A stretch of 64,000 bases of DNA from Bdellovibrionales bacterium. GTDB lineage: Bacteria; Bdellovibrionota; Bdellovibrionia; Bdellovibrionales; UBA1609. Each line of letters opens with the position of its first letter. Positions within the stretch are counted from its first letter, which is position 1. Positions 1 to 64,000 of the stretch are shown piece after piece. The translations under genes and the position numbers were made by a program. The stretch covers positions 1 to 64,000 of the forward strand of contig JAHDFM010000001.1 of assembly GCA_020628165.1 (NCBI GenBank), written 5' to 3'. Below the pieces are notes generated by a model. That model had not been told where the DNA came from, ran no database searches, and saw only the letters and a program-made list of their open reading frames with translations.

Positions 1-377
1 ATCCTCCTCAAGAAGATCCTCCACAAATGGATCCACCTCAGCCAGATCCTCCTATGGAAGAGCCACCTCAGCCAGACCCTCCAATGAATGACACTCCAAA
101 AACAGAAGAAACTTTCACGTACATTCATGAAAATATTTTAGTTCCTAAGTGTTTGAATTGTCATAAGCCAAGAGAGCAGGGTGGTTTAGGTCTTAAAGAT
201 GATTATACCAACTATGCAACAACCATGGCTGGAAGCTCTGTGGTCGCAGGAAATTACATGGAGAGCTCAATGTACACGGAAACAAATAACGGCAAGATGC
301 CACCCGGCAATGCCTTGTCAGAGGATGAGGTGTCCTATATCCGTGCATGGATTGAGCAAGGGGCTTTGGATAACTAA
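1..377 (+). CDS. C-terminal part of exported c-type cytochrome-like protein (5' end outside window)
   Basis: The reading frame is open from the window edge to the TAA at 375-377, so the true start lies upstream. The visible part begins with a Pro/Asp-rich linker in which an octapeptide (PPQPDPPM-like) is repeated, followed by about 90 residues with one CLNCH heme-attachment motif (CxxCH). A KMPPG motif near the C-terminus probably supplies the distal Met heme ligand. This layout (CxxCH, a glycine-containing middle, xMPPG, then a final helix) is typical of small c-type cytochrome domains of the planctomycete-cytochrome kind attached to lipoproteins. The linker suggests a periplasmic or surface location. 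The redox partner cannot be inferred. A tRNA gene follows 73 bases downstream. Confidence 0.75.
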   Translation, partial: PPQEDPPQMDPPQPDPPMEEPPQPDPPMNDTPKTEETFTYIHENILVPKCLNCHKPREQGGLGLKDDYTNYATTMAGSSVVAGNYMESSMYTETNNGKMPPGNALSEDEVSYIRAWIEQGALDN

Positions 378-450
378 AAAGCCAAAAGAAGTGGTAAATT
401 CACTTTACACTCGTCAAGAATACAACTAAAAATAGAGACTCAAATTCAGC

Positions 451-540
451 GGAGAGGTGGCTGAGTGGCTGAAGGCGCACGGCTGGAATCCGTGTGTGCA
501 GGAAACTGTACCCAGAGTTCGAATCTCTGTCTCTCCGCCA
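451..540 (+). tRNA. tRNA-Ser (anticodon GGA), CCA encoded
   Basis: The 7-bp acceptor stem pairs GGAGAGG at 451-457 with TCTCTCC before the discriminator G, and the CCA at 538-540 is encoded. The anticodon stem CACGG/CCGTG encloses the loop CTGGAAT, giving anticodon GGA for UCC/UCU serine codons. The T-arm contains GTTCGAATC. A long variable arm makes this a type II tRNA, as expected for Ser, and the total length is 90 nt. Short reading frames over it on both strands are coincidental. Confidence 0.97.
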
Positions 541-564
541 AAACTTCTTTTGCAAATTATTTTT

Positions 565-969
565 TCAAAATTTTCTGCTAATGACATGTCTATTGTAGTT
601 AATTGCATCTTGAATTCTAATTTTTTGAATAGGTGTAAGGTCATTAATTGGAGTGTATTTATAACCTGAGTGTTCACTGCTTAAAGTAATTTTACAATTT
701 TTTTCAATTTCACATCTAAAAAGCAGAACTTGTGAACTATAATGAGGGTGATAGTAGATTCCAGTGAGTTCTTTTATTTGTGGTTGGCATCCAATCTCTT
801 CAATGCATTCACGTCTTAATGCTTCATGAACTGTTTCAGAGGGTTCCAAAGACCCACCTGGCAAACCCCAAGACTTGTCAGCATAGTTGGCTTTTAATAA
901 TAAAACTTCATTTTTATGATTTAAAATCACAGCATGTACACTCATTCTAAATTTATCTTCATAAGCCAT
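565..969 (-). CDS. Nudix hydrolase
   Basis: A 134-residue single-domain Nudix protein. The Nudix box is visible at about residues 38-60: GGSLEPSE, then REC and IEEIG, fitting GX5EX7REUXEEXGU with the catalytic glutamates present. The family hydrolyses nucleoside diphosphates linked to another moiety, and the substrate cannot be told from sequence. The gene is the last of a tightly packed leftward operon, 14 bases after an MccF-like peptidase. In that setting I infer it could act on nucleotide products or peptide-nucleotide adducts of the pathway. An unrelated housekeeping Nudix gene read from the same transcript is the alternative. The start at 969 is the first Met; a second Met lies eight codons in. 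Confidence 0.88.
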   Translation of the reverse strand: MAYEDKFRMSVHAVILNHKNEVLLLKANYADKSWGLPGGSLEPSETVHEALRRECIEEIGCQPQIKELTGIYYHPHYSSQVLLFRCEIEKNCKITLSSEHSGYKYTPINDLTPIQKIRIQDAINYNRHVISRKF

Positions 970-983
970 AGATAAAATCTGCC

Positions 984-2024
984 TTATATGACCATGTTCT
1001 CTATAAGTTTGAATTCTAATTCATTTTTGCTATTATTTTTCAGCTCTACGTTGGTGCCTTGAGCTAAGGTGATCATTGGTGAAGTGTGGCCACAGTCAAA
1101 ATTATAGACTCTTGGTATGTCTAAGCCATGTAACGCTTCTTCAATCAAATCTTGATAACTGAAGGGTGCCTCTTTAGAATTTATTTTTTCAGGTTTTGAT
1201 ACTATTAATGCTTTAGCTTTTGAAAGCATGCCAATTTGTTTAACCTGAGTCCATTGCCTTTCTTGTAAATCAAAATCAGCAGACATTTCTTCTAAAATTA
1301 TAATTTTATTATTAAAATCTGGGAAATATTTAGTGCCGGTCAGCTTTAACAGAGTGTTTAAGTTGGCTACTACAATAGGACCAGTGATTGTATTATTAAA
1401 ATTAACGCAGTTCCAACCAGGTTGTTCAATGTATGATCGTTCTTTGATCTTCCAATCACCACTGGGAATATCCCTTATATGCCGGCTCCAAACTTTTGGG
1501 GGTGAGATAGTTTGTATAGATTCATTCATGCCAACAGCTGCTAAAAAAGATGATTTAGAATAATCAAGAAAATGTGGATACTCACCAAAGCTGGGCATAA
1601 CAGCAGGTCCGTAAAACGTAGATAAATTTGAAAATTTATTTATAGCCATATGCAAGCTCGTGACATCACTATATCCACAAAAAACCTTAGGGTGAGCTTT
1701 GATCATTTCAAAATCTAAATGGTCAAGCATGGATGAGGAATTTGAGCCTCCAATAGTTGATACAATGCCTTGTATATTCTTATTTAAAAACAAAGACATA
1801 AGTTCATCAGCTCGGTCTTTGCCGCTTGATGTGCGATATCCTTGTGTTTTTAGTGATGCTGTGAGTTTTCCTTCAATGACATTAAAACCTAACTCTTTAA
1901 TCTGATTGATTCCGTGTAAATATTTATCTCTGAAAACAACATGTGCAGGAAATGAGGGTGTGAAAATGCCTATTGTATCTCCGATTTTAAGGCGTGGTGG
2001 TTTAGTTAGTGAGTTGTTCATCAT
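984..2024 (-). CDS. S66 family serine peptidase, MccF-like (microcin C self-immunity type)
   Basis: 346 residues, the usual length for LD-carboxypeptidase/MccF proteins. The nucleophile is Ser119 in FCGYSDVT, a glutamate pair lies at 245-246 (LEE), and His313 sits in DCGHTSP. This matches the S66 Ser-Glu-His triad in order and spacing and is very close to the numbering known for MccF. The GGSNSSSMLDHLD segment at 92-104 is also family-typical. Trp179 and Trp191 lie in the region where MccF enzymes place aromatic residues against the nucleotide, but that placement is inferred. MccF cuts the amide joining the last amino acid to the nucleotide in microcin C, giving self-immunity. A murein-recycling LD-carboxypeptidase is the alternative. 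Co-transcription with an MccB-like enzyme favours MccF. The start overlaps the preceding gene by 23 bases. Confidence 0.85.
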   Translation of the reverse strand: MMNNSLTKPPRLKIGDTIGIFTPSFPAHVVFRDKYLHGINQIKELGFNVIEGKLTASLKTQGYRTSSGKDRADELMSLFLNKNIQGIVSTIGGSNSSSMLDHLDFEMIKAHPKVFCGYSDVTSLHMAINKFSNLSTFYGPAVMPSFGEYPHFLDYSKSSFLAAVGMNESIQTISPPKVWSRHIRDIPSGDWKIKERSYIEQPGWNCVNFNNTITGPIVVANLNTLLKLTGTKYFPDFNNKIIILEEMSADFDLQERQWTQVKQIGMLSKAKALIVSKPEKINSKEAPFSYQDLIEEALHGLDIPRVYNFDCGHTSPMITLAQGTNVELKNNSKNELEFKLIENMVI

Positions 2025-2829
2025 ATTTCCTAAATTTAAAATTTAATAATAAAACTGGAAAAAATATCCATAAATGCCAGAATGATATTCCCATAGTTGT
2101 CCAGATCATTAAATGAAAGAATATTCCAATAATTCCAATATAAAATCTACACCTATAAGACAATATAAGAAAAATTACACTGCCTTCAAATAAAAGTGTA
2201 GCAAGGCCGGAAAACGTCTTAAAAATACTATGTTGTGCTAAGAACTTTCCAAATTGAGTACCACTTTCTAAAATGTAATAGTGTATTGTTTCACCAGTTA
2301 AATACCACTTGATTCCAGAATTAAGAAGTTTAGCTAAAAAAGCTTGAAAATAAATCAACCCAATTATTATTAAGCAAGACGAAATAAGCAACGAAAGCTT
2401 TTTATCTCTATCCAAGCTATTATCATTTTTATATCTCTCATATAATATTGAAATAAAACAAAAATAAATTAAGTGACTATTAAAATTCCATGACTCACTA
2501 ACTAAATTATAATCAAAGTAACTTAAAAAAGAATGCAATAAAAAAAGTATTATTGAAATGTAAAAACCACCTCTATAAATAATTAAGCATGAGGTAGGTA
2601 TAATTAGGTACTTAGAAATATATAAAATAGAGTTAAAAAAAGAATTTGAGATGAGAGTATTATCGCTGAATACTGGATGAGACATTTGAGCGTTAAAAAT
2701 AGATACTGAACCAAAATGTAAGATCAACATAGTAATACCTAACGTTATTTGAAAGTTTCTTAGGGTCTCAGAAGGATTACTATGTTTTTCGATGAGGCCA
2801 TTGAATTTAGATAATAAGCTATTTGGCAT
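2002..2829 (-). CDS. HTTM-type multipass membrane protein (SdpB/VKGC-like)
   Basis: 275 residues with several hydrophobic segments. The C-terminal half carries the look of HTTM proteins (horizontally transferred transmembrane domain, related to vitamin K-dependent gamma-carboxylase): YFQAFLAKLLNSGIKWYLTG, then a conserved FHLMIWTTMGISFWHLW helix. Bacterial HTTM proteins include SdpB, which with SdpA is needed to make the exported SDP toxin of Bacillus. The start codon is one base past the stop of the preceding small membrane protein gene, so the two are probably translated together. I infer a role in membrane-side maturation, transport or immunity for the peptide of this cluster. Family membership is by motif reading only. 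Confidence 0.65.
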   Translation of the reverse strand: MPNSLLSKFNGLIEKHSNPSETLRNFQITLGITMLILHFGSVSIFNAQMSHPVFSDNTLISNSFFNSILYISKYLIIPTSCLIIYRGGFYISIILFLLHSFLSYFDYNLVSESWNFNSHLIYFCFISILYERYKNDNSLDRDKKLSLLISSCLIIIGLIYFQAFLAKLLNSGIKWYLTGETIHYYILESGTQFGKFLAQHSIFKTFSGLATLLFEGSVIFLILSYRCRFYIGIIGIFFHLMIWTTMGISFWHLWIFFPVLLLNFKFRKYDEQLTN

Positions 2830-2830
2830 A

Positions 2831-3193
2831 TTAAAAATCTATTTTGACAGTATCACTATAGGTGCAATCCGTTTTTTTATGAACTTCATCAAATGACATC
2901 CAAGAGGTATTATTGATGCCACTAATAACTTTATTTATGAAATTTTTATTTAATAAATTTTTTTTTATTAAATAATTGGCTCTAAAAAAATCAATTGGTA
3001 GTAAGTTTGCGAGGTTAGATGAACAGGTTATAATATTGTCATTTAAAAAATGTATCTTGATTTTTTTATGAGCACTCGATTTATAAAAACTAAACATATT
3101 ATATGGGGCGACTGGCCAAAATGACTTATTTAATAAGGTTGAGCTTATAGATGTAATAACGAGTATTAAAATCATTAATTTAACTTTTTTCAT
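2831..3193 (-). CDS. Small single-pass membrane protein, partner of HTTM protein
   Basis: About 120 residues from the ATG at 3193. An in-frame ATG 16 codons further up (3241) exists, but using it would overlap the E1 gene by 62 bases rather than 14. The N-terminus is one hydrophobic helix (KKVKLMILILVITSISSTLL) followed by FWPVAPYNMFSFY and an extracytoplasmic domain of about 80 residues with cysteines. The architecture of one TM helix plus a Trp-Pro/Met-Phe motif, encoded directly before an HTTM protein, recalls SdpA next to SdpB, but I see no clear sequence identity to SdpA. Function is unknown and only the pairing is supported. Base composition is even more AT-rich than in the surrounding genes. 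Confidence 0.7.
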   Translation of the reverse strand: MKKVKLMILILVITSISSTLLNKSFWPVAPYNMFSFYKSSAHKKIKIHFLNDNIITCSSNLANLLPIDFFRANYLIKKNLLNKNFINKVISGINNTSWMSFDEVHKKTDCTYSDTVKIDF

Positions 3194-4238
3194 TACAAAA
3201 GCACTTGGGATTCTTTTTAAATTTATATTCAATTTTTTCAAAAGTATCTGTTTTTAATGCCATTCGTTTGCCATAACTAGAAATATCACCATAACCACCA
3301 AGGTACTTTAGTATGTCTGATAGAGCTGCAGATGCAGCTAGGCTATTAATTGGGCTTGCAGAAGGGGACTGGTAGTGTTTATTAATTTCTCTTAATTTGT
3401 CCGACTGATTTATTCCGATAAAGTTATCTATTTCGCAGTTTTGGCAAGCAGTTTTTCCAGGAACAACAAAAGGGCCCCAAACAGCGATGTCTTCTATGTA
3501 TCCAACGTTAATGTATGGAATATTGTTTTCTATACAAAATTTATTAACTAAGAATGTGACGCTAAAAAGCTCGTCGGTATCTCCATCAGCCGATAAAACA
3601 ACTAAATCATAGTCTTTATCTAGCTGATCAAAATCTGAATATTTGTTAAACTTAATATTTTTCGCTTCAACTTGTGTAATCGAGTTTCTTTCATGGATTC
3701 TCTTTTTAAGTATATCTACTTTTTTTTGTCCAACATCTCCTTCAGTAAACATTATTTGTCGAGTCAAGTTTGATGTTTCGACAGTGTCAAAGTCTAGTAG
3801 GTGTATTTCGCCAACTCCTGCTGTAGCGAGTGGTACACCTATATAGTTACCTATGCCACCGCAGCCTATAATCGCAACTTTTGATTTGTTTATTTTATTT
3901 TGAACTTCTTTCGGGTTACTTTTATTTAAGCTAAAATATAAATTATGTCGGCTGTACCGATCATTTTTATTATATTGATTTTCTTCAACTAAAAATTGAC
4001 CAGACTCAAGAGTGTTAATTGAAAGGTCTATAAACTGAAAAAAACGTTGGCCAAATTTTTCAAGTAGTAAGTTTTTAACTTCCAGTGTTGTTTTAGGTGT
4101 TTTCCATATTAGGCAGGCTTCAATAATGATATTATTTAAAATCTCATCTTTAAATTTCTTATTATTAAGTCCTGTTGCTAAGTAAAGCACATCTTTTTCA
4201 GTTGATAATCTTACATAATTTGCCAATAGTTTTTTCAT
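3180..4238 (-). CDS. MccB-like E1/ThiF adenylyltransferase
   Basis: 352 residues, matching the length of microcin C synthase MccB (about 350). Residues 1-100 form an extra N-terminal domain like the peptide clamp of MccB; DRYSRHNLYF at 93-102 then leads into a ThiF fold. Visible elements are the nucleotide-binding GCGGIG at 125-130, LLDFD at 147-151, SNLTRQ at 156-161, GQKK at 170-173, ADGD at 217-220, and two Zn cysteine pairs, C265/C268 and C346/C348. E1 enzymes adenylate a C-terminal carboxylate, and MccB does so to the terminal Asn of its heptapeptide. The upstream gene encodes a short peptide ending in Asn. MoeB/ThiF-type sulfur-carrier activation is the alternative, but no ubiquitin-like carrier ending in GG is nearby. 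The ribosome-binding site is weak, unlike that of the peptide gene. Confidence 0.85.
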   Translation of the reverse strand: MKKLLANYVRLSTEKDVLYLATGLNNKKFKDEILNNIIIEACLIWKTPKTTLEVKNLLLEKFGQRFFQFIDLSINTLESGQFLVEENQYNKNDRYSRHNLYFSLNKSNPKEVQNKINKSKVAIIGCGGIGNYIGVPLATAGVGEIHLLDFDTVETSNLTRQIMFTEGDVGQKKVDILKKRIHERNSITQVEAKNIKFNKYSDFDQLDKDYDLVVLSADGDTDELFSVTFLVNKFCIENNIPYINVGYIEDIAVWGPFVVPGKTACQNCEIDNFIGINQSDKLREINKHYQSPSASPINSLAASAALSDILKYLGGYGDISSYGKRMALKTDTFEKIEYKFKKNPKCFCNEKS

Positions 4239-4271
4239 ATAGTCATCTCTAATTCTTGAGTCTGGTTGATA

Positions 4272-4547
4272 TTAATTACTAACGAGTCTTAATAAGGCTG
4301 CTTCAGAAACTCTGTCATCGATGATCATTTCAACCATTCCTTTTTGTTGAAGATTGTCTTCAACTAAAATTGGTCGAATAGAGTAATCATAGTTATTAGA
4401 AGCTGCGAAGTTCATTACTTTTTGGACCTTAGAGTAATCTTTTAAAGTTAAGACTAAACTATCACTAGCATTGACTTGGTATGATATACCAGACAAGCCA
4501 ATTGTTGCAGACAAAGCTGTGAGTAATCGTTTCTTATTTATTTTCAT
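4272..4547 (-). CDS. Small exported peptide, candidate precursor of the MccB-like pathway
   Basis: 91 residues. The N-terminus is a Sec signal (KKR, then a hydrophobic stretch, then VNA as the likely cleavage site near residue 27), leaving about 64 residues that end LLRLVSN. The C-terminal residue is Asn, the residue adenylated by MccB in microcin C. A strong Shine-Dalgarno sequence (AGGGAGGT, minus strand) precedes the ATG, while the next gene 33 bases on has a weak one. High precursor and low enzyme output is usual for ribosomal peptide clusters. A TATAAT box lies at 4576-4581. Mature segments alternate strand-helix-strand-helix, so a small folded periplasmic protein (ferredoxin-like) is the main alternative. 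I recognise no family. Confidence 0.7.
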   Translation of the reverse strand: MKINKKRLLTALSATIGLSGISYQVNASDSLVLTLKDYSKVQKVMNFAASNNYDYSIRPILVEDNLQQKGMVEMIIDDRVSEAALLRLVSN

Positions 4548-5073
4548 TATTACCTCCCTATGGTTTTTTGAGACAATTATATTTATTAAGTGAAAAGAAA
4601 AGAGTTTCTAGTTACTAAATATCAAAAATATATTTTTTACGAAATGAAGTTTAGTGTAAGACCTGTTAATCAGATTTGAAATGTCATGTTTCATTCATGA
4701 AAAATTGTGGATCAAATATGTGTTCAATTTTTAATTGAAATAGGTAAACACGTGTTAGTATTAATATAATTTTCGTATTTACAAACTATAAGAACTAATT
4801 ATGTATAAATTTTGATTCCAGAACTTAAGATCATACTTGCCAGCACTGCAAAAAAATAATTACTTAATGCCATTCAACAAGTAAATGAGTCTCCTCTGGG
4901 AATTAAATATCTTTTTTGAGGTGAGTCATCTTTTTTCTTGTGAAACACGAAAATATTTAATGCTTAAACTTAGGTTTTAGTGCAAGCAAAGTTCTCTGTA
5001 TAATATTCATACTTGTTTTGAAAGGGATAAAATAAGTTTCTATTGGTATCATTTTTATTATACTTTAGATTGT
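4548..5073. other. Intergenic region between divergent genes
   Basis: A 526-base, very AT-rich gap separating the leftward peptide operon from the rightward methyltransferase gene. It holds the Shine-Dalgarno sequence and a possible -10 box (4576-4581) of the peptide gene. I see no RNA gene, no sigma-54 site and no reading frame of interest in it. Its length leaves room for regulatory sites that I cannot recognise by eye. Confidence 0.5.
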
Positions 5074-5733
5074 ATGAAAAAAGAAATATACGAAATTCAA
5101 GAAGAACTCTACAAAAATAAAATAAGTAACAATGATATTGGCTGGTCTAATCAGTTGCACTTAGATTTTAAAATGGGAATTTTAGATAGCTTGTATTCTA
5201 ATCAAAAATTTAAAAACGTCTTAGTGCTTGGCTGCGGAGATGGTCAGGTTCTTTATCAATTGGCTATGAATAATAAAGAAACTCAGTTTGTTGGTGTTGA
5301 TATTAGTGAAGTCGCTACAGATTGGGCCAAAAAAAGATGTGAAGGTATGAATAATGTTAAGGTCTTTCGTGCTGACATCATTGATTGGGTTAACGAGGGG
5401 CTTTACGACCTAGTCATTGATGACTATGTTCTTCATTGTATGGTCGATAATTATCGAGATATTTTCATTAATAAGGTTAAAGGATGGCTTGCTTCCTCAG
5501 GTGATTTTTGCTCTTTCACAATAGTCAAAGATAAAGATGCCATTAAAGACACCTACCAAATAATAAAAGACACTAAAATTCGTCAATTTTTAACAATCGA
5601 AGAACTCAATGATTGGTTCGTTCAAAAAAATTTTAATGTCATAAAAAGTGAATTCCACAAAATTGAAGGGCAACCGATTCAATTAAGTATCTTAAGTAAA
5701 AGTCAGAGTGATGAGAAGTCAATTATTCCTTAA
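5074..5733 (+). CDS. Class I SAM-dependent methyltransferase
   Basis: 219 residues with a Rossmann methyltransferase fold. Motif I is VLVLGCGDG at about 49-57, motif II is FVGVDIS with the acidic residue that binds the SAM ribose, and an acidic YDLVIDD motif IV region follows. No substrate-specific domain is visible, so the acceptor is unknown. The gene lies divergent from the MccB-like operon. In E. coli microcin C the tailoring protein MccD has a methyltransferase-like fold and modifies the nucleotide phosphate, so a tailoring role here is possible but unproven. The start ATG lacks a clear ribosome-binding site. It converges on the protease gene, with 15 bases between their ends. Confidence 0.85.
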   Translation: MKKEIYEIQEELYKNKISNNDIGWSNQLHLDFKMGILDSLYSNQKFKNVLVLGCGDGQVLYQLAMNNKETQFVGVDISEVATDWAKKRCEGMNNVKVFRADIIDWVNEGLYDLVIDDYVLHCMVDNYRDIFINKVKGWLASSGDFCSFTIVKDKDAIKDTYQIIKDTKIRQFLTIEELNDWFVQKNFNVIKSEFHKIEGQPIQLSILSKSQSDEKSIIP

Positions 5734-5748
5734 AAAAAAGAAATAAAA

Positions 5749-6711
5749 TTATAGTTCTATCCACGATAAATCTTTTGTATTTTTTAACAACACCTTGCGA
5801 TCAATCCAGTAGTGTCCATTGGTACATGTGCCTTGCACTGTAGAATTATACTTAGCACATAAAGAATCTCTCATTAAAATTTGGCAAGTGTTGTTTTTAA
5901 GTCGTTGTCCGACAGCAACAGCATAATGTTTTGAACAAATATGTTGGTAAGATTTGATTTCAAAGTCAGGGTTTAGCACGGAGTCTGAGCAAAAGTTTAT
6001 AGCTACGGGGTTTATGGTTTTTAGCTGTGTATTGATTATTTCTTCATTAGTAAGGTTTTTATATGGTTTAGAAGTTGATGATAATATTTGAGGGTGATTT
6101 ATGAAATCAGTTTTTACACACATTTTATCAGTAATGTGTGCAAAAAAATGATTAAAATTGCCACTTAGCCAGTCTTCAAATTGATCTTGTGTCGGCAAGC
6201 TTTCAACTTGAATACCAAGCTGTACAAGATTTTCGGTGAACAGGTTAAACACATTCATTGTTTTACCTTTACGTAATTCTTGCCGAGTTATTTTATACAA
6301 ATGAGTTAGCTTTTCGAAAAGTAAATTAATATTGCTTGGCTCAAGAAAGTTATTGATACCATTATTTAGACACACTCCCTTCAAAACACCGACAACAGAA
6401 TGTGAGATAAAACCACCCCAAATACTACTATTTAATCTATACATTTTTTGAGATGACAAAATGGATTGAGTCGCCATTGAAATGGGGTTTATAAGTTTAG
6501 AGTTAATGTTTATTTTACGATAATAGTCGTTTAAGAGTAAGCTTCCGGCATATGCATAACATAGATAGCTGTTTCCCTGATCCATGATTGGAATGCTTGC
6601 TAGTGACTCACTGGTTAAATCAAGTCTGATATTAGGGCAATCTTCAGCGGTTGCACTCAAAGAAATGAGTGTAAAAAAAATCACTAACAATGGTAATTTT
6701 ACAAGTTGCAA
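5749..6711 (-). CDS. Exported papain-like (C1-type) cysteine protease homologue
   Basis: 320 residues with a Sec signal peptide (residues 1-22, cleavage after TAE or similar). The active-site region DQGNSYLCYAYAGS gives Gln45 (oxyanion) and Cys51, equivalent to the papain QGxCGSCWAF block. HYAVAVGQ supplies the catalytic His262. The position normally held by Asn (in N-S-W) reads RDSL, with Asp282 in place of Asn. Eight or more other cysteines suggest disulfides. It is predicted to act in the periplasm or outside the cell. A sigma-54 promoter (6761-6774) lies 50 bases upstream. The Asp-for-Asn change may alter or weaken activity. It is encoded alone, next to the repeat-protein gene. Confidence 0.7.
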   Translation of the reverse strand: MQLVKLPLLVIFFTLISLSATAEDCPNIRLDLTSESLASIPIMDQGNSYLCYAYAGSLLLNDYYRKININSKLINPISMATQSILSSQKMYRLNSSIWGGFISHSVVGVLKGVCLNNGINNFLEPSNINLLFEKLTHLYKITRQELRKGKTMNVFNLFTENLVQLGIQVESLPTQDQFEDWLSGNFNHFFAHITDKMCVKTDFINHPQILSSTSKPYKNLTNEEIINTQLKTINPVAINFCSDSVLNPDFEIKSYQHICSKHYAVAVGQRLKNNTCQILMRDSLCAKYNSTVQGTCTNGHYWIDRKVLLKNTKDLSWIEL

Positions 6712-6760
6712 AGACTCTAACCTTCTTTTAAGTGAATTAAACTGTTCTTAATTAGAGTTT

Positions 6761-6775
6761 GCAAGCTTTGTACCG
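6761..6775 (-). promoter_or_regulatory. Sigma-54 promoter of the cysteine protease gene
   Basis: The minus strand reads CGGTACAAAGCTTGCAA. The -24 GG (6773-6774) and -12 GC (6761-6762) are separated by exactly 10 bases, with a TTGCA -12 box. The predicted start of transcription is near 6749, 38 bases before the ATG. The -24 box departs from TGGCAC. Confidence 0.55.
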
Positions 6776-6784
6776 GTTGATAGA

Positions 6785-6833
6785 GTTCCAGGCTCTTTTT
6801 TTATGCAATGCTTGCTTAAACAGAGCCTGGAAC
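6785..6833. repeat. Perfect 11-bp inverted repeat after the repeat-protein gene
   Basis: GTTCCAGGCTC at 6785-6795 pairs perfectly with GAGCCTGGAAC at 6823-6833 across a 27-base loop that contains a T7 run. It sits just past the 3' end of the gene at 6848-8809. A related, imperfect pair lies in the same place after the paralogue (10044-10054 and 10085-10095). It may stop transcription or stabilise the mRNA end, although no T tract follows the stem on the transcribed strand. Confidence 0.6.
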
Positions 6834-6847
6834 TTAGTAATTAGCAA

Positions 6848-8809
6848 TTAAGGGCTTGTTAACCCGTTCATAGGGTTGAATCCGCCAAAATCACTGTGTG
6901 TGTTCATGTTAATCCACGGGATTTGATCTGATTCTAGTGGAGACATTTTTTTACGAAACTGAGACTCAGGTGTCGCTACAAGATCTGCTGCGGTGATACC
7001 AATTAAATCCTCATATGCTTTTTTCTTACCCGCATATTTTTTTCTTGAATTCCAATATGGCTTTGCATCCGCTGCTAAAGGTTCTGGATACACTAGAATT
7101 TCATTGCGTTTTGATGGGTAGGTTTGTCGAGGTTCTTTAGGAGAATTGTCATTCTCAAGGTCGGTGGTTCTGTATTTCAATATTTCTTCAACATCGCCAT
7201 TGATACCCATTTCGATCATTTTTTTGTAATCGTCTGGAGTCATTCCTGCAGCCCATTCAAATGGTACAACATTTATATTCCAAGATTGGTCAGCTCGTAA
7301 GTAAACGCCATCTGAGTTTTCATCCATGTTTTGATACATCTCAAGTTTTTCTGAAGAATCAGAGTTGTCTGGGGTGTCTGTATCATCGCCTTCGGGTGTC
7401 TCGGGTTCATCAGAATCATCACCTTCTGGTGTTTTTGGCTCATCTGTATTGCCGCCTTCAGGTGTTTCAGGTTTGTCGCCGCCATCACCTTTTGGTGTTT
7501 TTGGTCCATCTGTATCATTGCCTTTTGGAGTTTTTGGTTCGTCTGAACCATTACCTTCAGGAGTGCTTGGTGTGCTAGGCGTGTTTGGCCCTTCAGGGGT
7601 GTGTGGAGTTTGTGGACCTTCATTATGTTCAGGAGGTTTTGGAGGGGGATTAGTGCCAGTGATGCATCCAATCCCACAAGCAATTGACTCACCAATTTCA
7701 GCGCCTTTTATTGCACCAGGTATAACTCCTGGCCAACCTTTGGTGATTCCTCCGGCTATTCCGCCGATGACGGTGCCAGCAGCTTTACCGAGCGGTGACT
7801 TTTCTTCACACCCAGCAGTGCATTCACCAGCACTGGACATACTAGCTAACTCATCTCTAGTTGCAGAGTTTCCAAATATTGGGCTCGTGGGGTCGTCAGA
7901 TGGGCTGCCTTCGGGTCCACCCTCAGGGTTGCCTGGTCCGTAATGATTTGGGTAACCATCTTCATATTGATCACCACTTTGTTCGAACGGACTACCATTA
8001 TCGGGTCCCAACCCACCATTGTTCATGTTACCAGATGGGTCATCATATGGTCCTTGTGGGTTTGGAGTTTCTCGCCCACCAAAATCGTTATCATAACCAT
8101 GATCTGCGCGATCTCCACCAAGCCCGAATTCACCATTATTCATGTTACCAGATGGGTCATCATATGGTCCTTGTGGGTTTGGAGTTCCTCGCCCACCAAA
8201 GTCGTTGCCATAACCATGACCAGTGCGATCTCCATCGAGGCCAAATGAATCTCCATTGTAATTGGGTCTAGAGTTTCCATCATTCATGTCGCCGAACTGG
8301 CCATGATTGATTTTAAAGTTACTCGAGTCTATTTGAATGTTTTGATCACCAAAACTTCTACTGAACTGAAACAACTCATTAGGGTTATTAATAAGGTTGG
8401 TTTCATTATTAAAGTTTGAGTTTTCACTGATTGGGTCATTTAAACCAAATCGATCACCCAAAGTCTGCGCCATATCAGGGCTCACTATTGATAAGGCATC
8501 ATTGAGCATTTGCGACTGTTTCATTTCGCCAGCACCTAACAAGTAATCCATTTCTGTGAGGGTCGGAATGATAAGACCATTCACTACGCCCATTTTTTCA
8601 ACGCGTTTAAAGATCAAATCACGGTTTACTTTTTCGTTAGGGTTGATCTCGTCAATCATGTTAGCAAAATCTTCTAGTTGATTTTGGTTGACCTTTGATT
8701 GTCTTTCGACTTGAGATAACTGCATGACTTTTTGTTGTGATTTATTTTTTGTAAAACCTACAGAGGTATAAATAAACACAAGCGCAATTATAAAATTTTT
8801 AATTTTCAT
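6848..8809 (-). CDS. Exported repeat-rich protein with glycine-zipper segment (paralogue 1)
   Basis: 653 residues. A signal peptide ends near residue 20. Residues 21-130 form an N-terminal domain shared with the gene at 10364-11845. Residues 193-270 are two 39-residue Gly/Asn/Asp-rich repeats. Residues 309-385 contain SPIFG, RDELAS, GEC and a glycine-zipper stretch (GTVIGGIAGGITKG) bounded by cysteines. Residues 419-482 are six 11-residue Pro/Glu/Asp/Lys repeats, and a C-terminal domain ends near IPWINMN. The zipper suggests membrane insertion or oligomerisation and the Pro-rich part a surface-spanning spacer. I know no named family. A good Shine-Dalgarno sequence and a sigma-54 promoter precede it. 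An adhesin, a pore-forming effector or a structural surface protein are all possible. Confidence 0.85.
   Translation of the reverse strand: MKIKNFIIALVFIYTSVGFTKNKSQQKVMQLSQVERQSKVNQNQLEDFANMIDEINPNEKVNRDLIFKRVEKMGVVNGLIIPTLTEMDYLLGAGEMKQSQMLNDALSIVSPDMAQTLGDRFGLNDPISENSNFNNETNLINNPNELFQFSRSFGDQNIQIDSSNFKINHGQFGDMNDGNSRPNYNGDSFGLDGDRTGHGYGNDFGGRGTPNPQGPYDDPSGNMNNGEFGLGGDRADHGYDNDFGGRETPNPQGPYDDPSGNMNNGGLGPDNGSPFEQSGDQYEDGYPNHYGPGNPEGGPEGSPSDDPTSPIFGNSATRDELASMSSAGECTAGCEEKSPLGKAAGTVIGGIAGGITKGWPGVIPGAIKGAEIGESIACGIGCITGTNPPPKPPEHNEGPQTPHTPEGPNTPSTPSTPEGNGSDEPKTPKGNDTDGPKTPKGDGGDKPETPEGGNTDEPKTPEGDDSDEPETPEGDDTDTPDNSDSSEKLEMYQNMDENSDGVYLRADQSWNINVVPFEWAAGMTPDDYKKMIEMGINGDVEEILKYRTTDLENDNSPKEPRQTYPSKRNEILVYPEPLAADAKPYWNSRKKYAGKKKAYEDLIGITAADLVATPESQFRKKMSPLESDQIPWINMNTHSDFGGFNPMNGLTSP
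7364..7555 (-). repeat. 33-bp tandem repeat coding for 11-residue Pro-rich units
   Basis: Six consecutive units of the type GDDSDEPETPE cover residues 419-482 of the exported protein. Each unit keeps the D-x-P-[KE]-T-P-[KE]-G core while its second to fourth positions vary. Such in-frame repeats can change in copy number by slippage, which would alter the length of the spacer. Confidence 0.85.
8000..8233 (-). repeat. Two copies of a 117-bp (39-residue) coding repeat
   Basis: Residues 193-231 and 232-270 are near-identical, with the core NPQGPYDDPSGNMNNG and a variable start (GDRTGHGYG against GDRADHGYD). The DNA copies are offset by exactly 117 bases and share long identical runs, so the duplication is recent or maintained by recombination. 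Confidence 0.9.
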
Positions 8810-8842
8810 AACACTTCCTTTTTTAAAATTTAGGTTGTGTAT

Positions 8843-8858
8843 AGCAAGTTGAAGGCCA
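8843..8858 (-). promoter_or_regulatory. Sigma-54 promoter of repeat-protein paralogue 1
   Basis: The minus strand reads TGGCCTTCAACTTGCT. GG (8856-8857) and GC (8844-8845) are separated by 10 bases, with an ideal TTGCT -12 box. The predicted transcript starts near 8832, giving a leader of about 23 bases that contains the Shine-Dalgarno AAGGAAGT. The paralogue has the same site in the same place. Confidence 0.8.
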
Positions 8859-9695
8859 TAATTTTTTTTGTTAACGAGCCTTGAAAGCTTTTAGAGAAAG
8901 AAAATTCTAAAATTTAAGACTTTATTCCTAGAGTTTGGATTAAAATAGATCTTTAATCTTAAATTTTAAAAAATGACTTTTAGCTTTGATGTTGAAATAC
9001 TACATTTAGGAAAATTTACAAAATGAGCATTCGACTTTTGAATGGTTATTTTTTCTTCGCCTTGGTTTTTTGTACTTTGAATATTTACATGGTTGCAAGT
9101 GTCTTGATTGAAGCACCTGATAGATTGAGTGGATATGTTTAAATTTTCACGCACTGCTTACATACTGAGATTTAGAATTTAAGATTTTAACATAGAGGGT
9201 CGTTTAAAAAGTCTAAAATTATAGACTATTCGACGTCCCAATTTCATATTGGTTGCAGCAGTTGTGTGTTTCAAAGTTAGGAAAACTATTAATTAGAAAT
9301 AGTTATTAATTATGAACTTTGGTAAATAAATTATATATCAGTTTGAGAATTTCATCTTTTTGACTGAACCTATTGCGTGCTGAACGGAGAGGTAAGGAAA
9401 TTTTTGGGTCCATAGTTTCATGAGCTAGCAGCTCAGGGGGGATGTAAGACTAACGAAGTGCGCATGGTCCAAGAATATGAGCATATGATGATTTAGATCC
9501 CGTTCAAGTTCTTGGTGGAAGAGACGGTGGGCTGTCTCAACAGTTGGCTTAGAGAAAGAGTAAGTCCAGAAATATTTCAAAAATCAAGAGCAGCTAGGTA
9601 GATGTGGTCAAGATGAGATTGGTAGATTTCAAACTGAACTAGCAGTCCTTGGGACTTCTCATAACTGACAAGTTCCTTACTATACATGGACATTA
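8859..9695. other. Long non-coding gap with a decayed coding-like stretch
   Basis: No convincing gene is visible across more than 800 bases. At about 9382-9605 the plus strand reads like a worn coding frame: an open-looking frame broken by stops at about 9412 and 9490, with peptide stretches such as NEVRMVQEYEHM and VEETVGCLNSWLRERVS. The spacing loosely recalls a transposase OrfA helix-turn-helix, but the similarity is too weak to name. The region separates the two paralogous repeat-protein cassettes. Confidence 0.35.
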
Positions 9696-9947
9696 TTAAT
9701 CAGAAAATAAAAAACGTATATTTTCAAAAATGAAGATAAGGCATATGGCAACTTCCCACCATCTTACATCATCATTAACGGATTTTTTTATTTTTTTTCT
9801 GATAATAAATAAAATAACAAGCGTGCAAAAACTTAAGCCTAAGCTAAAATAAATCCAATTGCTAAGTTGTAAAATATTTTTAAATATAAAAAAGTAAGCC
9901 AGATTAAAAACCAAAAAGATTTCAAAAAATATTATATTTAATTTCAA
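9696..9947 (-). CDS. Small hydrophobic membrane protein, unknown
   Basis: 83 residues with two or three hydrophobic helices (residues 3-25, 31-50 and 65-82) joined by short charged loops (RKKIKKS and DVRWWE). No family is recognised. Its base composition fits a membrane protein in this AT-rich genome. There is no strong ribosome-binding site and no operon partner, so it may be a minor gene or a chance frame. It lies between the two repeat-protein paralogues. Confidence 0.4.
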   Translation of the reverse strand: MKLNIIFFEIFLVFNLAYFFIFKNILQLSNWIYFSLGLSFCTLVILFIIRKKIKKSVNDDVRWWEVAICLIFIFENIRFLFSD

Positions 9948-10043
9948 TTTTCCCTCACAGATTTATTTTTGTTAATAGTATCATTCACATTTCGATAGGC
10001 AATATGATTTTTAGTAATTACTGGTCTTAAAATGTTAACTAGA

Positions 10044-10095
10044 GCTCCAGGTCCTTAATGATCGTCACAATGAACATATTTATAGGAACTGGAGC
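10044..10095. repeat. Imperfect inverted repeat after paralogue 2
   Basis: GCTCCAGGTCC at 10044-10054 and GGAACTGGAGC at 10085-10095 pair with one mismatch across a 30-base loop. It is the counterpart of the 11-bp pair at 6785-6833 and lies just past the 3' end of the related gene, so it belongs to the duplicated cassette. Confidence 0.45.
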
Positions 10096-10101
10096 CAAAG
10101 G

Positions 10102-10446
10102 CTAAGGGCTCTTTATTAAGTTAATTACATCCACCCTGTTATAGTCTCCTCGTGGATTCTTATTAATCCAAGGTAACTGATTAGGGTTAGCTCTAAAACT
10201 ATTTTGATTGAATTTAAGATAAGGGTTAGTTGCCATCTCTTCAGATGTAATGGAAATAATATTATTATACGTTTGATTATCGATCCAAGAAACTGTTCCA
10301 GGTTTTTTAGAGTACCTTTCATTTTCAAGCCAGTAGTTTGGGCCAGTCATTACATCTATTGGGTTAATAGGATCTACTATATAACCTATACCTGTTTGTT
10401 CCATATAAAATTTGGGGGGGGAACTCTCCATCAATTGGAGATGCAA
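10102..10446 (-). pseudogene. Out-of-frame C-terminal part of paralogue 2
   Basis: The frame entered by removing one C from the C8 tract (10414-10421) continues the upstream protein through about 100 residues to a natural C-terminus, NPNQLPWINKNPRGDY and so on. This end resembles that of paralogue 1 (IPWINMN), which shows that both pieces belong to one ancestral gene of 10102-11845. As it stands this part is untranslated unless the ribosome or polymerase slips. The Met at 10446 is only the first Met of this frame and has no ribosome-binding site of note. Confidence 0.8.
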
Positions 10447-11845
10447 TAATGCTTATATCCATTTCTGGATTTTGTTGGGACGGTTCATTGCTTGATCTCT
10501 CATTGATTTTTTCACTTTTAACATTTTTTTCAGGAACTTTAGGGGTATCTGGCTGATCTGAGTTTTCAGGTTTTGGATTAGGTTTATCAGTCTTTGGTTT
10601 TTGGGGTTTATCTGCATTTTCAGGATTTTTTGGAGGTTTGGGGTTATTAGTGCTATCAGAGTTTTTTGGGGTTTTTGGATTGTCTGAATTTTCAGGAACT
10701 TTAGGGCTGTCAGGTATTTTTGGAGTGTCAGGAAAGTCAGACATTTTAGGTAGTTTAGGCGGTTCGTTTGTCACTGGAAATTTATTTTGACTTGTAATAC
10801 AGCCATAGGAGCAACCAGCCGCAGTCCCAAAGGTAGCGCCTATAGTGGCTCCGGTTGGCACGCCTGCAGGGCCACCTGTGATTCCTCCTACGACAGATCC
10901 TACTATTGTTCCAATTCTCCGCGCTGTGTGACCTTTATTATAACAGGCATAGACACATTCTCCAAGTCTAGACTGACTTGCAATCTCGTCTCTTATAGCA
11001 GGATCTCCAAAAATTGGACTTGTTTGATATCCTTGCTGATTATTATGATAATTATTTGAACTGTTATTTTCATCATAGTTACCTGAGTAACTGTTTCCAT
11101 AAAAATCATTATCAAAGTTATCAATACGAGGGTCATAACCCGAAGTATATAAAACATCATGGTCTTTGCCCGGAGTAAACTCTATATTATTTACGCCATA
11201 CGGATCATAGTGACTTGGAACGTCCCCAGCTTCAAACTGATTATTTAAATTACTATTGAGTGGATCATCACCTTCACTAAATGGGTGTCCATTATGATTG
11301 GGTTCGTAATTTCCATTTCCTATTCTTTGAAATTGTTCATTGCCAAGTAGAAAATTGTCAGTATTAATATCCATTCCTTGATCACCAAAGCTTCTTCTAA
11401 ACTGAAAAATCTCGTTCTGGCTGTTCATATGACTCGATTCATTGTTAGAACTTGAATTTATATTTATGGTTTCATTTAAGCCAAATCTTTCACCTAAGTT
11501 CTTTGCCATTGTTGGGCTAATAATTGATAAGGCGTCGTTGAGCTTTTGCGATTGTTCTATCTTGCCAGCTCCTAATAAGTAATCCATTTCAATGAGGGTA
11601 GGAATGATGATCCCATTGATGAGTCCCATTTTTTCAACCCTCTCTAAAATTAAATAACTATTTACTTTTTCATTTGGATTTATCTGATCAATTAAGTGTG
11701 CAAATTTTTCGAGCTGATCTCGGTTAACTTTGAGATTACTTGCAATCTGAGCTAACTGCACAAACTGTTGTTGTGAATTATTTTTTGTAAAACCTACAGA
11801 GCTGCACATGATTGTTATTACAATTATAAAATTTTTAGCTTTCAT
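10364..11845 (-). CDS. Exported glycine-zipper repeat protein, paralogue 2, shortened by frameshift
   Basis: 493 residues in the current frame. The signal peptide and residues 21-130 closely match paralogue 1 (for example INPNEKVN and MDYLLGAG). The centre is Asn/Gly/Tyr-rich without the 39-residue repeats. SPIFG, RDEIAS, GEC and a cysteine-bounded glycine zipper (GTIVGSVVGGITGGPAG) are conserved, followed by a Pro/Lys/Asn-rich linker. At a run of eight C (10414-10421) translation leaves the ancestral frame and adds about 18 unrelated residues. With seven C the protein would run to 10102, about 580 residues, and regain the shared C-terminal domain. It has the same sigma-54 promoter as paralogue 1. 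It could be an OFF state of a phase-variable gene, a young pseudogene or a sequencing error. Confidence 0.8.
   Translation of the reverse strand: MKAKNFIIVITIMCSSVGFTKNNSQQQFVQLAQIASNLKVNRDQLEKFAHLIDQINPNEKVNSYLILERVEKMGLINGIIIPTLIEMDYLLGAGKIEQSQKLNDALSIISPTMAKNLGERFGLNETININSSSNNESSHMNSQNEIFQFRRSFGDQGMDINTDNFLLGNEQFQRIGNGNYEPNHNGHPFSEGDDPLNSNLNNQFEAGDVPSHYDPYGVNNIEFTPGKDHDVLYTSGYDPRIDNFDNDFYGNSYSGNYDENNSSNNYHNNQQGYQTSPIFGDPAIRDEIASQSRLGECVYACYNKGHTARRIGTIVGSVVGGITGGPAGVPTGATIGATFGTAAGCSYGCITSQNKFPVTNEPPKLPKMSDFPDTPKIPDSPKVPENSDNPKTPKNSDSTNNPKPPKNPENADKPQKPKTDKPNPKPENSDQPDTPKVPEKNVKSEKINERSSNEPSQQNPEMDISIIASPIDGEFPPQILYGTNRYRLYSRSY
10414..10421 (-). repeat. C8 homopolymer tract at the frameshift
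   Basis: Eight C in a row on the coding (minus) strand at residues FPP of the upstream frame. C7 would join the two halves of the gene in frame. Runs of this length are the usual substrate of slipped-strand phase variation, and also of sequencing error. Confidence 0.8.
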
Positions 11846-11878
11846 AACTTATCCTTTTTTTAAACTTAAGAAGTGTAT

Positions 11879-11894
11879 AGCAATTTGAAGACCA
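11879..11894 (-). promoter_or_regulatory. Sigma-54 promoter of paralogue 2
   Basis: The minus strand reads TGGTCTTCAAATTGCT. GG and GC are spaced by 10 bases, the -12 box is TTGCT, and the core TCAA is shared with the site at 8843-8858. The predicted start is near 11868, 23 bases before the ATG, the same leader length as paralogue 1. Confidence 0.8.
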
Positions 11895-12291
11895 TATTAA
11901 TTTAAACTTAGAGATAGCGAGTTCGATCTGGCGTAAAAAAGTTTAAGGTTTAAGATTTAAATCTAAGAAATAGGAATAAATAGAGTTCCAGGCCTTAAAG
12001 TCTTCAGGGGCCACTCAAAGATTTACAATTTGAAATGAGACGAAGCTTAAAAATCACGTACAGTTGGCGAATTTTTATATATTCAAGGCTAATTCAGCGA
12101 TTTTTCAAAAAAATAGGATATTGCAAGCCATATAAAGTCATTAATTATTATAAACGATTGTAGGCGTTACATTTCGCGCGAAATTACGGGGTCAACATTT
12201 AGAAACTGAGAATTGCTACTCAGCGGCGGTGATTGTTAGTTATTTTTTGATATACGTAAAAGACTGCTGTTTTTTAGACTATAGGGTTTTT
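11895..12291. other. Intergenic region between paralogue 2 and recQ
   Basis: About 400 bases between divergent genes. It contains a second exact copy of TAGAGTTCCAGGC (11981-11993; the other is at 6781-6793). An open stretch from 12229 reads in frame into recQ but lacks a ribosome-binding site. No RNA gene or further coding region is apparent. Confidence 0.5.
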
Positions 12292-13857
12292 ATGAATATT
12301 CATTCAGAGCTAAAATCAAATTTTAATCTAGATAGTTTTCGTCTAGGACAACAAGAAATCATTGAATCTGTTTTAAACCACAAAGATGTTTTAGCAATTA
12401 TGCCGACGGGTGGCGGTAAGTCATTGTGTTATCAGTTGCCGGCTTATTCAAAGCCAGGGCTCACAATTGTTATTTCACCCTTAATTGCACTCATGAATGA
12501 TCAGGTCAGGCACTTAAAAGACTTGAACCTTCCTACAGGATGTATGCATTCCGGTCTCAGCTTAGATGAAAGAAAGGCTATTTTCGCTGAGCTTAATGAT
12601 GCCTTAGAAGACAAAAAAAGTTTTGTGTTATTTTTAACACCTGAACGGGTTCAAAAAGAAGGCTTCGCAAAATGGATTGTGCGGCAAAATGTGAATTATT
12701 TTGCTATCGATGAAGCACACTGTGTTTCAAAGTGGGGACATGATTTTAGACAAGAATATTCACAGTTATCTATTTTGAAACAATTAAAACCAAATGTTCC
12801 CATCATCGCCTTAACTGCGACGGCCACTCCCATTGTAAAAAATGATATTAAAAAATACTTATCAATGAATGAGCCCGCTGAGCACGTGTATGGTTTTTAT
12901 CGTTCGAACCTCTATTATCAAGTTGAGTTTTGTGAAAATGAAGACGTTAAAAAATCATATCTTCTAGGTGCTTTAACGGCGAATAAAAATGGTCGTATTT
13001 TGATTTATTGTGGAACACGTAAAAAAACAGAAAGTTGGCATGAGTACCTATCCACTAAGTATGGAAAGGTGGGTTTTTATCATGCAGGTCTGAATAAAAA
13101 AGACCGAGAAGCTGTTGAGGCTCAATTTGCTAGTGGTGACATTCGTATATTAACGGCAACAAATGCCTTTGGCATGGGAATTGATCTGCCAGATGTTAGG
13201 CTTGTGGTTCATACGCAAATTCCTGGCAACATAGAGTCTTATTACCAGGAAGTTGGGCGAGCTGGGAGGGACGGCCTTCCAGCAACTTGTTTGATGCTTT
13301 ATTCAAAAAAAGATAAAGGGCTGCAATCATTTTTTATAACTCAATCAGATGCACCTAAAGACATTATTAATAAGCGTTGGCGCGCACTTGATGCTATGGT
13401 TAACTTTGCTGAAGGCAGTGAGTGTCGACATTCAGAAATCTTAGTTTATTTCAATGATCAAAACAGAATTAAATCCTGTGGTCATTGCGACACTTGTGAC
13501 ACGGAATCAAAATTAAACGTGAAACCAGAGTTCATAGCAGAAGCTGAAGTCCCTAAAAAGAAAAAGAAGTCAAAATACGACAAACTATTTCAGACAGAAA
13601 TTCCTGCCGACAAACAATGGATGATCAAGGACTTAAAAAAATGGCGCAAAGAGTACGCTCAAGAAAACTCTGTGCCGGCTTTTATGATTTTCAGTGATAA
13701 GTCTTTGCGAGATTTGATCAATCAATTGCCGACTACAGAACATGATCTTATCAATGTTTATGGTTTTGGAGAGTCCAAAGTAGAGAGTTTGTCGTCCGAC
13801 TTATTACCTGTCATGGAAGAGCTTAAGAATAATTACGACAAGGGTTTAAACTCTTAG
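12292..13857 (+). CDS. recQ: RecQ-family ATP-dependent DNA helicase
   Basis: 521 residues from the ATG at 12292, chosen because it follows AGGG at a workable distance and starts at the usual N-terminus; the frame is open 21 codons further up. Walker A is PTGGGKS (38-44), Walker B is DEAH (140-143), and SKWGHDFRQEY is the RecQ aromatic-rich loop. Then come the second helicase domain (GTRKKTESW, AFGMGIDLPDVRLVVH, QEVGRAGRDG), a zinc-binding cysteine cluster (ECRHSE and CGHCDTC), and an HRDC-like domain in the last 80 residues. It is shorter than E. coli RecQ (about 610), with little room for the winged-helix part of the RQC region. It unwinds DNA in recombination repair. Its 3' end overlaps the converging gene by 4 bases. 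Confidence 0.95.
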   Translation: MNIHSELKSNFNLDSFRLGQQEIIESVLNHKDVLAIMPTGGGKSLCYQLPAYSKPGLTIVISPLIALMNDQVRHLKDLNLPTGCMHSGLSLDERKAIFAELNDALEDKKSFVLFLTPERVQKEGFAKWIVRQNVNYFAIDEAHCVSKWGHDFRQEYSQLSILKQLKPNVPIIALTATATPIVKNDIKKYLSMNEPAEHVYGFYRSNLYYQVEFCENEDVKKSYLLGALTANKNGRILIYCGTRKKTESWHEYLSTKYGKVGFYHAGLNKKDREAVEAQFASGDIRILTATNAFGMGIDLPDVRLVVHTQIPGNIESYYQEVGRAGRDGLPATCLMLYSKKDKGLQSFFITQSDAPKDIINKRWRALDAMVNFAEGSECRHSEILVYFNDQNRIKSCGHCDTCDTESKLNVKPEFIAEAEVPKKKKKSKYDKLFQTEIPADKQWMIKDLKKWRKEYAQENSVPAFMIFSDKSLRDLINQLPTTEHDLINVYGFGESKVESLSSDLLPVMEELKNNYDKGLNS

Positions 13858-14462
13858 CAGTACTTAATATAAATTTGATCCAATTTAAAACTTTGCTTGT
13901 GTGGTTGCCAAACGTAAATGGCTTTGCTTGCACACTTACCTCGAGCAGAAATATAAAATGAAGTATATAAGATTCCATCTTGAATGATTAAGTTATGGAT
14001 TTGTATTGTCGAGTAACTTTCTTTTAGAGGTGTTTGATGTTCAAAAGTAAGAGCGTTTAATTTTTTGTTTTTTTCAAAGTAGGCAATGTAAGTGGTGTTC
14101 ACGGCCCAATGAGAGCATGGCACGAAATAAACTTTTTCATCTTTACTGACCGTTAACTCTTGCATGTCACCTAAACGTTGCCAGTCTTTTTCACATGTAT
14201 TCTCATTAACAAAGTGTTGCTGTTGTTTCGAGATCTCCATAGCAACCTCTGCTGGGTTCAATCTATCTGAGGTGGCTTTTACTTCAGTTTCAGAGTTTCT
14301 TTCTGGTAAAATTTCAAAGTCTTTTGAATGATCTTCTGGCTCTTCAAAGTTGAGCTCATAGATAAATTCAAACATTTGCGCAAGTTCATTGTCTGCAGCC
14401 GATTGTTGAATTGAAAAGATAGATATAAAAACACAGAGAATAGAAAAAAATAAAGATCTGAT
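13854..14462 (-). CDS. Exported protein of unknown function, apparent AUC start
   Basis: The first ordinary ATG is at 14375, giving 173 residues without a signal. The same frame, however, stays open upstream and encodes an excellent Sec signal peptide (RSLFFSILCVFISIFS, then QQSAA) before meeting a stop at about 14476. That extension has no ATG, GTG or TTG. An ATC at 14460-14462 sits seven bases after AGGGGG, an ideal Shine-Dalgarno position. I therefore set the start at 14462 as a probable non-canonical start, about 202 residues. The mature part is rich in Glu and has a C-terminal beta-rich region with two or three cysteines (VPCSHW, GKCAS). No family is recognised. It converges on recQ. Confidence 0.6.
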   Translation of the reverse strand: MRSLFFSILCVFISIFSIQQSAADNELAQMFEFIYELNFEEPEDHSKDFEILPERNSETEVKATSDRLNPAEVAMEISKQQQHFVNENTCEKDWQRLGDMQELTVSKDEKVYFVPCSHWAVNTTYIAYFEKNKKLNALTFEHQTPLKESYSTIQIHNLIIQDGILYTSFYISARGKCASKAIYVWQPHKQSFKLDQIYIKYC

Positions 14463-14573
14463 GACTCGCCCCCTAACTTAAAAGATTATTCATAATTAAC
14501 TTTGATTGAGTGTTAAGGGAAAGGTCTCTTTTAAGACTGAAATGTTTATACTTAAGTGGCTCACATGATTATT

Positions 14574-14589
14574 TGGCACATAATTAGCA
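14574..14589 (+). promoter_or_regulatory. Sigma-54 promoter of the outer membrane protein gene at 14644
   Basis: TGGCACATAATTAGCA has a perfect -24 box TGGCAC (GG at 14575-14576) and a -12 GC (14587-14588) at the correct 10-base spacing. The only departure is TAGC for TTGC. The predicted transcript starts near 14600, 44 bases before the ATG. Confidence 0.75.
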
Positions 14590-14643
14590 CTAATATTTAT
14601 GTAATTCGTCAGTACGTATAACTTAGTTTTCAGGAGCTATAAT

Positions 14644-15312
14644 ATGAAATTTCTACTTATTGTTGTTGGTTTTTTTACAATTTCTTACTCTTTACAGGCA
14701 CAATCCAGTGCAAGTACTGAGTCCGTCAACACGGTTAAAGTGGAAAAGCCTAACCAATATTCGAATCAAGATGATCTCTTTAACATACGATTCGAGCCAT
14801 TTATGCTGCTTTTTCAAGAGTTCACAGCTACAATGCAAATCAAGTTGAGTGATAAATTCAGTTTGGGCCCCTTACTCGCTTACATGCCTGGTTCTAATGA
14901 TATCTATGCTGGTGGGTCAAAGATTTCTTTTTTCCCAGGGGATCAAGAAACTACCAGATTTACTGTCGGTTTAAGGTCAAATTTCTATTTTAAAAATGCC
15001 AAAAGACACACCCCTTACATAAGTGCCACTTTAGCTCATACACGCACTGAAATAGAAGATGACAGAACTTCATTTGCAACAGGTTCTCAGAAGGGTGGGG
15101 TTGATTTTCACGAAACCTACATGACAATGACTGGCGGATTCCAGTGGATTTGGCAAGCGTTTACCTTAAATGTTGGTGGTGGTTTTAAATACTTTATTGA
15201 CACTCCAAACGATGTGACCTTTGCTTATAATGATGGTTCAACAAGAGAAAGAAACCTCGATGGAGCTCTATTAGCTCCTCAAATAGATGTTGGATTAGGT
15301 GTTAGTTTCTAA
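14644..15312 (+). CDS. Outer membrane beta-barrel protein, unknown
   Basis: 222 residues with a signal peptide (cleavage at SLQAQS, about residue 20) and a mature part of alternating amphipathic strands (FSLGPLLAYM, TRFTVGLRSNFYF, TPYISATLAHTRTE, FTLNVGGGFKYF). It ends in DVGLGVSF, and a C-terminal Phe is the usual signal for barrel assembly. The size suggests eight strands, in the manner of OmpW/OmpA-like barrels. The Shine-Dalgarno AGGAG lies eight bases before the ATG. A sigma-54 promoter and a downstream hairpin make it a single-gene unit. Ligand or role is unknown. Confidence 0.8.
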   Translation: MKFLLIVVGFFTISYSLQAQSSASTESVNTVKVEKPNQYSNQDDLFNIRFEPFMLLFQEFTATMQIKLSDKFSLGPLLAYMPGSNDIYAGGSKISFFPGDQETTRFTVGLRSNFYFKNAKRHTPYISATLAHTRTEIEDDRTSFATGSQKGGVDFHETYMTMTGGFQWIWQAFTLNVGGGFKYFIDTPNDVTFAYNDGSTRERNLDGALLAPQIDVGLGVSF

Positions 15313-15343
15313 AATTAAATTCATTAAATAATCTATATAAAAC

Positions 15344-15371
15344 AGAGTTTTCATGAACTCTTATTTATTTT
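15344..15371 (+). terminator. Possible terminator after the beta-barrel gene
   Basis: AGAGTT (15344-15349) pairs with AACTCT (15356-15361) across a 6-base loop, followed by the T-rich tail TATTTATTTT. The stem is short, so this is a weak candidate. Confidence 0.4.
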
Positions 15372-15463
15372 AAATACTAGACTAAAACTTCTATTTTTAG
15401 CTATATAACCAGCTAGACAATGTTCCTAAGTCATTGGTCTTAAAAGTGACACTTTTATAGGGT

Positions 15464-17056
15464 TTGTTATCAACTAAATGTAAAATTATAGCAGTGATAC
15501 AGGCCCTTAAATTTATTTTAGTGTGTTTTCTTATTAGCTCACAATTTTTGTTTGCTGAAAAGAATCTCGTAAAAGACGTCAATTGGTTAAAAAGCTACAG
15601 CTGTAACGACCCTCAAAAGAATGAAAAGTTATTGTCAGAGTATGTTAAATACAATGCCTGTTCCAACAGTTTAGGCATTGTCGGTTGTGGGTTTTTAATT
15701 TCAGGTGTTGCCTGGGGGGCTGGGAATGTCATTAATAAATGGTTAAGCCGAAAAAAAACACAGTTGAAAAATGAACTTTTAAAACATAAATCTGCCATGG
15801 AAAATGCGTGGGATAATCGTGTTGCCGCGAACGTTCAATGGACAAACATACAAAAAGCATTTGCTGAAAGAGACAAGCAAGCAATCATAAGACAAGTTCA
15901 AACTCTTGCAAGCAATGATCCTGATTTTAAAGATGCTCTAAGGCACATAAGGGGAGTGGAGTCTTATGATTTAATAAGGCTAGGCACAAGTGACAACCCT
16001 TTAAACCCAGAACATATCTTAAAAACAAAAGTTCTCAAATTTGAAGATGACGCCAGAATATCTGCGACGGCACTAATGGAGGCTGTGCAGAGGGACCAGG
16101 ACCTGGCTAAATCAGTGATTAGAGAAAGTGGCATCGATCTCTATAAATTGCAAGATGAGCGTCAGAGAGATATTTCTCCGAACAATAGCCGCGCCATACG
16201 TAGTATTTATACAGATATAGAAAACTTTAAAAGTTTTAGAAATGATGCTTTAAGAAACAAAAGCTCTCTCCGTGAGTTAGGCTCTTTCGCTAGAAAATGG
16301 GGGGCACCAGCACTCTTGTTAGTTTCTGCTGGGTCTGCTGCTGCTAACTACTGGAAAGGTAAAGATGTTGTCGGCGAGGCCGTAAATTCTTTAGCTGATC
16401 CAACAGCCTGCTCTGATGTTTATAGTTCCAATATGACCGTAGATGATGAATGTAAGCCTGTTTATGTACCGAGTGCAAATATTGAATCGTTTTTGAACTT
16501 GCCACGCTCGGAACAAGACTCATTGTTAAGAAGCACCAATGTTGTTACTGAAAAGCGCGACTTGTGTGAGTACTATAAGTCAGCAGTATTACAAATGGCA
16601 AAAACACATCAAGAGAATATCGATGACATACCAGAGATCAAGCAGATTGACTGTGACAAATCGATTAAAGTTTCTTTTGTCGATTCTGATAAATTTAACT
16701 TTAAAAGTTTGGATCTTAACCTTTTTGCTGATCAGCCATCTATTGGTTTTGAATACAAAGGTAATGATCGATCAGTGAGAGATGGGTTGGTAAAACTTGA
16801 TAGAAATAACGACGAGGTCATTCAGTTCTGTTACACTGGAGGGCATAAGGCAAATAGTGATAGGACTGTTTGCAACACTCCTGCAAGTAATAATAACCCC
16901 GCAAAGCAAAGAACTCAAAAGTCATTGCAAATTGCCAGGTATGTATCAGCGATTGCACAAAAGGTGTGTCAAGATCCAACGTTCACTGCCTCGATTAAAA
17001 CAAAACGAAGTCAGGTAAGTCCGACTCTAAGAAGTCGATCCTCAACGAAAAAGTAG
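15464..17056 (+). CDS. Large exported or membrane-associated protein, unknown
   Basis: 530 residues from a TTG codon; an in-frame GTG ten codons on is an alternative start and still leaves the signal. A hydrophobic signal (FILVCFLISSQFLFA) is followed by a cysteine-bearing N-terminal part. Next come a glycine-rich hydrophobic segment (LGIVGCGFLISGVAWGAG), a long charged helical region with coiled-coil character (residues 90-270), a second hydrophobic segment (GAPALLLVSAGSAAA), and a cysteine-containing C-terminal domain ending in a basic Ser/Arg tail. No family is recognised. The two internal hydrophobic stretches could be membrane-inserting. It is a stand-alone gene with AT-rich flanks. Confidence 0.75.
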   Translation: MLSTKCKIIAVIQALKFILVCFLISSQFLFAEKNLVKDVNWLKSYSCNDPQKNEKLLSEYVKYNACSNSLGIVGCGFLISGVAWGAGNVINKWLSRKKTQLKNELLKHKSAMENAWDNRVAANVQWTNIQKAFAERDKQAIIRQVQTLASNDPDFKDALRHIRGVESYDLIRLGTSDNPLNPEHILKTKVLKFEDDARISATALMEAVQRDQDLAKSVIRESGIDLYKLQDERQRDISPNNSRAIRSIYTDIENFKSFRNDALRNKSSLRELGSFARKWGAPALLLVSAGSAAANYWKGKDVVGEAVNSLADPTACSDVYSSNMTVDDECKPVYVPSANIESFLNLPRSEQDSLLRSTNVVTEKRDLCEYYKSAVLQMAKTHQENIDDIPEIKQIDCDKSIKVSFVDSDKFNFKSLDLNLFADQPSIGFEYKGNDRSVRDGLVKLDRNNDEVIQFCYTGGHKANSDRTVCNTPASNNNPAKQRTQKSLQIARYVSAIAQKVCQDPTFTASIKTKRSQVSPTLRSRSSTKK

Positions 17057-17237
17057 TACAAATTTTTGATTAAATATTTTTCGCAATCATTTTGTTTAAA
17101 AAACTTCTAGCTGATTGTTTGCTTAAATGGACTCTCAGGCTCTCGTAATTGCTTTCTTCTTTGTAAATCCGAAAAGCTCTTGACGGATATTTTTGACCTC
17201 AATATTGTTAGGGATCAATAACAATGAGGTGGGGATC

Positions 17238-17684
17238 ATGGTTTTAAACCTTATATTAGTCATATTTTTAAGTGCAACTTCAATACACGCCAAAGTTAAA
17301 TTTGCAGTGACAGGACCTTGTGACCAAAAGCCAATCTTAAATATAGATGTTCAAACTCAAAGTAAAACTGTAGGAGAGTTCACTGTTAACACTTTGATTA
17401 CAAATAAGTTTGAGTTCATTGGAGATGATCAAAAAATTGAGAGCATTGCTGGCACTCCCGTTGGTTCTGAGGCTTTAGAAATCATAAGTCGTAGCGAGAT
17501 GCGGGCATATGGCTGGTGCTTTTATGTCGATGGCAAAGAACCAGAAGTCTACCCCCACGAAATGAGTATGAAAGGTGTGGGGAGTGTGCACTGGCTTTTT
17601 GCTTATGCTCATTATAAAGATGGTGAGTGGTTATCTATGTGTAATCCCAGTTGGGCTCTCAAGCCTGATTTTCTATGTAAGTAA
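17238..17684 (+). CDS. Exported DUF4430-like protein
   Basis: 148 residues from the ATG at 17238, chosen because GAGGTGGGG precedes it and the signal peptide (MVLNLILVIFLSATSIHA) starts there; an open stretch of 15 codons upstream is ignored. The C-terminal half, GWCFYVDGKEPE, followed by GSVHWLFAYAHYKDGEW, resembles the DUF4430 / transcobalamin-like fold, in which a GW-x-x-x-V-x-G strand is followed by an aromatic strand. There are four cysteines. Ligand unknown. The MFS transporter gene starts five bases after the stop, so the pair is probably one operon and the protein may bind or handle the transported compound. Confidence 0.7.
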   Translation: MVLNLILVIFLSATSIHAKVKFAVTGPCDQKPILNIDVQTQSKTVGEFTVNTLITNKFEFIGDDQKIESIAGTPVGSEALEIISRSEMRAYGWCFYVDGKEPEVYPHEMSMKGVGSVHWLFAYAHYKDGEWLSMCNPSWALKPDFLCK

Positions 17685-17689
17685 CATAA

Positions 17690-18922
17690 ATGACTGAAGC
17701 TCAAAAAAACTTAAAGAATTATCCTAAATTTTATATTTTCTTTCATGCATATGCTTGGGCTTCTGTTTTCTTTTTATATTTTCTTGAAAACTTACCTATT
17801 GAACAGGTTTTGTTATTAGAGTCTGTCTATTACATTGCCGCTGTTTTTTTTGAAGTTCCGTCTGGTTATTTTTCAGATAGAATTGGGAGAAAACCAACCC
17901 TCATCATTGCAACTCTTGCTCAAATCATCGCTTATAGTTTATTTTTAGTTGGTGGTCACTTTTATGTGTTCTTCTTAGCACAACTATTTTTTGCCATTGC
18001 TTATACTTTTGCCTCAGGGACAGATCAGTCTTTCTATTTCGAGTCAGTGACGCAAACTGAGGGAAAAGCCTCAAGTTATGGGCAACTAGAGGCAAGGCTT
18101 ATGAAAAAAGCCATGTTGTTTCGTTCCTTTTCTCAATTGATGGCAGGAGTGCTCAGTGTTCTTACTCTTAAGTTTGGTTATTTAGTGAGTCTTTTATATG
18201 CACTGACAGCCTTCTTTTATGCAACAAAATTTAATGAACTCAATACAGCTGATAAAACCAAAGAGTCTTTTGCAAAACAGCTTAAGAACAGTTTTAAATA
18301 CTGGAAAAACCCGTTACTGCAATGGGTTGCTTTTTTTGTGCTGATTTTTCAGATAAGCACACATTTTCCCTACGAGTTTTTTCAGAAATACATCGACTTA
18401 CTCAACTTAGGCACTTTGGAAACTTACAAGGGTTACTCGTTAACAACAGTCGTAACAGGTGCGGTTGCCTCCAGTGCAATTTTTATTGCCGCCTTTGTGG
18501 CTGGAAAAAGTATAAATATCAAAAATAAAATTGGTTTTAAAAATACAATGATTCTATCGGTCGCGATCACGGCTCTCATTCTTTTTGGTATGTCGTACTT
18601 TTTGCGGTCTTGGGTTCTACTACTTATTCTAATGCGCTCAATGCCGTCGGCGCTATCGAGAGCGCCGATGAGTGCTGAGATCTCACCACTCATTGCAACC
18701 TCTGAGAGAGCTACATTTATGTCGGTCAATAGCTTAATAGGTCGATTGGGTTATGGTTTAACATTGGTGTTGTTGTCATATGTTGTGAGTGGGAACCCAG
18801 ACAATTGGTCCACCTTAAGTTACTTGAATAAAATTGGCTTTATCATTGCTGTAAGTGGTTTATTTATTTTATTTTGTTGGAGCCAAGTTTTACCAAAGAG
18901 ACCAAATAAAGCCGCTGTGTAA
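17690..18922 (+). CDS. Major facilitator superfamily transporter
   Basis: 410 residues with about 12 hydrophobic helices. The loop between helices 2 and 3 carries the MFS signature in the form GYFSDRIGRKPTL (G-x-x-x-D-R-x-G-R-K/R). The charged middle loop (NELNTADKTKESFAKQ) separates two six-helix halves. Substrate cannot be predicted; the arrangement resembles drug or metabolite efflux members. It follows the DUF4430-like gene by five bases and is probably co-transcribed with it. It sits in the inner membrane. Confidence 0.9.
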   Translation: MTEAQKNLKNYPKFYIFFHAYAWASVFFLYFLENLPIEQVLLLESVYYIAAVFFEVPSGYFSDRIGRKPTLIIATLAQIIAYSLFLVGGHFYVFFLAQLFFAIAYTFASGTDQSFYFESVTQTEGKASSYGQLEARLMKKAMLFRSFSQLMAGVLSVLTLKFGYLVSLLYALTAFFYATKFNELNTADKTKESFAKQLKNSFKYWKNPLLQWVAFFVLIFQISTHFPYEFFQKYIDLLNLGTLETYKGYSLTTVVTGAVASSAIFIAAFVAGKSINIKNKIGFKNTMILSVAITALILFGMSYFLRSWVLLLILMRSMPSALSRAPMSAEISPLIATSERATFMSVNSLIGRLGYGLTLVLLSYVVSGNPDNWSTLSYLNKIGFIIAVSGLFILFCWSQVLPKRPNKAAV

Positions 18923-18950
18923 AAATCACTACAAATCACATTGATAGATC

Positions 18951-18969
18951 ATGTCTACTTTATAGACAT
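18951..18969 (+). terminator. Short hairpin after the MFS gene
   Basis: ATGTCTA (18951-18957) pairs perfectly with TAGACAT (18963-18969) across five bases. It is followed by ATATTTGTG rather than a T run, so termination is uncertain. Confidence 0.3.
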
Positions 18970-19067
18970 ATTTGTGAACTTTCTAAACAGATCTTATGAG
19001 ACTGTCTCACATTGATACTTGTAACAGGTTATAAATACTAAATTATTTTCTTTTAATGTACCTCAAT

Positions 19068-19084
19068 TTGGTTTGTAAATTGCA
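19068..19084 (+). promoter_or_regulatory. Sigma-54 promoter of the membrane protein gene at 19108
   Basis: TTGGTTTGTAAATTGCA has GG (19070-19071) and GC (19082-19083) spaced by 10 bases and an ideal TTGCA -12 box. The predicted start is near 19095, leaving a very short leader that just includes the GGGGAAAGGG ribosome-binding site. Confidence 0.65.
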
Positions 19085-19107
19085 AATCTCATTCATGGGG
19101 AAAGGGT

Positions 19108-20094
19108 ATGATTAAAAAAAATAAAAAATTTTTTTTAAAGCGAAAAACTCTAAGTCGTCGCTTTGCTAAAGGTTTGTGCCTTTCTGTTTTAACTTTTTTG
19201 CTTTTCAACGTGCTTGGTTTTTTATATTTGGCTGATCAAACTTCTTACTATGAAAGAAACGATCAGCTTCTTTATGTATACATGGTTGTCAGTTTCAGCG
19301 TTGCTGCTTTTGTACTTCTATATCAACTGAAAGTTCGCAAACGTTTTGGTATCGTTGTGACGGATTCTCACATTTATATTTTCAATCACTTTAATAAAGT
19401 CAAATTTACAATCTACGAAATCGATTGTGTTGAATATAAAAAACTGGGATCAAAGTACATCTATTATCGCTTCAATGCTTATGGCAGGCATTATAATATT
19501 ATTTTAAATAGTTCCTTTAAAGTTTTAAAAGAGCTCAATGATCATTATGTGCCCATTAGAAGATACAAATTCAGTCAGTTAGGTAAGAACATCAAAATAA
19601 CAGCAACATCTCTTTTTACTGTTCTGGCATTAACTCAGTTATTAGGTGTGAGTTGGGTAATTTCAAGCTGCTTAACAGTTGTAGTAATCTCACTACTGGT
19701 AGAGTTAGATATCTTGCGAGTGCCAAAGTCTGATAATCCATTTCGAGTTTTTTTAGTTTTACTCCTGTCGATGAATATTTTATTTGCCTGGTATATTGTT
19801 AGCCCAAAAACAGAGGCTGAGCGATTTGTGAGCCAGGTGAAACAAACTTTACAACAAAAAAAACAAGCACCACATATTCATGATACAAATAAATTATGTC
19901 AGACGCTGTCGGCATCAAGCACCGCAGGCCAATGGGTCGCATGTGCTGACTTTTATGGTAAGTTCCAGTTAGGTAAGCCTAAAGTCGTTTTTAGCTACTA
20001 TAAGTATGCTCAGTACAAATCAGATGATAGTTATCTAAAATTTGTTATATCCAGAGGTCTAGCTTCATTGAATGAAAGAGAAACAAAAAAGTAA
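19108..20094 (+). CDS. Integral membrane protein with PH-like cytoplasmic segment, unknown
   Basis: 328 residues. A very basic N-terminus (KKNKKFFLKRK) leads to two helices (residues 25-48 and 55-75). A soluble beta-rich segment follows (FGIVVTDSHIYIFN ... FNKVKFTIYEIDCVEYKK) that looks like bacterial PH-like domains. Then come three more helices (about 165-245) and a C-terminal soluble part with two cysteines. The Shine-Dalgarno sequence is GGGGAAAGGG. Transcription is probably sigma-54 dependent. No family name can be given; PH-like membrane proteins often sense lipid or envelope state. Confidence 0.75.
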   Translation: MIKKNKKFFLKRKTLSRRFAKGLCLSVLTFLLFNVLGFLYLADQTSYYERNDQLLYVYMVVSFSVAAFVLLYQLKVRKRFGIVVTDSHIYIFNHFNKVKFTIYEIDCVEYKKLGSKYIYYRFNAYGRHYNIILNSSFKVLKELNDHYVPIRRYKFSQLGKNIKITATSLFTVLALTQLLGVSWVISSCLTVVVISLLVELDILRVPKSDNPFRVFLVLLLSMNILFAWYIVSPKTEAERFVSQVKQTLQQKKQAPHIHDTNKLCQTLSASSTAGQWVACADFYGKFQLGKPKVVFSYYKYAQYKSDDSYLKFVISRGLASLNERETKK

Positions 20095-20162
20095 TTTTTA
20101 TGACCATTTTATATTCTGAATAAATTCATAATAAATAAGTAAGGCTAATAAAAGATTGTTAG

Positions 20163-21155
20163 CTATTTATTCCAAACTTTTGCTTTTTTATCAGCAGCAA
20201 TGAAGCAGGTGTCAAAAGCATATTGATTGCACTTTACAAAGTCGTCCTGATTCAAGCCGTACTTCGTGTGCAATAGTTTGTATTCATGACTGAGGTCGAT
20301 ATTAAAAATACCGGGGTCGTCAGAGTTGATTGTTGTCATTACACCTTGATCCATTAGTTTTTTAAAAGGATGCCCATCGGGGTCTTTTATTGCCCCTGTC
20401 AGCCAGTTACTCGTCGGGCACAGCTCTAATGGGATTTTATGTTCAATTAAATAATCCACAACTTTTTGATCACGGTAACATTGTACGCCGTGACCTATGC
20501 GGTCGGCTCCGAGGTGCTCGATGGCATCCATAATATAGCGGGGCGCATTTGGTAAATCAGCCTCTCCTGCATGAACGGTGATTCCTAAACCAGAGTCTTT
20601 GGCTCTTTTAAAAAAACTAGAAAAGGGTTTTGAATCAAAACCATCTTCATTATCTGCAAGGTCAAGGCCTACAAAGGTGTCTTTATGTTCAATGGCAAAG
20701 TCAGTGACACTTTCGGCTTCTTTGACAGGCAGTATGCGCTGAATGATGCAAACTAATCCGACGGCCATGTTGAAATCATGCTCTGCTCTTTTTACACCAC
20801 GAACGGCAGCTAAGTGTGCTTGTTCAAATGTTAAGTTGTGCCCTTGCACCAAAAAGGTGGGGGCATATCTTAATTCTAGAACTCGAACTCCTTCGTTATA
20901 AGCATCTTCACAAGCTTCGTAACTGATGCGTTCAATGATTTCTTCCGTCGACAATAATTTTTGTGTGTCTAAAAATTTATTGAGCACAGAACCTAAGTCT
21001 TTCATTGGCTCTGTTATGAGAAAGTGATCAGCAAAGGATTGGTCTGTGAGGTTATTAAAGCCAATGCTCGGTGCCAATTCTCGAATCGTTGAGTGGCGTA
21101 TGGAGAGTTCAAGGTGTCTATGGAGTGCTACTTTTGGGATTTCATAATAGTTCAT
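20163..21155 (-). CDS. add: Adenosine deaminase
   Basis: 330 residues from the ATG at 21155, which places PKVALHRHL at the normal N-terminus; a TTG twelve codons further up is less likely. Zn ligands and catalytic residues are present: H12 and H14, HAGE at 195-198, H222 in GHGV, the CPTSN motif, and D279-D280 in NSDDPGIF. The protein converts adenosine (or deoxyadenosine) to inosine in purine salvage. One oddity is HLEL at 14-17, where the family usually has HLxG. It converges on the preceding membrane protein gene and is transcribed alone. Confidence 0.93.
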   Translation of the reverse strand: MNYYEIPKVALHRHLELSIRHSTIRELAPSIGFNNLTDQSFADHFLITEPMKDLGSVLNKFLDTQKLLSTEEIIERISYEACEDAYNEGVRVLELRYAPTFLVQGHNLTFEQAHLAAVRGVKRAEHDFNMAVGLVCIIQRILPVKEAESVTDFAIEHKDTFVGLDLADNEDGFDSKPFSSFFKRAKDSGLGITVHAGEADLPNAPRYIMDAIEHLGADRIGHGVQCYRDQKVVDYLIEHKIPLELCPTSNWLTGAIKDPDGHPFKKLMDQGVMTTINSDDPGIFNIDLSHEYKLLHTKYGLNQDDFVKCNQYAFDTCFIAADKKAKVWNK

Positions 21156-21421
21156 AAACCACACTTTATAAAATCTCTTCACAGAGTTCAATAAAAATTG
21201 AACAGAAGCTAATAGCTAAATATTTGAATAACAACAACTATTTCCAAATCAAACCAAGAAACAAGCGTCTATAGAGCAAACTTTGGGGCTATTTTTGAAT
21301 TTAACAGTGCACAAGCCTTGATTTTGTTAAAAAATGGCAAAAAACACTGAAAAAGACTGGACTTAACAACAATGTCTTGTCAGAAATGAATCTGATTTTA
21401 AAAATAGTAGAGAGGATAGCC

Positions 21422-23437
21422 ATGTCATTGACTCCCATTAATGTTAAAAACCCATTATCTGGTAACCCAAAAAATCAACCCAAGTACAATTTGTCAGTGA
21501 ACTTGAGTGATGGATCGTCCATTGAGATTTCTGACCCAAAAGCGTTAAGAGCAATGGTAGCTCTTATGGACATGCAAGCAGTGATGGGTGGAGCTGCATC
21601 ACACTGGGGTGGACCATCGGCATTCTCTGAGCTCGTGTCGGCTATGTATGGATTAGCATTCACTCAAAGCGAAGGGGCAGATGAACAGTGGTATGACAAT
21701 TTTAATATTGTGAATGATGCTGGTCACTGTGAAAATGTCATTTATGCTCTTAAAGCAAACTATGGGTTTGCCGATTTAAATTTACAAAGCTTAAAAGGGT
21801 TTCGCTCAATCCAAAGTCCATTAACGGGGCATGGTGAAAGTCATATTTTTCCAGAGGGAGTTTATTTAAGTAACGGACCTTTAGGTTCTAGTGTAGCCCA
21901 AGCCCAAGGCTTAGCCATTGCAGATGCATTGAGTGATAAAAAACGCACGACAGTGCTCACAGTTTCTGATGGAGCCGCTATGGAAGGAGAAGCTAAAGAA
22001 GCCTTCGCAGCTATTCCTGGATTGGCAGCCAAAGGAAAGGTGGCTCCGTTTGTTATGATCATTAGTGATAACAACACCAAGTTATCAGGTCGTATTGACG
22101 AGCAAAGCTTTTCTATGAAAAACACATTTAGCTCACTCAAGCAATTGGGTTGGGAAGTGATTGAACTCAAAGAAGGTCACGATTTGCAAATGTGCGCTAC
22201 AACTATTGAGTCCGCTTTCAAGAGAGCAAAACAAAACCCTAAAAAACCAGTCGCCATTTGGGCACACACGATCAAAGGTTTTGGTGTAGAGAGCACGGCC
22301 AGTTCAGCTTCTGGTGGTCATGGCTTTCCATTGAAAAATGCCAATGATCTACAAGCATTTTTAAAAGAGATTTATCAAGGAGCTTTATTGCCAACTGAAT
22401 TTAGTGATTGGCAGCAAGAGTTAGTTGAGGCTCAAAACAGCAAAACGAAATCAGACGGCCCTAAAAAAGAAAAGGTGCAAGTGGGTGTTGCCAAGGCATT
22501 GAACACATTAAAAAGCAAAGGCTATCCGATTGTTTCTGTTACTAGTGATTTGCCAGGCTCAACTGGAGTGGCTGCTTTTCAAAAAGAACACCCAGAAAGC
22601 TTGATTGATGTTGGCGTGGCTGAGTCTAATATGATCAGTGTGGCAGCGGGGTTATCAAAAGCCGGTTACATTCCTGTCGTAGATACATTCTCTCAATTTG
22701 GTGTGACCAAAGGTGCATTGCCATTTTTGATGGCCAACCTTTCAGAGGCACCTATGGTCGCTATTTTTTCTCATGCTGGTTTTCAAGATGCTGCTGACGG
22801 AGCCAGTCATCAGGCTTTGAATTACTTTTCAATGACTTCGTCTTTACCAAGTACTGACGTCTATAGTTTAGCCACCAGTCAAGATGCAGAAGCTTTGATC
22901 ACTCAGGCTATAGAACAATTTAAACAAACAAGAGAAAAAGGCGAAACACCGAACACATCCGTTTTCTTTTTAGGGCGAGAGACTTTTGTACCAGAAGTTA
23001 CTTCTGAAGCAGCAAAACTAGGACAATCACAAGTTGTTTTTGATAATAGTGACCAACATTCAAAGAGTGTTACTATCGTTGCTGCAGGCCCGTTGTTACA
23101 TCAAGCGCTGATTGCAAAAGACGATTTAGCTGGAAAATCCATTGGAGTCGTTATCGTGAATCCTTTGACCATCAATTCTCCAGATGTGGCTTTGGTTAAA
23201 TCATCTTTGGCTAAAACTGGTGGAGCCATATTGACTGTTGAAGATCACCAGCTCAAAGGGGGCATGGGTTCCTACCTAGCTCACGAACTCAGCCTTTCTA
23301 ACGTTGACTACAAAATGAAATCTCTAGGTGTTGCTGGTAAGTATGGTCAAAGTGCATACACAGCTTTGGAGCTTTATAAAAAGCATGGCCTAGATAGTGA
23401 AGCCATCGTGCAATCATGTGAGTCTTTGTTGTCCTAA
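21422..23437 (+). CDS. tkt: Transketolase
   Basis: 671 residues from the ATG at 21422, preceded by GAGAGG; the frame is open 15 codons further up without a ribosome-binding site. The thiamine-diphosphate site is present in the form SDGAAMEGEA followed 27 residues later by SDNN (the family usually begins GDG). Other features are HGFPLKN, the pyrimidine-domain VGVAESNMISVAAGLS with the catalytic Glu, and a C-terminal transketolase domain. It transfers two-carbon units between sugar phosphates in the pentose phosphate pathway. Length is normal. It is a single-gene unit closed by a hairpin. Confidence 0.93.
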   Translation: MSLTPINVKNPLSGNPKNQPKYNLSVNLSDGSSIEISDPKALRAMVALMDMQAVMGGAASHWGGPSAFSELVSAMYGLAFTQSEGADEQWYDNFNIVNDAGHCENVIYALKANYGFADLNLQSLKGFRSIQSPLTGHGESHIFPEGVYLSNGPLGSSVAQAQGLAIADALSDKKRTTVLTVSDGAAMEGEAKEAFAAIPGLAAKGKVAPFVMIISDNNTKLSGRIDEQSFSMKNTFSSLKQLGWEVIELKEGHDLQMCATTIESAFKRAKQNPKKPVAIWAHTIKGFGVESTASSASGGHGFPLKNANDLQAFLKEIYQGALLPTEFSDWQQELVEAQNSKTKSDGPKKEKVQVGVAKALNTLKSKGYPIVSVTSDLPGSTGVAAFQKEHPESLIDVGVAESNMISVAAGLSKAGYIPVVDTFSQFGVTKGALPFLMANLSEAPMVAIFSHAGFQDAADGASHQALNYFSMTSSLPSTDVYSLATSQDAEALITQAIEQFKQTREKGETPNTSVFFLGRETFVPEVTSEAAKLGQSQVVFDNSDQHSKSVTIVAAGPLLHQALIAKDDLAGKSIGVVIVNPLTINSPDVALVKSSLAKTGGAILTVEDHQLKGGMGSYLAHELSLSNVDYKMKSLGVAGKYGQSAYTALELYKKHGLDSEAIVQSCESLLS

Positions 23438-23458
23438 GTGGGTCAAATTTTAGAGTTA

Positions 23459-23510
23459 CGAGCTCATCAATAGTTTTTGATGAGCTCGCTATCTAGACAC
23501 TTGTTTTTTT
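23459..23510. terminator. Terminator hairpin between transketolase and converging gene
   Basis: A perfect 12-bp stem, CGAGCTCATCAA (23459-23470) with TTGATGAGCTCG (23477-23488), closes a 6-base loop. A T7 run follows at 23504-23510 after a 15-base gap. It lies between convergent genes and can serve both directions. Confidence 0.6.
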
Positions 23511-23529
23511 AATTGAGTTCAAGGTTTAA

Positions 23530-24462
23530 CTACAAGTGCCAGCCAAAATTTAATGAAATAGATGCCATATTGTTATCAAAAGATGATTCTTCTAACTTGT
23601 ATTTAATGCCTGTTACAAAAACGCCAAGTGATGAGAAGAACCTATTACCGTTATACCCAAAGCCAAGATTGAGAGTGAGTTTTTGAGTGAAGTCCCATTT
23701 TTCTTTCTTTGCTCCTGAAATTTGTTTGAGCTGTCCGTTTTGAACGCCAACCCCAAGTAAACCCACTCCAGAAATATAAAACTTTTTCTTCATCACCAAG
23801 GTGTAGCCTCCTCCGGCGTAAGTATTCAGGGAGTAAAAACCTAAATTCGTTAGGTTTTGATCCGAATTAAAAGAGCTATTTAAAAAGACGGAGTTACTTT
23901 TTAAAGAGGTGTGATTGATGGACCCTGCCAATAAAAACACACCAGCCGACTTTTCTTGTCGTTGAGTTTGGTCAAATAATGCCGGCAAAGAAAATTTATG
24001 ACTGTGAAAATTGTAAATGAAATCAAAATTAAAATTAGTTAAACGAAAATTCGGATAGATACGGTTGCCAGTGTTGGTAGAGCCATTTTTTATGTAGAAG
24101 CCTTCATACTGAGAGTAGTTGGTAGAGATCATGAATTTATCAAAGGCGAAGTGAAAACGAAAGTCGTTGTATTTTGTTTTTCCCTTTTCTTGAATGCTCT
24201 CGTCACTGGCCTTTCCAGAAAAGCCCCAGCCGATGCCAAAGAGGTCTTTAATGTGAACGCCCACAGTCAGCTGGGAATCGATATTTGGTTCGAGTTCGAT
24301 TTTATTACTTTCACTCTCGTCGGGGATAAATTGAATACTAAAACCTGGAATAAAAATTCCAGTTTTTAAATGATAATTGTTTTGTGGGAATTTATGAATT
24401 TCAGCGTATGTAAATTGAAAAGAAGAAAATAATATTAGAAGAAAACAAAGATGTTTAATCAC
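23530..24462 (-). CDS. Exported, probably outer membrane protein, unknown
   Basis: 310 residues with a signal peptide (FLLILFSSFQFTYA, cleavage near residue 20). The mature part is built of amphipathic strands separated by polar turns (FRFHFAFDKFMIST, LTNFNFDFIYNFHS, KLTLNLGFGYNGNRFFSSLGVF), consistent with a beta-barrel of 10-14 strands. It ends SLNFGWHL rather than in Phe or Trp. Substrate and family are unknown. It precedes tatA on the same strand in the reading direction, with about 40 bases between them, so tatA and this gene could share a transcript. Confidence 0.7.
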   Translation of the reverse strand: MIKHLCFLLILFSSFQFTYAEIHKFPQNNYHLKTGIFIPGFSIQFIPDESESNKIELEPNIDSQLTVGVHIKDLFGIGWGFSGKASDESIQEKGKTKYNDFRFHFAFDKFMISTNYSQYEGFYIKNGSTNTGNRIYPNFRLTNFNFDFIYNFHSHKFSLPALFDQTQRQEKSAGVFLLAGSINHTSLKSNSVFLNSSFNSDQNLTNLGFYSLNTYAGGGYTLVMKKKFYISGVGLLGVGVQNGQLKQISGAKKEKWDFTQKLTLNLGFGYNGNRFFSSLGVFVTGIKYKLEESSFDNNMASISLNFGWHL

Positions 24463-24502
24463 TGTAAATCAAAAATTAAAAGTAAATTGTAAATTAGGTC
24501 AG

Positions 24503-24706
24503 TTAAGTGTTTTCTTTGTTCTCTATTTTTTCACTTTTAGCTTGGTTAGTAGCAGTGACATCAATTTCCTCTTCACCAGAGATGCCTTTTTTGAAACCTT
24601 TAATGGCTTTACCAATAGAGCTACCAAGCTCAGGTATTTTCTTAGGTCTTATAAAAATAAGAGCAATGATAACAACGATTGCAATTTGCCAAAATGACGG
24701 TGACAT
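24503..24706 (-). CDS. tatA: Twin-arginine translocase subunit TatA/E
   Basis: 67 residues: a short N-terminal transmembrane helix (FWQIAIVVIIALIFI), the hinge RPKKIPELGSSIGKAIKGFKKG with the conserved Pro-Glu-Leu-Gly, and an acidic/polar tail. This is the full TatA/TatE layout and length. Multiple copies form the pore that exports folded proteins. No tatB or tatC is visible nearby. The last residue of the expected FG pair before the amphipathic helix reads RP, a small departure. Confidence 0.93.
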   Translation of the reverse strand: MSPSFWQIAIVVIIALIFIRPKKIPELGSSIGKAIKGFKKGISGEEEIDVTATNQAKSEKIENKENT

Positions 24707-24788
24707 AAATAATCCTTTTCTATGGGTCGGAACTTATAACAAATTCATCTTAAATATAACAACCTTTGCTGAGTATGTCAGCACAAAG

Positions 24789-25940
24789 TTATTTTTCATA
24801 ATCTATGTATTGATTGATCGTAGTTAGCGTTGAGGCACTGTGGCTTTGGTCCATTAAGCTATACAAATAAGCAACAGGAAAGGCATTTTTTGCCGACTGG
24901 ACGTCCTTCTCTTTTTTGTTCAATTGGGTGAAGTTTTCAAAGTTTGCCTGCATTGAAAAAGCTTTGCAAGCCATAGCTTGTTCATAGTTAAACATGCCAA
25001 GCTCAATTTTCATAAGTTGCATTAAATCTTCGTTGGCCAAAAGTTCTTTACCACTGTGTGCTTTATAAGGGTCTGAGTTGATTTCACTACGGTAGTAAGC
25101 CCAAATTAAAAACGAAAACAGTTGGGCAGTGGATTGATGGTTGAGTGACTCTGGTTTTTCGCGCAGCCTTAAAACAAACTCTTCATTGTCGAGAGCTTTA
25201 TCTAAAGTTGGGGCAATGTGCTTTAAAATTCCTAAGTCTTTGGCTTGTAAGAAAGCAGCTGAAGGGTTTTTTAACTTTAAAAATTTAATAAACTCTTCAC
25301 GCCGACGTGGCAGAATGGACTCTAAAATGCAATCGGAGTTGGTGTGAATGACTTTTTGTAAATCAGGGTCAATGGTAAAGCTGAGTTTATGGGCTAAGCG
25401 GATCGCTCTAAAAATACGAATCGGATCTTCAAGAATTCTGGTTTTAGCTTCGCCTATGATTTTTATGTTTTTGTATTTGAGATCTTCTTTGCCAGTTAAG
25501 AAATCAATCACTTCATTTTTAAAAGGGTCGTAAAAAAGAGCGTTGATCGTGAAGTCGCGTCTTTGAGCATCTTCTTCTGGTTCACCAAAATAATTGTCGC
25601 CGGTGATTTCGGGCTCATTCTCGGAAATGTCTAGTAAATCTTCAGCAGTTTTGTTGCGACGAAAGGTCGCGATTTCAAGTTGTAGGTCACCACGGCGAGC
25701 AAGTACCAAACGAAAACGTTTCCCAATGATGTATGCGTTTGGAATGCTTTTTTTAATTTGGCGTGGACGAGCACTACTGACAATATCAAAATCTTTGGGG
25801 TTGATTCCGACCATTAAGTCTCTAACACAACCGCCAACTAAGTAACAAAGAAAGCCTTTGCTTTGTAGCTTCTTAACAACTTTCAGTGCGTGAGGGTTGA
25901 TCCAATCAGGATGAAGTTTTGGCTTAACAGTTTGTAACAT
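24789..25940 (-). CDS. pcnB: Poly(A) polymerase / tRNA nucleotidyltransferase family protein
   Basis: 383 residues. The class II nucleotidyltransferase head is clear: LVGGCVRDLMVG, then NPKDFDIV with the two catalytic aspartates, and ARRGDLQLEIATFR. RRDFTINALFYDP and EDPIRIFRAIRLAHKL are typical of both bacterial poly(A) polymerases and CCA-adding enzymes. The string of residues after RRDFTIN and the basic N-terminus lean toward PcnB, but I cannot separate the two activities by eye. It adds A residues to RNA 3' ends or repairs tRNA CCA ends. The C-terminal helical domain ends without an HD domain. Confidence 0.85.
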   Translation of the reverse strand: MLQTVKPKLHPDWINPHALKVVKKLQSKGFLCYLVGGCVRDLMVGINPKDFDIVSSARPRQIKKSIPNAYIIGKRFRLVLARRGDLQLEIATFRRNKTAEDLLDISENEPEITGDNYFGEPEEDAQRRDFTINALFYDPFKNEVIDFLTGKEDLKYKNIKIIGEAKTRILEDPIRIFRAIRLAHKLSFTIDPDLQKVIHTNSDCILESILPRRREEFIKFLKLKNPSAAFLQAKDLGILKHIAPTLDKALDNEEFVLRLREKPESLNHQSTAQLFSFLIWAYYRSEINSDPYKAHSGKELLANEDLMQLMKIELGMFNYEQAMACKAFSMQANFENFTQLNKKEKDVQSAKNAFPVAYLYSLMDQSHSASTLTTINQYIDYEK

Positions 25941-26270
25941 AATTCTTTTTGATGAGTTGTTTGCTCGTACTTACAGTTTGGAGTTATTAAAAAAATATCT
26001 AGTTCTAAATTTAATTACAAGTCAGTTCTTTCAGGTGCAAAGACTCTGAAATCAAACACATAAAGCACTTTACGAAAAACTAGCGCTATAAGCAAATGGA
26101 GGGTTTGCTAGAAGAGTTCTTTTTTTTGATGATTCAAAGTCAAAAATATGTCACATTAGCTGGTAAATTACTGAGTGTTTTTAGTTATTTATATGTATAG
26201 TTCTATTTTAATGAGTTTAATTATTAACGACCATATAAAATTAATTTCAAAATATAGGTGAGCACAACTG
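25941..26270. other. Intergenic region between divergent pcnB and hydrolase genes
   Basis: 330 AT-rich bases. AGGTGAG about ten bases before 26271 serves the GTG start of the hydrolase. I see no RNA gene, terminator or clear promoter of a special class. Confidence 0.45.
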
Positions 26271-27086
26271 GTGGAATATTTACAAAATTTTAATTTTAAA
26301 ATCACTGGCAACATAGAAAGTGACAACTACTTAGTTTTTTTACATGGCCTCATGGGCTCAGGGATTAACTGGTCTCGCATCGCAAAGTTATTTGGTGAGG
26401 ATTATCAAATTCTTTTGTACGACCAAAGAGGACATGGTCGTTCGTTCAAGCCAAAGACAGGCTATCACCCCAATGATTACGCTGAGGACCTAGTCATAAT
26501 CATTGATGAGTTGGGTTGGGACAAAATAAGCTTAGTCGGGCACTCGATGGGAGGGCGCAATGCCATTCACTTTGTAGGAAACTACCCGGAGCGCATTCAT
26601 AAAGCTGTCATTGAAGATATCAGCCCGTCTGTGCGCAAAGACTCCATTGATTCTATGAAGAAGCTCATTAACAGTGTTCCTGTACCTTTCACCGACAAAA
26701 AAACTGCTCAGAACTTTTTTAAAGATCAATTCTTAGAGCAGTTCACTAACAAGGAACAGGGCAAAGTGATTGCTCAGTTTTTTATGATGAATATCATTGA
26801 AAAATCATCTGGTATTGCCGACTGGCGCTTTTTTAAACAAGGAATTTTAGAGACGTTAGTGTTAGGGCGCAACGAAAGTGCTTGGGAGACTGTCGATGAC
26901 CTTAAGGTGCCCACTTTATTTTTGTACGGAGGTCAGTCGGATGAATTGACTGAGAGTGATTTAGAGAGACTTAAGAAAAATAACCACATTAAGACGCGTT
27001 GCATTCAAGGTGCAGGTCACTGGGTTCATTTTGATCAACCAGAGGAGTTTGGCAAAGTTCTGGGTGAGTTTTTAACCCTTTCATAG
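26271..27086 (+). CDS. Alpha/beta hydrolase, YbfF-like esterase
   Basis: 271 residues from a GTG start. The oxyanion motif HGLMGSGINW lies at 25-34, DQRGHGRS at 51-58, the nucleophile elbow GHSMGG at 90-95 with Ser92, the acid after FLYGGQSDE, and the catalytic His in GAGHWVHFDQPEEF near 250. No signal peptide, so cytoplasmic. The sequence pattern is that of the YbfF / acyl-CoA esterase group, but the substrate is not defined. It lies 119 bases before the DEAD-box helicase gene. Confidence 0.88.
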   Translation: MEYLQNFNFKITGNIESDNYLVFLHGLMGSGINWSRIAKLFGEDYQILLYDQRGHGRSFKPKTGYHPNDYAEDLVIIIDELGWDKISLVGHSMGGRNAIHFVGNYPERIHKAVIEDISPSVRKDSIDSMKKLINSVPVPFTDKKTAQNFFKDQFLEQFTNKEQGKVIAQFFMMNIIEKSSGIADWRFFKQGILETLVLGRNESAWETVDDLKVPTLFLYGGQSDELTESDLERLKKNNHIKTRCIQGAGHWVHFDQPEEFGKVLGEFLTLS

Positions 27087-27205
27087 TGTAAAAAATGGGT
27101 GTGTCTATATTACAAAGATTCACAAGTGACAAAACAACAAGAAGAATTGTAAGACAGTACAAATATAAGATAAAATAATGATAATTTTTAAAACTTAGAG
27201 AAACT

Positions 27206-28780
27206 GTGAACTTTAGCGAATTTCAATTTGAACCAAGTATTAATCAATGCCTTGAAAAAAAAGGCTTCGAAAGTTGCACGCCCATTCAAGAAAAATCAAT
27301 CCCAAGTGTTCTCTTAGGCTCCGATTTAGCGGGCCTAGCACAAACAGGCACAGGTAAAACAGCTGCCTATTTACTGCCAATTATTGATAGAATTTTAAAA
27401 TCTAGAAAGGCTGCAAAAAACGAAGGCTTCACCGACAAAGATTGGAGCTTGCGCACTTTCCCTGAATGGGATGAGAGCAGTTTTGTATTAGTTTTAGTTC
27501 CTACGAGAGAGCTGGCCGACCAAGTTTACCAATTTTGCAATGAAATGATTGGTGATGAAGAGCTCAATGCCGTCACTGTGTATGGTGGTCAGTCTTATGA
27601 CAAACAAATCAATAAGATCAAACAAGGTGTTGATTTTATTTTTGCAACTCCAGGTCGTTTGATTGACTTGAACAAACAAGAAAAAATCATAGATCTCAAA
27701 CAAGTGAAAGCCATTATTTTTGACGAAGCGGATCGCATGTTCGATATGGGCTTTAAAGATGACATGAAGTACATCTTGAACCGCATTCCTAAAACTCGTC
27801 AGTTCTTAATCTTCAGTGCCACTTTGAATTTTGAAGTGTTGAATGTGGCTTACAGTTATGGTGCTAACCCAGTAGAAGTCGATGTCAGTCGTGATCAGTT
27901 AACCACAGACAATGTGACCGACGGTATTTTTCATATCGGTAAAGAAGAAAAACCAAAGTATCTTTTATCACTGATAAAAAAAGAAAAGCCGAGACAAGCC
28001 ATTGTCTTTAGTAACTTTAAAGTGGCTGTTGAGCGCATTTCTGTCTTTTTACAGAAAAACGGTGTGCAGGCGATGGGAATTTCAAGTCTCCTGTCACAGT
28101 CACAAAGACAGAGAGTGATTGATAAATTAAAGTCTAAGGATGAGCACTACGTTTTGGTCGCCACCGATGTCGCAGCCCGTGGGTTAGATATCAAAGAAGT
28201 GGACATGGTGGTGAATTATGAGCTGCCAGACGACGCTGAAAACTATGTTCACCGTATAGGCCGTACTGGTCGTGCTGGAGCTAAGGGTGTTGCTTTTAGT
28301 TTATCTTGCGAGTCGGATGTCGAGGCACTTTCTAGGATACAAAGTTATTTGGATCGTAAAATAGATATTGAGTGGATGGAAGATGGCGAGTTAGTTGCTG
28401 ACGGTGACATGGTTGCCATGCCACAAAAGGTCCGCACTAAAAATTATAAGCCGAGCGATAATCGCAATAAAAACAAATCGAAATCAAAACGCAAAAGAAC
28501 TCACAAAGGTAAGTCAGGACAAGCTTCGAGTGCAAGTTCTGAAAAGCACAGAGACAAAAAGACCAATAGGCACAAAAAACAACAAGCTGAGTTCAAAGGT
28601 AAAAAGAGTTCTTATAAAAAGAAGAGTTCGAATAAAAAACAACAAACTAAAAACACCAGTAAAAAACGTGTTAATAAAGATAAGAACTTCAAAAAAGTTT
28701 ACGAAGGCTCAAAGCGCGTTAACACCAATAAGTCTATTGGAGGCAAAGTTAAGTCTTTCTTCAAAGGCCTTTTCTCTTAA
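27206..28780 (+). CDS. DEAD-box ATP-dependent RNA helicase with basic tail
   Basis: 524 residues from a GTG start. The motifs follow in order: F-x-x-F with the Q motif (CTPIQEKSIP), Walker A AQTGTGKT, PTRELADQV, TPGRL, DEAD, SAT, a helicase C domain with VATDVAARGLDI and HRIGRTGRAG. Residues from about 405 to the end are a low-complexity Lys/Ser/Asn/Arg tail that should bind RNA non-specifically. It remodels RNA in ribosome assembly or mRNA decay; RhlE or RhlB-type is likely, but the exact member cannot be set. Four frames overlap this gene and are coincidental. Confidence 0.93.
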   Translation: MNFSEFQFEPSINQCLEKKGFESCTPIQEKSIPSVLLGSDLAGLAQTGTGKTAAYLLPIIDRILKSRKAAKNEGFTDKDWSLRTFPEWDESSFVLVLVPTRELADQVYQFCNEMIGDEELNAVTVYGGQSYDKQINKIKQGVDFIFATPGRLIDLNKQEKIIDLKQVKAIIFDEADRMFDMGFKDDMKYILNRIPKTRQFLIFSATLNFEVLNVAYSYGANPVEVDVSRDQLTTDNVTDGIFHIGKEEKPKYLLSLIKKEKPRQAIVFSNFKVAVERISVFLQKNGVQAMGISSLLSQSQRQRVIDKLKSKDEHYVLVATDVAARGLDIKEVDMVVNYELPDDAENYVHRIGRTGRAGAKGVAFSLSCESDVEALSRIQSYLDRKIDIEWMEDGELVADGDMVAMPQKVRTKNYKPSDNRNKNKSKSKRKRTHKGKSGQASSASSEKHRDKKTNRHKKQQAEFKGKKSSYKKKSSNKKQQTKNTSKKRVNKDKNFKKVYEGSKRVNTNKSIGGKVKSFFKGLFS

Positions 28781-28931
28781 GAAAGTTAAAAGGCTCAAAC
28801 ACTTGAATTATCAAATCAATAGCTAACTGGACAAAAGTACAATTTATTGTTTGTCAGCCTAAATATTTGCAAAGATTAGACATTATTGAAACAAAATAGC
28901 TATACATCTTTTTGTTTTACTCCCTATAATA

Positions 28932-29474
28932 GTGAGTGTGAAATACTTTATCTTACTACTAGTAGCGATGACCACTTATTCCTTTGCAGCACCAATACCG
29001 GCAACTTCGAGCTCTATGCTCGTTAGCAAACATCGTGGTTTGTACATCTCAAAGCATAACTTCAAAATACATGCAGACAACACTCTTTGGGAGAACACTG
29101 GATCACCCATAGAAAACTCTAATATATTGACTGTTTTTCAGGAACCACAACAAAACAAAATATTCCGTGCCGGCCTCACGGTGAGAACTGATCAACTGAA
29201 AAAAAGAATGAGTCTTACAAAATATATGAACAAATGGAAAAAAGATTACATCCGCTTTGGTTTTAATATCTTAAAACACAAAAAAGTGAAAATTAACAAT
29301 CAATCAGCTTTTTTGCTAGATCTTTACAATTCAAATTCAAAACGACAATTACGACAGCTCGTTTTTTTAAAAGGGAAACGTTCTGTCATTCTCACCTGTC
29401 GAGGTGAAAAAGAGAACTTCAAAACGACGGTGAAGTCGTGCAATACTATTTTTAAAAATTTTCAGTGGCTTTAA
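28932..29474 (+). CDS. Exported protein, PsbP/DcrB-like, unknown
   Basis: 180 residues from GTG at 28932, with a second GTG two codons on. The signal peptide (KYFILLLVAMTTYSFAA) is cleaved near residue 20. The mature part follows the pattern of PsbP/DcrB-type domains: KHNFKIHADNTLWE, then ENSNILTVFQEP, FRAGLTVRT, and late strands QLVFLKGKRSVILTCRG and FKTTVKSCNTIFKNFQWL. Two cysteines could form a disulfide. These domains occur in small periplasmic stress or lipoproteins. The family call is tentative. Confidence 0.65.
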   Translation: MSVKYFILLLVAMTTYSFAAPIPATSSSMLVSKHRGLYISKHNFKIHADNTLWENTGSPIENSNILTVFQEPQQNKIFRAGLTVRTDQLKKRMSLTKYMNKWKKDYIRFGFNILKHKKVKINNQSAFLLDLYNSNSKRQLRQLVFLKGKRSVILTCRGEKENFKTTVKSCNTIFKNFQWL

Positions 29475-29565
29475 GGTCTTAATCACTTATTTAAAAAAAT
29501 GTAACGCTAGATAGTGTTAGTTACTTGTAAATAGAATTTTTCTATACGGAATAATTTGATCTATA

Positions 29566-30240
29566 TTATTCTTCAGAACAATATTCAGCTATATTTAATG
29601 TTTTGAGTTCCTCTATTTTAGCAGAGTTATTTTGACTTAAACGTTGAGTGCAATGCTTGTAAACTTCAACATTATCAAAGTTGTCCGAGTATTCAGATGT
29701 AATGACTGCACAATCATTTTTGAAGCTAGATGGGCTACTCTGTCTATAATATTCAATGTCAGATAACCCATCCTCATTTGTTCTATTGGAATAAAAAAGA
29801 TCAATTAAGTGGATATAGGAAATACAAAAATCATCTGAAAGGATTTGAAAGTTAAGAAATTGAGTTGTTTCTTGAATGTCTCCTACAGTTACTGTGATAT
29901 CATAACTAATCGTTTCGAGAGGCACTTTAACTGTTACAAAACATTTAACTGCATTGAGCTCTTGAAGGCTCTCAGTATTTATTTTACACGTAGACTTATT
30001 TTTATCGCCAGATGGGATAAGATCTTTTGGTATTTCTACTTTATATTTTATAGGTTTATTGGCTAAGTTTGTTAACTCAAAAGTATAAACATCTTCATCA
30101 GAGCGAAAGTATTCACGAATTCCTTTAAACTCAACCTCTGGTTGTTTATCTAAGCTGGCTGTTCCGCGCTGAAAAATAGAAGTCGTTGATGTGCAAGAGC
30201 ATAAAATAAAGGTTAGCAAAAATACTATCAACCTTTGCAT
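29566..30240 (-). CDS. Lipoprotein of unknown function
   Basis: 224 residues. The N-terminus MQRLIVFLLTFILCSCTST is a lipoprotein signal with lipobox LCSC. The mature part has a beta-sandwich look (VYTFELTNLANKPIKYKVEIP, then SYDITVTVGDIQETT) followed by a helical, cysteine-bearing C-terminal half. Its start overlaps the end of the TolB-like gene by 13 bases, so the two lipoproteins are co-translated and probably work together at the outer membrane. No family is recognised. Confidence 0.7.
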   Translation of the reverse strand: MQRLIVFLLTFILCSCTSTTSIFQRGTASLDKQPEVEFKGIREYFRSDEDVYTFELTNLANKPIKYKVEIPKDLIPSGDKNKSTCKINTESLQELNAVKCFVTVKVPLETISYDITVTVGDIQETTQFLNFQILSDDFCISYIHLIDLFYSNRTNEDGLSDIEYYRQSSPSSFKNDCAVITSEYSDNFDNVEVYKHCTQRLSQNNSAKIEELKTLNIAEYCSEE

Positions 30241-31307
30241 TCAGGCTTCCTCAACTTGGTTTTATAAATCTGAGTGACATTTCCCTTAGTTCTCGAAAAG
30301 ACAATGCTATCGCCTTTGGGGTCAATGGTTGGTTGAAAATCTTTGTATTCATTATGAGTGACGCGTGTTTTACAAGTTCCATCTTTATTAATGACATACA
30401 ATTGATAGTTTTTGTGTTCAGGTTGTGTGGCGCTAAAGTAGATGTATTCGCCGTCTGGGTGCCAAACGGGGTTTATATGAAACTGTTTGCCAAAGGTGAG
30501 CTCTTTAACAAGTTTGCGATTATAAATATTGCCAAACAAAATTTGAGAGTAGAGAGATTGATCGCCATATCGAATCCAAATGTAATCATTGTTAGTTGGG
30601 GAGAGCTCTGGTTCGTCGTCAATGAAGTCACTGAAGGTCAAGCGAGTTGGTGATTTGGGCACATGATTTCTGTATTTATAAATTTCTAGGTTGCCGTGTC
30701 TGACTGATGTGAACAGGCGATTTTTTCGTTTGTTTTTATAATACGACATATTATTGTCGAGTCTTTTAGAGTGTGTCAGTCTTAAAAATACATCATCAAA
30801 TAAGTTTTTTTTGTAAAGTTCAAAGGCGTGAATTTCATCACTTTGAATGATCGATGCTGAAGCAATACCGCGTCCTTTTTCAACATTCATAGAATACAAT
30901 TTATTGTAAATGTAGAGAGGGTTTTCTTTGATTTCATCAGTGGTGCTTGCAAAGATAATTGACTGGCCAAAATCATCGTAAATAGGGCTAGCAGTGATTC
31001 CATCTTGAAAGATCAGTCGGTTTTCTTCTTTGTTACTTAAGTCAAATTCATAGACCTGAGGGTTTGAATGACGGTAACGATTTTTACTCACATAAAGAAA
31101 TTTTTTGCCATCAGGGGAAAAACTGGGTTGGCTATTGTCGCCGTGAAAAGTGAGTTGAACGACTGGTTTTTCAAGTTCGTGGATGGGTGCCGTGGAGCTT
31201 TCGGAGCTGAGGTTACGGTTGAGAGACTCTTTGATTTGATTGTGGGTGCAAGAAAAGAGAAACGTCACTGTAATGCTTGTAGCAAGCAGTTTAAAAACTT
31301 TTAACAT
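30228..31307 (-). CDS. TolB-like beta-propeller lipoprotein
   Basis: 359 residues with lipobox LFSC near residue 19. PD40/WD40-like repeats are clear: PSFSPDGKKFLYVSKN, NPVWHPDGEYIYFSAT, QPTIDPKGDSIVFSRT and others, each with the D-G/x-K turn. This is the C-terminal propeller of the TolB kind without its N-terminal domain. It is probably a periplasmic scaffold or binding protein. It leads the lipoprotein pair and lies downstream of mutY on the same strand with 16 bases between, so all three genes may form one transcript. Confidence 0.8.
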   Translation of the reverse strand: MLKVFKLLATSITVTFLFSCTHNQIKESLNRNLSSESSTAPIHELEKPVVQLTFHGDNSQPSFSPDGKKFLYVSKNRYRHSNPQVYEFDLSNKEENRLIFQDGITASPIYDDFGQSIIFASTTDEIKENPLYIYNKLYSMNVEKGRGIASASIIQSDEIHAFELYKKNLFDDVFLRLTHSKRLDNNMSYYKNKRKNRLFTSVRHGNLEIYKYRNHVPKSPTRLTFSDFIDDEPELSPTNNDYIWIRYGDQSLYSQILFGNIYNRKLVKELTFGKQFHINPVWHPDGEYIYFSATQPEHKNYQLYVINKDGTCKTRVTHNEYKDFQPTIDPKGDSIVFSRTKGNVTQIYKTKLRKPECKG

Positions 31308-31323
31308 AAAGACCTATAAAAAC

Positions 31324-32355
31324 TTATAAATTTATAATTTTTTGAATGACAGATGATGGGTTTAACTTTTTCACATCTGCTTTTATAGTTTTTATTATCT
31401 CAGAGTTTTTGTATTTTGTTTCTATCTGTTTGAGGGAATTGGACTTAATCTGGACATAGATATCGTATTTAGTAATGTTGTGCTTAAGGTCGTAAGTTTT
31501 TGGTCGTGTTTTACAGACTTTGATCGAACCGGGAACGAGCCATTGATTCTTTAAAAAGGGAGCATATTGGTTTTTAACCAAAACAATTTTTGTTGATTTT
31601 TTTTGTGGGATTTCAACAGTCCAAAGTAGAATTTTTTTAGCAGCTTTTGGTTTAACTAAAGGCAATTCTTCAATGGTATTATTCTTTTGAGCGCTGCATG
31701 TTTTTAACCAAGGACAAAGCAAGCAACTAGGGTTTAATGGTTTGCATAGAGTAGCGCCAAGTTCCATCAAAGCCTGGTTCATGTCAGCGGGGGACTTTCC
31801 CTTCATGTACGAGTCTGAAAGATCTTGCAGAAAATTTCTTTCTTTTGTTTTCCACCATTCAAAGGCGAGATTGTGTTTACGACTGAGCACTCGGATGACG
31901 TTGCCGTCGAGCACGCCAACAGGTTGAGAAAAAGCGATACTGGCAATAGCTCGCGAAGTGTAGGGGCCAATGCCAGGGAGTTCTAGCAGCTGCTCATAAG
32001 TGTTTGGGAATGATTTGTTATCTACAATCAGTTTGGCTGCTTTGTGGATATTGCGAGCTCGGCTATAGTAACCGAGGCCAGACCACACCTCGTAAACGTC
32101 TTCAATTTTAGCTTTTGCCAAAGAATTCACAGTTGGAAATTTTTTGGTGAAGCGCTCAAAAAATGGAATCACAGCTTTGGATGTTGTCTGCTGTAACATG
32201 ATTTCAGAAATCCAGATTTTGTAGGGGTCTTTACTTTTACGCCAAGGCAGTGGGCGTTTGTTGTCTAAGTACCAAGTATGCAACAGACCAATGTCTTTTT
32301 TTGTGGCTTTTTCAGTGGTGACTTTAGCAAAGGTTTGAGGCGTGTTTGTTTTCAT
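31324..32355 (-). CDS. mutY: A/G-specific adenine DNA glycosylase
   Basis: 343 residues. The catalytic Glu is E51 in SEIMLQQT; helix-hairpin-helix LPGIGPYTSRAIAS (126-139) leads to catalytic D150 in VLDGNVIRV. The 4Fe-4S ligands are C204, C211, C214 and C220, exactly C-X6-C-X2-C-X5-C. The C-terminal part is the diverged Nudix-like 8-oxoG-sensing domain (LVPGSIKVCKT). It removes A mispaired with 8-oxoguanine. It is the first gene of the leftward mutY / TolB-like / lipoprotein string. Confidence 0.96.
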   Translation of the reverse strand: MKTNTPQTFAKVTTEKATKKDIGLLHTWYLDNKRPLPWRKSKDPYKIWISEIMLQQTTSKAVIPFFERFTKKFPTVNSLAKAKIEDVYEVWSGLGYYSRARNIHKAAKLIVDNKSFPNTYEQLLELPGIGPYTSRAIASIAFSQPVGVLDGNVIRVLSRKHNLAFEWWKTKERNFLQDLSDSYMKGKSPADMNQALMELGATLCKPLNPSCLLCPWLKTCSAQKNNTIEELPLVKPKAAKKILLWTVEIPQKKSTKIVLVKNQYAPFLKNQWLVPGSIKVCKTRPKTYDLKHNITKYDIYVQIKSNSLKQIETKYKNSEIIKTIKADVKKLNPSSVIQKIINL

Positions 32356-32463
32356 CTGTGAACGTTAAGTTACTGTAATTTATTTTGATTAGCTAGTAAT
32401 ATCGGGTAGCTTTGGTGACGCTGCAAAGCATGTAATCTCATGCAGACCGCATTATAAATTGCT

Positions 32464-33411
32464 ATGGAATACAAACAACTCAGTGGTCGTGATTTTCCCC
32501 GTTTCTCAGGGGTTAAAACTTTTTTTAGAATGCCTTACGTTGCTGTCGATGCAGACTATGATGTCGGTATTGTAGGCGTGCCTTATGATGGTGGAGTGAG
32601 CTATCGCCCTGGTGCTCGTTTTGGGCCAAGTAAGATTCGCGAAATGTCCTCTTTAGGACGTGGCTATCACTGGAGTCGAGATGTCAATATTCTTGAGCGA
32701 TTAAAAGTTGCCGACATCGGTGACTCTCCAACAGTTCCTGTTAGCCAAGAAAAGACCTATCAAAAAATGGGTAATTTCTTTAACAACCTGATGAGTTTAA
32801 ACAAACGCTTCATCGCCATTGGTGGTGATCATTCAACAACCTTGCCTTTACTCCGAGCTGTCCATAAAAAGTATGGCAAGGTGAGACTGATACACTTTGA
32901 TGCTCATTTGGACACATACCCAGCCGCATGGGGTTGTGAATATCATCACGGAACTTTTGTAAGACATGCCGTCGATGAAGGTTTAATTGTTCCTGATAAA
33001 TCTTTTCAAGTCGGCATTCGTGGACCGCTGGCTAACAAAGATGATCTCGATTTTGTAAATAAACATAAACTCAACGTCACAACTGTGGATGATGTCAGAA
33101 ATGGATTGAATGATTTTTTAAACAAAATGCCTGACTTTGGTGACGAACCCACTTACATCAGTTTTGATATTGATTGTTTAGACCCGTCCTACGCTCCGGG
33201 CACAGGCACGCCAGTTCCAGGTGGTTTGACGACCTATGAAGTGCAAAGAATTTTAAGAGCTCTTAAAGTGAAGAACCTAGTGGGTGCGGATATCGTTGAA
33301 GTGTCTCCTCCTTATGACAGTTCAGACATAACAAGCCTTGCAGCTATGGACACTTTGTTTGAGCTTCTTTGTATTATGTCTGATTCAAAGATTAATTTTA
33401 CTAAGGGTTAA
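32464..33411 (+). CDS. speB: Agmatinase (ureohydrolase family)
   Basis: 315 residues. The Mn ligands of the arginase fold are all present: H123 in GGDHSTT, D146, H148 and D150 in HFDAHLDTY, and D235 and D237 in SFDIDCLDP. GTGTPVPGG and VEVSPPYD are agmatinase-typical. It hydrolyses agmatine to putrescine and urea in polyamine synthesis; other guanidino-acid hydrolases of the same fold cannot be excluded. It is divergent from mutY and a single-gene unit. Confidence 0.88.
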   Translation: MEYKQLSGRDFPRFSGVKTFFRMPYVAVDADYDVGIVGVPYDGGVSYRPGARFGPSKIREMSSLGRGYHWSRDVNILERLKVADIGDSPTVPVSQEKTYQKMGNFFNNLMSLNKRFIAIGGDHSTTLPLLRAVHKKYGKVRLIHFDAHLDTYPAAWGCEYHHGTFVRHAVDEGLIVPDKSFQVGIRGPLANKDDLDFVNKHKLNVTTVDDVRNGLNDFLNKMPDFGDEPTYISFDIDCLDPSYAPGTGTPVPGGLTTYEVQRILRALKVKNLVGADIVEVSPPYDSSDITSLAAMDTLFELLCIMSDSKINFTKG

Positions 33412-33635
33412 CTTTTTGTGACATGCAGGTGTAACCTCTATTTTCACTAAGCGAGAGAGCATTTTCCGTATATTAAGCTTGTTTACATGGAAAATATTTT
33501 AATAAAAATTTCAATTGAGCGAGTCCTGAATAAGCTTTGTCTTAGCTAGTGAAATCCTTACAGCCTCTGAGTGAATGCCTTAGTCAATTTTTAAGGCCTA
33601 TGCTATATATCGAGCTAATCAAAGAGGTGGAGATT

Positions 33636-34253
33636 ATGAAGAGTTTTATTGCTCTATTTGCAACCGTTTTACTATCCTTAACAGTTACAGCTGAAGAGAA
33701 AAAGTTAAGTGATTTGAGCTGTATCGTCGGGGAATCAATATTAGATATTTTTGATTTACCGGATTTAAAATTTTATGAAAAATTGAGAGATTCTACAACA
33801 TACAACCCATCTGGCTTATCAGCACAGGGGTATGCTAACTTTTTGAAAGAAACTGTCTATGCAAGGCACGCTTTTTCAGTCCATTCGCAAGGCGATGAGG
33901 CCTTTGTCGTTGGTTTTGGCGAAGTTAACAATTTACTTATTGATACAGTTTTACTGTCGAACCCTGATAGGTTAAATAATCTGAATACTATTGAATACCC
34001 TATAACTACTCAAGATTGTAAGACGACATTATCATACCCAGCTGATGGGAAAACAAAGCTAGAACTCACTTGCGAAGTTCAAAATAATAATTTTCTAATG
34101 ACTTTGAAGTTTATAAAAGAAGATATGAACAATATGTTTTCTCTACAGCGTGGACAGGTGACTACACAGGTTTATGATGAAGGACTTAGGTCGCCAATAT
34201 TATATTCTAAAAACCCTGTCAGCTGCTCATTTATGGATGTCGTTATTAAATAG
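33636..34253 (+). CDS. Small exported protein, unknown (paralogue a)
   Basis: 205 residues from the ATG at 33636, chosen because AGAGGTGGAG precedes it and the signal peptide (MKSFIALFATVLLSLTVTA) starts there; 29 open codons upstream are ignored. The mature protein contains SCIVGESILD near its start and four cysteines. The next gene encodes a protein with the same layout (DCRVGESILE, late cysteine pair), so this is a tandem duplication. No family is recognised. Likely periplasmic or secreted. Confidence 0.75.
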   Translation: MKSFIALFATVLLSLTVTAEEKKLSDLSCIVGESILDIFDLPDLKFYEKLRDSTTYNPSGLSAQGYANFLKETVYARHAFSVHSQGDEAFVVGFGEVNNLLIDTVLLSNPDRLNNLNTIEYPITTQDCKTTLSYPADGKTKLELTCEVQNNNFLMTLKFIKEDMNNMFSLQRGQVTTQVYDEGLRSPILYSKNPVSCSFMDVVIK

Positions 34254-34260
34254 TTTTATT

Positions 34261-34773
34261 ATGAACAAAATATTAATTTTTGCTATTTTATTGGTTTTAA
34301 ACACTTTAGGTTTTACCCCTTTTTGCTATGCCCTTTCCATGGACTGTCGCGTAGGTGAATCTATTCTAGAAAGAACGGATTTTAAAGTGGAAGAACTGAA
34401 TAGCAAGGATGAATTTTTTAAGAATGTCGCTCTTAAATCAATTGAAGAGCTGATCAAAAAGCAGCCTTTCGATCAAAATGGAGTGACCTTCAAGTTGTCA
34501 GTGACAGGGTCCATACCAAGCTTAATTGGTTATTTTGTAGTTAAAGAAAGAGCTGACCAGTTGGATCTTTCAGAGGCCACGTGTTCAACAGTGCAAGGTA
34601 ACAATAAAGGCTTTACTTTTGATTGTGTCGTCACAAACCCAAATGACTATCAAAAGGTATTTTTTAGTATCACTTATAAATATGGTCTAAGCTCAGGGGT
34701 TCTTGAGCTTAGAGTCAGTAAGAGCGAACTGGGGTTATTAACCAAAAACAAAATAAGCTGTTTGGCGTCCTAA
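34261..34773 (+). CDS. Small exported protein, unknown (paralogue b)
   Basis: 170 residues from the ATG at 34261, seven bases after the previous stop; 29 codons further up are open but lie inside the previous gene. The signal peptide (ILIFAILLVLNTLGFTPFCYA) is followed by MDCRVGESILERTDF. Cysteine positions and the strand pattern near the C-terminus (FTFDCVVTNPN, KVFFSITYKYG, KISCLAS) match paralogue a at low identity. The two are certainly one operon. Function unknown. Confidence 0.75.
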   Translation: MNKILIFAILLVLNTLGFTPFCYALSMDCRVGESILERTDFKVEELNSKDEFFKNVALKSIEELIKKQPFDQNGVTFKLSVTGSIPSLIGYFVVKERADQLDLSEATCSTVQGNNKGFTFDCVVTNPNDYQKVFFSITYKYGLSSGVLELRVSKSELGLLTKNKISCLAS

Positions 34774-34858
34774 AAAAGATAAAATTCTCGTAAAAAAAAT
34801 CATTAAAGTTTGTTAGGCTAGACTTCAGAATTATAGATGAGGGATATCCATATAAGTC

Positions 34859-35641
34859 ATGTCTGAGTTAAGTTGTTACATCATGACTCACAACAGTGAG
34901 TTGCATTTAGAGAAAGTCATTCAAGCGGTGAGTAAATGCTCTGACGAAATCGTTATTTTAGATTCTGGTAGTAAAGATCAAACAGAAGCTATTGCTAATA
35001 AGTACAACTGCCGTTTTGAATACAACAAATTTGAAAACTTCATTGCTCAAAGGAATCACGCAGCTTCTTTATGTACATACGATTATGTTCTTTTTGTTGA
35101 TTCGGATGAGGTGATCACAGACGCAATGATTGCAGAGATCATTAAAATAAAAAAAGATAACTTTATAAGTGAGGGAAAAAAGATAGAAGGCTATTCATTA
35201 AAAAGAGACTGGTTTTTATTTGATCAACCAGTGCATGCCTTTTACCCCGTGCAGAGCCCGGACTACCCATTAAGAATTTTCGATAAAAACAAGGTGAGTT
35301 TCAATCAAGATAGCAACTTAGTGCATGAAACTCCGACAGGTTACAAGACCCACCAAAAAGTTGAAATAGGCGCTATCAATCACTACAGTTGTGACTCAGT
35401 CGATTTACTGTTTGGAAAATTAAACCAGTACACAACCTTGGCAGCACAAGACTTATTAAACAAAGGAAAAAGCGTCGGTTGGATTCCAGCATTCACCCAT
35501 GCCATTGGTGCTTGGTTCAAATGGTACATAAGAAAAGGCGGCTACAAAGACGGCCAAGTCGGCGTGCTCCTAGGCTTCTACGCCTTTTTATACACCTACC
35601 TAAAATACGTAAAAGCCAAGTATCTACCAAAAGGTACCTGA
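34859..35641 (+). CDS. Family 2 glycosyltransferase, WaaE/LgtF-like
   Basis: 260 residues. A GT2 start (SCYIMTHNSELHLEKVIQAV), the DSGSKDQT turn, QRNHAASL and the FVDSDEVI metal-binding DxD equivalent at about 81-83 are all present. RIFDKNKVSF and VHETPTGY are typical of WaaE/KdtX-like enzymes that add a sugar to lipopolysaccharide core. It acts at the cytoplasmic face of the inner membrane. The last residues PKGT and the stop lie inside the left arm of a 27-bp palindrome, so the natural C-terminus may have been changed by whatever made the palindrome. Confidence 0.88.
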   Translation: MSELSCYIMTHNSELHLEKVIQAVSKCSDEIVILDSGSKDQTEAIANKYNCRFEYNKFENFIAQRNHAASLCTYDYVLFVDSDEVITDAMIAEIIKIKKDNFISEGKKIEGYSLKRDWFLFDQPVHAFYPVQSPDYPLRIFDKNKVSFNQDSNLVHETPTGYKTHQKVEIGAINHYSCDSVDLLFGKLNQYTTLAAQDLLNKGKSVGWIPAFTHAIGAWFKWYIRKGGYKDGQVGVLLGFYAFLYTYLKYVKAKYLPKGT

Positions 35642-35693
35642 TTCCCTTTGGTTTCGCAGGTGCGCTACCAAAGGGAATCAGGTACCTTTTGGT
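35626..35693. repeat. Perfect 27-bp palindrome (hairpin) at the end of the glycosyltransferase gene
   Basis: The left arm at 35626-35652 and right arm at 35667-35693 are exact reverse complements over 27 bp, separated by 14 bases. Inside the loop CGC and GCG can pair again around AGGT, after a two-base mismatch on each side. The arms contain GGTACC and CCAAAGGGAATC. No T run follows. Such a stem is far longer than an ordinary terminator. A copied inverted segment, a mobile-element scar or a strong bidirectional terminator are possible explanations. Confidence 0.95.
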
Positions 35694-35858
35694 GGTGGTG
35701 TCTGCCATAGAAACATCGCTTCTGGAGTGACAAGCAATATCACTCAGTTTGACAGTCAATTTGGTGCTGGAGAACTAGAAGTCAAAGCTTACTTAAAATC
35801 AAACCCAGCGCAAAGGGCACAGTGTACTTTGGACGAAGTAGATATGAATTATCAGTGA
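35691..35858 (+). pseudogene. C-terminal remnant of an unidentified gene
   Basis: Just after the palindrome a frame reads GGGVCHRNIASGVTSN, then TQFDSQFGAGELEVKAY and ends LDEVDMNYQ with a TGA at 35856-35858. It has no start codon or ribosome-binding site in a sensible place, yet the composition is coding-like. The frame extends backwards only as a shadow through the palindrome. I read it as the surviving 3' end of a gene whose body was lost when the palindrome formed. Confidence 0.45.
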
Positions 35859-35873
35859 AGCAAAAGGTACTTA

Positions 35874-36371
35874 CTAGTCCTTAAACTTAAGAAGAATTTT
35901 TTTAAACTGATAAGGGTCTTTTATATGAGATAATTTTGTTTTTGTTTCATGACTTGTATGTACAAAAATATTTCCAACTTCAAATGATTTTTGAATAATA
36001 TTTAATGAAATTTCAATATCATTAATTTTATCAAATTGAATTGTTTTAATGCTTTGCTGTATAACACCACTATGAATCGTTATACCTTCTTTAGTTATGG
36101 TATATTTTGTAAATATCATATCAAAAAAAGACCATACTATTGGAAGAGTAAAAATTATAAATGGTAAAAAGGACGTTAATCTTGTGATAAATTTTTGAAT
36201 TAGACTATTTTCTTTGTCATCAGAAACTAGTTCAAAGAATTCATTTATAAAATTAAAATTGACAGGGATTATATCAAAAAAATAATTCAATACTCCTAAA
36301 AACAACCAAAGTGCAAGTCCGACGAGACAAAACCAATGTAGATGCTATTTGTGTTTTTTATTCGCACTCAT
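35874..36371 (-). pseudogene. bPH2-domain membrane protein with an in-frame amber codon
   Basis: The intact frame would begin at the ATG at 36371 (MSANKKHK), but codon 9 is TAG (36345-36347). The same frame then runs on without a break for about 155 codons. It starts with a hydrophobic helix directly after the stop (HWFCLVGLALWLFLGVL), then a second helix (PFIIFTLPIVWSFF) and a bacterial PH-like domain (YTITKEGITIHSGVIQQSIK, QKSFEVGNIFVHTS). A CAG to TAG change would explain it. A TTG at 36305 is the first start-like codon after the stop, but it would delete most of helix 1. Either a recent pseudogene or suppressed by readthrough. Confidence 0.6.
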
Positions 36372-36453
36372 GATAAAAAAGTTATACATTTCTAACGTGC
36401 TTAATCAATTTGTTTATAAACTTTTGGTAAATTTTCTAACAAAAATCAGGTGT

Positions 36454-39159
36454 TTATAATTCTTTGATGTAGTTTAGAATATTGCTTTTAGCTAAATCTA
36501 GCTTGTCTACGTTCTCATAAGCGCCTTGTGCGAAGTCGGGGCGACCGCCACCTTTGCCGCCGAGGTCTTTACTTAGAGTTTTTAGGACATCACCGGCTTT
36601 GATGCTTTTACTAAGGTCTTTCGTGACTCCAACAATGAGTGGATGTTTGCCTGCGCCTTTACCTAGGATAATGACAATTCCCGTTTTTATTTTATCTTTT
36701 AACTTGTCGTTGATTTGGCTGAGGATTTGGCGGTCTTCTTCTTCGAGGTGAGCCCAAACCAATTGTCCGCTGTTGTTGCCCTCTAAAGGCGTGGCAGCTT
36801 GTATAAGTTCATCGAGATCAATTTTTTGACTTTGGGTGTTTCTTAATTTTTTTTGTAGGTCTTTGATTTCACCTAATTTCTTTTCAATCCAGTCAGTTGA
36901 TTTAAGTTCTTTTACGTCGCTAGCTAGAACCTGTGTCCAGTTTTCACTAACGCCCATGAGGCTTTTTACTTTTAAGTTCTCTTGGGTGTTTTTGTTTAAA
37001 TACTCAAAGGCTGTTTGGTTGGTGATGGCTTCAATGCGGCGAACACCAGAGCTCACTCCAGTTTCCGCGACAATCTTAAACAAACGAATCAAGCTTGTGT
37101 TTTCTACATGTGTACCACCACAAAGTTCTGTTGAGAACTCACCAAACTTGAGAACGCGTACTTCGTCGCCGTACTTTTCACCAAATAAGGCCAGTGCGCC
37201 AAAATCAATAGCTTGGTCATAGGTCATTGATTTTTTTTCAGTAAGAATGGCTTTTGAAATTTCATTATTAACAAGAGTTTCTATTTTATGAATTTCAGCT
37301 TGGCTTACAGGTTTGTTATGAGTGAAATCAAAACGCAATTTTTCTGGGTCCACAAGGGAGCCAGCTTGGCGAATGTGATCTCCAAGTGTTTGGCGAAGAG
37401 CTGCATGCAGTAAATGTGTGGCCGAGTGATTGCTGGTGATCGCTTGTCGTTTGTTGGCATTAACAGTTTGCAAACAGTTTGTTTTTGTCGATAGCACTCC
37501 GTCTGTCACTTCGACGGTTAACCAATGAATGTCTAAAACCTTTTGACAGTCACTCACATTGGCTTTAACGCTGTCAGCAGAGATAGTACCAGTGTCTGAA
37601 CACTGGCCACCAGACTCAGCGTAAAAACAGGTTTTGGCAAAAGCAATGTAACCTGTTTCTCCTTCTTTCAGTTGTGAGACTTCTTTTTCGCCGTTAGAAA
37701 TTTTAATGGCTTTATCAGTTTCAGTTGTTTGTTGGTTATAACCAGTGAACTCAGTCACACCTTGCTGGTCATTGATATTTTTACTCAACTCATTCAAGTG
37801 CTCTTTGAGAGCGTCGCGGTTTTGCCCCTTCCAAGAACCTTTGGCCTTGTCTTGAGCAGCTTTCATATGCTTGTTGAAATCATTCTCATCCACTTGAAAG
37901 CCATTTTCTTTAGCAATCACTTGGGTGAGATCCAACGGGAAGCCATAAGTGTCGTAAAGTTTAAAGGTCACTTCTCCAGGAAGAGTTGTTTGCTGGTGGG
38001 ACTTAATTTTTTCTAGGGCACTCATGAGTATGTCAGTGCCTTGATTGATTGTGCGTTTGAAGCGGATCTCTTCGTCGATACAGTTTTGTAAAATCAAAGA
38101 TTTGTTTTTAACAAGCTCAGGGTAAACATCTCCCATTTGTCCAATGACCACTTCAACCGTTTTTGGCAGCAAACTTTCATTTTCGTTGAGTTGATGGCCA
38201 TAACGGATGGCTCGTCTCATGATCCTGCGTAAGACATACCCACGCCCCTCATTGGAAGGAGTCACTCCATCAGAAATCAAAAATGCAATGGAGCGACTGT
38301 GATCGGCGAGCACACGAAAAGCGACATTGAGTTTATTTTGTTGCGAGTCTGTTGAACCCGTTAAATAAGTCTGCTTGCTTAATTGAGCCGCCCTATCAAT
38401 GATTGGCGTAAAAGCATCGGTGTCGTAGTTGTTGAGTTTGTTTTGTAAGACAGTAGCAAAACGTTCGAGACCTCCGCCGGTATCAATTGATGGTTTGGGC
38501 AACGGGTTTTGATTTCCTTTTTCGTCTTCATGGAACTGCATAAACACTAAGTTCCAGATTTCCATGTAACGATCGCCTTCGCCACCCATGACATTGTCTT
38601 TTGGATCGCCTCCGATCTCTGGGCCGAAATCGTAAAAAATTTCTGAACATGGGCCACAAGGTCCCACTTTGCCCATGCGCCAGAAGTTATCCTTCTCACC
38701 AAAGCGGTAAATACGATCTTTAGGAACGCCTTCTTGGTTGTGCCAAATGTTAAAGGCCTCATCGTCAGTTTCAAAAACGGTGACGTAAAGTTTGTCTTTC
38801 GGCAAACCAAGTTCTTGAGTGAGAAATTGCCAAGCAAAGCTGATGGCTTCTTCTTTGAAGTAATCGCCGAAGGAAAAGTTTCCAAGCATTTCAAAAAAAG
38901 TGTGGTGCCTGGCTGTGAAGCCAACATTTTCAAGGTCATTGTGCTTTCCGCCAGCGCGCACACACTTTTGTGAGCTCACGGCGCGTTTATAATCTTTGCT
39001 TTCTAAGCCCAAAAATAAATTTTTAAATTGGTTCATGCCCGCATTGTTAAAAAGCAAAGTCGGGTCATCGTGAGGGATGAGGCTTGAGCTCTTCACATGT
39101 TGATGTTGGTTTTTAGTAAAAAAATCGATGAATGTTTTTCTAATTTCAGAAGACGTCAT
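36454..39159 (-). CDS. alaS: Alanyl-tRNA synthetase
   Basis: 901 residues, normal for AlaS. It opens with the class II catalytic core (IRKTFIDFFTKNQH, NNAGMNQFKNLFLG, RHHTFFEMLGNFSFGDYFK). It continues to the editing domain with zinc-type motifs HSATHLLHAAL and CGGTHV, and a C-terminal DHHA1/C-Ala domain with GGKGGGRPDFAQG. It charges tRNA-Ala and edits Ser/Gly mischarging. It starts 14 bases inside recX, the recX-alaS order common in bacteria, so the two are co-transcribed. Confidence 0.98.
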   Translation of the reverse strand: MTSSEIRKTFIDFFTKNQHQHVKSSSLIPHDDPTLLFNNAGMNQFKNLFLGLESKDYKRAVSSQKCVRAGGKHNDLENVGFTARHHTFFEMLGNFSFGDYFKEEAISFAWQFLTQELGLPKDKLYVTVFETDDEAFNIWHNQEGVPKDRIYRFGEKDNFWRMGKVGPCGPCSEIFYDFGPEIGGDPKDNVMGGEGDRYMEIWNLVFMQFHEDEKGNQNPLPKPSIDTGGGLERFATVLQNKLNNYDTDAFTPIIDRAAQLSKQTYLTGSTDSQQNKLNVAFRVLADHSRSIAFLISDGVTPSNEGRGYVLRRIMRRAIRYGHQLNENESLLPKTVEVVIGQMGDVYPELVKNKSLILQNCIDEEIRFKRTINQGTDILMSALEKIKSHQQTTLPGEVTFKLYDTYGFPLDLTQVIAKENGFQVDENDFNKHMKAAQDKAKGSWKGQNRDALKEHLNELSKNINDQQGVTEFTGYNQQTTETDKAIKISNGEKEVSQLKEGETGYIAFAKTCFYAESGGQCSDTGTISADSVKANVSDCQKVLDIHWLTVEVTDGVLSTKTNCLQTVNANKRQAITSNHSATHLLHAALRQTLGDHIRQAGSLVDPEKLRFDFTHNKPVSQAEIHKIETLVNNEISKAILTEKKSMTYDQAIDFGALALFGEKYGDEVRVLKFGEFSTELCGGTHVENTSLIRLFKIVAETGVSSGVRRIEAITNQTAFEYLNKNTQENLKVKSLMGVSENWTQVLASDVKELKSTDWIEKKLGEIKDLQKKLRNTQSQKIDLDELIQAATPLEGNNSGQLVWAHLEEEDRQILSQINDKLKDKIKTGIVIILGKGAGKHPLIVGVTKDLSKSIKAGDVLKTLSKDLGGKGGGRPDFAQGAYENVDKLDLAKSNILNYIKEL

Positions 39160-39589
39160 AAATCACTTTGTTAATAGTTTCGAGATCGAAACCTCGGTTT
39201 TTCAGCAAGCGCAGAGCTTTGTGTTTTTCATCATAGCTAAGGCCTTCTGGTTGTTTAAAATGTTGATTAATTATATCACAGGCTTTTTCAATTTCAATTT
39301 CTTCATTCTTATCAACTGCAGGGAGACCTTTTTGGCGTAAGTATTGACTGATGTACAAGAACCCCTTTCGTTTCATATCGAGTGTGTCTTTTACTTTGGC
39401 AGCCATTTCTTTTGGAGAAGTGATCCAGTTAAGATCAATGGCTTTTTCAAGCACCTGTCCGACCACTTCGGGTGAGAATTTCCGGCACAGTTTGGTGTTG
39501 AGCTCTTTGAGAGTGTGATCCCTCACGCTCAGGTAGTAGCTCACTTTATCGAGAGCCTTTTGATACTCTTCTTCTTGTTCTGTCATCAT
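39146..39589 (-). CDS. recX: RecX family regulatory protein
   Basis: 147 residues of three-helix repeats in the RecX manner: KALDKVSYYLSVRDHTLKEL (the L-S-x-R-x-x-x-x-x-E-L core), then LDLNWITSPKEMA-like second repeat, RKGFLYISQYLRQKGL, and a final helix pair ALRLLKNRGFDLETI. RecX binds RecA filaments and limits their activity. It lies two genes from recA, on the opposite strand, and overlaps the start of alaS by 14 bases. Unlike most genomes it is not directly after recA. Confidence 0.88.
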   Translation of the reverse strand: MMTEQEEEYQKALDKVSYYLSVRDHTLKELNTKLCRKFSPEVVGQVLEKAIDLNWITSPKEMAAKVKDTLDMKRKGFLYISQYLRQKGLPAVDKNEEIEIEKACDIINQHFKQPEGLSYDEKHKALRLLKNRGFDLETINKVIYDVF

Positions 39590-39621
39590 AAATTGATTTA
39601 TTTACCAAAACAGATGAGAGG

Positions 39622-40770
39622 TCAATCTTCATCTTCGATGGGGAGATTTTCAATGCTTGTCCACTCTTTATCGAGGCGAATTGCTGGAGCCGAAACAAGA
39701 CTTGTAGTGTCGATCACATTGGTTTTATCGAGGTCATCCATGCTGGCGACCATTTTCATTAGGGTGTTGGGGTCTTGGCAAATTTGTGAGGCCTGTTGTG
39801 AGCTCATCATATTTCGGCGTACGGCAAGGGCTAAATATTTTTCCTTAGTGATGATGTGCTCATCACGGTGCTTTTTATCCAAGTCTGAAAGTGAGGAAAT
39901 GGTACTTAACAAGGTCTCATCTTCAATGCTATTCAACACCTTTGATGTGCCGGTGACCGACTCAAACACTGGATAATTTTTAGCAATTTTATGAGAAAAA
40001 ATAATGTTTTGATGAGTGACAATGCGCAAATGGTTTTTCAGTTGCAAATAATAATCGGTTGTCTTTAATTTTTTAAGCGTGTGCACAAGACTTGCTGAAT
40101 TCAAAGTGATGTAAGTTGGGCGATCAAAGCTGTAATAGTTTTTGAGCTCTTTGAATTCATGCCAGTTCATATCGTCAATGAAAAGGTAATCACAGTTGCT
40201 GGTGAGGGCTTGCTCTACACACTGTTGTAAATTGTCTTTAAATTTAAAGTTAAAAATTAACGAGTTGTGATTTTTGTGGTCCCAAGGAAAGGTTTTAGCA
40301 ATCACCCCTAGGAGTTTTTCTTGTTTAAAACTTGTCACGTATACCAAAGAATTCAAAGTGTGCGACAGGCCACTTTGGTGCCCGCCACTGAATAATACGA
40401 GTCCATCTTTGATGGTGCTGTAGCCATCTAAGAAGTCAGTGTTCAATGATTTTGAGTTGGGAGTATCATTAGAAATCACTTGCAAATGCACGGTTTGTCC
40501 GGCTTGTTGCTCGTAAATATGAACTTTGAACTTGTTAATATTTTTAACTTTGTAGATGGTTTTGATCGAGCCCTCAGTTTCAATGAGGTTGTCTTTTTTT
40601 TCTGTGAGTTTATCGACCAGTTGACTGATTTTTTCTTCACTCAGAGTATTTTTTTGGGGCAGTATTTTGATAGCTCCACGAGTTCGGATGTAGATAGGTT
40701 GGTCCGGAGTTAAATAAATATCTGTTGCTAAATTTTTATGGGCGGACTCTAAAATTTGTTTAAATGTCAT
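39622..40770 (-). CDS. PilT/GspE-like protein with degenerate ATP-binding site
   Basis: 382 residues from the ATG at 40770, chosen because AAGGTAGAG precedes it; a Met nine codons further up lacks one. The N-terminal domain (ILESAHKNLATDIYLTPDQPIYIRTRG) matches the N-terminal domain of PilT/PilU retraction ATPases. The Walker A position reads FSGGHQSGLSHTLNS, with Leu where the catalytic Lys of GSGKST should be, and the Asp box region has IDDMNWHEF. It is therefore probably a non-hydrolysing relative that may regulate a pilus motor. The C-terminal 80 residues are acidic and unlike PilT. Encoded singly, divergent from pgpA. Confidence 0.75.
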   Translation of the reverse strand: MTFKQILESAHKNLATDIYLTPDQPIYIRTRGAIKILPQKNTLSEEKISQLVDKLTEKKDNLIETEGSIKTIYKVKNINKFKVHIYEQQAGQTVHLQVISNDTPNSKSLNTDFLDGYSTIKDGLVLFSGGHQSGLSHTLNSLVYVTSFKQEKLLGVIAKTFPWDHKNHNSLIFNFKFKDNLQQCVEQALTSNCDYLFIDDMNWHEFKELKNYYSFDRPTYITLNSASLVHTLKKLKTTDYYLQLKNHLRIVTHQNIIFSHKIAKNYPVFESVTGTSKVLNSIEDETLLSTISSLSDLDKKHRDEHIITKEKYLALAVRRNMMSSQQASQICQDPNTLMKMVASMDDLDKTNVIDTTSLVSAPAIRLDKEWTSIENLPIEDED

Positions 40771-41003
40771 TGACTCTACCTTTAAAACATTGATCAAAAC
40801 TTTTATTGGTAACTATTAATGATTTCATTGGTTTATGTGAACTCATCTACTAAATATTTTACTCACATAAATAATTTATGGCTATGACGCAGTCGGCTCT
40901 GACTAACGGTTTGTGCCAATGCTCTTTTCCCTGTTTTTCCTGCAAAGTTTAGTATAATTTTTAATGATCTTTTGAACACACTTTCAATTTTAGTAGATAG
41001 CAA

Positions 41004-41459
41004 ATGGATTACATAAAATTACTGGCAACATTTTTTTACACCGGCTTGGCTCCAAAAGCCCCGGGGACAGTGGGAACGCTGGCTGCGATTCCGCTTGTAT
41101 TGGTTGCTAGTTTAATGGGCAGTGTGCCTTACGTGATCATCACTGTGGTATTAGTGCTAGCTGCGATCTTTGTTGCGCAACTTTACGAGAGGTCTGTGGG
41201 AAGTCACGATAATAGTGAAATTGTGATTGATGAGGTTGTTGGTTTTATGATGGCTATGGCTCTTGTTCCCATCACTTGGGTGAGCTTGCTTGTTGGTTTT
41301 GTATTGTTTCGAATCATCGATATTTTTAAGCCCTTTCCAATTAGTTATTTGGATCGCAATATCAAAGGGGGCTTGGGGGTCGTGATTGACGATCTGGCAG
41401 CAGGAGTGGTTGTTAATATTCTTTTACAGGTGGGACATCAAAAGTACGCCTTATTTTAA
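41004..41459 (+). CDS. pgpA: Phosphatidylglycerophosphatase A
   Basis: 151 residues with three or four membrane helices. The PgpA motifs are PKAPGTVGTLAAIPL (residues 14-28), an IVIDEVVGF block with the catalytic acid pair, and IIDIFKPFPISYLDRNIKGGLGVVIDDLAAG. It dephosphorylates phosphatidylglycerol phosphate in phospholipid synthesis. It leads an operon with pncC, 11 bases on, and recA. Confidence 0.95.
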   Translation: MDYIKLLATFFYTGLAPKAPGTVGTLAAIPLVLVASLMGSVPYVIITVVLVLAAIFVAQLYERSVGSHDNSEIVIDEVVGFMMAMALVPITWVSLLVGFVLFRIIDIFKPFPISYLDRNIKGGLGVVIDDLAAGVVVNILLQVGHQKYALF

Positions 41460-41470
41460 GTGAGTGAGTT

Positions 41471-41944
41471 ATGAATGATAAAGTGATGCAGTTAAAAGAA
41501 AAATTTGAAAGCAAGGGTATGACTCTGTCTTTGGCAGAAAGTTGTACCGGTGGTTTGCTTTCTTCAGAGATTGTTAAGTACCCAGGGGTCTCAAGCTTTT
41601 TTCTGGGCTCAGTGGTGTCTTACGCAGCTCAGGTTAAAAAAAGCACTCTGTCAGTGCCTGAGCACTTAATAAAAACTTTGGGTGAGGTGAGCACACCTGT
41701 TGCTTTAGCTATGGCTAAGGGAGTGAAGGCTCAATTAGACACTGATTGGGCTGTATCAATTACTGGGATTGCTGGTCCGGGTGGCGGACAAAAAGACAAG
41801 CCAGTAGGCACTGTGTGTTTTGCGGTGGTGGGTCCCGGCTTTGAAAAGAGCATTAAAAAAGAATTAAACATTAAAAACCGAAACGAGATTCAACAAGCTT
41901 CTATCGACTTTGCGTTAGATTACTTACTTGAATCCTTTCAATAA
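41471..41944 (+). CDS. pncC: CinA C-terminal domain protein, nicotinamide-nucleotide amidase
   Basis: 157 residues of the CinA-C/PncC fold: SLAESCTGGLLSSEIV, GSVVSYA, and TGIAGPGGG near residues 97-105. It deamidates NMN to nicotinate mononucleotide in pyridine nucleotide salvage. The N-terminal CinA domain is absent, which is the stand-alone PncC form. The gene sits between pgpA and recA, 15 bases before recA; a cinA-recA pairing is widespread. Confidence 0.93.
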   Translation: MNDKVMQLKEKFESKGMTLSLAESCTGGLLSSEIVKYPGVSSFFLGSVVSYAAQVKKSTLSVPEHLIKTLGEVSTPVALAMAKGVKAQLDTDWAVSITGIAGPGGGQKDKPVGTVCFAVVGPGFEKSIKKELNIKNRNEIQQASIDFALDYLLESFQ

Positions 41945-41959
41945 AAATAAGGAGATTTT

Positions 41960-43075
41960 ATGGCGACTGCACAAGGAAATTCAGACAAAGGAAAGGCTCT
42001 TGATCTAGCGATTGCCTCTATCGAAAAGCAGTTCGGTAAGGGTTCAATCATGAAGCTTGGTGATAAGGACTCAGTGACAAAAAATATTCCTGTTATCAGT
42101 ACAGGGGCTCTTAGCTTAGATATCGGCTTAGGAATTGGTGGTTTGCCAAAAGGTCGTATCGTTGAAATTTATGGACCAGAGAGTTCTGGTAAAACAACAT
42201 TAGCCCTTTCAACTATCGCTCAAGCTCAAAAAGCTGGCGGCACAGTGGCATTTGTAGATGCCGAGCACGCGCTAGATATCACGTATGCTGAAAAGTTGGG
42301 TGTGAACGTAGAAGACATGTTAGTTTCTCAGCCAGACACTGGTGAGCAAGCTTTAGAAATCACAGAGACATTAGTTCGTTCTGGCGGCATTGACGTTCTT
42401 GTCGTTGACTCTGTAGCTGCACTAACTCCAAGAGCTGAGATCGAAGGTGAAATGGGCGCAAGTCACATGGGATTGCAGGCTCGATTGATGTCTCAAGCTT
42501 TGAGAAAGTTAACGGCTTCGATCAACAGAAGTAACACTCTTGTTATTTTCATTAACCAAATTCGTATGAAAATTGGTGTTATGTTTGGAAATCCTGAAAC
42601 AACGACTGGTGGAAACGCTTTAAAGTTCTACTCGTCTGTGCGTTTAGATGTTCGCCGTATTGGTGCCATTAAAAATGGTGATCAAATCACGGGGAATCGC
42701 ACGTCTGTTAAGGTTGTTAAAAATAAAATGGCACCGCCGTTTGCTAAGGTTGAGTTTGACCTAATGTATGGTGAAGGAATATCTTTGAATGGTGATATCG
42801 TTGATCTTGGTGTTAAGAAGGGCATGGTTGAAAAATCGGGTGCTTGGTACAGCTTGAAAGATGGAGAGCGCATGGGACAGGGGCGTGAAAATGCAAAAAT
42901 TTTCTTAAAAGAGAACCCGCAGATCGCTAAAAAATTGCGAGCTGAAATCATGCAAGCTTACGGTTTGACGTCAGGAGCTCCTGACGCTGAAAAAACAGCA
43001 GCTGCTGCAACTCCTGAGAAAAAAACACCGGCAGCAAAAGCAAAACCAGCTGTGAAGGGCAAGGCCACTAAATAG
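41960..43075 (+). CDS. recA: Recombinase RecA
   Basis: 371 residues with the canonical RecA core: [13 protein letters not shown], Walker [10 protein letters not shown] (about 68-76), [23 protein letters not shown]-type segment, loop L1 [22 protein letters not shown], loop L2 with [20 protein letters not shown], and a C-terminal domain followed by an Ala/Lys/Pro-rich tail of about 30 residues. It pairs homologous DNA and promotes the SOS response. The Shine-Dalgarno AAGGAG is strong, it is third in the pgpA operon, and it is followed by a terminator. No LexA box is recognised upstream. Confidence 0.99.
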
Positions 43076-43110
43076 AAAATAGTTTTTAAAAATATTTAAA
43101 TAAATTTTTT

Positions 43111-43143
43111 AAAGGTCATAGTAAACAGCTATGGCCTTTTTTT
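43111..43143 (+). terminator. Rho-independent terminator after recA
   Basis: AAAGGTCATAG (43111-43121) pairs with CTATGGCCTTT (43129-43139), with one G-T wobble and a 7-base loop, and runs straight into a T7 tract. It ends the pgpA-pncC-recA transcript 36 bases after the stop. Confidence 0.9.
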
Positions 43144-43246
43144 ATGAGTTCTCAGTTTATGTTAAGAGTGTCGCAAGTCGTTGAAATTGAGTCCTTAATT
43201 TTAATGTTATATAGACCAGCTCATCAATGTTGTGTGATGTCCTAAA

Positions 43247-44983
43247 TTATAGTCCAAATGGAAGTTGAACAGAGTTGTATGTTGTATTACTGAGCTGATC
43301 TTGATTGACATAACTAACGGCTCTTAAGTCAATCATACCTGTCACCAGTTCAGGCATTTGAAAGTCTGCAATCGTTAGCCTTGCTTCAAAGATAAGGTCA
43401 CCAACAATGACTTTTGGAAGTTTGTAATTGAGTGCTCGAGCCATATGATCTGTGATCACTAAATTTCCTTGATAAACAAGGTCATCACTTGCACCTAACT
43501 TGAGTAAAGCTTCTTCACGTTGCTTCATTTCAATAAACTTTTCACGACTTAATTCAAGGTCCATGTAATTGTGTGTCGTGTAGAAAACCGTTTCGATAGC
43601 GTTGGTTCTAACACCTTCAACACCTAGAATGATATGTGATGTCGACAAGCCAAATAATTTCGCAAGGTCTTCTTTTGTGTTTCTTGATCGTAGAATTTCA
43701 TTGATGCGGACATCTCTTGGCTCCTCAAAGTAATCAACTCTTGCAAAGCTAATGATGGGGGCATTGATTTCGTATAAAAAAAGTAAGTCATCCGTTGAGA
43801 GTGTTTCTTGATTTTGAGTTTTTTTAACAATATAAGTGAGTCGTTTCATGTCGCTCACTTTTTTTTTGTATAAAGCACCGGCTTCACCAAACTCTTTCAG
43901 TTTATCATCAATAATTGAAGTTTGTGCCATGACATGATCAACACGTTGATCGATGGCAATGCCCACAACTTCTTCGATAGAGCTTCTTTCCGTTCGGATG
44001 GCAATTCTTGGAACTCGCTTGAGACCATCTGTCCCTTCTGTAAAATATATGAAAAGATCACCGTGACACAGTTGATAGTCAGCTGTTTTGAGGCCAACAG
44101 AGCACCAGTTGGTGTTCCAGCCCTGCAGGTTCTGAACTAATTTATCTCGGTCAGATCGAGTTGTGTAACGAACCCATTGGCCTGTTGTGTTTTGCAGTAA
44201 AACTTGTTTGTCATGTTTTAAGTGGCCGATTGCGTAAGCGTATAGTTTTGAAAAGTTAAGTTGTTCATTGTTTAAAAGTTGTGTGAACTTTTGGTCGAGC
44301 ACGTGAGTGATGGTTTCTCCATTAGCGACTTTTAAAACAGAATTAAGAGTGAACTCTAAAGCTTCTTGGTTAAGTTCTGGCAGAGTTGAAACAGACAGGT
44401 TTGACTTTTTTGTAAAAACAGATCGCTCTACATCAAAGCGTCCCATTTTACCAAGCTTTGAAAACACCCAATGCTTTAACCACATAGGATATTTTTTTAC
44501 GTCCTCAATAAAAAAATATTGAATCCATTGTTCAATGATTTGCTTATCAATATTTCGCACCGATTCTGCTCGATCTTTTATTTCTTGTGCGCTGTAACCA
44601 TCAACATCAATCCCTCGTTCTACTTCGTCTTTGATCATTTTCTTGATGTAACCTTCACTGAATCCTTTGATTAAAAATTGTTTATGGGCAAGTCGGCGAG
44701 CTAGGTCAGCAAACCCTGGTCTTTGTGCCAAGAGGTCAAGTTTTTCAAGCCATGCTTTGATTTTTACAGCTGGCAAAGCAGAGTTTGAGATCTCTTGCGT
44801 CAGAGCCTCGAGTTCGACAAATTTTGATGTGTGAAATTGACTATCTTGAGAGTGCAGGAAGGCAGCTCCCACTTCAATGACGTTGCGACAGAGCTTTGTT
44901 TCTGAGGTGTTTTGATCCGTCGCAAATGAACTTAAGCTCAAAGACAAAACTGAATATAAGAGACAAAGTTTTAACAAGCGCAT
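43247..44983 (-). CDS. Exported PcfJ-like protein, unknown
   Basis: 578 residues with a signal peptide (LLKLCLLYSVLSLSLSSFA). A long helical N-terminal half is followed by a segment much like the PcfJ domain: GWNTNWCSVGLKTADYQLCHG, DLFIYFTEGTDG and RIAIRTERSSIEEVVGIAIDQ. The rest has no clear match. PcfJ-like domains are known from plasmid and phage-related cytoplasmic proteins, so an exported form is unusual. Located convergent with recA. A weak -24/-12 site lies upstream at 45009-45022. The catalytic or binding role is unknown. Confidence 0.7.
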   Translation of the reverse strand: MRLLKLCLLYSVLSLSLSSFATDQNTSETKLCRNVIEVGAAFLHSQDSQFHTSKFVELEALTQEISNSALPAVKIKAWLEKLDLLAQRPGFADLARRLAHKQFLIKGFSEGYIKKMIKDEVERGIDVDGYSAQEIKDRAESVRNIDKQIIEQWIQYFFIEDVKKYPMWLKHWVFSKLGKMGRFDVERSVFTKKSNLSVSTLPELNQEALEFTLNSVLKVANGETITHVLDQKFTQLLNNEQLNFSKLYAYAIGHLKHDKQVLLQNTTGQWVRYTTRSDRDKLVQNLQGWNTNWCSVGLKTADYQLCHGDLFIYFTEGTDGLKRVPRIAIRTERSSIEEVVGIAIDQRVDHVMAQTSIIDDKLKEFGEAGALYKKKVSDMKRLTYIVKKTQNQETLSTDDLLFLYEINAPIISFARVDYFEEPRDVRINEILRSRNTKEDLAKLFGLSTSHIILGVEGVRTNAIETVFYTTHNYMDLELSREKFIEMKQREEALLKLGASDDLVYQGNLVITDHMARALNYKLPKVIVGDLIFEARLTIADFQMPELVTGMIDLRAVSYVNQDQLSNTTYNSVQLPFGL

Positions 44984-45008
44984 ATAGGTTTCCTTAGCAG
45001 AGTAATAT

Positions 45009-45022
45009 GCACTTTATATGCC
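45009..45022 (-). promoter_or_regulatory. Weak candidate sigma-54 promoter of the PcfJ-like gene
   Basis: The minus strand reads AGGCATATAAAGTGCA, with GG and GC at the correct 10-base spacing but a poor -24 box (AGGCAT) and GTGCA in place of TTGCA. Position 26 bases before the ATG would leave a leader of about a dozen bases. Weaker than the other sites in this window. Confidence 0.3.
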
Positions 45023-45105
45023 TTATTTCTATATGTAATTAATAAATACCTGTCGTCTGTAGTTGGTGGCCTTTGATAGTGACTTTTTATCAATTCGAAA
45101 GGTAA

Positions 45106-45729
45106 TTATTCAGGACATTCCCTTCCTAGTGGGACTAGAGTGATCTTTTGTGTGCGAGATGAGAAGATCAATAAATCATCTTCTTTTTTTGTTAAATACA
45201 AGGCGATCCATGGTGGTTTTGAAGAGTGTAAAAGGTACAGTGGTTGTTTACTATTTTTACAGCTAAGGCAATCAATATCTTCAGATGGTTCGATGTTTGG
45301 GTATATCTTTTTTAAAGCATTGAGTGAAGCTTCATCTCTGTCTTCAATAACGAGCATATGGTAATCTTGAGTTCGGTCTTCTGATTTATCGAATTTTCTT
45401 GGGTCACCTTGGAACTTTAAGTTGTAATAATAATTTAACTTCTGAGACTGAGTTCCAATATTAATTTCATCTCTTTGCGATTGTACTCTAGCGTTGGTTC
45501 TCATCAGGTGATCAACCCCTTGGGGGCAAATTCTTAAATCAGGATTTATCATTAAAAAGCTTTCTGCATAGATATCAGTAAAGACTTCACTCGGAGAACG
45601 AACTTTGCCTTTTTCCTTTGGGGCAACAACATTCATTACAGCTTGAATGTTCTTAGTTGTCGTTGGGGAGTTGGTATTGCTACAGGCCGTGCTGGACATA
45701 ACTATTAAAATGAGTCTGATAAATAACAT
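45106..45729 (-). CDS. Lipoprotein of unknown function
   Basis: 207 residues. MLFIRLILIVMSSTACSNTN is a lipoprotein signal with lipobox STAC. The mature part includes VFTDIYAESFLMINPDLRICPQG, a Glu/Asp-rich middle, and IDCLSCKN with a CxxC. It is mostly beta in pattern near the C-terminus (WIALYLTKKEDDLLIF, QKITLVPLG). No family is recognised. Encoded alone between two other exported proteins. Confidence 0.65.
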   Translation of the reverse strand: MLFIRLILIVMSSTACSNTNSPTTTKNIQAVMNVVAPKEKGKVRSPSEVFTDIYAESFLMINPDLRICPQGVDHLMRTNARVQSQRDEINIGTQSQKLNYYYNLKFQGDPRKFDKSEDRTQDYHMLVIEDRDEASLNALKKIYPNIEPSEDIDCLSCKNSKQPLYLLHSSKPPWIALYLTKKEDDLLIFSSRTQKITLVPLGRECPE

Positions 45730-45979
45730 ATTATTATTGTAGTTTATTTTATAAGTGTTCGCAGTGTGTGTAATAAAATATAGAAGTAAAACTAGTTGTT
45801 AGTTGTGTTGCTTACTTGTGAGTTTTATTGGCACCAATAATTGAAGGCTTGGTCGTTTGAATTGACTCTGGCGATCTGGGTAAACAAATGTTCTATCATT
45901 GTTAGTTTTATCTAGAAAATGTTCACTTAAGGTGACAGTGTCTGCAACCTTATTTTGTTAGAGTTACTAGTTTTGAGTG

Positions 45980-47560
45980 CTACTTAATTTCTTGAGAGTA
46001 TGTTTCAAAAAACTGATTAGAGAATACTTCATCGGGATCATATTGTCTTTTCAATTCAAAGAATTTTTTAGTGTTTGGGTACCCTCTCACCAATTGCTCG
46101 GCGTTGAAGTGATGACGATGAGCCATATAGACACGGCCTCCGTGCGAGAGTGCTTTGTCGATCATGGAGCTGCCGAAGTTTCTCATTTTTTCCTCAGCTT
46201 GAGCGTCTAAATGTGCTTTTTTTTGTATCAATACAAGGTTGACTACAAACATATCTTCAGTAGGAGCTACAGACATCATCGAAGTGTCATTTTTATTAAG
46301 ATTCAAAACAGACGCGTACACAAGGGGAGCTCCCTGATCTGTTGCTACTTTTCTTAAATCATCTATAAATGCAACAAACTTAGTTTTTGGCACAAGGTAA
46401 ATCTTAATGATCATGTTGTGGTCATCGCTCCTAAGATCTAGAAACTTACTTTTATTCATCATAGTGTTGCGAGAGACGACTTCTTTAATGGCGCTATTTT
46501 TCAATGCATTCCAAACTAAACTTCTTGCTGCGTTCGCCTTTTTAGGGTTGTTTGAAATTTTAGTCAGAGCCAATTGTTGTATCGTTCTATAGGCACTAAA
46601 TTTAAATCCCGTGGGGTCATTGATCATCTTGTCGAGAGTGTTATCCAGCTCCTTAAAGGGTTTCTTTTCGGCTTCAGGGACAAGATCTGGTCTGTAGCGA
46701 ATCACCGCCATTTTTTTTAAGAAAGAAATTTCTTCATCTTTTTCATTTTTATCATAGTTCAAAGCAAGAAACGCATTCATGATCTCTTTGTTGCCATTGG
46801 CTGCGACCTTTTCTTTAAAATATTTAGGAAACTCTGTGTAGTTAATGAGATCTGTAGATGATTTATAGTTGATATTGTCGATCAGTTTTATCTTTGCTTC
46901 TAATATAACACCGAAAAGTCCGTAGCCTCCAATCACAGCTCCAAACAAAGGGTCTTTTTTATTGAGTTTCACAATTTCACCACTAGGGTTGAGCAAGGTG
47001 ATTTCTTGAATTGTTGAAGCCAGTGAGGCTGAGTCTGTGTTCCAACCAATGGCATTGACACTGATACTGCCACCAACTGTAAAGATATTGTAATCTTGCA
47101 TCACATCTACAGAGAGACCATGTTCATCAATATACTCTTGAATATCCTTCCATATAACACCACTTTGTACTGAGATAATTTTATTGGACTTATCCAAATC
47201 TAGGATTTCGTTAAACTTTGCCATAGATATTTGATAGCCACCTTCAGTGATGGTTTGGCCTGCCATAGAATGTTTTGACCCTGAGATAGATATTTTAAAT
47301 GTTCTTCCGGATTCTTGTTCGAATTGTTTTTTTAACTCAATGGCTTCTTTAAAGTTAGCTTGCAATTGCTCTATGTTTTCTGGCTCTACGATCTTGTACA
47401 TACATGTTTCATTGACTGTACTAAAATCGTTAACAAAAAAAATAGCATCCTCAGAACATGTTTTTGCAGGGCCGAACAACGCCATGGACACATCTCTTTT
47501 TGTTGATGATTGACTGCATCCAACGAGAATAAAGAGCGTTATTAAATAAATAAATTTCAT
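45980..47560 (-). CDS. Lipoprotein FAD-dependent oxidoreductase (PCMH/VAO type)
   Basis: 526 residues. The N-terminus (MKFIYLITLFILVGCSQSS) is a lipoprotein signal with lipobox LVGC, so the enzyme is anchored in the envelope. The FAD-binding PCMH domain is visible: SGSKHSMAGQTITEGG, SVQSGVIWKDIQEYI, the FTVGGSISVNAIG flavin loop, and GGYGLFGVILEAKI. The C-terminal half ends in QYDPDEVFSNQFFE, typical of aldonolactone-oxidase-like members. It probably oxidises a sugar lactone or alcohol, reducing O2 or a quinone. The histidine of the common covalent flavin link cannot be placed with confidence. Confidence 0.85.
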   Translation of the reverse strand: MKFIYLITLFILVGCSQSSTKRDVSMALFGPAKTCSEDAIFFVNDFSTVNETCMYKIVEPENIEQLQANFKEAIELKKQFEQESGRTFKISISGSKHSMAGQTITEGGYQISMAKFNEILDLDKSNKIISVQSGVIWKDIQEYIDEHGLSVDVMQDYNIFTVGGSISVNAIGWNTDSASLASTIQEITLLNPSGEIVKLNKKDPLFGAVIGGYGLFGVILEAKIKLIDNINYKSSTDLINYTEFPKYFKEKVAANGNKEIMNAFLALNYDKNEKDEEISFLKKMAVIRYRPDLVPEAEKKPFKELDNTLDKMINDPTGFKFSAYRTIQQLALTKISNNPKKANAARSLVWNALKNSAIKEVVSRNTMMNKSKFLDLRSDDHNMIIKIYLVPKTKFVAFIDDLRKVATDQGAPLVYASVLNLNKNDTSMMSVAPTEDMFVVNLVLIQKKAHLDAQAEEKMRNFGSSMIDKALSHGGRVYMAHRHHFNAEQLVRGYPNTKKFFELKRQYDPDEVFSNQFFETYSQEIK

Positions 47561-47883
47561 AGCTAGGCCCGTCCATTAAAGACTTTGACTCATTTTAACA
47601 ATTATTAGTGAGCTGAAAACCTATTCTTATTTGGTTCACAATTTTAAAACTAAGGTCTAGCTCCGGACTGTCATCTTGAGAGAAGCGAAAAACCTCCCAC
47701 AAATACCAAAATGTAAGAAAACCAAGGTGCTAAAAAAAGTAGCTGAGCCTGCTAAGACGTCTAAATTGTTGACAGTCTGAGCTGAGTATTAACTTATTTT
47801 CATTTGATAGGATAAGTATTTAAATTTATGCAGTTATCTCTTAAAATTGTATTTTAAAAGTATGGTGGCTTTATGAGTGTTAA
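47561..47883. other. Intergenic region between divergent genes
   Basis: 323 AT-rich bases. A GGATAAG stretch and several A/T runs are present, but no promoter class, RNA gene or repeat can be supported. The gene at 47884 has no strong ribosome-binding site before it. Confidence 0.4.
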
Positions 47884-49146
47884 ATGGTTAAAACGATTGT
47901 CTTAATAATCTCTTTAGTGTTTGCATGTTCTGCTCAGTCTGCAGATCTACCACCAGATTCCAACCCTGAGTCTTGCAAACAAGAAGTTCCCGAAAGCGTA
48001 GAGTTTTCTTCTAGAGTCGAAAAACTTTACCAAAAAAAACTGGTAGAAGCGAAAGCGGTTTTTAAACATATCTTGGTTGATCCTGTGAAGTACTCAAGCC
48101 AAATCTATTGGTTAAAGCAATTGGGCTTTGACTTCACACAACTTGAAGTCATCGCTCCGACATTTTCAGACTTAGTGACAACTTATGAAAAGTTGATTCA
48201 CCAACAAGTGAATGATTGGAATGATAAAAACCCTGAAAAATATATTCCACAAAATACAATCTTAGTGCCTCAACTTGTTGTGAGACATAGGGAGAGCAAG
48301 GAGTGGAGGTTCTTCCACCCAGGTAAAGTTCCTGATCTATCTGAATACAATATCAATGTTTTTACGGTCTATGGATCTGGCTTATACCCTGCAATTCTTC
48401 AAGGAGTCTTTCCTGTTGGGTTGGGCCACGAAGTCAGTAAGTCTTTTTTGTATCATGACCTTGTAGGACATTTAACAGGCTTTTTAGAGCACCCTTATTA
48501 TATGAGCCAATATGTTGATCTCGTCAGACAAATCACAACGAGTTACTCATGGCCGAGCTTAATTGAAGACTATGAGCCCCTTTATTCAAGAATGTATTAT
48601 TTCAATGAAAGTCTTGTGTTAGCTTCACATCAAGCTATTTTACAGCGAGCCTCGCTTTACCCGTATGATTTTGATTTAAAAAAAATAAAATCATTTGATG
48701 GCACATCCTCAGAACTTCAAAAAAAACTCTATGAAGAACATAGCCTTGAGGAGTTAAAAAGCCTTGCAGAAAATTTTCATGCTGAAGCAAGCCGAATATT
48801 TGTGTACTTCGGAGGAGCAGCTAGAGACCCAGTCAATGCTACCACTGTTTCTGATTATCACGACATAACATTCAACTTACTTGCAGATTTAAAAGGAGCT
48901 ATCAACCTAACTGAATTCTCACTACCTCCACATGTTATTAAAAAAAATTTAAGCTGGCGGTTAGCCAAGTTGCATTGGTTGTCTCTCACACTTGCACAAG
49001 TGGATGTTAAAGATTGGAAAGAAATGATTCTCGCAGATGAGGCATCCGATTATATGAAAAAGTTATTTGGATCTGAAGACCAAGACACTATTTTTACAGA
49101 CGATGATGTTGAATCTTTACTTATTGAGTACCATTCGACTCATTAG
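47884..49146 (+). CDS. Exported protein of unknown function
   Basis: 420 residues with a signal peptide (IVLIISLVFACSAQSA; the Cys is not followed by a clear lipobox context, so periplasmic or a lipoprotein). The mature part is mostly helical, rich in Tyr, Leu and charged residues. The stretch GHEVSKSFLYHDLVGHLTGFLEHP holds several histidines and acids (HE, HD, GH, EH) that could bind a metal, in the way of metalloproteases, but no HExxH is present. Transcribed alone. I recognise no family. Confidence 0.7.
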   Translation: MVKTIVLIISLVFACSAQSADLPPDSNPESCKQEVPESVEFSSRVEKLYQKKLVEAKAVFKHILVDPVKYSSQIYWLKQLGFDFTQLEVIAPTFSDLVTTYEKLIHQQVNDWNDKNPEKYIPQNTILVPQLVVRHRESKEWRFFHPGKVPDLSEYNINVFTVYGSGLYPAILQGVFPVGLGHEVSKSFLYHDLVGHLTGFLEHPYYMSQYVDLVRQITTSYSWPSLIEDYEPLYSRMYYFNESLVLASHQAILQRASLYPYDFDLKKIKSFDGTSSELQKKLYEEHSLEELKSLAENFHAEASRIFVYFGGAARDPVNATTVSDYHDITFNLLADLKGAINLTEFSLPPHVIKKNLSWRLAKLHWLSLTLAQVDVKDWKEMILADEASDYMKKLFGSEDQDTIFTDDDVESLLIEYHSTH

Positions 49147-49293
49147 TTAACAACAAAGGCAATGAAGTTAAAATTTACAGAAAAATATCCAATATGAAAT
49201 TCTTTGTTTTTCTTTTGTTAATACTCTTCTCTAACTATGTTTAGCAGTCGAATTGTAGAATCCAAGTGTCGAATGACTGAAGTGATTGTGAAA

Positions 49294-49803
49294 TCATTGA
49301 CAGTTTGGTATGCGATAATCCTTTTTAAAGCTTAGACCGGTATTTGGATTTGGGTCATAAACAACTTCTAATTTGTGAACCAATGGAATTGTTTTGCTCA
49401 CGGTTTTCCAGTCAGTGCAATCAATGATTGGTAACCCATTAACATCATTATACCTTTGTTGTTGACCTGTTGGGCAAACATCTCTGGTGTAAGCTCTTGG
49501 GTAATTATAACTGTTAGTTTGAGTATCAACGCATTCATAATCCGGTCCAGGTCCATATTTATCATCAACCTTTTGCCACACACAAGATTCAACAGGTTTG
49601 ATCGTTCTTAAATTATTTTTGTCGGCGCAAAGATTGAAAATACCGCCTTTCAATTTAGGTTTGACCACATTATAAACGGCAGAGTTATGAATTTGATCCC
49701 AAGACATTTGAAATTTATTATCAAAACCGCCAATAGAGCCACCGTCTCCTGCCCAAAGATGAGAACTGAACAGTAAGAATATAAAAGGTATGACAAGCTT
49801 CAT
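49294..49803 (-). CDS. Small exported cysteine-containing protein, unknown
   Basis: 169 residues from the ATG at 49803, preceded by GGGAGAG; five open codons lie further up. The signal peptide is KLVIPFIFLLFSSHLWA. Mature residues include SIGGFDNKFQMSWDQ, YGPGPDYECVDTQ and six cysteines, ending in YRIPNC. Its ATG overlaps the stop of the preceding gene as ATGA, so the two are translationally coupled. A C-terminal fragment with the same ending (IPDC) is encoded at 50233-50460. No family is recognised. Confidence 0.7.
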   Translation of the reverse strand: MKLVIPFIFLLFSSHLWAGDGGSIGGFDNKFQMSWDQIHNSAVYNVVKPKLKGGIFNLCADKNNLRTIKPVESCVWQKVDDKYGPGPDYECVDTQTNSYNYPRAYTRDVCPTGQQQRYNDVNGLPIIDCTDWKTVSKTIPLVHKLEVVYDPNPNTGLSFKKDYRIPNCQ

Positions 49804-50213
49804 AACGGGCTCTCCCATAATTTTAATTTGTCAGTAATGCTAAAAGTAAATGCACGGATGGGACCTTGATTTTGTTTCAGTTTTGAAAGGGCAATTTTCT
49901 TTTTGAAGGCTTCTTGGTCGATCTTTACCCATTCAGTATATCCCTTTTCGCTGAGACCTTCTAAAAAGACACTTCCAAAGCAAGGCGTGGTATTGTGAGT
50001 GGAATTTTCAGTGTTAAATTTTTTTAATAGAAGAGTTGTGACCTTTACGAAAAGTTGTTCGGTGTAAACTACTTTTGTCTCTGTTGGACAAACTTTATTG
50101 GCGTGATCAATCACTGCCAGGTTATGAGCAATGAGCTTTTCTACACACTCTACTCCGTAAGCACCAAAGTAAGATCGGACAGCACCAATGTGATAGTTTC
50201 CCGTTTGTGCCAT
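49800..50213 (-). CDS. Small protein of unknown function coupled to the downstream exported protein
   Basis: 137 residues from the ATG at 50213; a GTG six codons up (50231) is an alternative. There is no signal peptide although its partner is exported. It begins MAQTGNYHIGAVRSYFG and has three cysteines (VECVEK, VCPTE, PCFG). The N-terminus abuts a gene remnant on the other strand within about 20 bases, leaving no room for a normal promoter, so it may itself have been cut at its 5' end by a rearrangement. ATGA overlap with the next gene. Confidence 0.55.
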   Translation of the reverse strand: MAQTGNYHIGAVRSYFGAYGVECVEKLIAHNLAVIDHANKVCPTETKVVYTEQLFVKVTTLLLKKFNTENSTHNTTPCFGSVFLEGLSEKGYTEWVKIDQEAFKKKIALSKLKQNQGPIRAFTFSITDKLKLWESPL

Positions 50214-50232
50214 TAAATAAACTTCACACAAG

Positions 50233-50460
50233 GTGGTTTATGCTACTAAAAAAATGGGGAGTTCACCAAAAGAAATTGGTAAAAGTGCCTTCACCACAAA
50301 TATGGCTTACACTTTTGAAGTGTGCCCAAAGTTAAATAGCTTTTGTGATCAACCAATTACAAAATTTGCACGTCACTCAACCAGTGTAAAAGTAGTTATT
50401 GAAAATAAAATGGGAGCTTCTGTAGGAAGTTTTGTTTATGAAATTCCAGATTGTAAATAA
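50233..50460 (+). pseudogene. C-terminal gene fragment related to the exported protein at 49294
   Basis: 75 codons ending SVKVVIENKMGASVGSFV, then YEIPDCK. The end matches LEVVYDPNPNTGLSF ... YRIPNCQ of the opposite-strand gene at 49294 in pattern (V-V-x9-G, then I-P-x-C). The GTG at its head is one base from the start of the opposite gene and has no ribosome-binding site. This is best read as the 3' end of a lost paralogue. Confidence 0.5.
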
Positions 50461-50541
50461 TATACTCAAAATGATAATAGATAAAATGTTTTTATAAATT
50501 GAATAGTTATTAGATAAATAGACTAAAATATTACGATGTAT

Positions 50542-51555
50542 TTATATATTAAAAGCTTTTCTGAATTCATATATATGTATTGTAATTGATAATAAGTGAG
50601 CTTCAATTTGCTGCTTCTCTTTGATGCTGTATGATTTTGAGTCTTTGTTTAATTTATTTAAAATTTCATTGTAAGAATTTATAAGATCTATAGCACTTTC
50701 TCTAGTTAACAACGCCTTATCTAAGCTCAGGTTGTTTAATTGCTTCTCTACATCTAAAATCATTTTGTTAACAACCATGGCTTCATTGCTTTTATATTCG
50801 AATGGAGTGAATTCACATTGAAGTATTTCAGAATATATATTCTCACTACAATTTGAAAGTTGTTTGGTGATATCTCCTGTTAAACCTCGACACCCATCTT
50901 TAGTATGATAATAATTGTTTACATATTCATAGCTATCTAGGTTCACTACTTCATTTGTATGATATCCATTTTTAGATAGAACTATTCCGAGTTCAGGGTC
51001 AATCATAGTAAATGCATGTAGTTCATTGACCTGATTGTCAACGAGCTGTCTAATGACAATTAAATCACCAGGCTTTGCTGAGCTTTCATTGACAGATTTA
51101 CAGTTTGCAGAATTTGTGTGTAAAGAGAATTCTTTGTGAGAGACATGCCTTAGATTTGAAACCAATCCTTGGGCAATAAGACTGGTATTCCAGCAGTTGA
51201 CTCCGTGAAAATTAAAATCTGTTCGCGTTGGAATTGCAACATTGCCATAAGTTAGAAATCGACCAGAGATAGCATTCAAACATTGATCACCTTGGCATTG
51301 GCAAGAGGGTGCTTCTAACCTAAAGTTGCTTTCAAAACCGAGCTGTGAAAGTGTTTCCTGCAGCTTTGAGAACTTATTATTGATATCTTCGCAACTGTTT
51401 CCTTGTAGTAACGGGATGTCTAAATTAAATCTTTCAAATATAATTATTGAATCAGCGTATGTAAAAACGTTGGCTATTAAAAAAGAGATTGCAAATAAGG
51501 TTTTAATTAACATGTTAGTAATTATAAACTTTGAGCTAGAATTTACATAATTCAT
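50542..51555 (-). CDS. Exported NlpC/P60-like or CHAP-like hydrolase
   Basis: 337 residues. The signal is probably MLIKTLFAISFLIANVFTYA, in which case the Met at 51513 is the true start; neither Met has a good ribosome-binding site. A Cys in GVNCWNTSLIAQ at about 125 and a His in NELHAFTMIDPE near 190, separated by PGDLIVIR, give the order of an NlpC/P60 or CHAP cysteine peptidase, which cuts peptidoglycan peptides. A clustered set of cysteines (CQCQGDQC) precedes it. The C-terminal 90 residues are helical. The substrate call is tentative. Confidence 0.6.
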   Translation of the reverse strand: MNYVNSSSKFIITNMLIKTLFAISFLIANVFTYADSIIIFERFNLDIPLLQGNSCEDINNKFSKLQETLSQLGFESNFRLEAPSCQCQGDQCLNAISGRFLTYGNVAIPTRTDFNFHGVNCWNTSLIAQGLVSNLRHVSHKEFSLHTNSANCKSVNESSAKPGDLIVIRQLVDNQVNELHAFTMIDPELGIVLSKNGYHTNEVVNLDSYEYVNNYYHTKDGCRGLTGDITKQLSNCSENIYSEILQCEFTPFEYKSNEAMVVNKMILDVEKQLNNLSLDKALLTRESAIDLINSYNEILNKLNKDSKSYSIKEKQQIEAHLLSITIHIYEFRKAFNI

Positions 51556-51658
51556 TGTTGTGAAGTGTAAAAAATAAATGACCTGTTAATTGTTTAGACA
51601 CTTTTAACTTGGTCTAATTAAAAATAATCTTCTGATTAAGCCAATAAGTTATTGTTAT

Positions 51659-51675
51659 TTGGAGACTGTTTTGCT
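51659..51675 (+). promoter_or_regulatory. Candidate sigma-54 promoter upstream of the propeller gene
   Basis: TTGGAGACTGTTTTGCT has GG (51661-51662) and GC (51673-51674) spaced by 10 bases and an ideal TTGCT box; the -24 box is TTGGAG. The leader would be long (about 175 bases to the ATG), so the assignment is less sure. The rest of 51556-51861 is AT-rich and featureless. Confidence 0.45.
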
Positions 51676-51861
51676 GTTTTATTCGGATTCAATAGTCATA
51701 TTTTTATTTCAACAGAATTTTAATATTAAAATTGTATATATACGAAAAAAAGTGAAACTGAATACACCAAGTTAAAACTTATGTGAGTGAACTCTTTGAA
51801 AGTCGAGTTTTTTAGTTGAAAGCTGGTGAACTTACCAACAAAAGTTACTGATTGAAGGTGC

Positions 51862-53304
51862 ATGCTTGAGTCTGTAAACTATTTTTATATGGTTACGTTT
51901 AAATGCTACATAGCTATTTTTTTCATGATGAGTTTAGTAGCCTGCTCAAACAGTGGCGACCGCGATGGCAGCTCAACCCAACCTGAGTTAAATTCAAACG
52001 TTGAGATTTCAAATTTTTCAGTTTCTATCGGGAATCTCGTACCTGCTTATAGTGATGTTGTCGATAATTATACGGTGAATTTAAAAAATAGAAATGACAC
52101 CGTTTCTTTAAATCTAACGAGCTCTCAAGGGACTACATTTACTGTGAACGGTGCTCAAGAGCTTGCGAGTTACCCCTTATCTGTTGGTAGTAACGTTTTA
52201 AGTATTGTGGCAACCTCTGAAGATGCATCTTCACAAAGAGCCATCACACTCACGGTGCAAAGAGCGCGTCAGTTTGTTTATGTTTCAAATGTCGATACCG
52301 GTTCTCCGTCTGATACGTTGTCTTTGTTTTCTATTAACCCAGCTAATGGACAGCTAGAGGTTTTGCCAACTAGCTCAGTCGCTGTTGGCGATGACCCTTA
52401 TGATTTATTAGTGTCACCACTTGGCAATTATCTTTATGTTGCCAATGCAGGTGACGATACAATTTCTCAATTTACGATCAATACAATGACGGGAGCCCTC
52501 ACAGCAATGACTCCAGCCACAGTATCGACAGGCAACACTCCTTATGGTTTTATTATTAACTCTGATGAAAGTTCTTTTTATATACCCATGGGCGGAGAAA
52601 CTTCACCTGGGCTCATTTACAATTTTGATATGTCTGCAACGGGTGTCTTGAGTCCGATGACACCTGCTACAACAAATACAGGCAATAACCCTTGGTTTAT
52701 GGCTATCACGCCCGATGATCGTTTTGTTTATACAACCATTTTTAATGGCTTTGGTGATGCAAACCCTGATACCATTGAAATGCATTCACGCAACGCAGTC
52801 ACCGGACAACTCTCGCCATTAACACCTGTGTCTGTTGCCACAGGCGATAAGCCTTGGCACATCAATGTACACCCTAATGGACAATTTCTATATAATACTA
52901 ACTATGGAAGTAACACCGTGACGGCCTATGCAATTAATTCTGTGTCGGGACAATTAACACAACTTCCGGGCTCTCCTTATAGCGTAAGTGCTAATCCCAT
53001 TGGGTTGAGTATTGATCCCCTTGGAAGATTTTTATACGTTGCTAGTAATGGGGGTGGTACTGTTTCTATGTTTGCTATTGATGGAGCTGGTGCATTGTCT
53101 GCAATTGGTGGGGGAACAGTTGCATCAGCAGCAGCTTACGGTTTAGAGGTCGATAACACAGGCAACTATCTCTATGTAGCTAACACCAGTGCTGATACTG
53201 TTTCTATGTTTTCCATTAATCAAACAACAGGAGATTTAACTCCATTGACTCCAGCAACAATATCTACGGGCAGTGGGCCACGTTTTGTGCGTATTTCTCG
53301 CTGA
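51862..53304 (+). CDS. Lactonase-type beta-propeller lipoprotein
   Basis: 480 residues from the ATG at 51862, which follows GAAGG; the Met ten codons on would also leave the signal. Lipobox LVAC follows MVTFKCYIAIFFMMS. Residues 50-130 form a cadherin-like beta-sandwich (VSIGNLVPAYSDVVDNYTV ... RAITLTVQ). Residues 135-480 are repeated blades with FVYVSNVDTG, YLYVANAGDD, FLYNTNYGS, FLYVASNGG and YLYVANTSAD, the pattern of 6-phosphogluconolactonase/YVTN propellers. Likely a surface-bound binding or enzymatic protein; lactonase activity is not assured. Confidence 0.85.
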   Translation: MLESVNYFYMVTFKCYIAIFFMMSLVACSNSGDRDGSSTQPELNSNVEISNFSVSIGNLVPAYSDVVDNYTVNLKNRNDTVSLNLTSSQGTTFTVNGAQELASYPLSVGSNVLSIVATSEDASSQRAITLTVQRARQFVYVSNVDTGSPSDTLSLFSINPANGQLEVLPTSSVAVGDDPYDLLVSPLGNYLYVANAGDDTISQFTINTMTGALTAMTPATVSTGNTPYGFIINSDESSFYIPMGGETSPGLIYNFDMSATGVLSPMTPATTNTGNNPWFMAITPDDRFVYTTIFNGFGDANPDTIEMHSRNAVTGQLSPLTPVSVATGDKPWHINVHPNGQFLYNTNYGSNTVTAYAINSVSGQLTQLPGSPYSVSANPIGLSIDPLGRFLYVASNGGGTVSMFAIDGAGALSAIGGGTVASAAAYGLEVDNTGNYLYVANTSADTVSMFSINQTTGDLTPLTPATISTGSGPRFVRISR

Positions 53305-53439
53305 ATGAAAGATCATAAAATAAATTAAGGAAGCTCTACAACATTAAGAAAAGAACAAACTTTAATCTAGTCTTGTTTTTAGGGACCAATGTCGTGAGTG
53401 TCGTGTTTTTCTTAAGGCTATTTATTATAATAAAAAATC

Positions 53440-54699
53440 ATGAAGTGGGTTTTTATGATTACTATTTTAGTTGTTTCTAATCCTATTTTAGCCAAATGTA
53501 AAAAGAAATCATCCAGTCAAAAAGTATCACAACAGGTTTTTGATGTAGCGGCCAGGCTTGGAATCAATGATGATGCTCCTTTTAAGTTAAGAGCGACTAC
53601 GGCCAGTGATTGTGAAGAGAAAGAAAAGTTTTATAAGGTCGTTTATGAAATGCTACCTCAGAGCTTACAGTCACGTCTTTTGAAGTTACAAGAAAAATTT
53701 AAAGAACAAATAACTGGAGAAAAAGGCACTAAAAACTTGGCAAGGTTAAGAAAAGAAATCATTGGCTTTATTGATGGTACCGAGGTCACTATTGACGGTG
53801 TTCCGAGAAAGGTGATTCGAACCAATAACGGAAACTTGGCTTGGGTTGGGCAATTTAGTCAGACGTCTGCAATTACGCAAGTGAGTGATTCAGTTAAGAA
53901 CTATTTAAGCCGCAATGAAGAAGAGTTATCTTTCACAGGATTCATTGGCCGACGTGATGCTGTTGAAAGTAGAGAAGCGCAACCTTTTCGTTGGAAAATC
54001 AACGGAGATGAGCTCGACGAACTTGAGTTTGACTCTAAAAACAAATTAGCTCTTGGGCTAGGTTATATGGATATTAAAGGAGATAAAACCACAGATGATT
54101 ATTTTTTGAAGGTTAAGGGCAAAGCCAGTTATCACGAAGAGGATTACTTTATAAGAGCTCAGGTTGTTCGCTGCGAAGATTCCTTTTGTTTAAATACTGG
54201 ACATAAATTTGAGTACGATACTAAAGAAAAGAAAATAAAGATGAATCACTCTATGAAAGTATGCAGTGGGACAACTCGCACTGAGGCCTGCGTAGGAGTT
54301 TTTCACAATGGAGTTGAGTATGGAACTGACGCTAGTTTAAAAGGACGTTATGGGGCAAATTTTTTTGATTTAGGGGTTAGAAGATCTAATCTAGCTACGT
54401 CCGGTGAACTGAAATTTGATTTGGGGCAGAATGTTTCTGGCTATGCAAGAAAATTTAACCAAAAAGCTGTTGATACTGGACTTCAAGAAGATGCTGAAGA
54501 CTCTAGTTCTTCAAGCAGATCTGGTCGAATCAGTGCCGTCGAGGCGGGTGTTGTTTTAGTACGGCAAAGACGTTCTAGATTAAGTAGCAATAGTCGTGAA
54601 ACCAGTTATGTTATATCAACAGGTGTTGCTCAGGTCGAAGATGGAACTGGGCAAAAAGCAACGAACGGTTTTATTAAAATTGATGGGTTTTTATGGTAA
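53440..54699 (+). CDS. Exported protein with C-terminal barrel-like region, unknown
   Basis: 419 residues with a signal peptide (WVFMITILVVSNPILA). The first half is charged and helical; VTIDGVPRKVIRTNNG lies at about 125. From residue 170 on, alternating strands such as KLALGLGYMDIKGD, FIRAQVVRCED and NFFDLGVRRSNLATSGELKFDLG suggest a beta-barrel or beta-helix. It ends FIKIDGFLW, and a terminal aromatic is compatible with outer membrane insertion. Its stop overlaps the start of the YD-repeat gene by 7 bases, placing it first in a coupled three-gene operon. Confidence 0.7.
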   Translation: MKWVFMITILVVSNPILAKCKKKSSSQKVSQQVFDVAARLGINDDAPFKLRATTASDCEEKEKFYKVVYEMLPQSLQSRLLKLQEKFKEQITGEKGTKNLARLRKEIIGFIDGTEVTIDGVPRKVIRTNNGNLAWVGQFSQTSAITQVSDSVKNYLSRNEEELSFTGFIGRRDAVESREAQPFRWKINGDELDELEFDSKNKLALGLGYMDIKGDKTTDDYFLKVKGKASYHEEDYFIRAQVVRCEDSFCLNTGHKFEYDTKEKKIKMNHSMKVCSGTTRTEACVGVFHNGVEYGTDASLKGRYGANFFDLGVRRSNLATSGELKFDLGQNVSGYARKFNQKAVDTGLQEDAEDSSSSSRSGRISAVEAGVVLVRQRRSRLSSNSRETSYVISTGVAQVEDGTGQKATNGFIKIDGFLW

Positions 54700-56000
54700 T
54701 AAAAATACTTATTCTTTTTTCATGTTTTCTGACAACAAAGACATTTGCGAAAGTGAACATGTTAACAGGTCAGTTTTTTCATACACTTGATTTAAAATTA
54801 AATAAAACATTTAACTTTAAAATCACTTATAAAAGTAATGATACATTCTCCGGTTATTTTGGTTCGTCGTGGTGCTCAGAGCTTGACCAGAAAATGAATA
54901 TATCATCTCGTCAGCTCAATTATTGTGGTGAGGTTTTATCCGGTGTGAAGGTCAAATTTATAAAGAATAGGTATCTTTATAAGCTAAATACTAAAACATA
55001 TTTGTTTAACAATAGAGGGCGACTAACACATATATGTGTTAGCAAAAAGTGTTATAAGGTTAAAATTAAAAGTAATAAAAATTTATTGTTGGTTCACGGG
55101 AACACAAAAATATATTTTAATTTAAATCAGCAAGGACTTGTGAAACTTGCTAAAAACAACAGCAATAAAATTTTTAGTGTCAATTATAAAAATAAAAACC
55201 TGTCACAGATCTTTTTAAAAAATGGAAACATACGATTTGATTATGATCGAAAAAAAATGAGTAAGCTTTACAATGACCGCGGTCAGTATTTGAACATTCA
55301 ATACCGAAACGAAAAAGTATATAAGGTGAGTAATGAGCAGAACTGTGTCGATACTTATGATTATAAAAAAGCATCTCAATTATCGGTGGTGCTACAGGTG
55401 AAGTATTTTTGTAAAAATAAAAGTGAGCGCCAAGAAAATTATCTGCTTTCCTATTATAGCAATGGGCAATTCAAGAGTATTAAACAACAGCAGTCTCAAA
55501 ATTCTTTAATTTTTAATAAAAAATCTAAGTTACAAAAAGAAGTGAGGAATAGAAGTCAAATCGAGTACGATTCGTTAGGCCGGGCGAGTCAATTGGTAAC
55601 TCCACAAAAAGATAAGATTCACTTACTTTACAGTAAAAGTAATCTACCGATAAAAATTAAACAGCGGAGTAAAGGTGGTCATCAATTATTAACGGAAATT
55701 AAATATCATAAAAATCAGGTGAGAGAAATTAGATCAAGAAATAAACTCTACAAATTTTCATATAAAAACAACAAACCATATATTATCGAGGCAAGTAACG
55801 GTGAAATATTAAAATACAATTATCAAGGTGCCGAAATTGCTTCACTTGACTTGAAAAAAAACAAAATGAAATACAATTTTAGTATGAGAAAAGAAGACTC
55901 CAAAGTAGATACGATAGCAATTGCCGAATTCTATAATGATATCTATGAGTCTTTTGGCAAAAGCATAGATTATGTGCCGCAGTTGAAGGAGTTATTTTGA
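54693..56000 (+). CDS. Exported YD-repeat (RHS-like) protein without toxin tail
   Basis: 435 residues with a signal peptide (KILILFSCFLTTKTFA). FGSSWCS near residue 55 is the entry motif of the RHS/DUF6531 region, and blocks such as INIQYRNEKVY, QIEYDSLGRASQLVTP and YKFSYKNNK are degenerate YD repeats (x-Y-D-x-x-G-R). It has far fewer repeats than polymorphic toxins and lacks the PxxxxDPxGL boundary and a toxin domain. The Lys/Asn content is very high. It overlaps both neighbours and is surely co-translated with them. Possibly a surface or chaperone-like shell. Confidence 0.75.
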   Translation: MVIKILILFSCFLTTKTFAKVNMLTGQFFHTLDLKLNKTFNFKITYKSNDTFSGYFGSSWCSELDQKMNISSRQLNYCGEVLSGVKVKFIKNRYLYKLNTKTYLFNNRGRLTHICVSKKCYKVKIKSNKNLLLVHGNTKIYFNLNQQGLVKLAKNNSNKIFSVNYKNKNLSQIFLKNGNIRFDYDRKKMSKLYNDRGQYLNIQYRNEKVYKVSNEQNCVDTYDYKKASQLSVVLQVKYFCKNKSERQENYLLSYYSNGQFKSIKQQQSQNSLIFNKKSKLQKEVRNRSQIEYDSLGRASQLVTPQKDKIHLLYSKSNLPIKIKQRSKGGHQLLTEIKYHKNQVREIRSRNKLYKFSYKNNKPYIIEASNGEILKYNYQGAEIASLDLKKNKMKYNFSMRKEDSKVDTIAIAEFYNDIYESFGKSIDYVPQLKELF

Positions 56001-56224
56001 TTTTAATTTTTTTAATGACTCTATTTAATTTACAAGCTACAGAGCTTGATACCGGCTTGGGTCCACAAGCCACTGCTATGATTCTGAATGGTGTGGACTT
56101 CAATAAAGACTGTAAGTGCAAGGAGTCAGAATCAGATTTACAAGCATCAGATAAAGCCCATATCTTGGTTTTTGGCGAAGATGCCGTACCAGCCAAAGGC
56201 TCTAATGGGAGCACTTCAAATTAA
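55997..56224 (+). CDS. Small exported protein coupled to the YD-repeat gene
   Basis: 75 residues from TTG at 55997, which shares bases with the TGA of the preceding gene; the Shine-Dalgarno GGAG lies six bases before it. MILIFLMTLFNLQA is a short signal, leaving about 60 residues, polar and acidic, with the sequence DCKCKES in the middle (two Cys spaced by one) and a Gly/Ser end. No family is recognised. The tight coupling suggests a fixed ratio with the YD-repeat protein. It converges with the lipase-like gene with a 4-base overlap. Confidence 0.65.
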   Translation: MILIFLMTLFNLQATELDTGLGPQATAMILNGVDFNKDCKCKESESDLQASDKAHILVFGEDAVPAKGSNGSTSN

Positions 56225-57183
56225 AGAGTTTTTTTAAAAAAATCCTTCATTCGTTGGTAGGAATCAAGGCGAATCTCATCTTTTTCAATCAAAATTTGGT
56301 GTTTGGCATCTTTGTACAAGTGTTCGCTGCAGTTTGGGGTTTTTGCACAAAAATCACTAGAGACATTGCTTTTTACAATTCGATCATTCCCTGCCGTTAT
56401 AAGAAATATGGGTGTCTTGTTTTTAGAAAAATTAAGTGTGTTAAACTGACCAATAGATTCGAACGACTTAATTAGCCATTGCACCGTGACACCTGTGCTT
56501 AAAAGCTTTGGGAAGTGGTTAAAGAGCAACTGTTGATAATTAACAAAATTTTCAGGGGCGCTTGTGAAGTGTGTGGGGGAAGGGTTTTTATCGCCTTGGG
56601 TCGGAGCCCAGCTAGTCGGTTTAAAAAATGTTTTTAATACAAACTTTGCTAGCCAGTCGGGAATCATCATTTTTTTGATGGCAATCATAGGAGTGAGTGT
56701 TGCGAGCTTATCAATGGTTCCTGGGAATTTGTTTATGAGTTTTAGGGTTATATGACCACCCATCGAGTGGCTTATGACATTTAATTTGCTATACCGTGGT
56801 TTTAAGGTGGTTAAAAAATTTTGCAAAGTTTTTTCATACGTCGCAAAATCATCTATATAAACTTTTTTAGGGTCTAATTCTGGAAGTAGATCTGGAGATG
56901 CCCCTTGGTTGATGTGGTCCCAAAAATAAAGATCATACTCATTTTTAAAAGCATCAAAGAGTTGCCAATACTTAATAACGGGTTCAGCAACTCCAGTGAC
57001 AATCACTAGAGCTTCTTTTTGGTTGGCTACAAAAGAATAGTAATGGTTTTTATAACCTTGGTGTTCAATGAATTGGCTGTTGAGTTGAGAGATAGTTGCA
57101 AGAGCTTGCTGTTCAAATTTGCTGTTTGCAAATATCTTGATAGAAGTCAGCAAGATTAAAATTGTTACACTGATTTTTAGCAC
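56221..57183 (-). CDS. Exported alpha/beta hydrolase, lysophospholipase-like
   Basis: 320 residues with an N-terminal signal (LKISVTILILLTSIKIFA). The nucleophile elbow is VISHSMGGH near 140, the oxyanion region is VIVTGVAEP, and the acid and catalytic His follow in LITAGNDRIVKS and DAKHQILIEKDE. The cap and sequence pattern match the PldB / monoacylglycerol lipase group, here exported rather than cytoplasmic. Its start overlaps the stop of aspartate kinase by 7 bases, so it is read from the same transcript. Lipid cleavage is likely but not proved. Confidence 0.82.
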   Translation of the reverse strand: MLKISVTILILLTSIKIFANSKFEQQALATISQLNSQFIEHQGYKNHYYSFVANQKEALVIVTGVAEPVIKYWQLFDAFKNEYDLYFWDHINQGASPDLLPELDPKKVYIDDFATYEKTLQNFLTTLKPRYSKLNVISHSMGGHITLKLINKFPGTIDKLATLTPMIAIKKMMIPDWLAKFVLKTFFKPTSWAPTQGDKNPSPTHFTSAPENFVNYQQLLFNHFPKLLSTGVTVQWLIKSFESIGQFNTLNFSKNKTPIFLITAGNDRIVKSNVSSDFCAKTPNCSEHLYKDAKHQILIEKDEIRLDSYQRMKDFFKKTL

Positions 57184-58376
57184 TTAAAAGTCTCTTGTAA
57201 ATGTTTGTTGGCTTTCTCAAGGTCTTTGTTGCTGATGACAAAAGACAGGCTGCATGGGGAACTTATGACTTTTTCGACAGCAATGCATTGCTCAGAGAGT
57301 GTTTGATTCACTTTAACAATGTCGTTGCAGTCAACAGCGCCAGAGTAAGTAAGAGTGATACTTGAGTTGTGATCTTTTAAAATTTTAATTTCTGAACTGT
57401 TCGATACTTCGTGATGTATGACATTGAGTGCATCTTTGCTATCAGTGAACATCAATCGCAAATGACCGTCATTAAAAGCACTAGCTAAAATTTGAGGCAT
57501 AGCAAGAGATTGCTCGTTTAAGAAGTTTGCAATTTTTTTATAGCCTTGGGCGCTATTTTCACTTGCCGTTTGTAGGTGCATGATTCGTTCAATTTGACTG
57601 ATAGCAATTACTTTTGGTTGTTCAAACATATTGATATCCTCATTTTTAAGTACGGTGGTTCCATGCTCATCATTTTCACTGCTCCCAATGAAGAGAGGCA
57701 CTGACAGTTTTTCAGACAGCGCTACCGAGCGGTAATGTAATATGGGCGAGCCCCAAAAACACATATTTTTTAATTGTGAGAAGCTGATTGTTTCATAGAG
57801 TTTTGAGTTATTGTTTCCTTTGGGGTCAGATGAGTGCACGCCTTTGACGTCTTTGAGTGTTTTACAAACTGTAGCGTTGAAGTGAGCGGCTAAAGTCACA
57901 GCGGTGGTGTCGGAGCCGCCTCGGCCAAGTGTAGTGATTTCTTTGGTGTTGGGATCGACACCTTGAAAGCCAGCGATGATGACAATTTTATTTTCCGAAA
58001 GAGCTTGTTCAACGCGAATCGGTTTTATGTTGGTGATGCGGGCTTTGTTGTGCACTTGATCTGTAAGAATGCCAGATTGGCTACCAGTGAAACTAATTGC
58101 CAGATAGCCAAGCGACTGCAGTGCCATGCTCATTAACGACATGCTGACTCGTTCACCAGTTGAGATGAGCATGTCCATTTCACGGCGAGCTGGTGTTTTG
58201 GCAACCTTGTGTGCAAGGTCAATGAGCTTATCTGTTCCTTTGCCCATAGCGCTCACAACAACAATTAACTTATGGCCTTGATCGTGAAGTTGACCAAGGC
58301 GCTGAGCTATTTTTAAAATTTGCTCAGGGGTTGCAAGGCTGCTGCCGCCATACTTGTGAACGAGTAAGTTGTCCAT
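57177..58376 (-). CDS. lysC: Aspartate kinase
   Basis: 399 residues. The amino-acid kinase domain has KYGGSSLA at 8-15, VVSAMGKGTDKL, FQGVDP and LGRGGSDTTAV near 155, and KDVKGVHSSDP. The C-terminal 150 residues hold two ACT domains (NEQSLAMPQILASAF, then VNQTLSEQCIAVEKV), which usually bind Lys or Thr for feedback. It phosphorylates aspartate at the head of the Lys/Met/Thr pathway. Length is standard. First gene of a two-gene leftward unit with the lipase-like gene. Confidence 0.96.
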   Translation of the reverse strand: MDNLLVHKYGGSSLATPEQILKIAQRLGQLHDQGHKLIVVVSAMGKGTDKLIDLAHKVAKTPARREMDMLISTGERVSMSLMSMALQSLGYLAISFTGSQSGILTDQVHNKARITNIKPIRVEQALSENKIVIIAGFQGVDPNTKEITTLGRGGSDTTAVTLAAHFNATVCKTLKDVKGVHSSDPKGNNNSKLYETISFSQLKNMCFWGSPILHYRSVALSEKLSVPLFIGSSENDEHGTTVLKNEDINMFEQPKVIAISQIERIMHLQTASENSAQGYKKIANFLNEQSLAMPQILASAFNDGHLRLMFTDSKDALNVIHHEVSNSSEIKILKDHNSSITLTYSGAVDCNDIVKVNQTLSEQCIAVEKVISSPCSLSFVISNKDLEKANKHLQETFKC

Positions 58377-58460
58377 GAATAGAAATATAGTAATAAATGA
58401 CTAGAAATTCAATGATTGATAAGGAATCTCAATAAATCTCAACATAGCAGAGAAAACCTA

Positions 58461-59378
58461 TTAACTTGTTTTCTTTAAATACCTAACAAGTTTGGTTGTG
58501 CTTCCTTTAGGGATTCGAATGCGATAACTTTTAATAAACGAAGGCACAAAGCCTTTAGTAAGCCCTGGGTTAAGGGTCCTTATCTTGTCGGGAGAAACAC
58601 CCATGTACCTTGCAAGATTGATAAGGTCTGTGCCACCAGGGACATTGTACACCTCATAACGATAAGGCTTCATTGGCTTTATATTATAAAATCCATACTT
58701 CGCAGGAGCTTTGGCTATCAATAAAGTCGCGATGAGTTTTGGAACATAATTGCTGGTTTCTTTGGGAAAGTCTCTTTTAGTAGAGAGCACCCAGTAGTTT
58801 TTAGTGTTGTATTTTTTGATAAGACGTTTGAGTTTGTTTTCGCCCATGTTGTAGGCCGATGCAGCTAAGTACCAAGAGCCAAACATGTCGTATAAGTCAC
58901 CCAGGTAATGAATCGCAGCCTGAGTGCTTCTGTAAAAGTCTTTGCGCTCATCGATCCACCAGTCAACTTTAAGGCCGTATCTCAATGCAGTTGATTTTAT
59001 AAACTGCCAGTAACCAACAGCTGCAGCATGACTTCTAGCTTGTGAAGATAAACCACTTTCAATGATGGCGATGTAGGCAAGATCAAGAGGGAGCCCTTTT
59101 TGTCGAAGGCTGTACTGCATGCCAGGGAAGTAGCGATAGGATTTAGCAAATATTTTAGTGAGCCAATTTTTTCCGCGGCCTTGATAGTAGTTGATCCACT
59201 TTTGCACACGTTTGTTGTAAGTGATGGGAATGTCGAAGCTAGCTTTATTATCAATTGGAGAGATAATATGTCTTGAGTTGTTCAATTTTGTATTGAATCT
59301 CTTAGTTTTTGATTGAAACTCAGAGGCAAAACTAGGGAGCGCGAAGACTAGAAAACAAGCAATTAAGGTCAACTTCAT
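58461..59378 (-). CDS. Membrane-bound lytic transglycosylase, MltD-like, with LysM
   Basis: 305 residues with a signal peptide (LTLIACFLVFALPSFA). The SLT domain has the catalytic Glu in IIESGLSSQA, followed by AAAVGYWQFIKSTALRYGL and SAYNMGENKL, the order seen in MltD-type family 1 transglycosylases. A single LysM domain (YNVPGGTDLINLARYMGVSPDKIRTLNPG) ends the protein and binds peptidoglycan. It cleaves glycan strands in the cell wall. The N-terminal lipobox is not clear, so it may be a soluble periplasmic form. Confidence 0.9.
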   Translation of the reverse strand: MKLTLIACFLVFALPSFASEFQSKTKRFNTKLNNSRHIISPIDNKASFDIPITYNKRVQKWINYYQGRGKNWLTKIFAKSYRYFPGMQYSLRQKGLPLDLAYIAIIESGLSSQARSHAAAVGYWQFIKSTALRYGLKVDWWIDERKDFYRSTQAAIHYLGDLYDMFGSWYLAASAYNMGENKLKRLIKKYNTKNYWVLSTKRDFPKETSNYVPKLIATLLIAKAPAKYGFYNIKPMKPYRYEVYNVPGGTDLINLARYMGVSPDKIRTLNPGLTKGFVPSFIKSYRIRIPKGSTTKLVRYLKKTS

Positions 59379-59741
59379 AGATTTTGATTTTAGAGATAGG
59401 CCGTGTTCTTGAGTAGCTCAAAAAAATGAATTGACCCTAAATTAACTCTAAAAAGATAAAATTGACTTAAGTCCTGATCAAAAATAACACTCATCACACT
59501 TAAGTAGATCATCACCAAAATAGCAAAGCACAGTTATTAATTTAGGTTTTAAATGCTCTATTAAAAAGCTGTAAAATTATGCATAAAACTAGTGAAGACA
59601 ATGATGGTTTGGCTTAATTTTTAAGATTCTTAAATTTCAACAATAAGTATTTAAAAATACATATTGAGTAGAGTGAATAAAAAATCTTAGTTACATCAAA
59701 AAAAATGACATTTTTATCATTGTTAGATAAAGAACTAAGCT
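59379..59741. other. Intergenic region between transglycosylase and kinase operon
   Basis: 363 AT-rich bases between divergent genes. No clear sigma-54 site, repeat or RNA gene is seen. No ribosome-binding site precedes the ATG at 59742. Confidence 0.4.
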
Positions 59742-61250
59742 ATGCAAAAGTTTTGTTCATTGCCTGGTTACACCATTCTTAGAAAAATTGGTGCCGGAAC
59801 AACAAGTGACGTTTATTTAGCCAGTGGCATAGACTCAAAGTTATATGCCCTAAAAGTATTTAACAAATACTTGCCCGATGAAATTGGTCGTAAAGCCTTT
59901 AACAGAGAGTTATTAAATTTAAAGAAGATTAAAACCAATCGAATCGTTTCTGTTTATGATTTAGTAAAAAACAGTGACGGTAACTATTTCTTAATCCAAG
60001 AGTTCATTGACGGTGAAAACTTAAAAGATAAATTTTTAGAAGTTACTGACCCAATCACTCGTTTAACCTTGGCTCTTGCTGTCTGTGCAGAAGTGTTACT
60101 AGCACTGGAAGAGTGTCATAACAAAAACATCATTCATAGAGATATTAAGCCAGAAAATATATTGATTGATAAGAGTGGCCGTGTGGTTGTCACCGATTTT
60201 GGGTTGTCTAAAAATTTAAACATCTCAGACAAATCAATCCATGGCCAAATTTTGGGATCTCCTCAATATATGTCCTTGCAACATTTTGACAATGAAAACC
60301 AAAGTGAAGTTCTGGACATTTATTCTATCTGTGTTTTGTTTTACAACTTGGCCACAGGAGAGAGCCCCTTTCAAGGTAGTAATATTGATGAGATATTGAA
60401 CAATAAACGTCATGCAGTTTTTAAGCCCCCTTACAAGTTAAACAAATTTATTCCTGTCGAGTTGAGTCAGGCCATACAAAAAGTGCTTTCCAACAATTTT
60501 GACACTTTTAATAAGTCTTACAAATTAAGGTATTTATTGCTGCAAACCATTGAAAATTTAAATCTTGATGTTGATGCCATCTTGCTCAATTTTTCTGAAA
60601 AAAAGTCAGTCATTTCAGATAAGAAAAAACAGTATATTCAAGACAGCCTTGAATCGTTAGTGTTTTCATCATTTCAAAAAGAGAAACACAAGTCCACTAA
60701 GCACAATATACTGTATCAACTCATCGATATAGATCCTGACAAATACGGTGAGTACAAGAAACAAAAGAAAATTAAGTTCTTTGCTTCATTTGTTAGTCTG
60801 ATGGCAGTCTGTATGTTTGCACTCAATTATTCTTTGTTAGATAAAGAATCAGAATTAAAACTGAACCCAATAAAGGTCACTCAAGAGAGTAAAGTTAGCT
60901 CTGCTCTAGATAAGACATACAATGTTAGTGAAAAAAATATAACAAACGTCAAACCAAATAAAAAACAAATTATTAAAAAGGTAACACCTAAGAGTCAGCC
61001 GAAAAAGCCCAAGAGATCGATTGTTAAAGAATCGCAAAAAAAGTTAGAGGAAAAAATAGGCTACCTGATTGTCAACGTGCCTTCTGACATAAAAGTTTTT
61101 ATTGATGGCAAAAAGGTTTTAACATTAGGTGAAAAATTAAATTATCCAGTAGGTACTTATAAGGTCAAAATGACAAAGCTTGGGTTCAAGCCAATAAGTT
61201 CAAAAATAAAAATAACAGATGGTCAAGAGACCTACATTAACTTGGATTGA
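59742..61250 (+). CDS. Ser/Thr protein kinase with transmembrane helix and PEGA domain
   Basis: 502 residues. The kinase domain has the glycine loop IGAGTTSDVYLA (16-27), K38 in ALKVF, HRDIKPEN at 132-139, and DFGLS at 152-156, with an intact GSPQYMS activation segment. A helix at about 345-366 (FFASFVSLMAVCMFALNYSLL) crosses the inner membrane, a Lys/Pro-rich stalk follows, and the last 65 residues form a PEGA domain (YLIVNVPSDIKVFIDGKKV, YPVGTYKVKMTKLGF) outside. So a periplasmic sensor module is tied to a cytoplasmic kinase. The stop is two bases before the sigma-54 activator, which is its likely phosphorylation target. Confidence 0.93.
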   Translation: MQKFCSLPGYTILRKIGAGTTSDVYLASGIDSKLYALKVFNKYLPDEIGRKAFNRELLNLKKIKTNRIVSVYDLVKNSDGNYFLIQEFIDGENLKDKFLEVTDPITRLTLALAVCAEVLLALEECHNKNIIHRDIKPENILIDKSGRVVVTDFGLSKNLNISDKSIHGQILGSPQYMSLQHFDNENQSEVLDIYSICVLFYNLATGESPFQGSNIDEILNNKRHAVFKPPYKLNKFIPVELSQAIQKVLSNNFDTFNKSYKLRYLLLQTIENLNLDVDAILLNFSEKKSVISDKKKQYIQDSLESLVFSSFQKEKHKSTKHNILYQLIDIDPDKYGEYKKQKKIKFFASFVSLMAVCMFALNYSLLDKESELKLNPIKVTQESKVSSALDKTYNVSEKNITNVKPNKKQIIKKVTPKSQPKKPKRSIVKESQKKLEEKIGYLIVNVPSDIKVFIDGKKVLTLGEKLNYPVGTYKVKMTKLGFKPISSKIKITDGQETYINLD

Positions 61251-61252
61251 TC

Positions 61253-62953
61253 ATGAATTATACGCTTTTAATTTGTCAAAATGGTGGAGAGTTTAATCAG
61301 GTTGAACTCAAAGAAGGAGTGTTATCTGTTGGATCTCAATGTGATTCCAATTTTGTAATCGATGATTTTGAGGGAAAGTTATTTATTACAAAAAGTAAAA
61401 AAGGCATTGAAATTGAGTATAAAGGCTTGGGGCTATTTAAGAGCTGGAAAAAGGAAGTCTCAGTTGCAAGCCATTTATTTAGTCTACAAAACCATGACTT
61501 TGTAATTCTCAATAAAAAACTGATGGACACTCAAGGCTCACTTCAATGGGATGTTGGACTGTTTCCAACAAATCCTTTGAAGAAATATTATCCAGAGAAA
61601 TTACTTCATTTTTTGTTATCCACAATTCAATCAAATCAGGGAGCAATTCTTACATTTGCAGAAAACAGGTTAGATGTTTTAGCTTCAAAAAATATAAAAT
61701 TAAAAAATGGTGCCGAGCTTTTTATTCAGAGAATTGTTGAGAATAATCCATCTCAGAATATAATTAATATGAGTTACAACACTCACACTTTATTGTTTGA
61801 AGCAGGTTTGGCACCACTCGATTTTTGTCTCATTCAATGTGAAGGTGGCCACAAAGAAAAAATCATTCTTTATCTCCCTTATACAAAAGAAATGCGTGCT
61901 TTGCCTGAAGGTTTTTTAGAAATCATGTTGAAGCTAAGTGCTGGACAGGTTCTCACACACACCACGTATTTAAAAAACTTAGATTTAAAAAAACAATTAA
62001 CTCATATTGAACATAAGTTTTTTTGGGGGAACACTCCTAAAATGCAATCTTTAAAAAAGTATGTTGATAAGATTGCCAAAACCAATTTAAGCGTGCTCAT
62101 CCATGGTGAAACTGGCACAGGTAAAGAGATGTTAGTTAAGTATATACAGAAAACATCTCATACTAAAAAAGTGGTGACCGTGAACTGTGCTGCTATTCCT
62201 GCAGAATTAGCAGAAAGCACCTTGTTTGGTCATAAAAAGGGTTCTTTTACTGGAGCTATTTCAGATGAGATTGGAAAGTTAAAAGAGGCTGATGGTGGGA
62301 TTCTTTTTTTAGATGAAATCGGTGAATTGAGTTTAGCGATACAAGCAAAGCTCTTGCGAGCCATCCAAGAGCAAAAAGTTACTCCGGTGGGTGGCAAAGA
62401 AATCAGCTCCAACTTTTGGTTGATCACGGCGACTCACCGGGATTTGTTATCAATGATCAAGGGTGGCCTTTTTAGAGAAGATCTTTACTTCAGAATCAAC
62501 GAAGCTATGGTGCAATTGCCGAGTTTAAATGAAAGGCAAGAAGATATAGAGGGGCTTTGCCACTTTTTAGCAGAACAAGTGATCGTTCAAAATAATTTAA
62601 GTGAAAAATATTTTTCCAAAGACTTTCTACATCATATTAAAACAAGGTTATGGAAGGGCAATATCAGAGAATTAAAAACATTTATTAGAAAGTCTCTGTT
62701 ATTAGCAGACAAAAAAGTAGTAGATTTAGAAGTTGTGAACCTTTTTGATAAGCAAACACAAGGCTTACAGCACTCATCGCATTACCCCAATGAATTGCAG
62801 GTGGCTAAAAAAATGTTTGCGAAATCACATATACAAAAGATTTTAGATAAATGCAGTGGCAATAAAACTCAAGCTGCAAAAATATTAGGCATCACAGTTA
62901 GGAACCTATATCGCATTATCAATGAAGAAGTGAATCAGAATTATGAATTTTAA
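61253..62953 (+). CDS. Sigma-54-dependent activator with FHA-like N-terminus
   Basis: 566 residues from the ATG at 61253; a TTG two codons up is also possible. The N-terminal 90 residues (LSVGSQCDSNFVIDD ...) have the strand pattern of FHA domains but lack the usual S-R and S-x-x-H phosphopeptide residues. The AAA+ domain (about 250-490) has GETGTGKE, GSFTGA (the sigma-54 contact motif, a variant of GAFTGA), and LDEIGEL. A Fis-type helix-turn-helix (NKTQAAKILGITVRNLYRII) ends it. There is no receiver domain. It should activate sigma-54 RNA polymerase, with activity controlled by the upstream kinase. Confidence 0.95.
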   Translation: MNYTLLICQNGGEFNQVELKEGVLSVGSQCDSNFVIDDFEGKLFITKSKKGIEIEYKGLGLFKSWKKEVSVASHLFSLQNHDFVILNKKLMDTQGSLQWDVGLFPTNPLKKYYPEKLLHFLLSTIQSNQGAILTFAENRLDVLASKNIKLKNGAELFIQRIVENNPSQNIINMSYNTHTLLFEAGLAPLDFCLIQCEGGHKEKIILYLPYTKEMRALPEGFLEIMLKLSAGQVLTHTTYLKNLDLKKQLTHIEHKFFWGNTPKMQSLKKYVDKIAKTNLSVLIHGETGTGKEMLVKYIQKTSHTKKVVTVNCAAIPAELAESTLFGHKKGSFTGAISDEIGKLKEADGGILFLDEIGELSLAIQAKLLRAIQEQKVTPVGGKEISSNFWLITATHRDLLSMIKGGLFREDLYFRINEAMVQLPSLNERQEDIEGLCHFLAEQVIVQNNLSEKYFSKDFLHHIKTRLWKGNIRELKTFIRKSLLLADKKVVDLEVVNLFDKQTQGLQHSSHYPNELQVAKKMFAKSHIQKILDKCSGNKTQAAKILGITVRNLYRIINEEVNQNYEF

Positions 62954-63021
62954 AACAGGGTGTAGTGAAATAAATGTCATACCTAACATGCCATAAGCTG
63001 TTGAAAATACTCAATCAAAAG

Positions 63022-63038
63022 CTGGCACAACTATTGAT
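63022..63038 (+). promoter_or_regulatory. Candidate sigma-54 promoter of the beta-barrel gene at 63073
   Basis: CTGGCACAACTATTGAT has a perfect TGGCAC -24 box (63023-63028) and a TTGAT in place of TTGCT at -12 (63034-63038), with spacing correct. The site lies about 70 bases past an activator gene. TGTCAT and ATGCCA (62975-62993) form a loose inverted pair upstream that could be its enhancer, but this is weak. Confidence 0.55.
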
Positions 63039-63072
63039 CTGTTTTGGGGCAAACATTCACTACGGAGGAAAA

Positions 63073-64000
63073 ATGAAACATCTAATTTTAATACTATGCT
63101 CAATCACATGTTTAAACGTTGTTGCTGAAACGGAGCAAAATGATTTTGCGACACTCTCTGAGCAAGAGTTAAAAGAAAAAATAAATGCTTATCAAAAAGC
63201 GCTTGAGATTAAAAAAAATCAACCGGAGATAAAAAAAGAACCAATAACAATTCCTGTTGTGATTGAACCCGTGGTTAAGCCAGTTAAGGTCAAAGAAAGT
63301 ATTGAAGAAAAAAATAAATCACCACAAAGTGAAACAAAGGAAGTGAGCAAAGGTGTTGAGTATTTGAAATCTGAAGATGGTAGCAATGTCTATAATTTTA
63401 ATTTTTATAACAAGGGTGTCAGTAAAACATCGCAAGGAGTTCGTTATCAACAGAAGGATAGCTCTCCTAAACTAATATCTACTGTGAGTAAGGTAAATAA
63501 TGAAAATTCCAAAAAGGAGCCTTTAAAAAAGCCAATAATAGGACCAGTTTACGAAGCGGTTTTTTTGGACACTAGTGAAATTGTTTCATCTGAGTTCAAT
63601 GAATATGTACTAAGTAAAATTTTATTTAGAATAGGGCATAAACAGTCAGGTTTTTATGTGAGTCCTTTAGTTTATTTAAATGAAACCGAATCAACTAGTA
63701 CGTATGGAACAAATAGCGAAGAGGATTTTACAGGATTTGGTGGGCGTCTTGGGCGAGTCATAGACTTATCTGAGGTGTTAAGTATGGATATAGGTTTTGA
63801 ATTTAACCGATTAGAGTTCAAGTATACCAGCGAAGATTTTAATAGTATCATTGGTTACGATAAGAGTGTTTACACAACTAAAGTGAATTTATTTTCTTTG
63901 CACTTAGCTCCATTACTGCGTTGGAAAAATATTAACTTATCATTGCCTCTAAGTATTGGCACTGGCAATTCAAAGCACAGTAGTGAGTGGTCTGGTCAGT
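63073..64000 (+). CDS. Exported protein with C-terminal beta-barrel look, cut by window end
   Basis: The ATG at 63073 follows GGAGGAAAA and starts a frame that stays open to the window edge (309 codons seen). A signal peptide (MKHLILILCSITCLNVVA) is followed by a charged, Lys/Glu-rich stretch with coiled-coil tendency (residues 25-110, FATLSEQELKEKINAY), then alternating strands (KILFRIGHKQSGFYVSPLVY, SMDIGFEFNRLEFKYTSE, FSLHLAPLLRWKN, LSLPLSIGTG) that look like an outer membrane barrel. The preceding genes are a PEGA kinase and a sigma-54 activator, which I infer control it. The function is unknown and the C-terminus is missing. Confidence 0.75.
   Translation, partial: MKHLILILCSITCLNVVAETEQNDFATLSEQELKEKINAYQKALEIKKNQPEIKKEPITIPVVIEPVVKPVKVKESIEEKNKSPQSETKEVSKGVEYLKSEDGSNVYNFNFYNKGVSKTSQGVRYQQKDSSPKLISTVSKVNNENSKKEPLKKPIIGPVYEAVFLDTSEIVSSEFNEYVLSKILFRIGHKQSGFYVSPLVYLNETESTSTYGTNSEEDFTGFGGRLGRVIDLSEVLSMDIGFEFNRLEFKYTSEDFNSIIGYDKSVYTTKVNLFSLHLAPLLRWKNINLSLPLSIGTGNSKHSSEWSGQ

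Follow-up and report, generated by a model that had tools for sequence, protein, structure and literature searches.

The window analysed here, the first 64,000 nucleotides of contig JAHDFM010000001.1 of a Bdellovibrionales bacterium (GenBank assembly GCA_020628165.1), carries on its minus strand, from 4547 down to 565, an operon of six tightly packed genes: a 91-aa open reading frame (ORF), mccB, two genes whose products we call X and Y, mccF and a NUDIX gene. Its features, in the direction of transcription, are:

4552–4559, minus strand: Shine-Dalgarno sequence AGGGAGGT, four bases ahead of the candidate precursor's ATG
4272–4547, minus strand: 91-aa mccA-like precursor candidate with an ATG start and its Asn codon at 4275–4277
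4467–4547, minus strand: Sec-type signal region of the candidate, residues 1–27 (MKINKKRLLTALSATIGLSGISYQVNA), called by rule
4275–4466, minus strand: predicted mature part, residues 28–91 (64 aa), possibly beta-alpha-beta-beta-alpha
3180–4238, minus strand: MccB-type peptide adenylyltransferase of 352 aa, a ThiF fold with an N-terminal region (Pfam ThiF, 1.8e-42)
2831–3193, minus strand: protein X, small, hydrophobic near its N-terminus and bearing the motif WPVAPYNMF (the listed ORF begins at a TTG at 3241; the ATG at 3193 is the more likely start)
2002–2829, minus strand: protein Y, a 275-aa multi-pass membrane protein with 5 hydrophobic segments
984–2024, minus strand: MccF-type S66 peptidase of 346 aa, matched to MccF in the PDB and predicted to confer self-immunity
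565–969, minus strand: NUDIX hydrolase (Pfam NUDIX, 2.7e-18), the last gene of the tight run, 14 bases from mccF

By sequence comparison the enzyme is of the MccB type rather than a generic ThiF protein. Its best matches in the PDB are three MccB sequences at about 3e-60 (2.9e-60), with the next family at 5e-17, and it is 34% identical to E. coli MccB over 98% of the length. It has both an N-terminal peptide-binding region and the catalytic Arg, Lys and Asp that a review terms essential in MccB (PMC12250964); R160, K173 and D218 are invariant among six MccBs and the zinc-site cysteines C265, C268 and C346 are kept. No second MccB-like match at E below 1e-20 occurs in the window's genome. The S66 peptidase likewise resembles MccF (2e-56) far more than LD-carboxypeptidases (2e-15), and the Ser, Glu, His and loop Trp of MccF are aligned in it; we take the first three to be its catalytic triad and the Trp to belong to the corresponding loop. 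Self-immunity enzymes of the MccF, MccE, MccH or MccG type are frequent, not universal, in such clusters, and here the MccF-type peptidase would be that enzyme. The initial annotation had named the gene next to the ORF an MccB and read the two as precursor and modifying enzyme; the PDB comparison agrees with the former, and the presence of an MccF-type peptidase in the same operon strengthens the latter as far as context goes, so that the initial interpretation is supported in part. A match of the enzyme to an anti-phage E1-E2 system was confined to the shared ThiF core, and that reading was rejected. ThiF-like RiPP enzymes, RRE-containing ones included, perform several other reactions on C-terminal carboxylates (PMC12250964), raising the possibility that the enzyme amidates, cyclises or forms a thioester on the 91-aa protein and that no peptidyl-nucleotide is made. 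However, it resembles true MccB far more closely than it does other E1-like enzymes, and the known substrate of the MccF-type peptidase encoded beside it is an isoaspartyl-nucleotide; we regard such chemistry as quite improbable.

Because MccB and MccF share one operon, a microcin-C-like pathway is the natural reading, and the operon is very probably a microcin-C-like cluster. It has in common with the E. coli system (mccABCDEF, with MRTGNAN as MccA) the MccB-type enzyme, the MccF-type immunity peptidase and a candidate precursor just upstream of mccB with an Asn end and a strong Shine-Dalgarno sequence. It differs in the precursor, 7 aa in E. coli and 91 aa with a putative signal peptide here, and in its gene content: an E. 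coli-type MccC pump, MccD and MccE are absent, and two membrane-associated proteins and the NUDIX gene are added. Known minimal mcc clusters have an exporter gene, whereas no MFS or ABC export gene lies within 565–4547. An MFS gene with weak similarity to MccC is found 13 kb away (17690–18922, plus strand) and could serve as a pump in trans. X-like and Y-like genes adjoin mccB in two other genomes (G064 and G035). The pair (window 2002–3193, X with a WPxxxYxMF motif) has no Pfam family and thus far stands beside mccB in three genomes; since one genome (G170) carries it alone, with no mcc genes, it represents a wider family, and we rejected it as an mcc-specific exporter. X, Y and the NUDIX hydrolase may each play some part in the pathway. 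In a genome of the same family (G027; L125 7936–9251), an intact mccF whose product shares 60% identity with that of the window follows a truncated Y gene, of which the part for the C-terminus remains (47% over 88 aa); MccB, X and a precursor are missing. The locus appears to be the relic of a cluster such as the window's, decayed except for the immunity gene, and lends support to Y-mccF as the gene order.

The 91-aa product (MKINKKRLLTALSATIGLSGISYQVNASDSLVLTLKDYSKVQKVMNFAASNNYDYSIRPILVEDNLQQKGMVEMIIDDRVSEAALLRLVSN) ends in EAALLRLVSN. With 0.198 bits per codon its frame lies above the gene median (0.173), while the other five frames score −0.17 to +0.03; only this frame has the codon composition of a gene, and it looks coding. 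The Shine-Dalgarno sequence pairs with the anti-Shine-Dalgarno at −13.2 kcal/mol (duplex energy), first among 53 genes of the window and well ahead of the second at −9.3, while that of mccB, which starts at 4238 on the same strand after a gap of 33 bases, reaches −2.9 only. The initial annotation had described an Asn-ended 91-aa peptide with one of the window's strongest Shine-Dalgarno sequences, followed 33 bases on by an enzyme gene with a weak one, and each of these points, together with the coordinates, strand and sequence of the peptide, was reproduced. An Asn end by itself means little, because, when the 835 bases upstream of mccB were dinucleotide-shuffled 1000 times, 758 of the results contained some Asn-ended ORF, and 3 of the 53 window genes have such an end. 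Its combination with a strong Shine-Dalgarno sequence is not chance: only 2 of the 1000 shuffles gave an Asn-ended ORF with a value of −9 or better, and none reached −13.2. These data bear on whether the ORF could be unrelated to mccB and precede it by accident, as might be supposed of a sequence that has neither homologues nor a known domain. With the shared strand, the 33-base gap, the coding-like composition and the first-ranked Shine-Dalgarno sequence, a combination rare in shuffles, this is the least credible of the alternatives we considered.

The search for homologues of the peptide was extended from 59 relatives to 369 genomes of the phylum and then to phage and plasmid records, and found none in any of these; no known family or domain was recognised in Pfam, NCBIfam, PHROGs or PADLOC. 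The weak matches that we inspected reflect chance or signal-peptide similarity: the best of them (in G015) covers only the signal region of a secreted protein of 296 aa that is not related, and another (in G021) is to a SufC-type protein. As no homologue was found in the genomes searched, the substrate role is without comparative support.

Other MccB loci provide a guide to what a precursor should look like. We scanned loci from the same phylum, E. coli, Borrelia, Anoxychlamydiales, a viral contig and Nocardiopsis, and at most of them the precursor is small, ends in Asn and has a strong Shine-Dalgarno sequence. Published MccA precursors, too, all end in Asn after a strong Shine-Dalgarno sequence (PMC6495379), and the two features initially read as precursor marks on the 91-aa ORF, which has both and adjoins mccB, are thus those of published MccA and recur in relatives. 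Within the phylum, 5 of the 369 genomes, the window's own counted, contain an MccB match at E below 1e-35. The nearest MccB that we found (39–41% identity to the window's) comes from a genome of the same order (G040; L039), whose cluster differs from the window's in being canonical, with the heptapeptide MNSTARN after AGGAGG, MccB, an MFS pump and a GNAT acetyltransferase. In G090, MLIKVKATATKKTTKRNAIKVRNAIKVRNAIRVRNAIRVRN accompanies an MFS pump, MccB and a weakly TldD-like protein. The precursor in G064 is 62 aa long, its end being a tandem array of seven VRN units of which six read AGPVRN; the cluster there also encodes an MFS pump, the X-Y pair, a GNAT protein, MccB and a TldD-like protein. 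The last two clusters (L058 6584–10150 in G090 and L059 2948–8392 in G064) are of a tandem VRN-type, long-precursor kind with a weakly TldD-like protein after mccB. On the short contig of the remaining genome (G035; L040 1593–4523), MccB is found with a methyltransferase, a PLP decarboxylase and the X-Y pair, and no precursor was seen at its mccB; in known mcc clusters, genes of these two types serve to decorate the nucleotide. Outside the phylum the precursors are METEIGN (Anoxychlamydiales), MRGKTLN (Borrelia coriaceae), MRTGNAN (E. coli) and MLGKTRN (viral contig), and our scan recognised none at the Nocardiopsis mccB. The Candidatus Anoxychlamydiales cluster (L060 165–2910) combines METEIGN and MccB with a formyltransferase and a HIT-family (MccH-like) protein. 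The viral-classed contig (IMGVR_UViG_3300050175_000025; L118 4812–7135), with mccA, mccB and an mccC-like MFS pump, apparently represents a minimal microcin C cluster on a phage.

A comparable small gene was not found in the window's operon. The scan that yielded known and new precursors at the other loci points here to the 91-aa ORF: among Asn-ended ORFs of 5–120 aa with a Shine-Dalgarno match of at least 5, the region upstream of mccB holds only the 91-aa ORF and its nested in-frame starts, and there is no hidden heptapeptide mccA with a usable Shine-Dalgarno sequence. Over 12 kb, on either strand, the only others with a match of at least 5 are two ORFs of 27–28 aa on the opposite strand. 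An Asn-ended 28-aa ORF at 4608–4694 was rejected, having no Shine-Dalgarno sequence and a non-coding score. Because no small Asn-ended precursor was found in the operon, we take the 91-aa ORF as the leading candidate for mccA.

The N-terminus of the peptide resembles a Sec signal, with a charge of +4, a LLTALSATIGLS core and a site between VNA and SD. It passes a simple signal-peptide rule with a false-positive rate of about 1% (the rule is passed by 22 of 1802 internal 45-mers and by 21 of 2000 shuffles), and by the −3/−1 rule cleavage would fall after VNA. A single-sequence AlphaFold2 model shows a signal helix followed by beta-alpha-beta-beta-alpha with a mean pLDDT of 66.6, falling below 50 over the last four residues; going by this weak, low-confidence model, the mature part may adopt a small fold. 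A Foldseek search with the model gave no significant match (best E 0.026). The signal-like N-terminus and the possible beta-alpha-beta-beta-alpha core also suit the main rival to a precursor, namely an accessory protein that is secreted and folded, such as a periplasmic partner in immunity or processing, and whose Asn end is accidental, the true mccA being short and either elsewhere or lost. Phylogeny leans mildly the same way. In a tree of 11 sequences, from which fragmentary rows were left out, the heptapeptide-type MccBs form a group (support 97/98) to which the window's enzyme is the next branch out (87/84 for the two together), apart from the two repeat-precursor enzymes, with long branches and moderate support for its place. 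The nearest MccBs thus use heptapeptides, and from this position a 7-aa precursor would be expected, which argues mildly against the 91-aa ORF. A canonical-looking minigene for such a peptide, MSLQKWN, does exist elsewhere in the genome. It is intergenic, follows GAGGT (G000:C12:62032-62063; L132) and lies far from mccB; it is probably a chance occurrence, an mccA in trans being possible. However, heptapeptide minigenes are not in excess genome-wide, with 4 pattern matches against 6 in a reversed control, and wherever a precursor was found at another MccB locus, it lies within the cluster. The window's strongest Shine-Dalgarno sequence, moreover, sits on the 91-aa ORF. Weighing these points, we consider an accessory protein unlikely, albeit the most serious competitor.

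We therefore favor, from gene content and sequence features, a microcin-C-like cluster at 4547–565 with the 91-aa ORF as its precursor, and judge this combined reading reasonably probable. The ORF would then probably be a microcin C-type precursor that differs from published ones in length and signal. These are 7–8 or 17–56 aa long (PMC6495379) and are not known to carry a Sec signal, compared with 91 aa and a signal-like N-terminus here; most often they have 7 aa, and production drops sharply when the E. coli one is lengthened (PMC6495379). Since neither a precursor of published length without a signal nor a pump in the cluster is present, the locus is better described as a variant working like microcin C than as a plain member. 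Long precursors do have precedent: microcin C relatives in Hyalangium minutum (36 and 46 aa), Yersinia and Bacillus amyloliquefaciens share with the window, where it is a candidate, a long Asn-ended precursor, and theirs, of 17–56 aa, are modified by their own cognate MccBs. The H. minutum MccBs adenylate the 36- and 46-aa precursors, and a dedicated ABC exporter with a leader peptidase is present there (PMC7157772). In contrast to the window candidate, a Sec signal is not among the reported features of these relatives, and the window MccB groups outside those of them included in the tree. A Sec signal on a cytoplasmically modified RiPP precursor is rare but precedented in the bufferins, and doxX-type membrane genes occur in bufferin/MNIO RiPP clusters (PMC12452194). 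Bufferins and other MNIO RiPPs share with the route proposed here cytoplasmic modification followed by Sec export; they differ in their unrelated enzyme (MNIO), Cys chemistry and copper-binding function.

How the 91-aa precursor might be matured can be envisioned as follows. The strong ribosome site would cause it to be overproduced; in the cytoplasm, MccB would activate its C-terminal Asn with ATP and link AMP, or another nucleotide, to the Asn through a phosphoramidate bond. The signal peptide would route the modified chain through Sec, and signal peptidase would leave a 64-residue peptidyl-nucleotide. The MccF-type peptidase would protect the producer by cutting isoaspartyl-nucleotide released inside it. 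Microcin C products as a class are peptidyl-nucleotides with a P–N bond that inhibit aspartyl-tRNA synthetase; the window's predicted product may be toxic as well, perhaps through the same target. In its full form, in which an MccB-type enzyme nucleotidylates the C-terminal Asn of a 64-residue, possibly folded substrate that leaves by Sec without a dedicated pump, the signal peptide acting as leader, the proposal is tentative, and we rate it as possible rather than probable.

If true, a natural 91-residue, signal-bearing precursor would mean that MccB-type enzymes can act on proteins, and would suggest a route for attaching nucleotides to protein ends. The product would be a longer, differently exported form of a known class of peptide-nucleotide antibiotics, and a further example of a Sec-routed RiPP outside the MNIO group. 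Microcin-C-like clusters are also extended to a phylum where a clear MccB occurs in just 5 of the 369 genomes covered.

Elsewhere in the window, two paralogous secreted proteins with Gly/Pro-rich repeats and no Pfam family are encoded on the minus strand (6848–8809 and 10364–11845). The repeats in both are TPEG/PKTPEG, and the first (6848–8809) also has NPQGPYDDPSGNMNN units.
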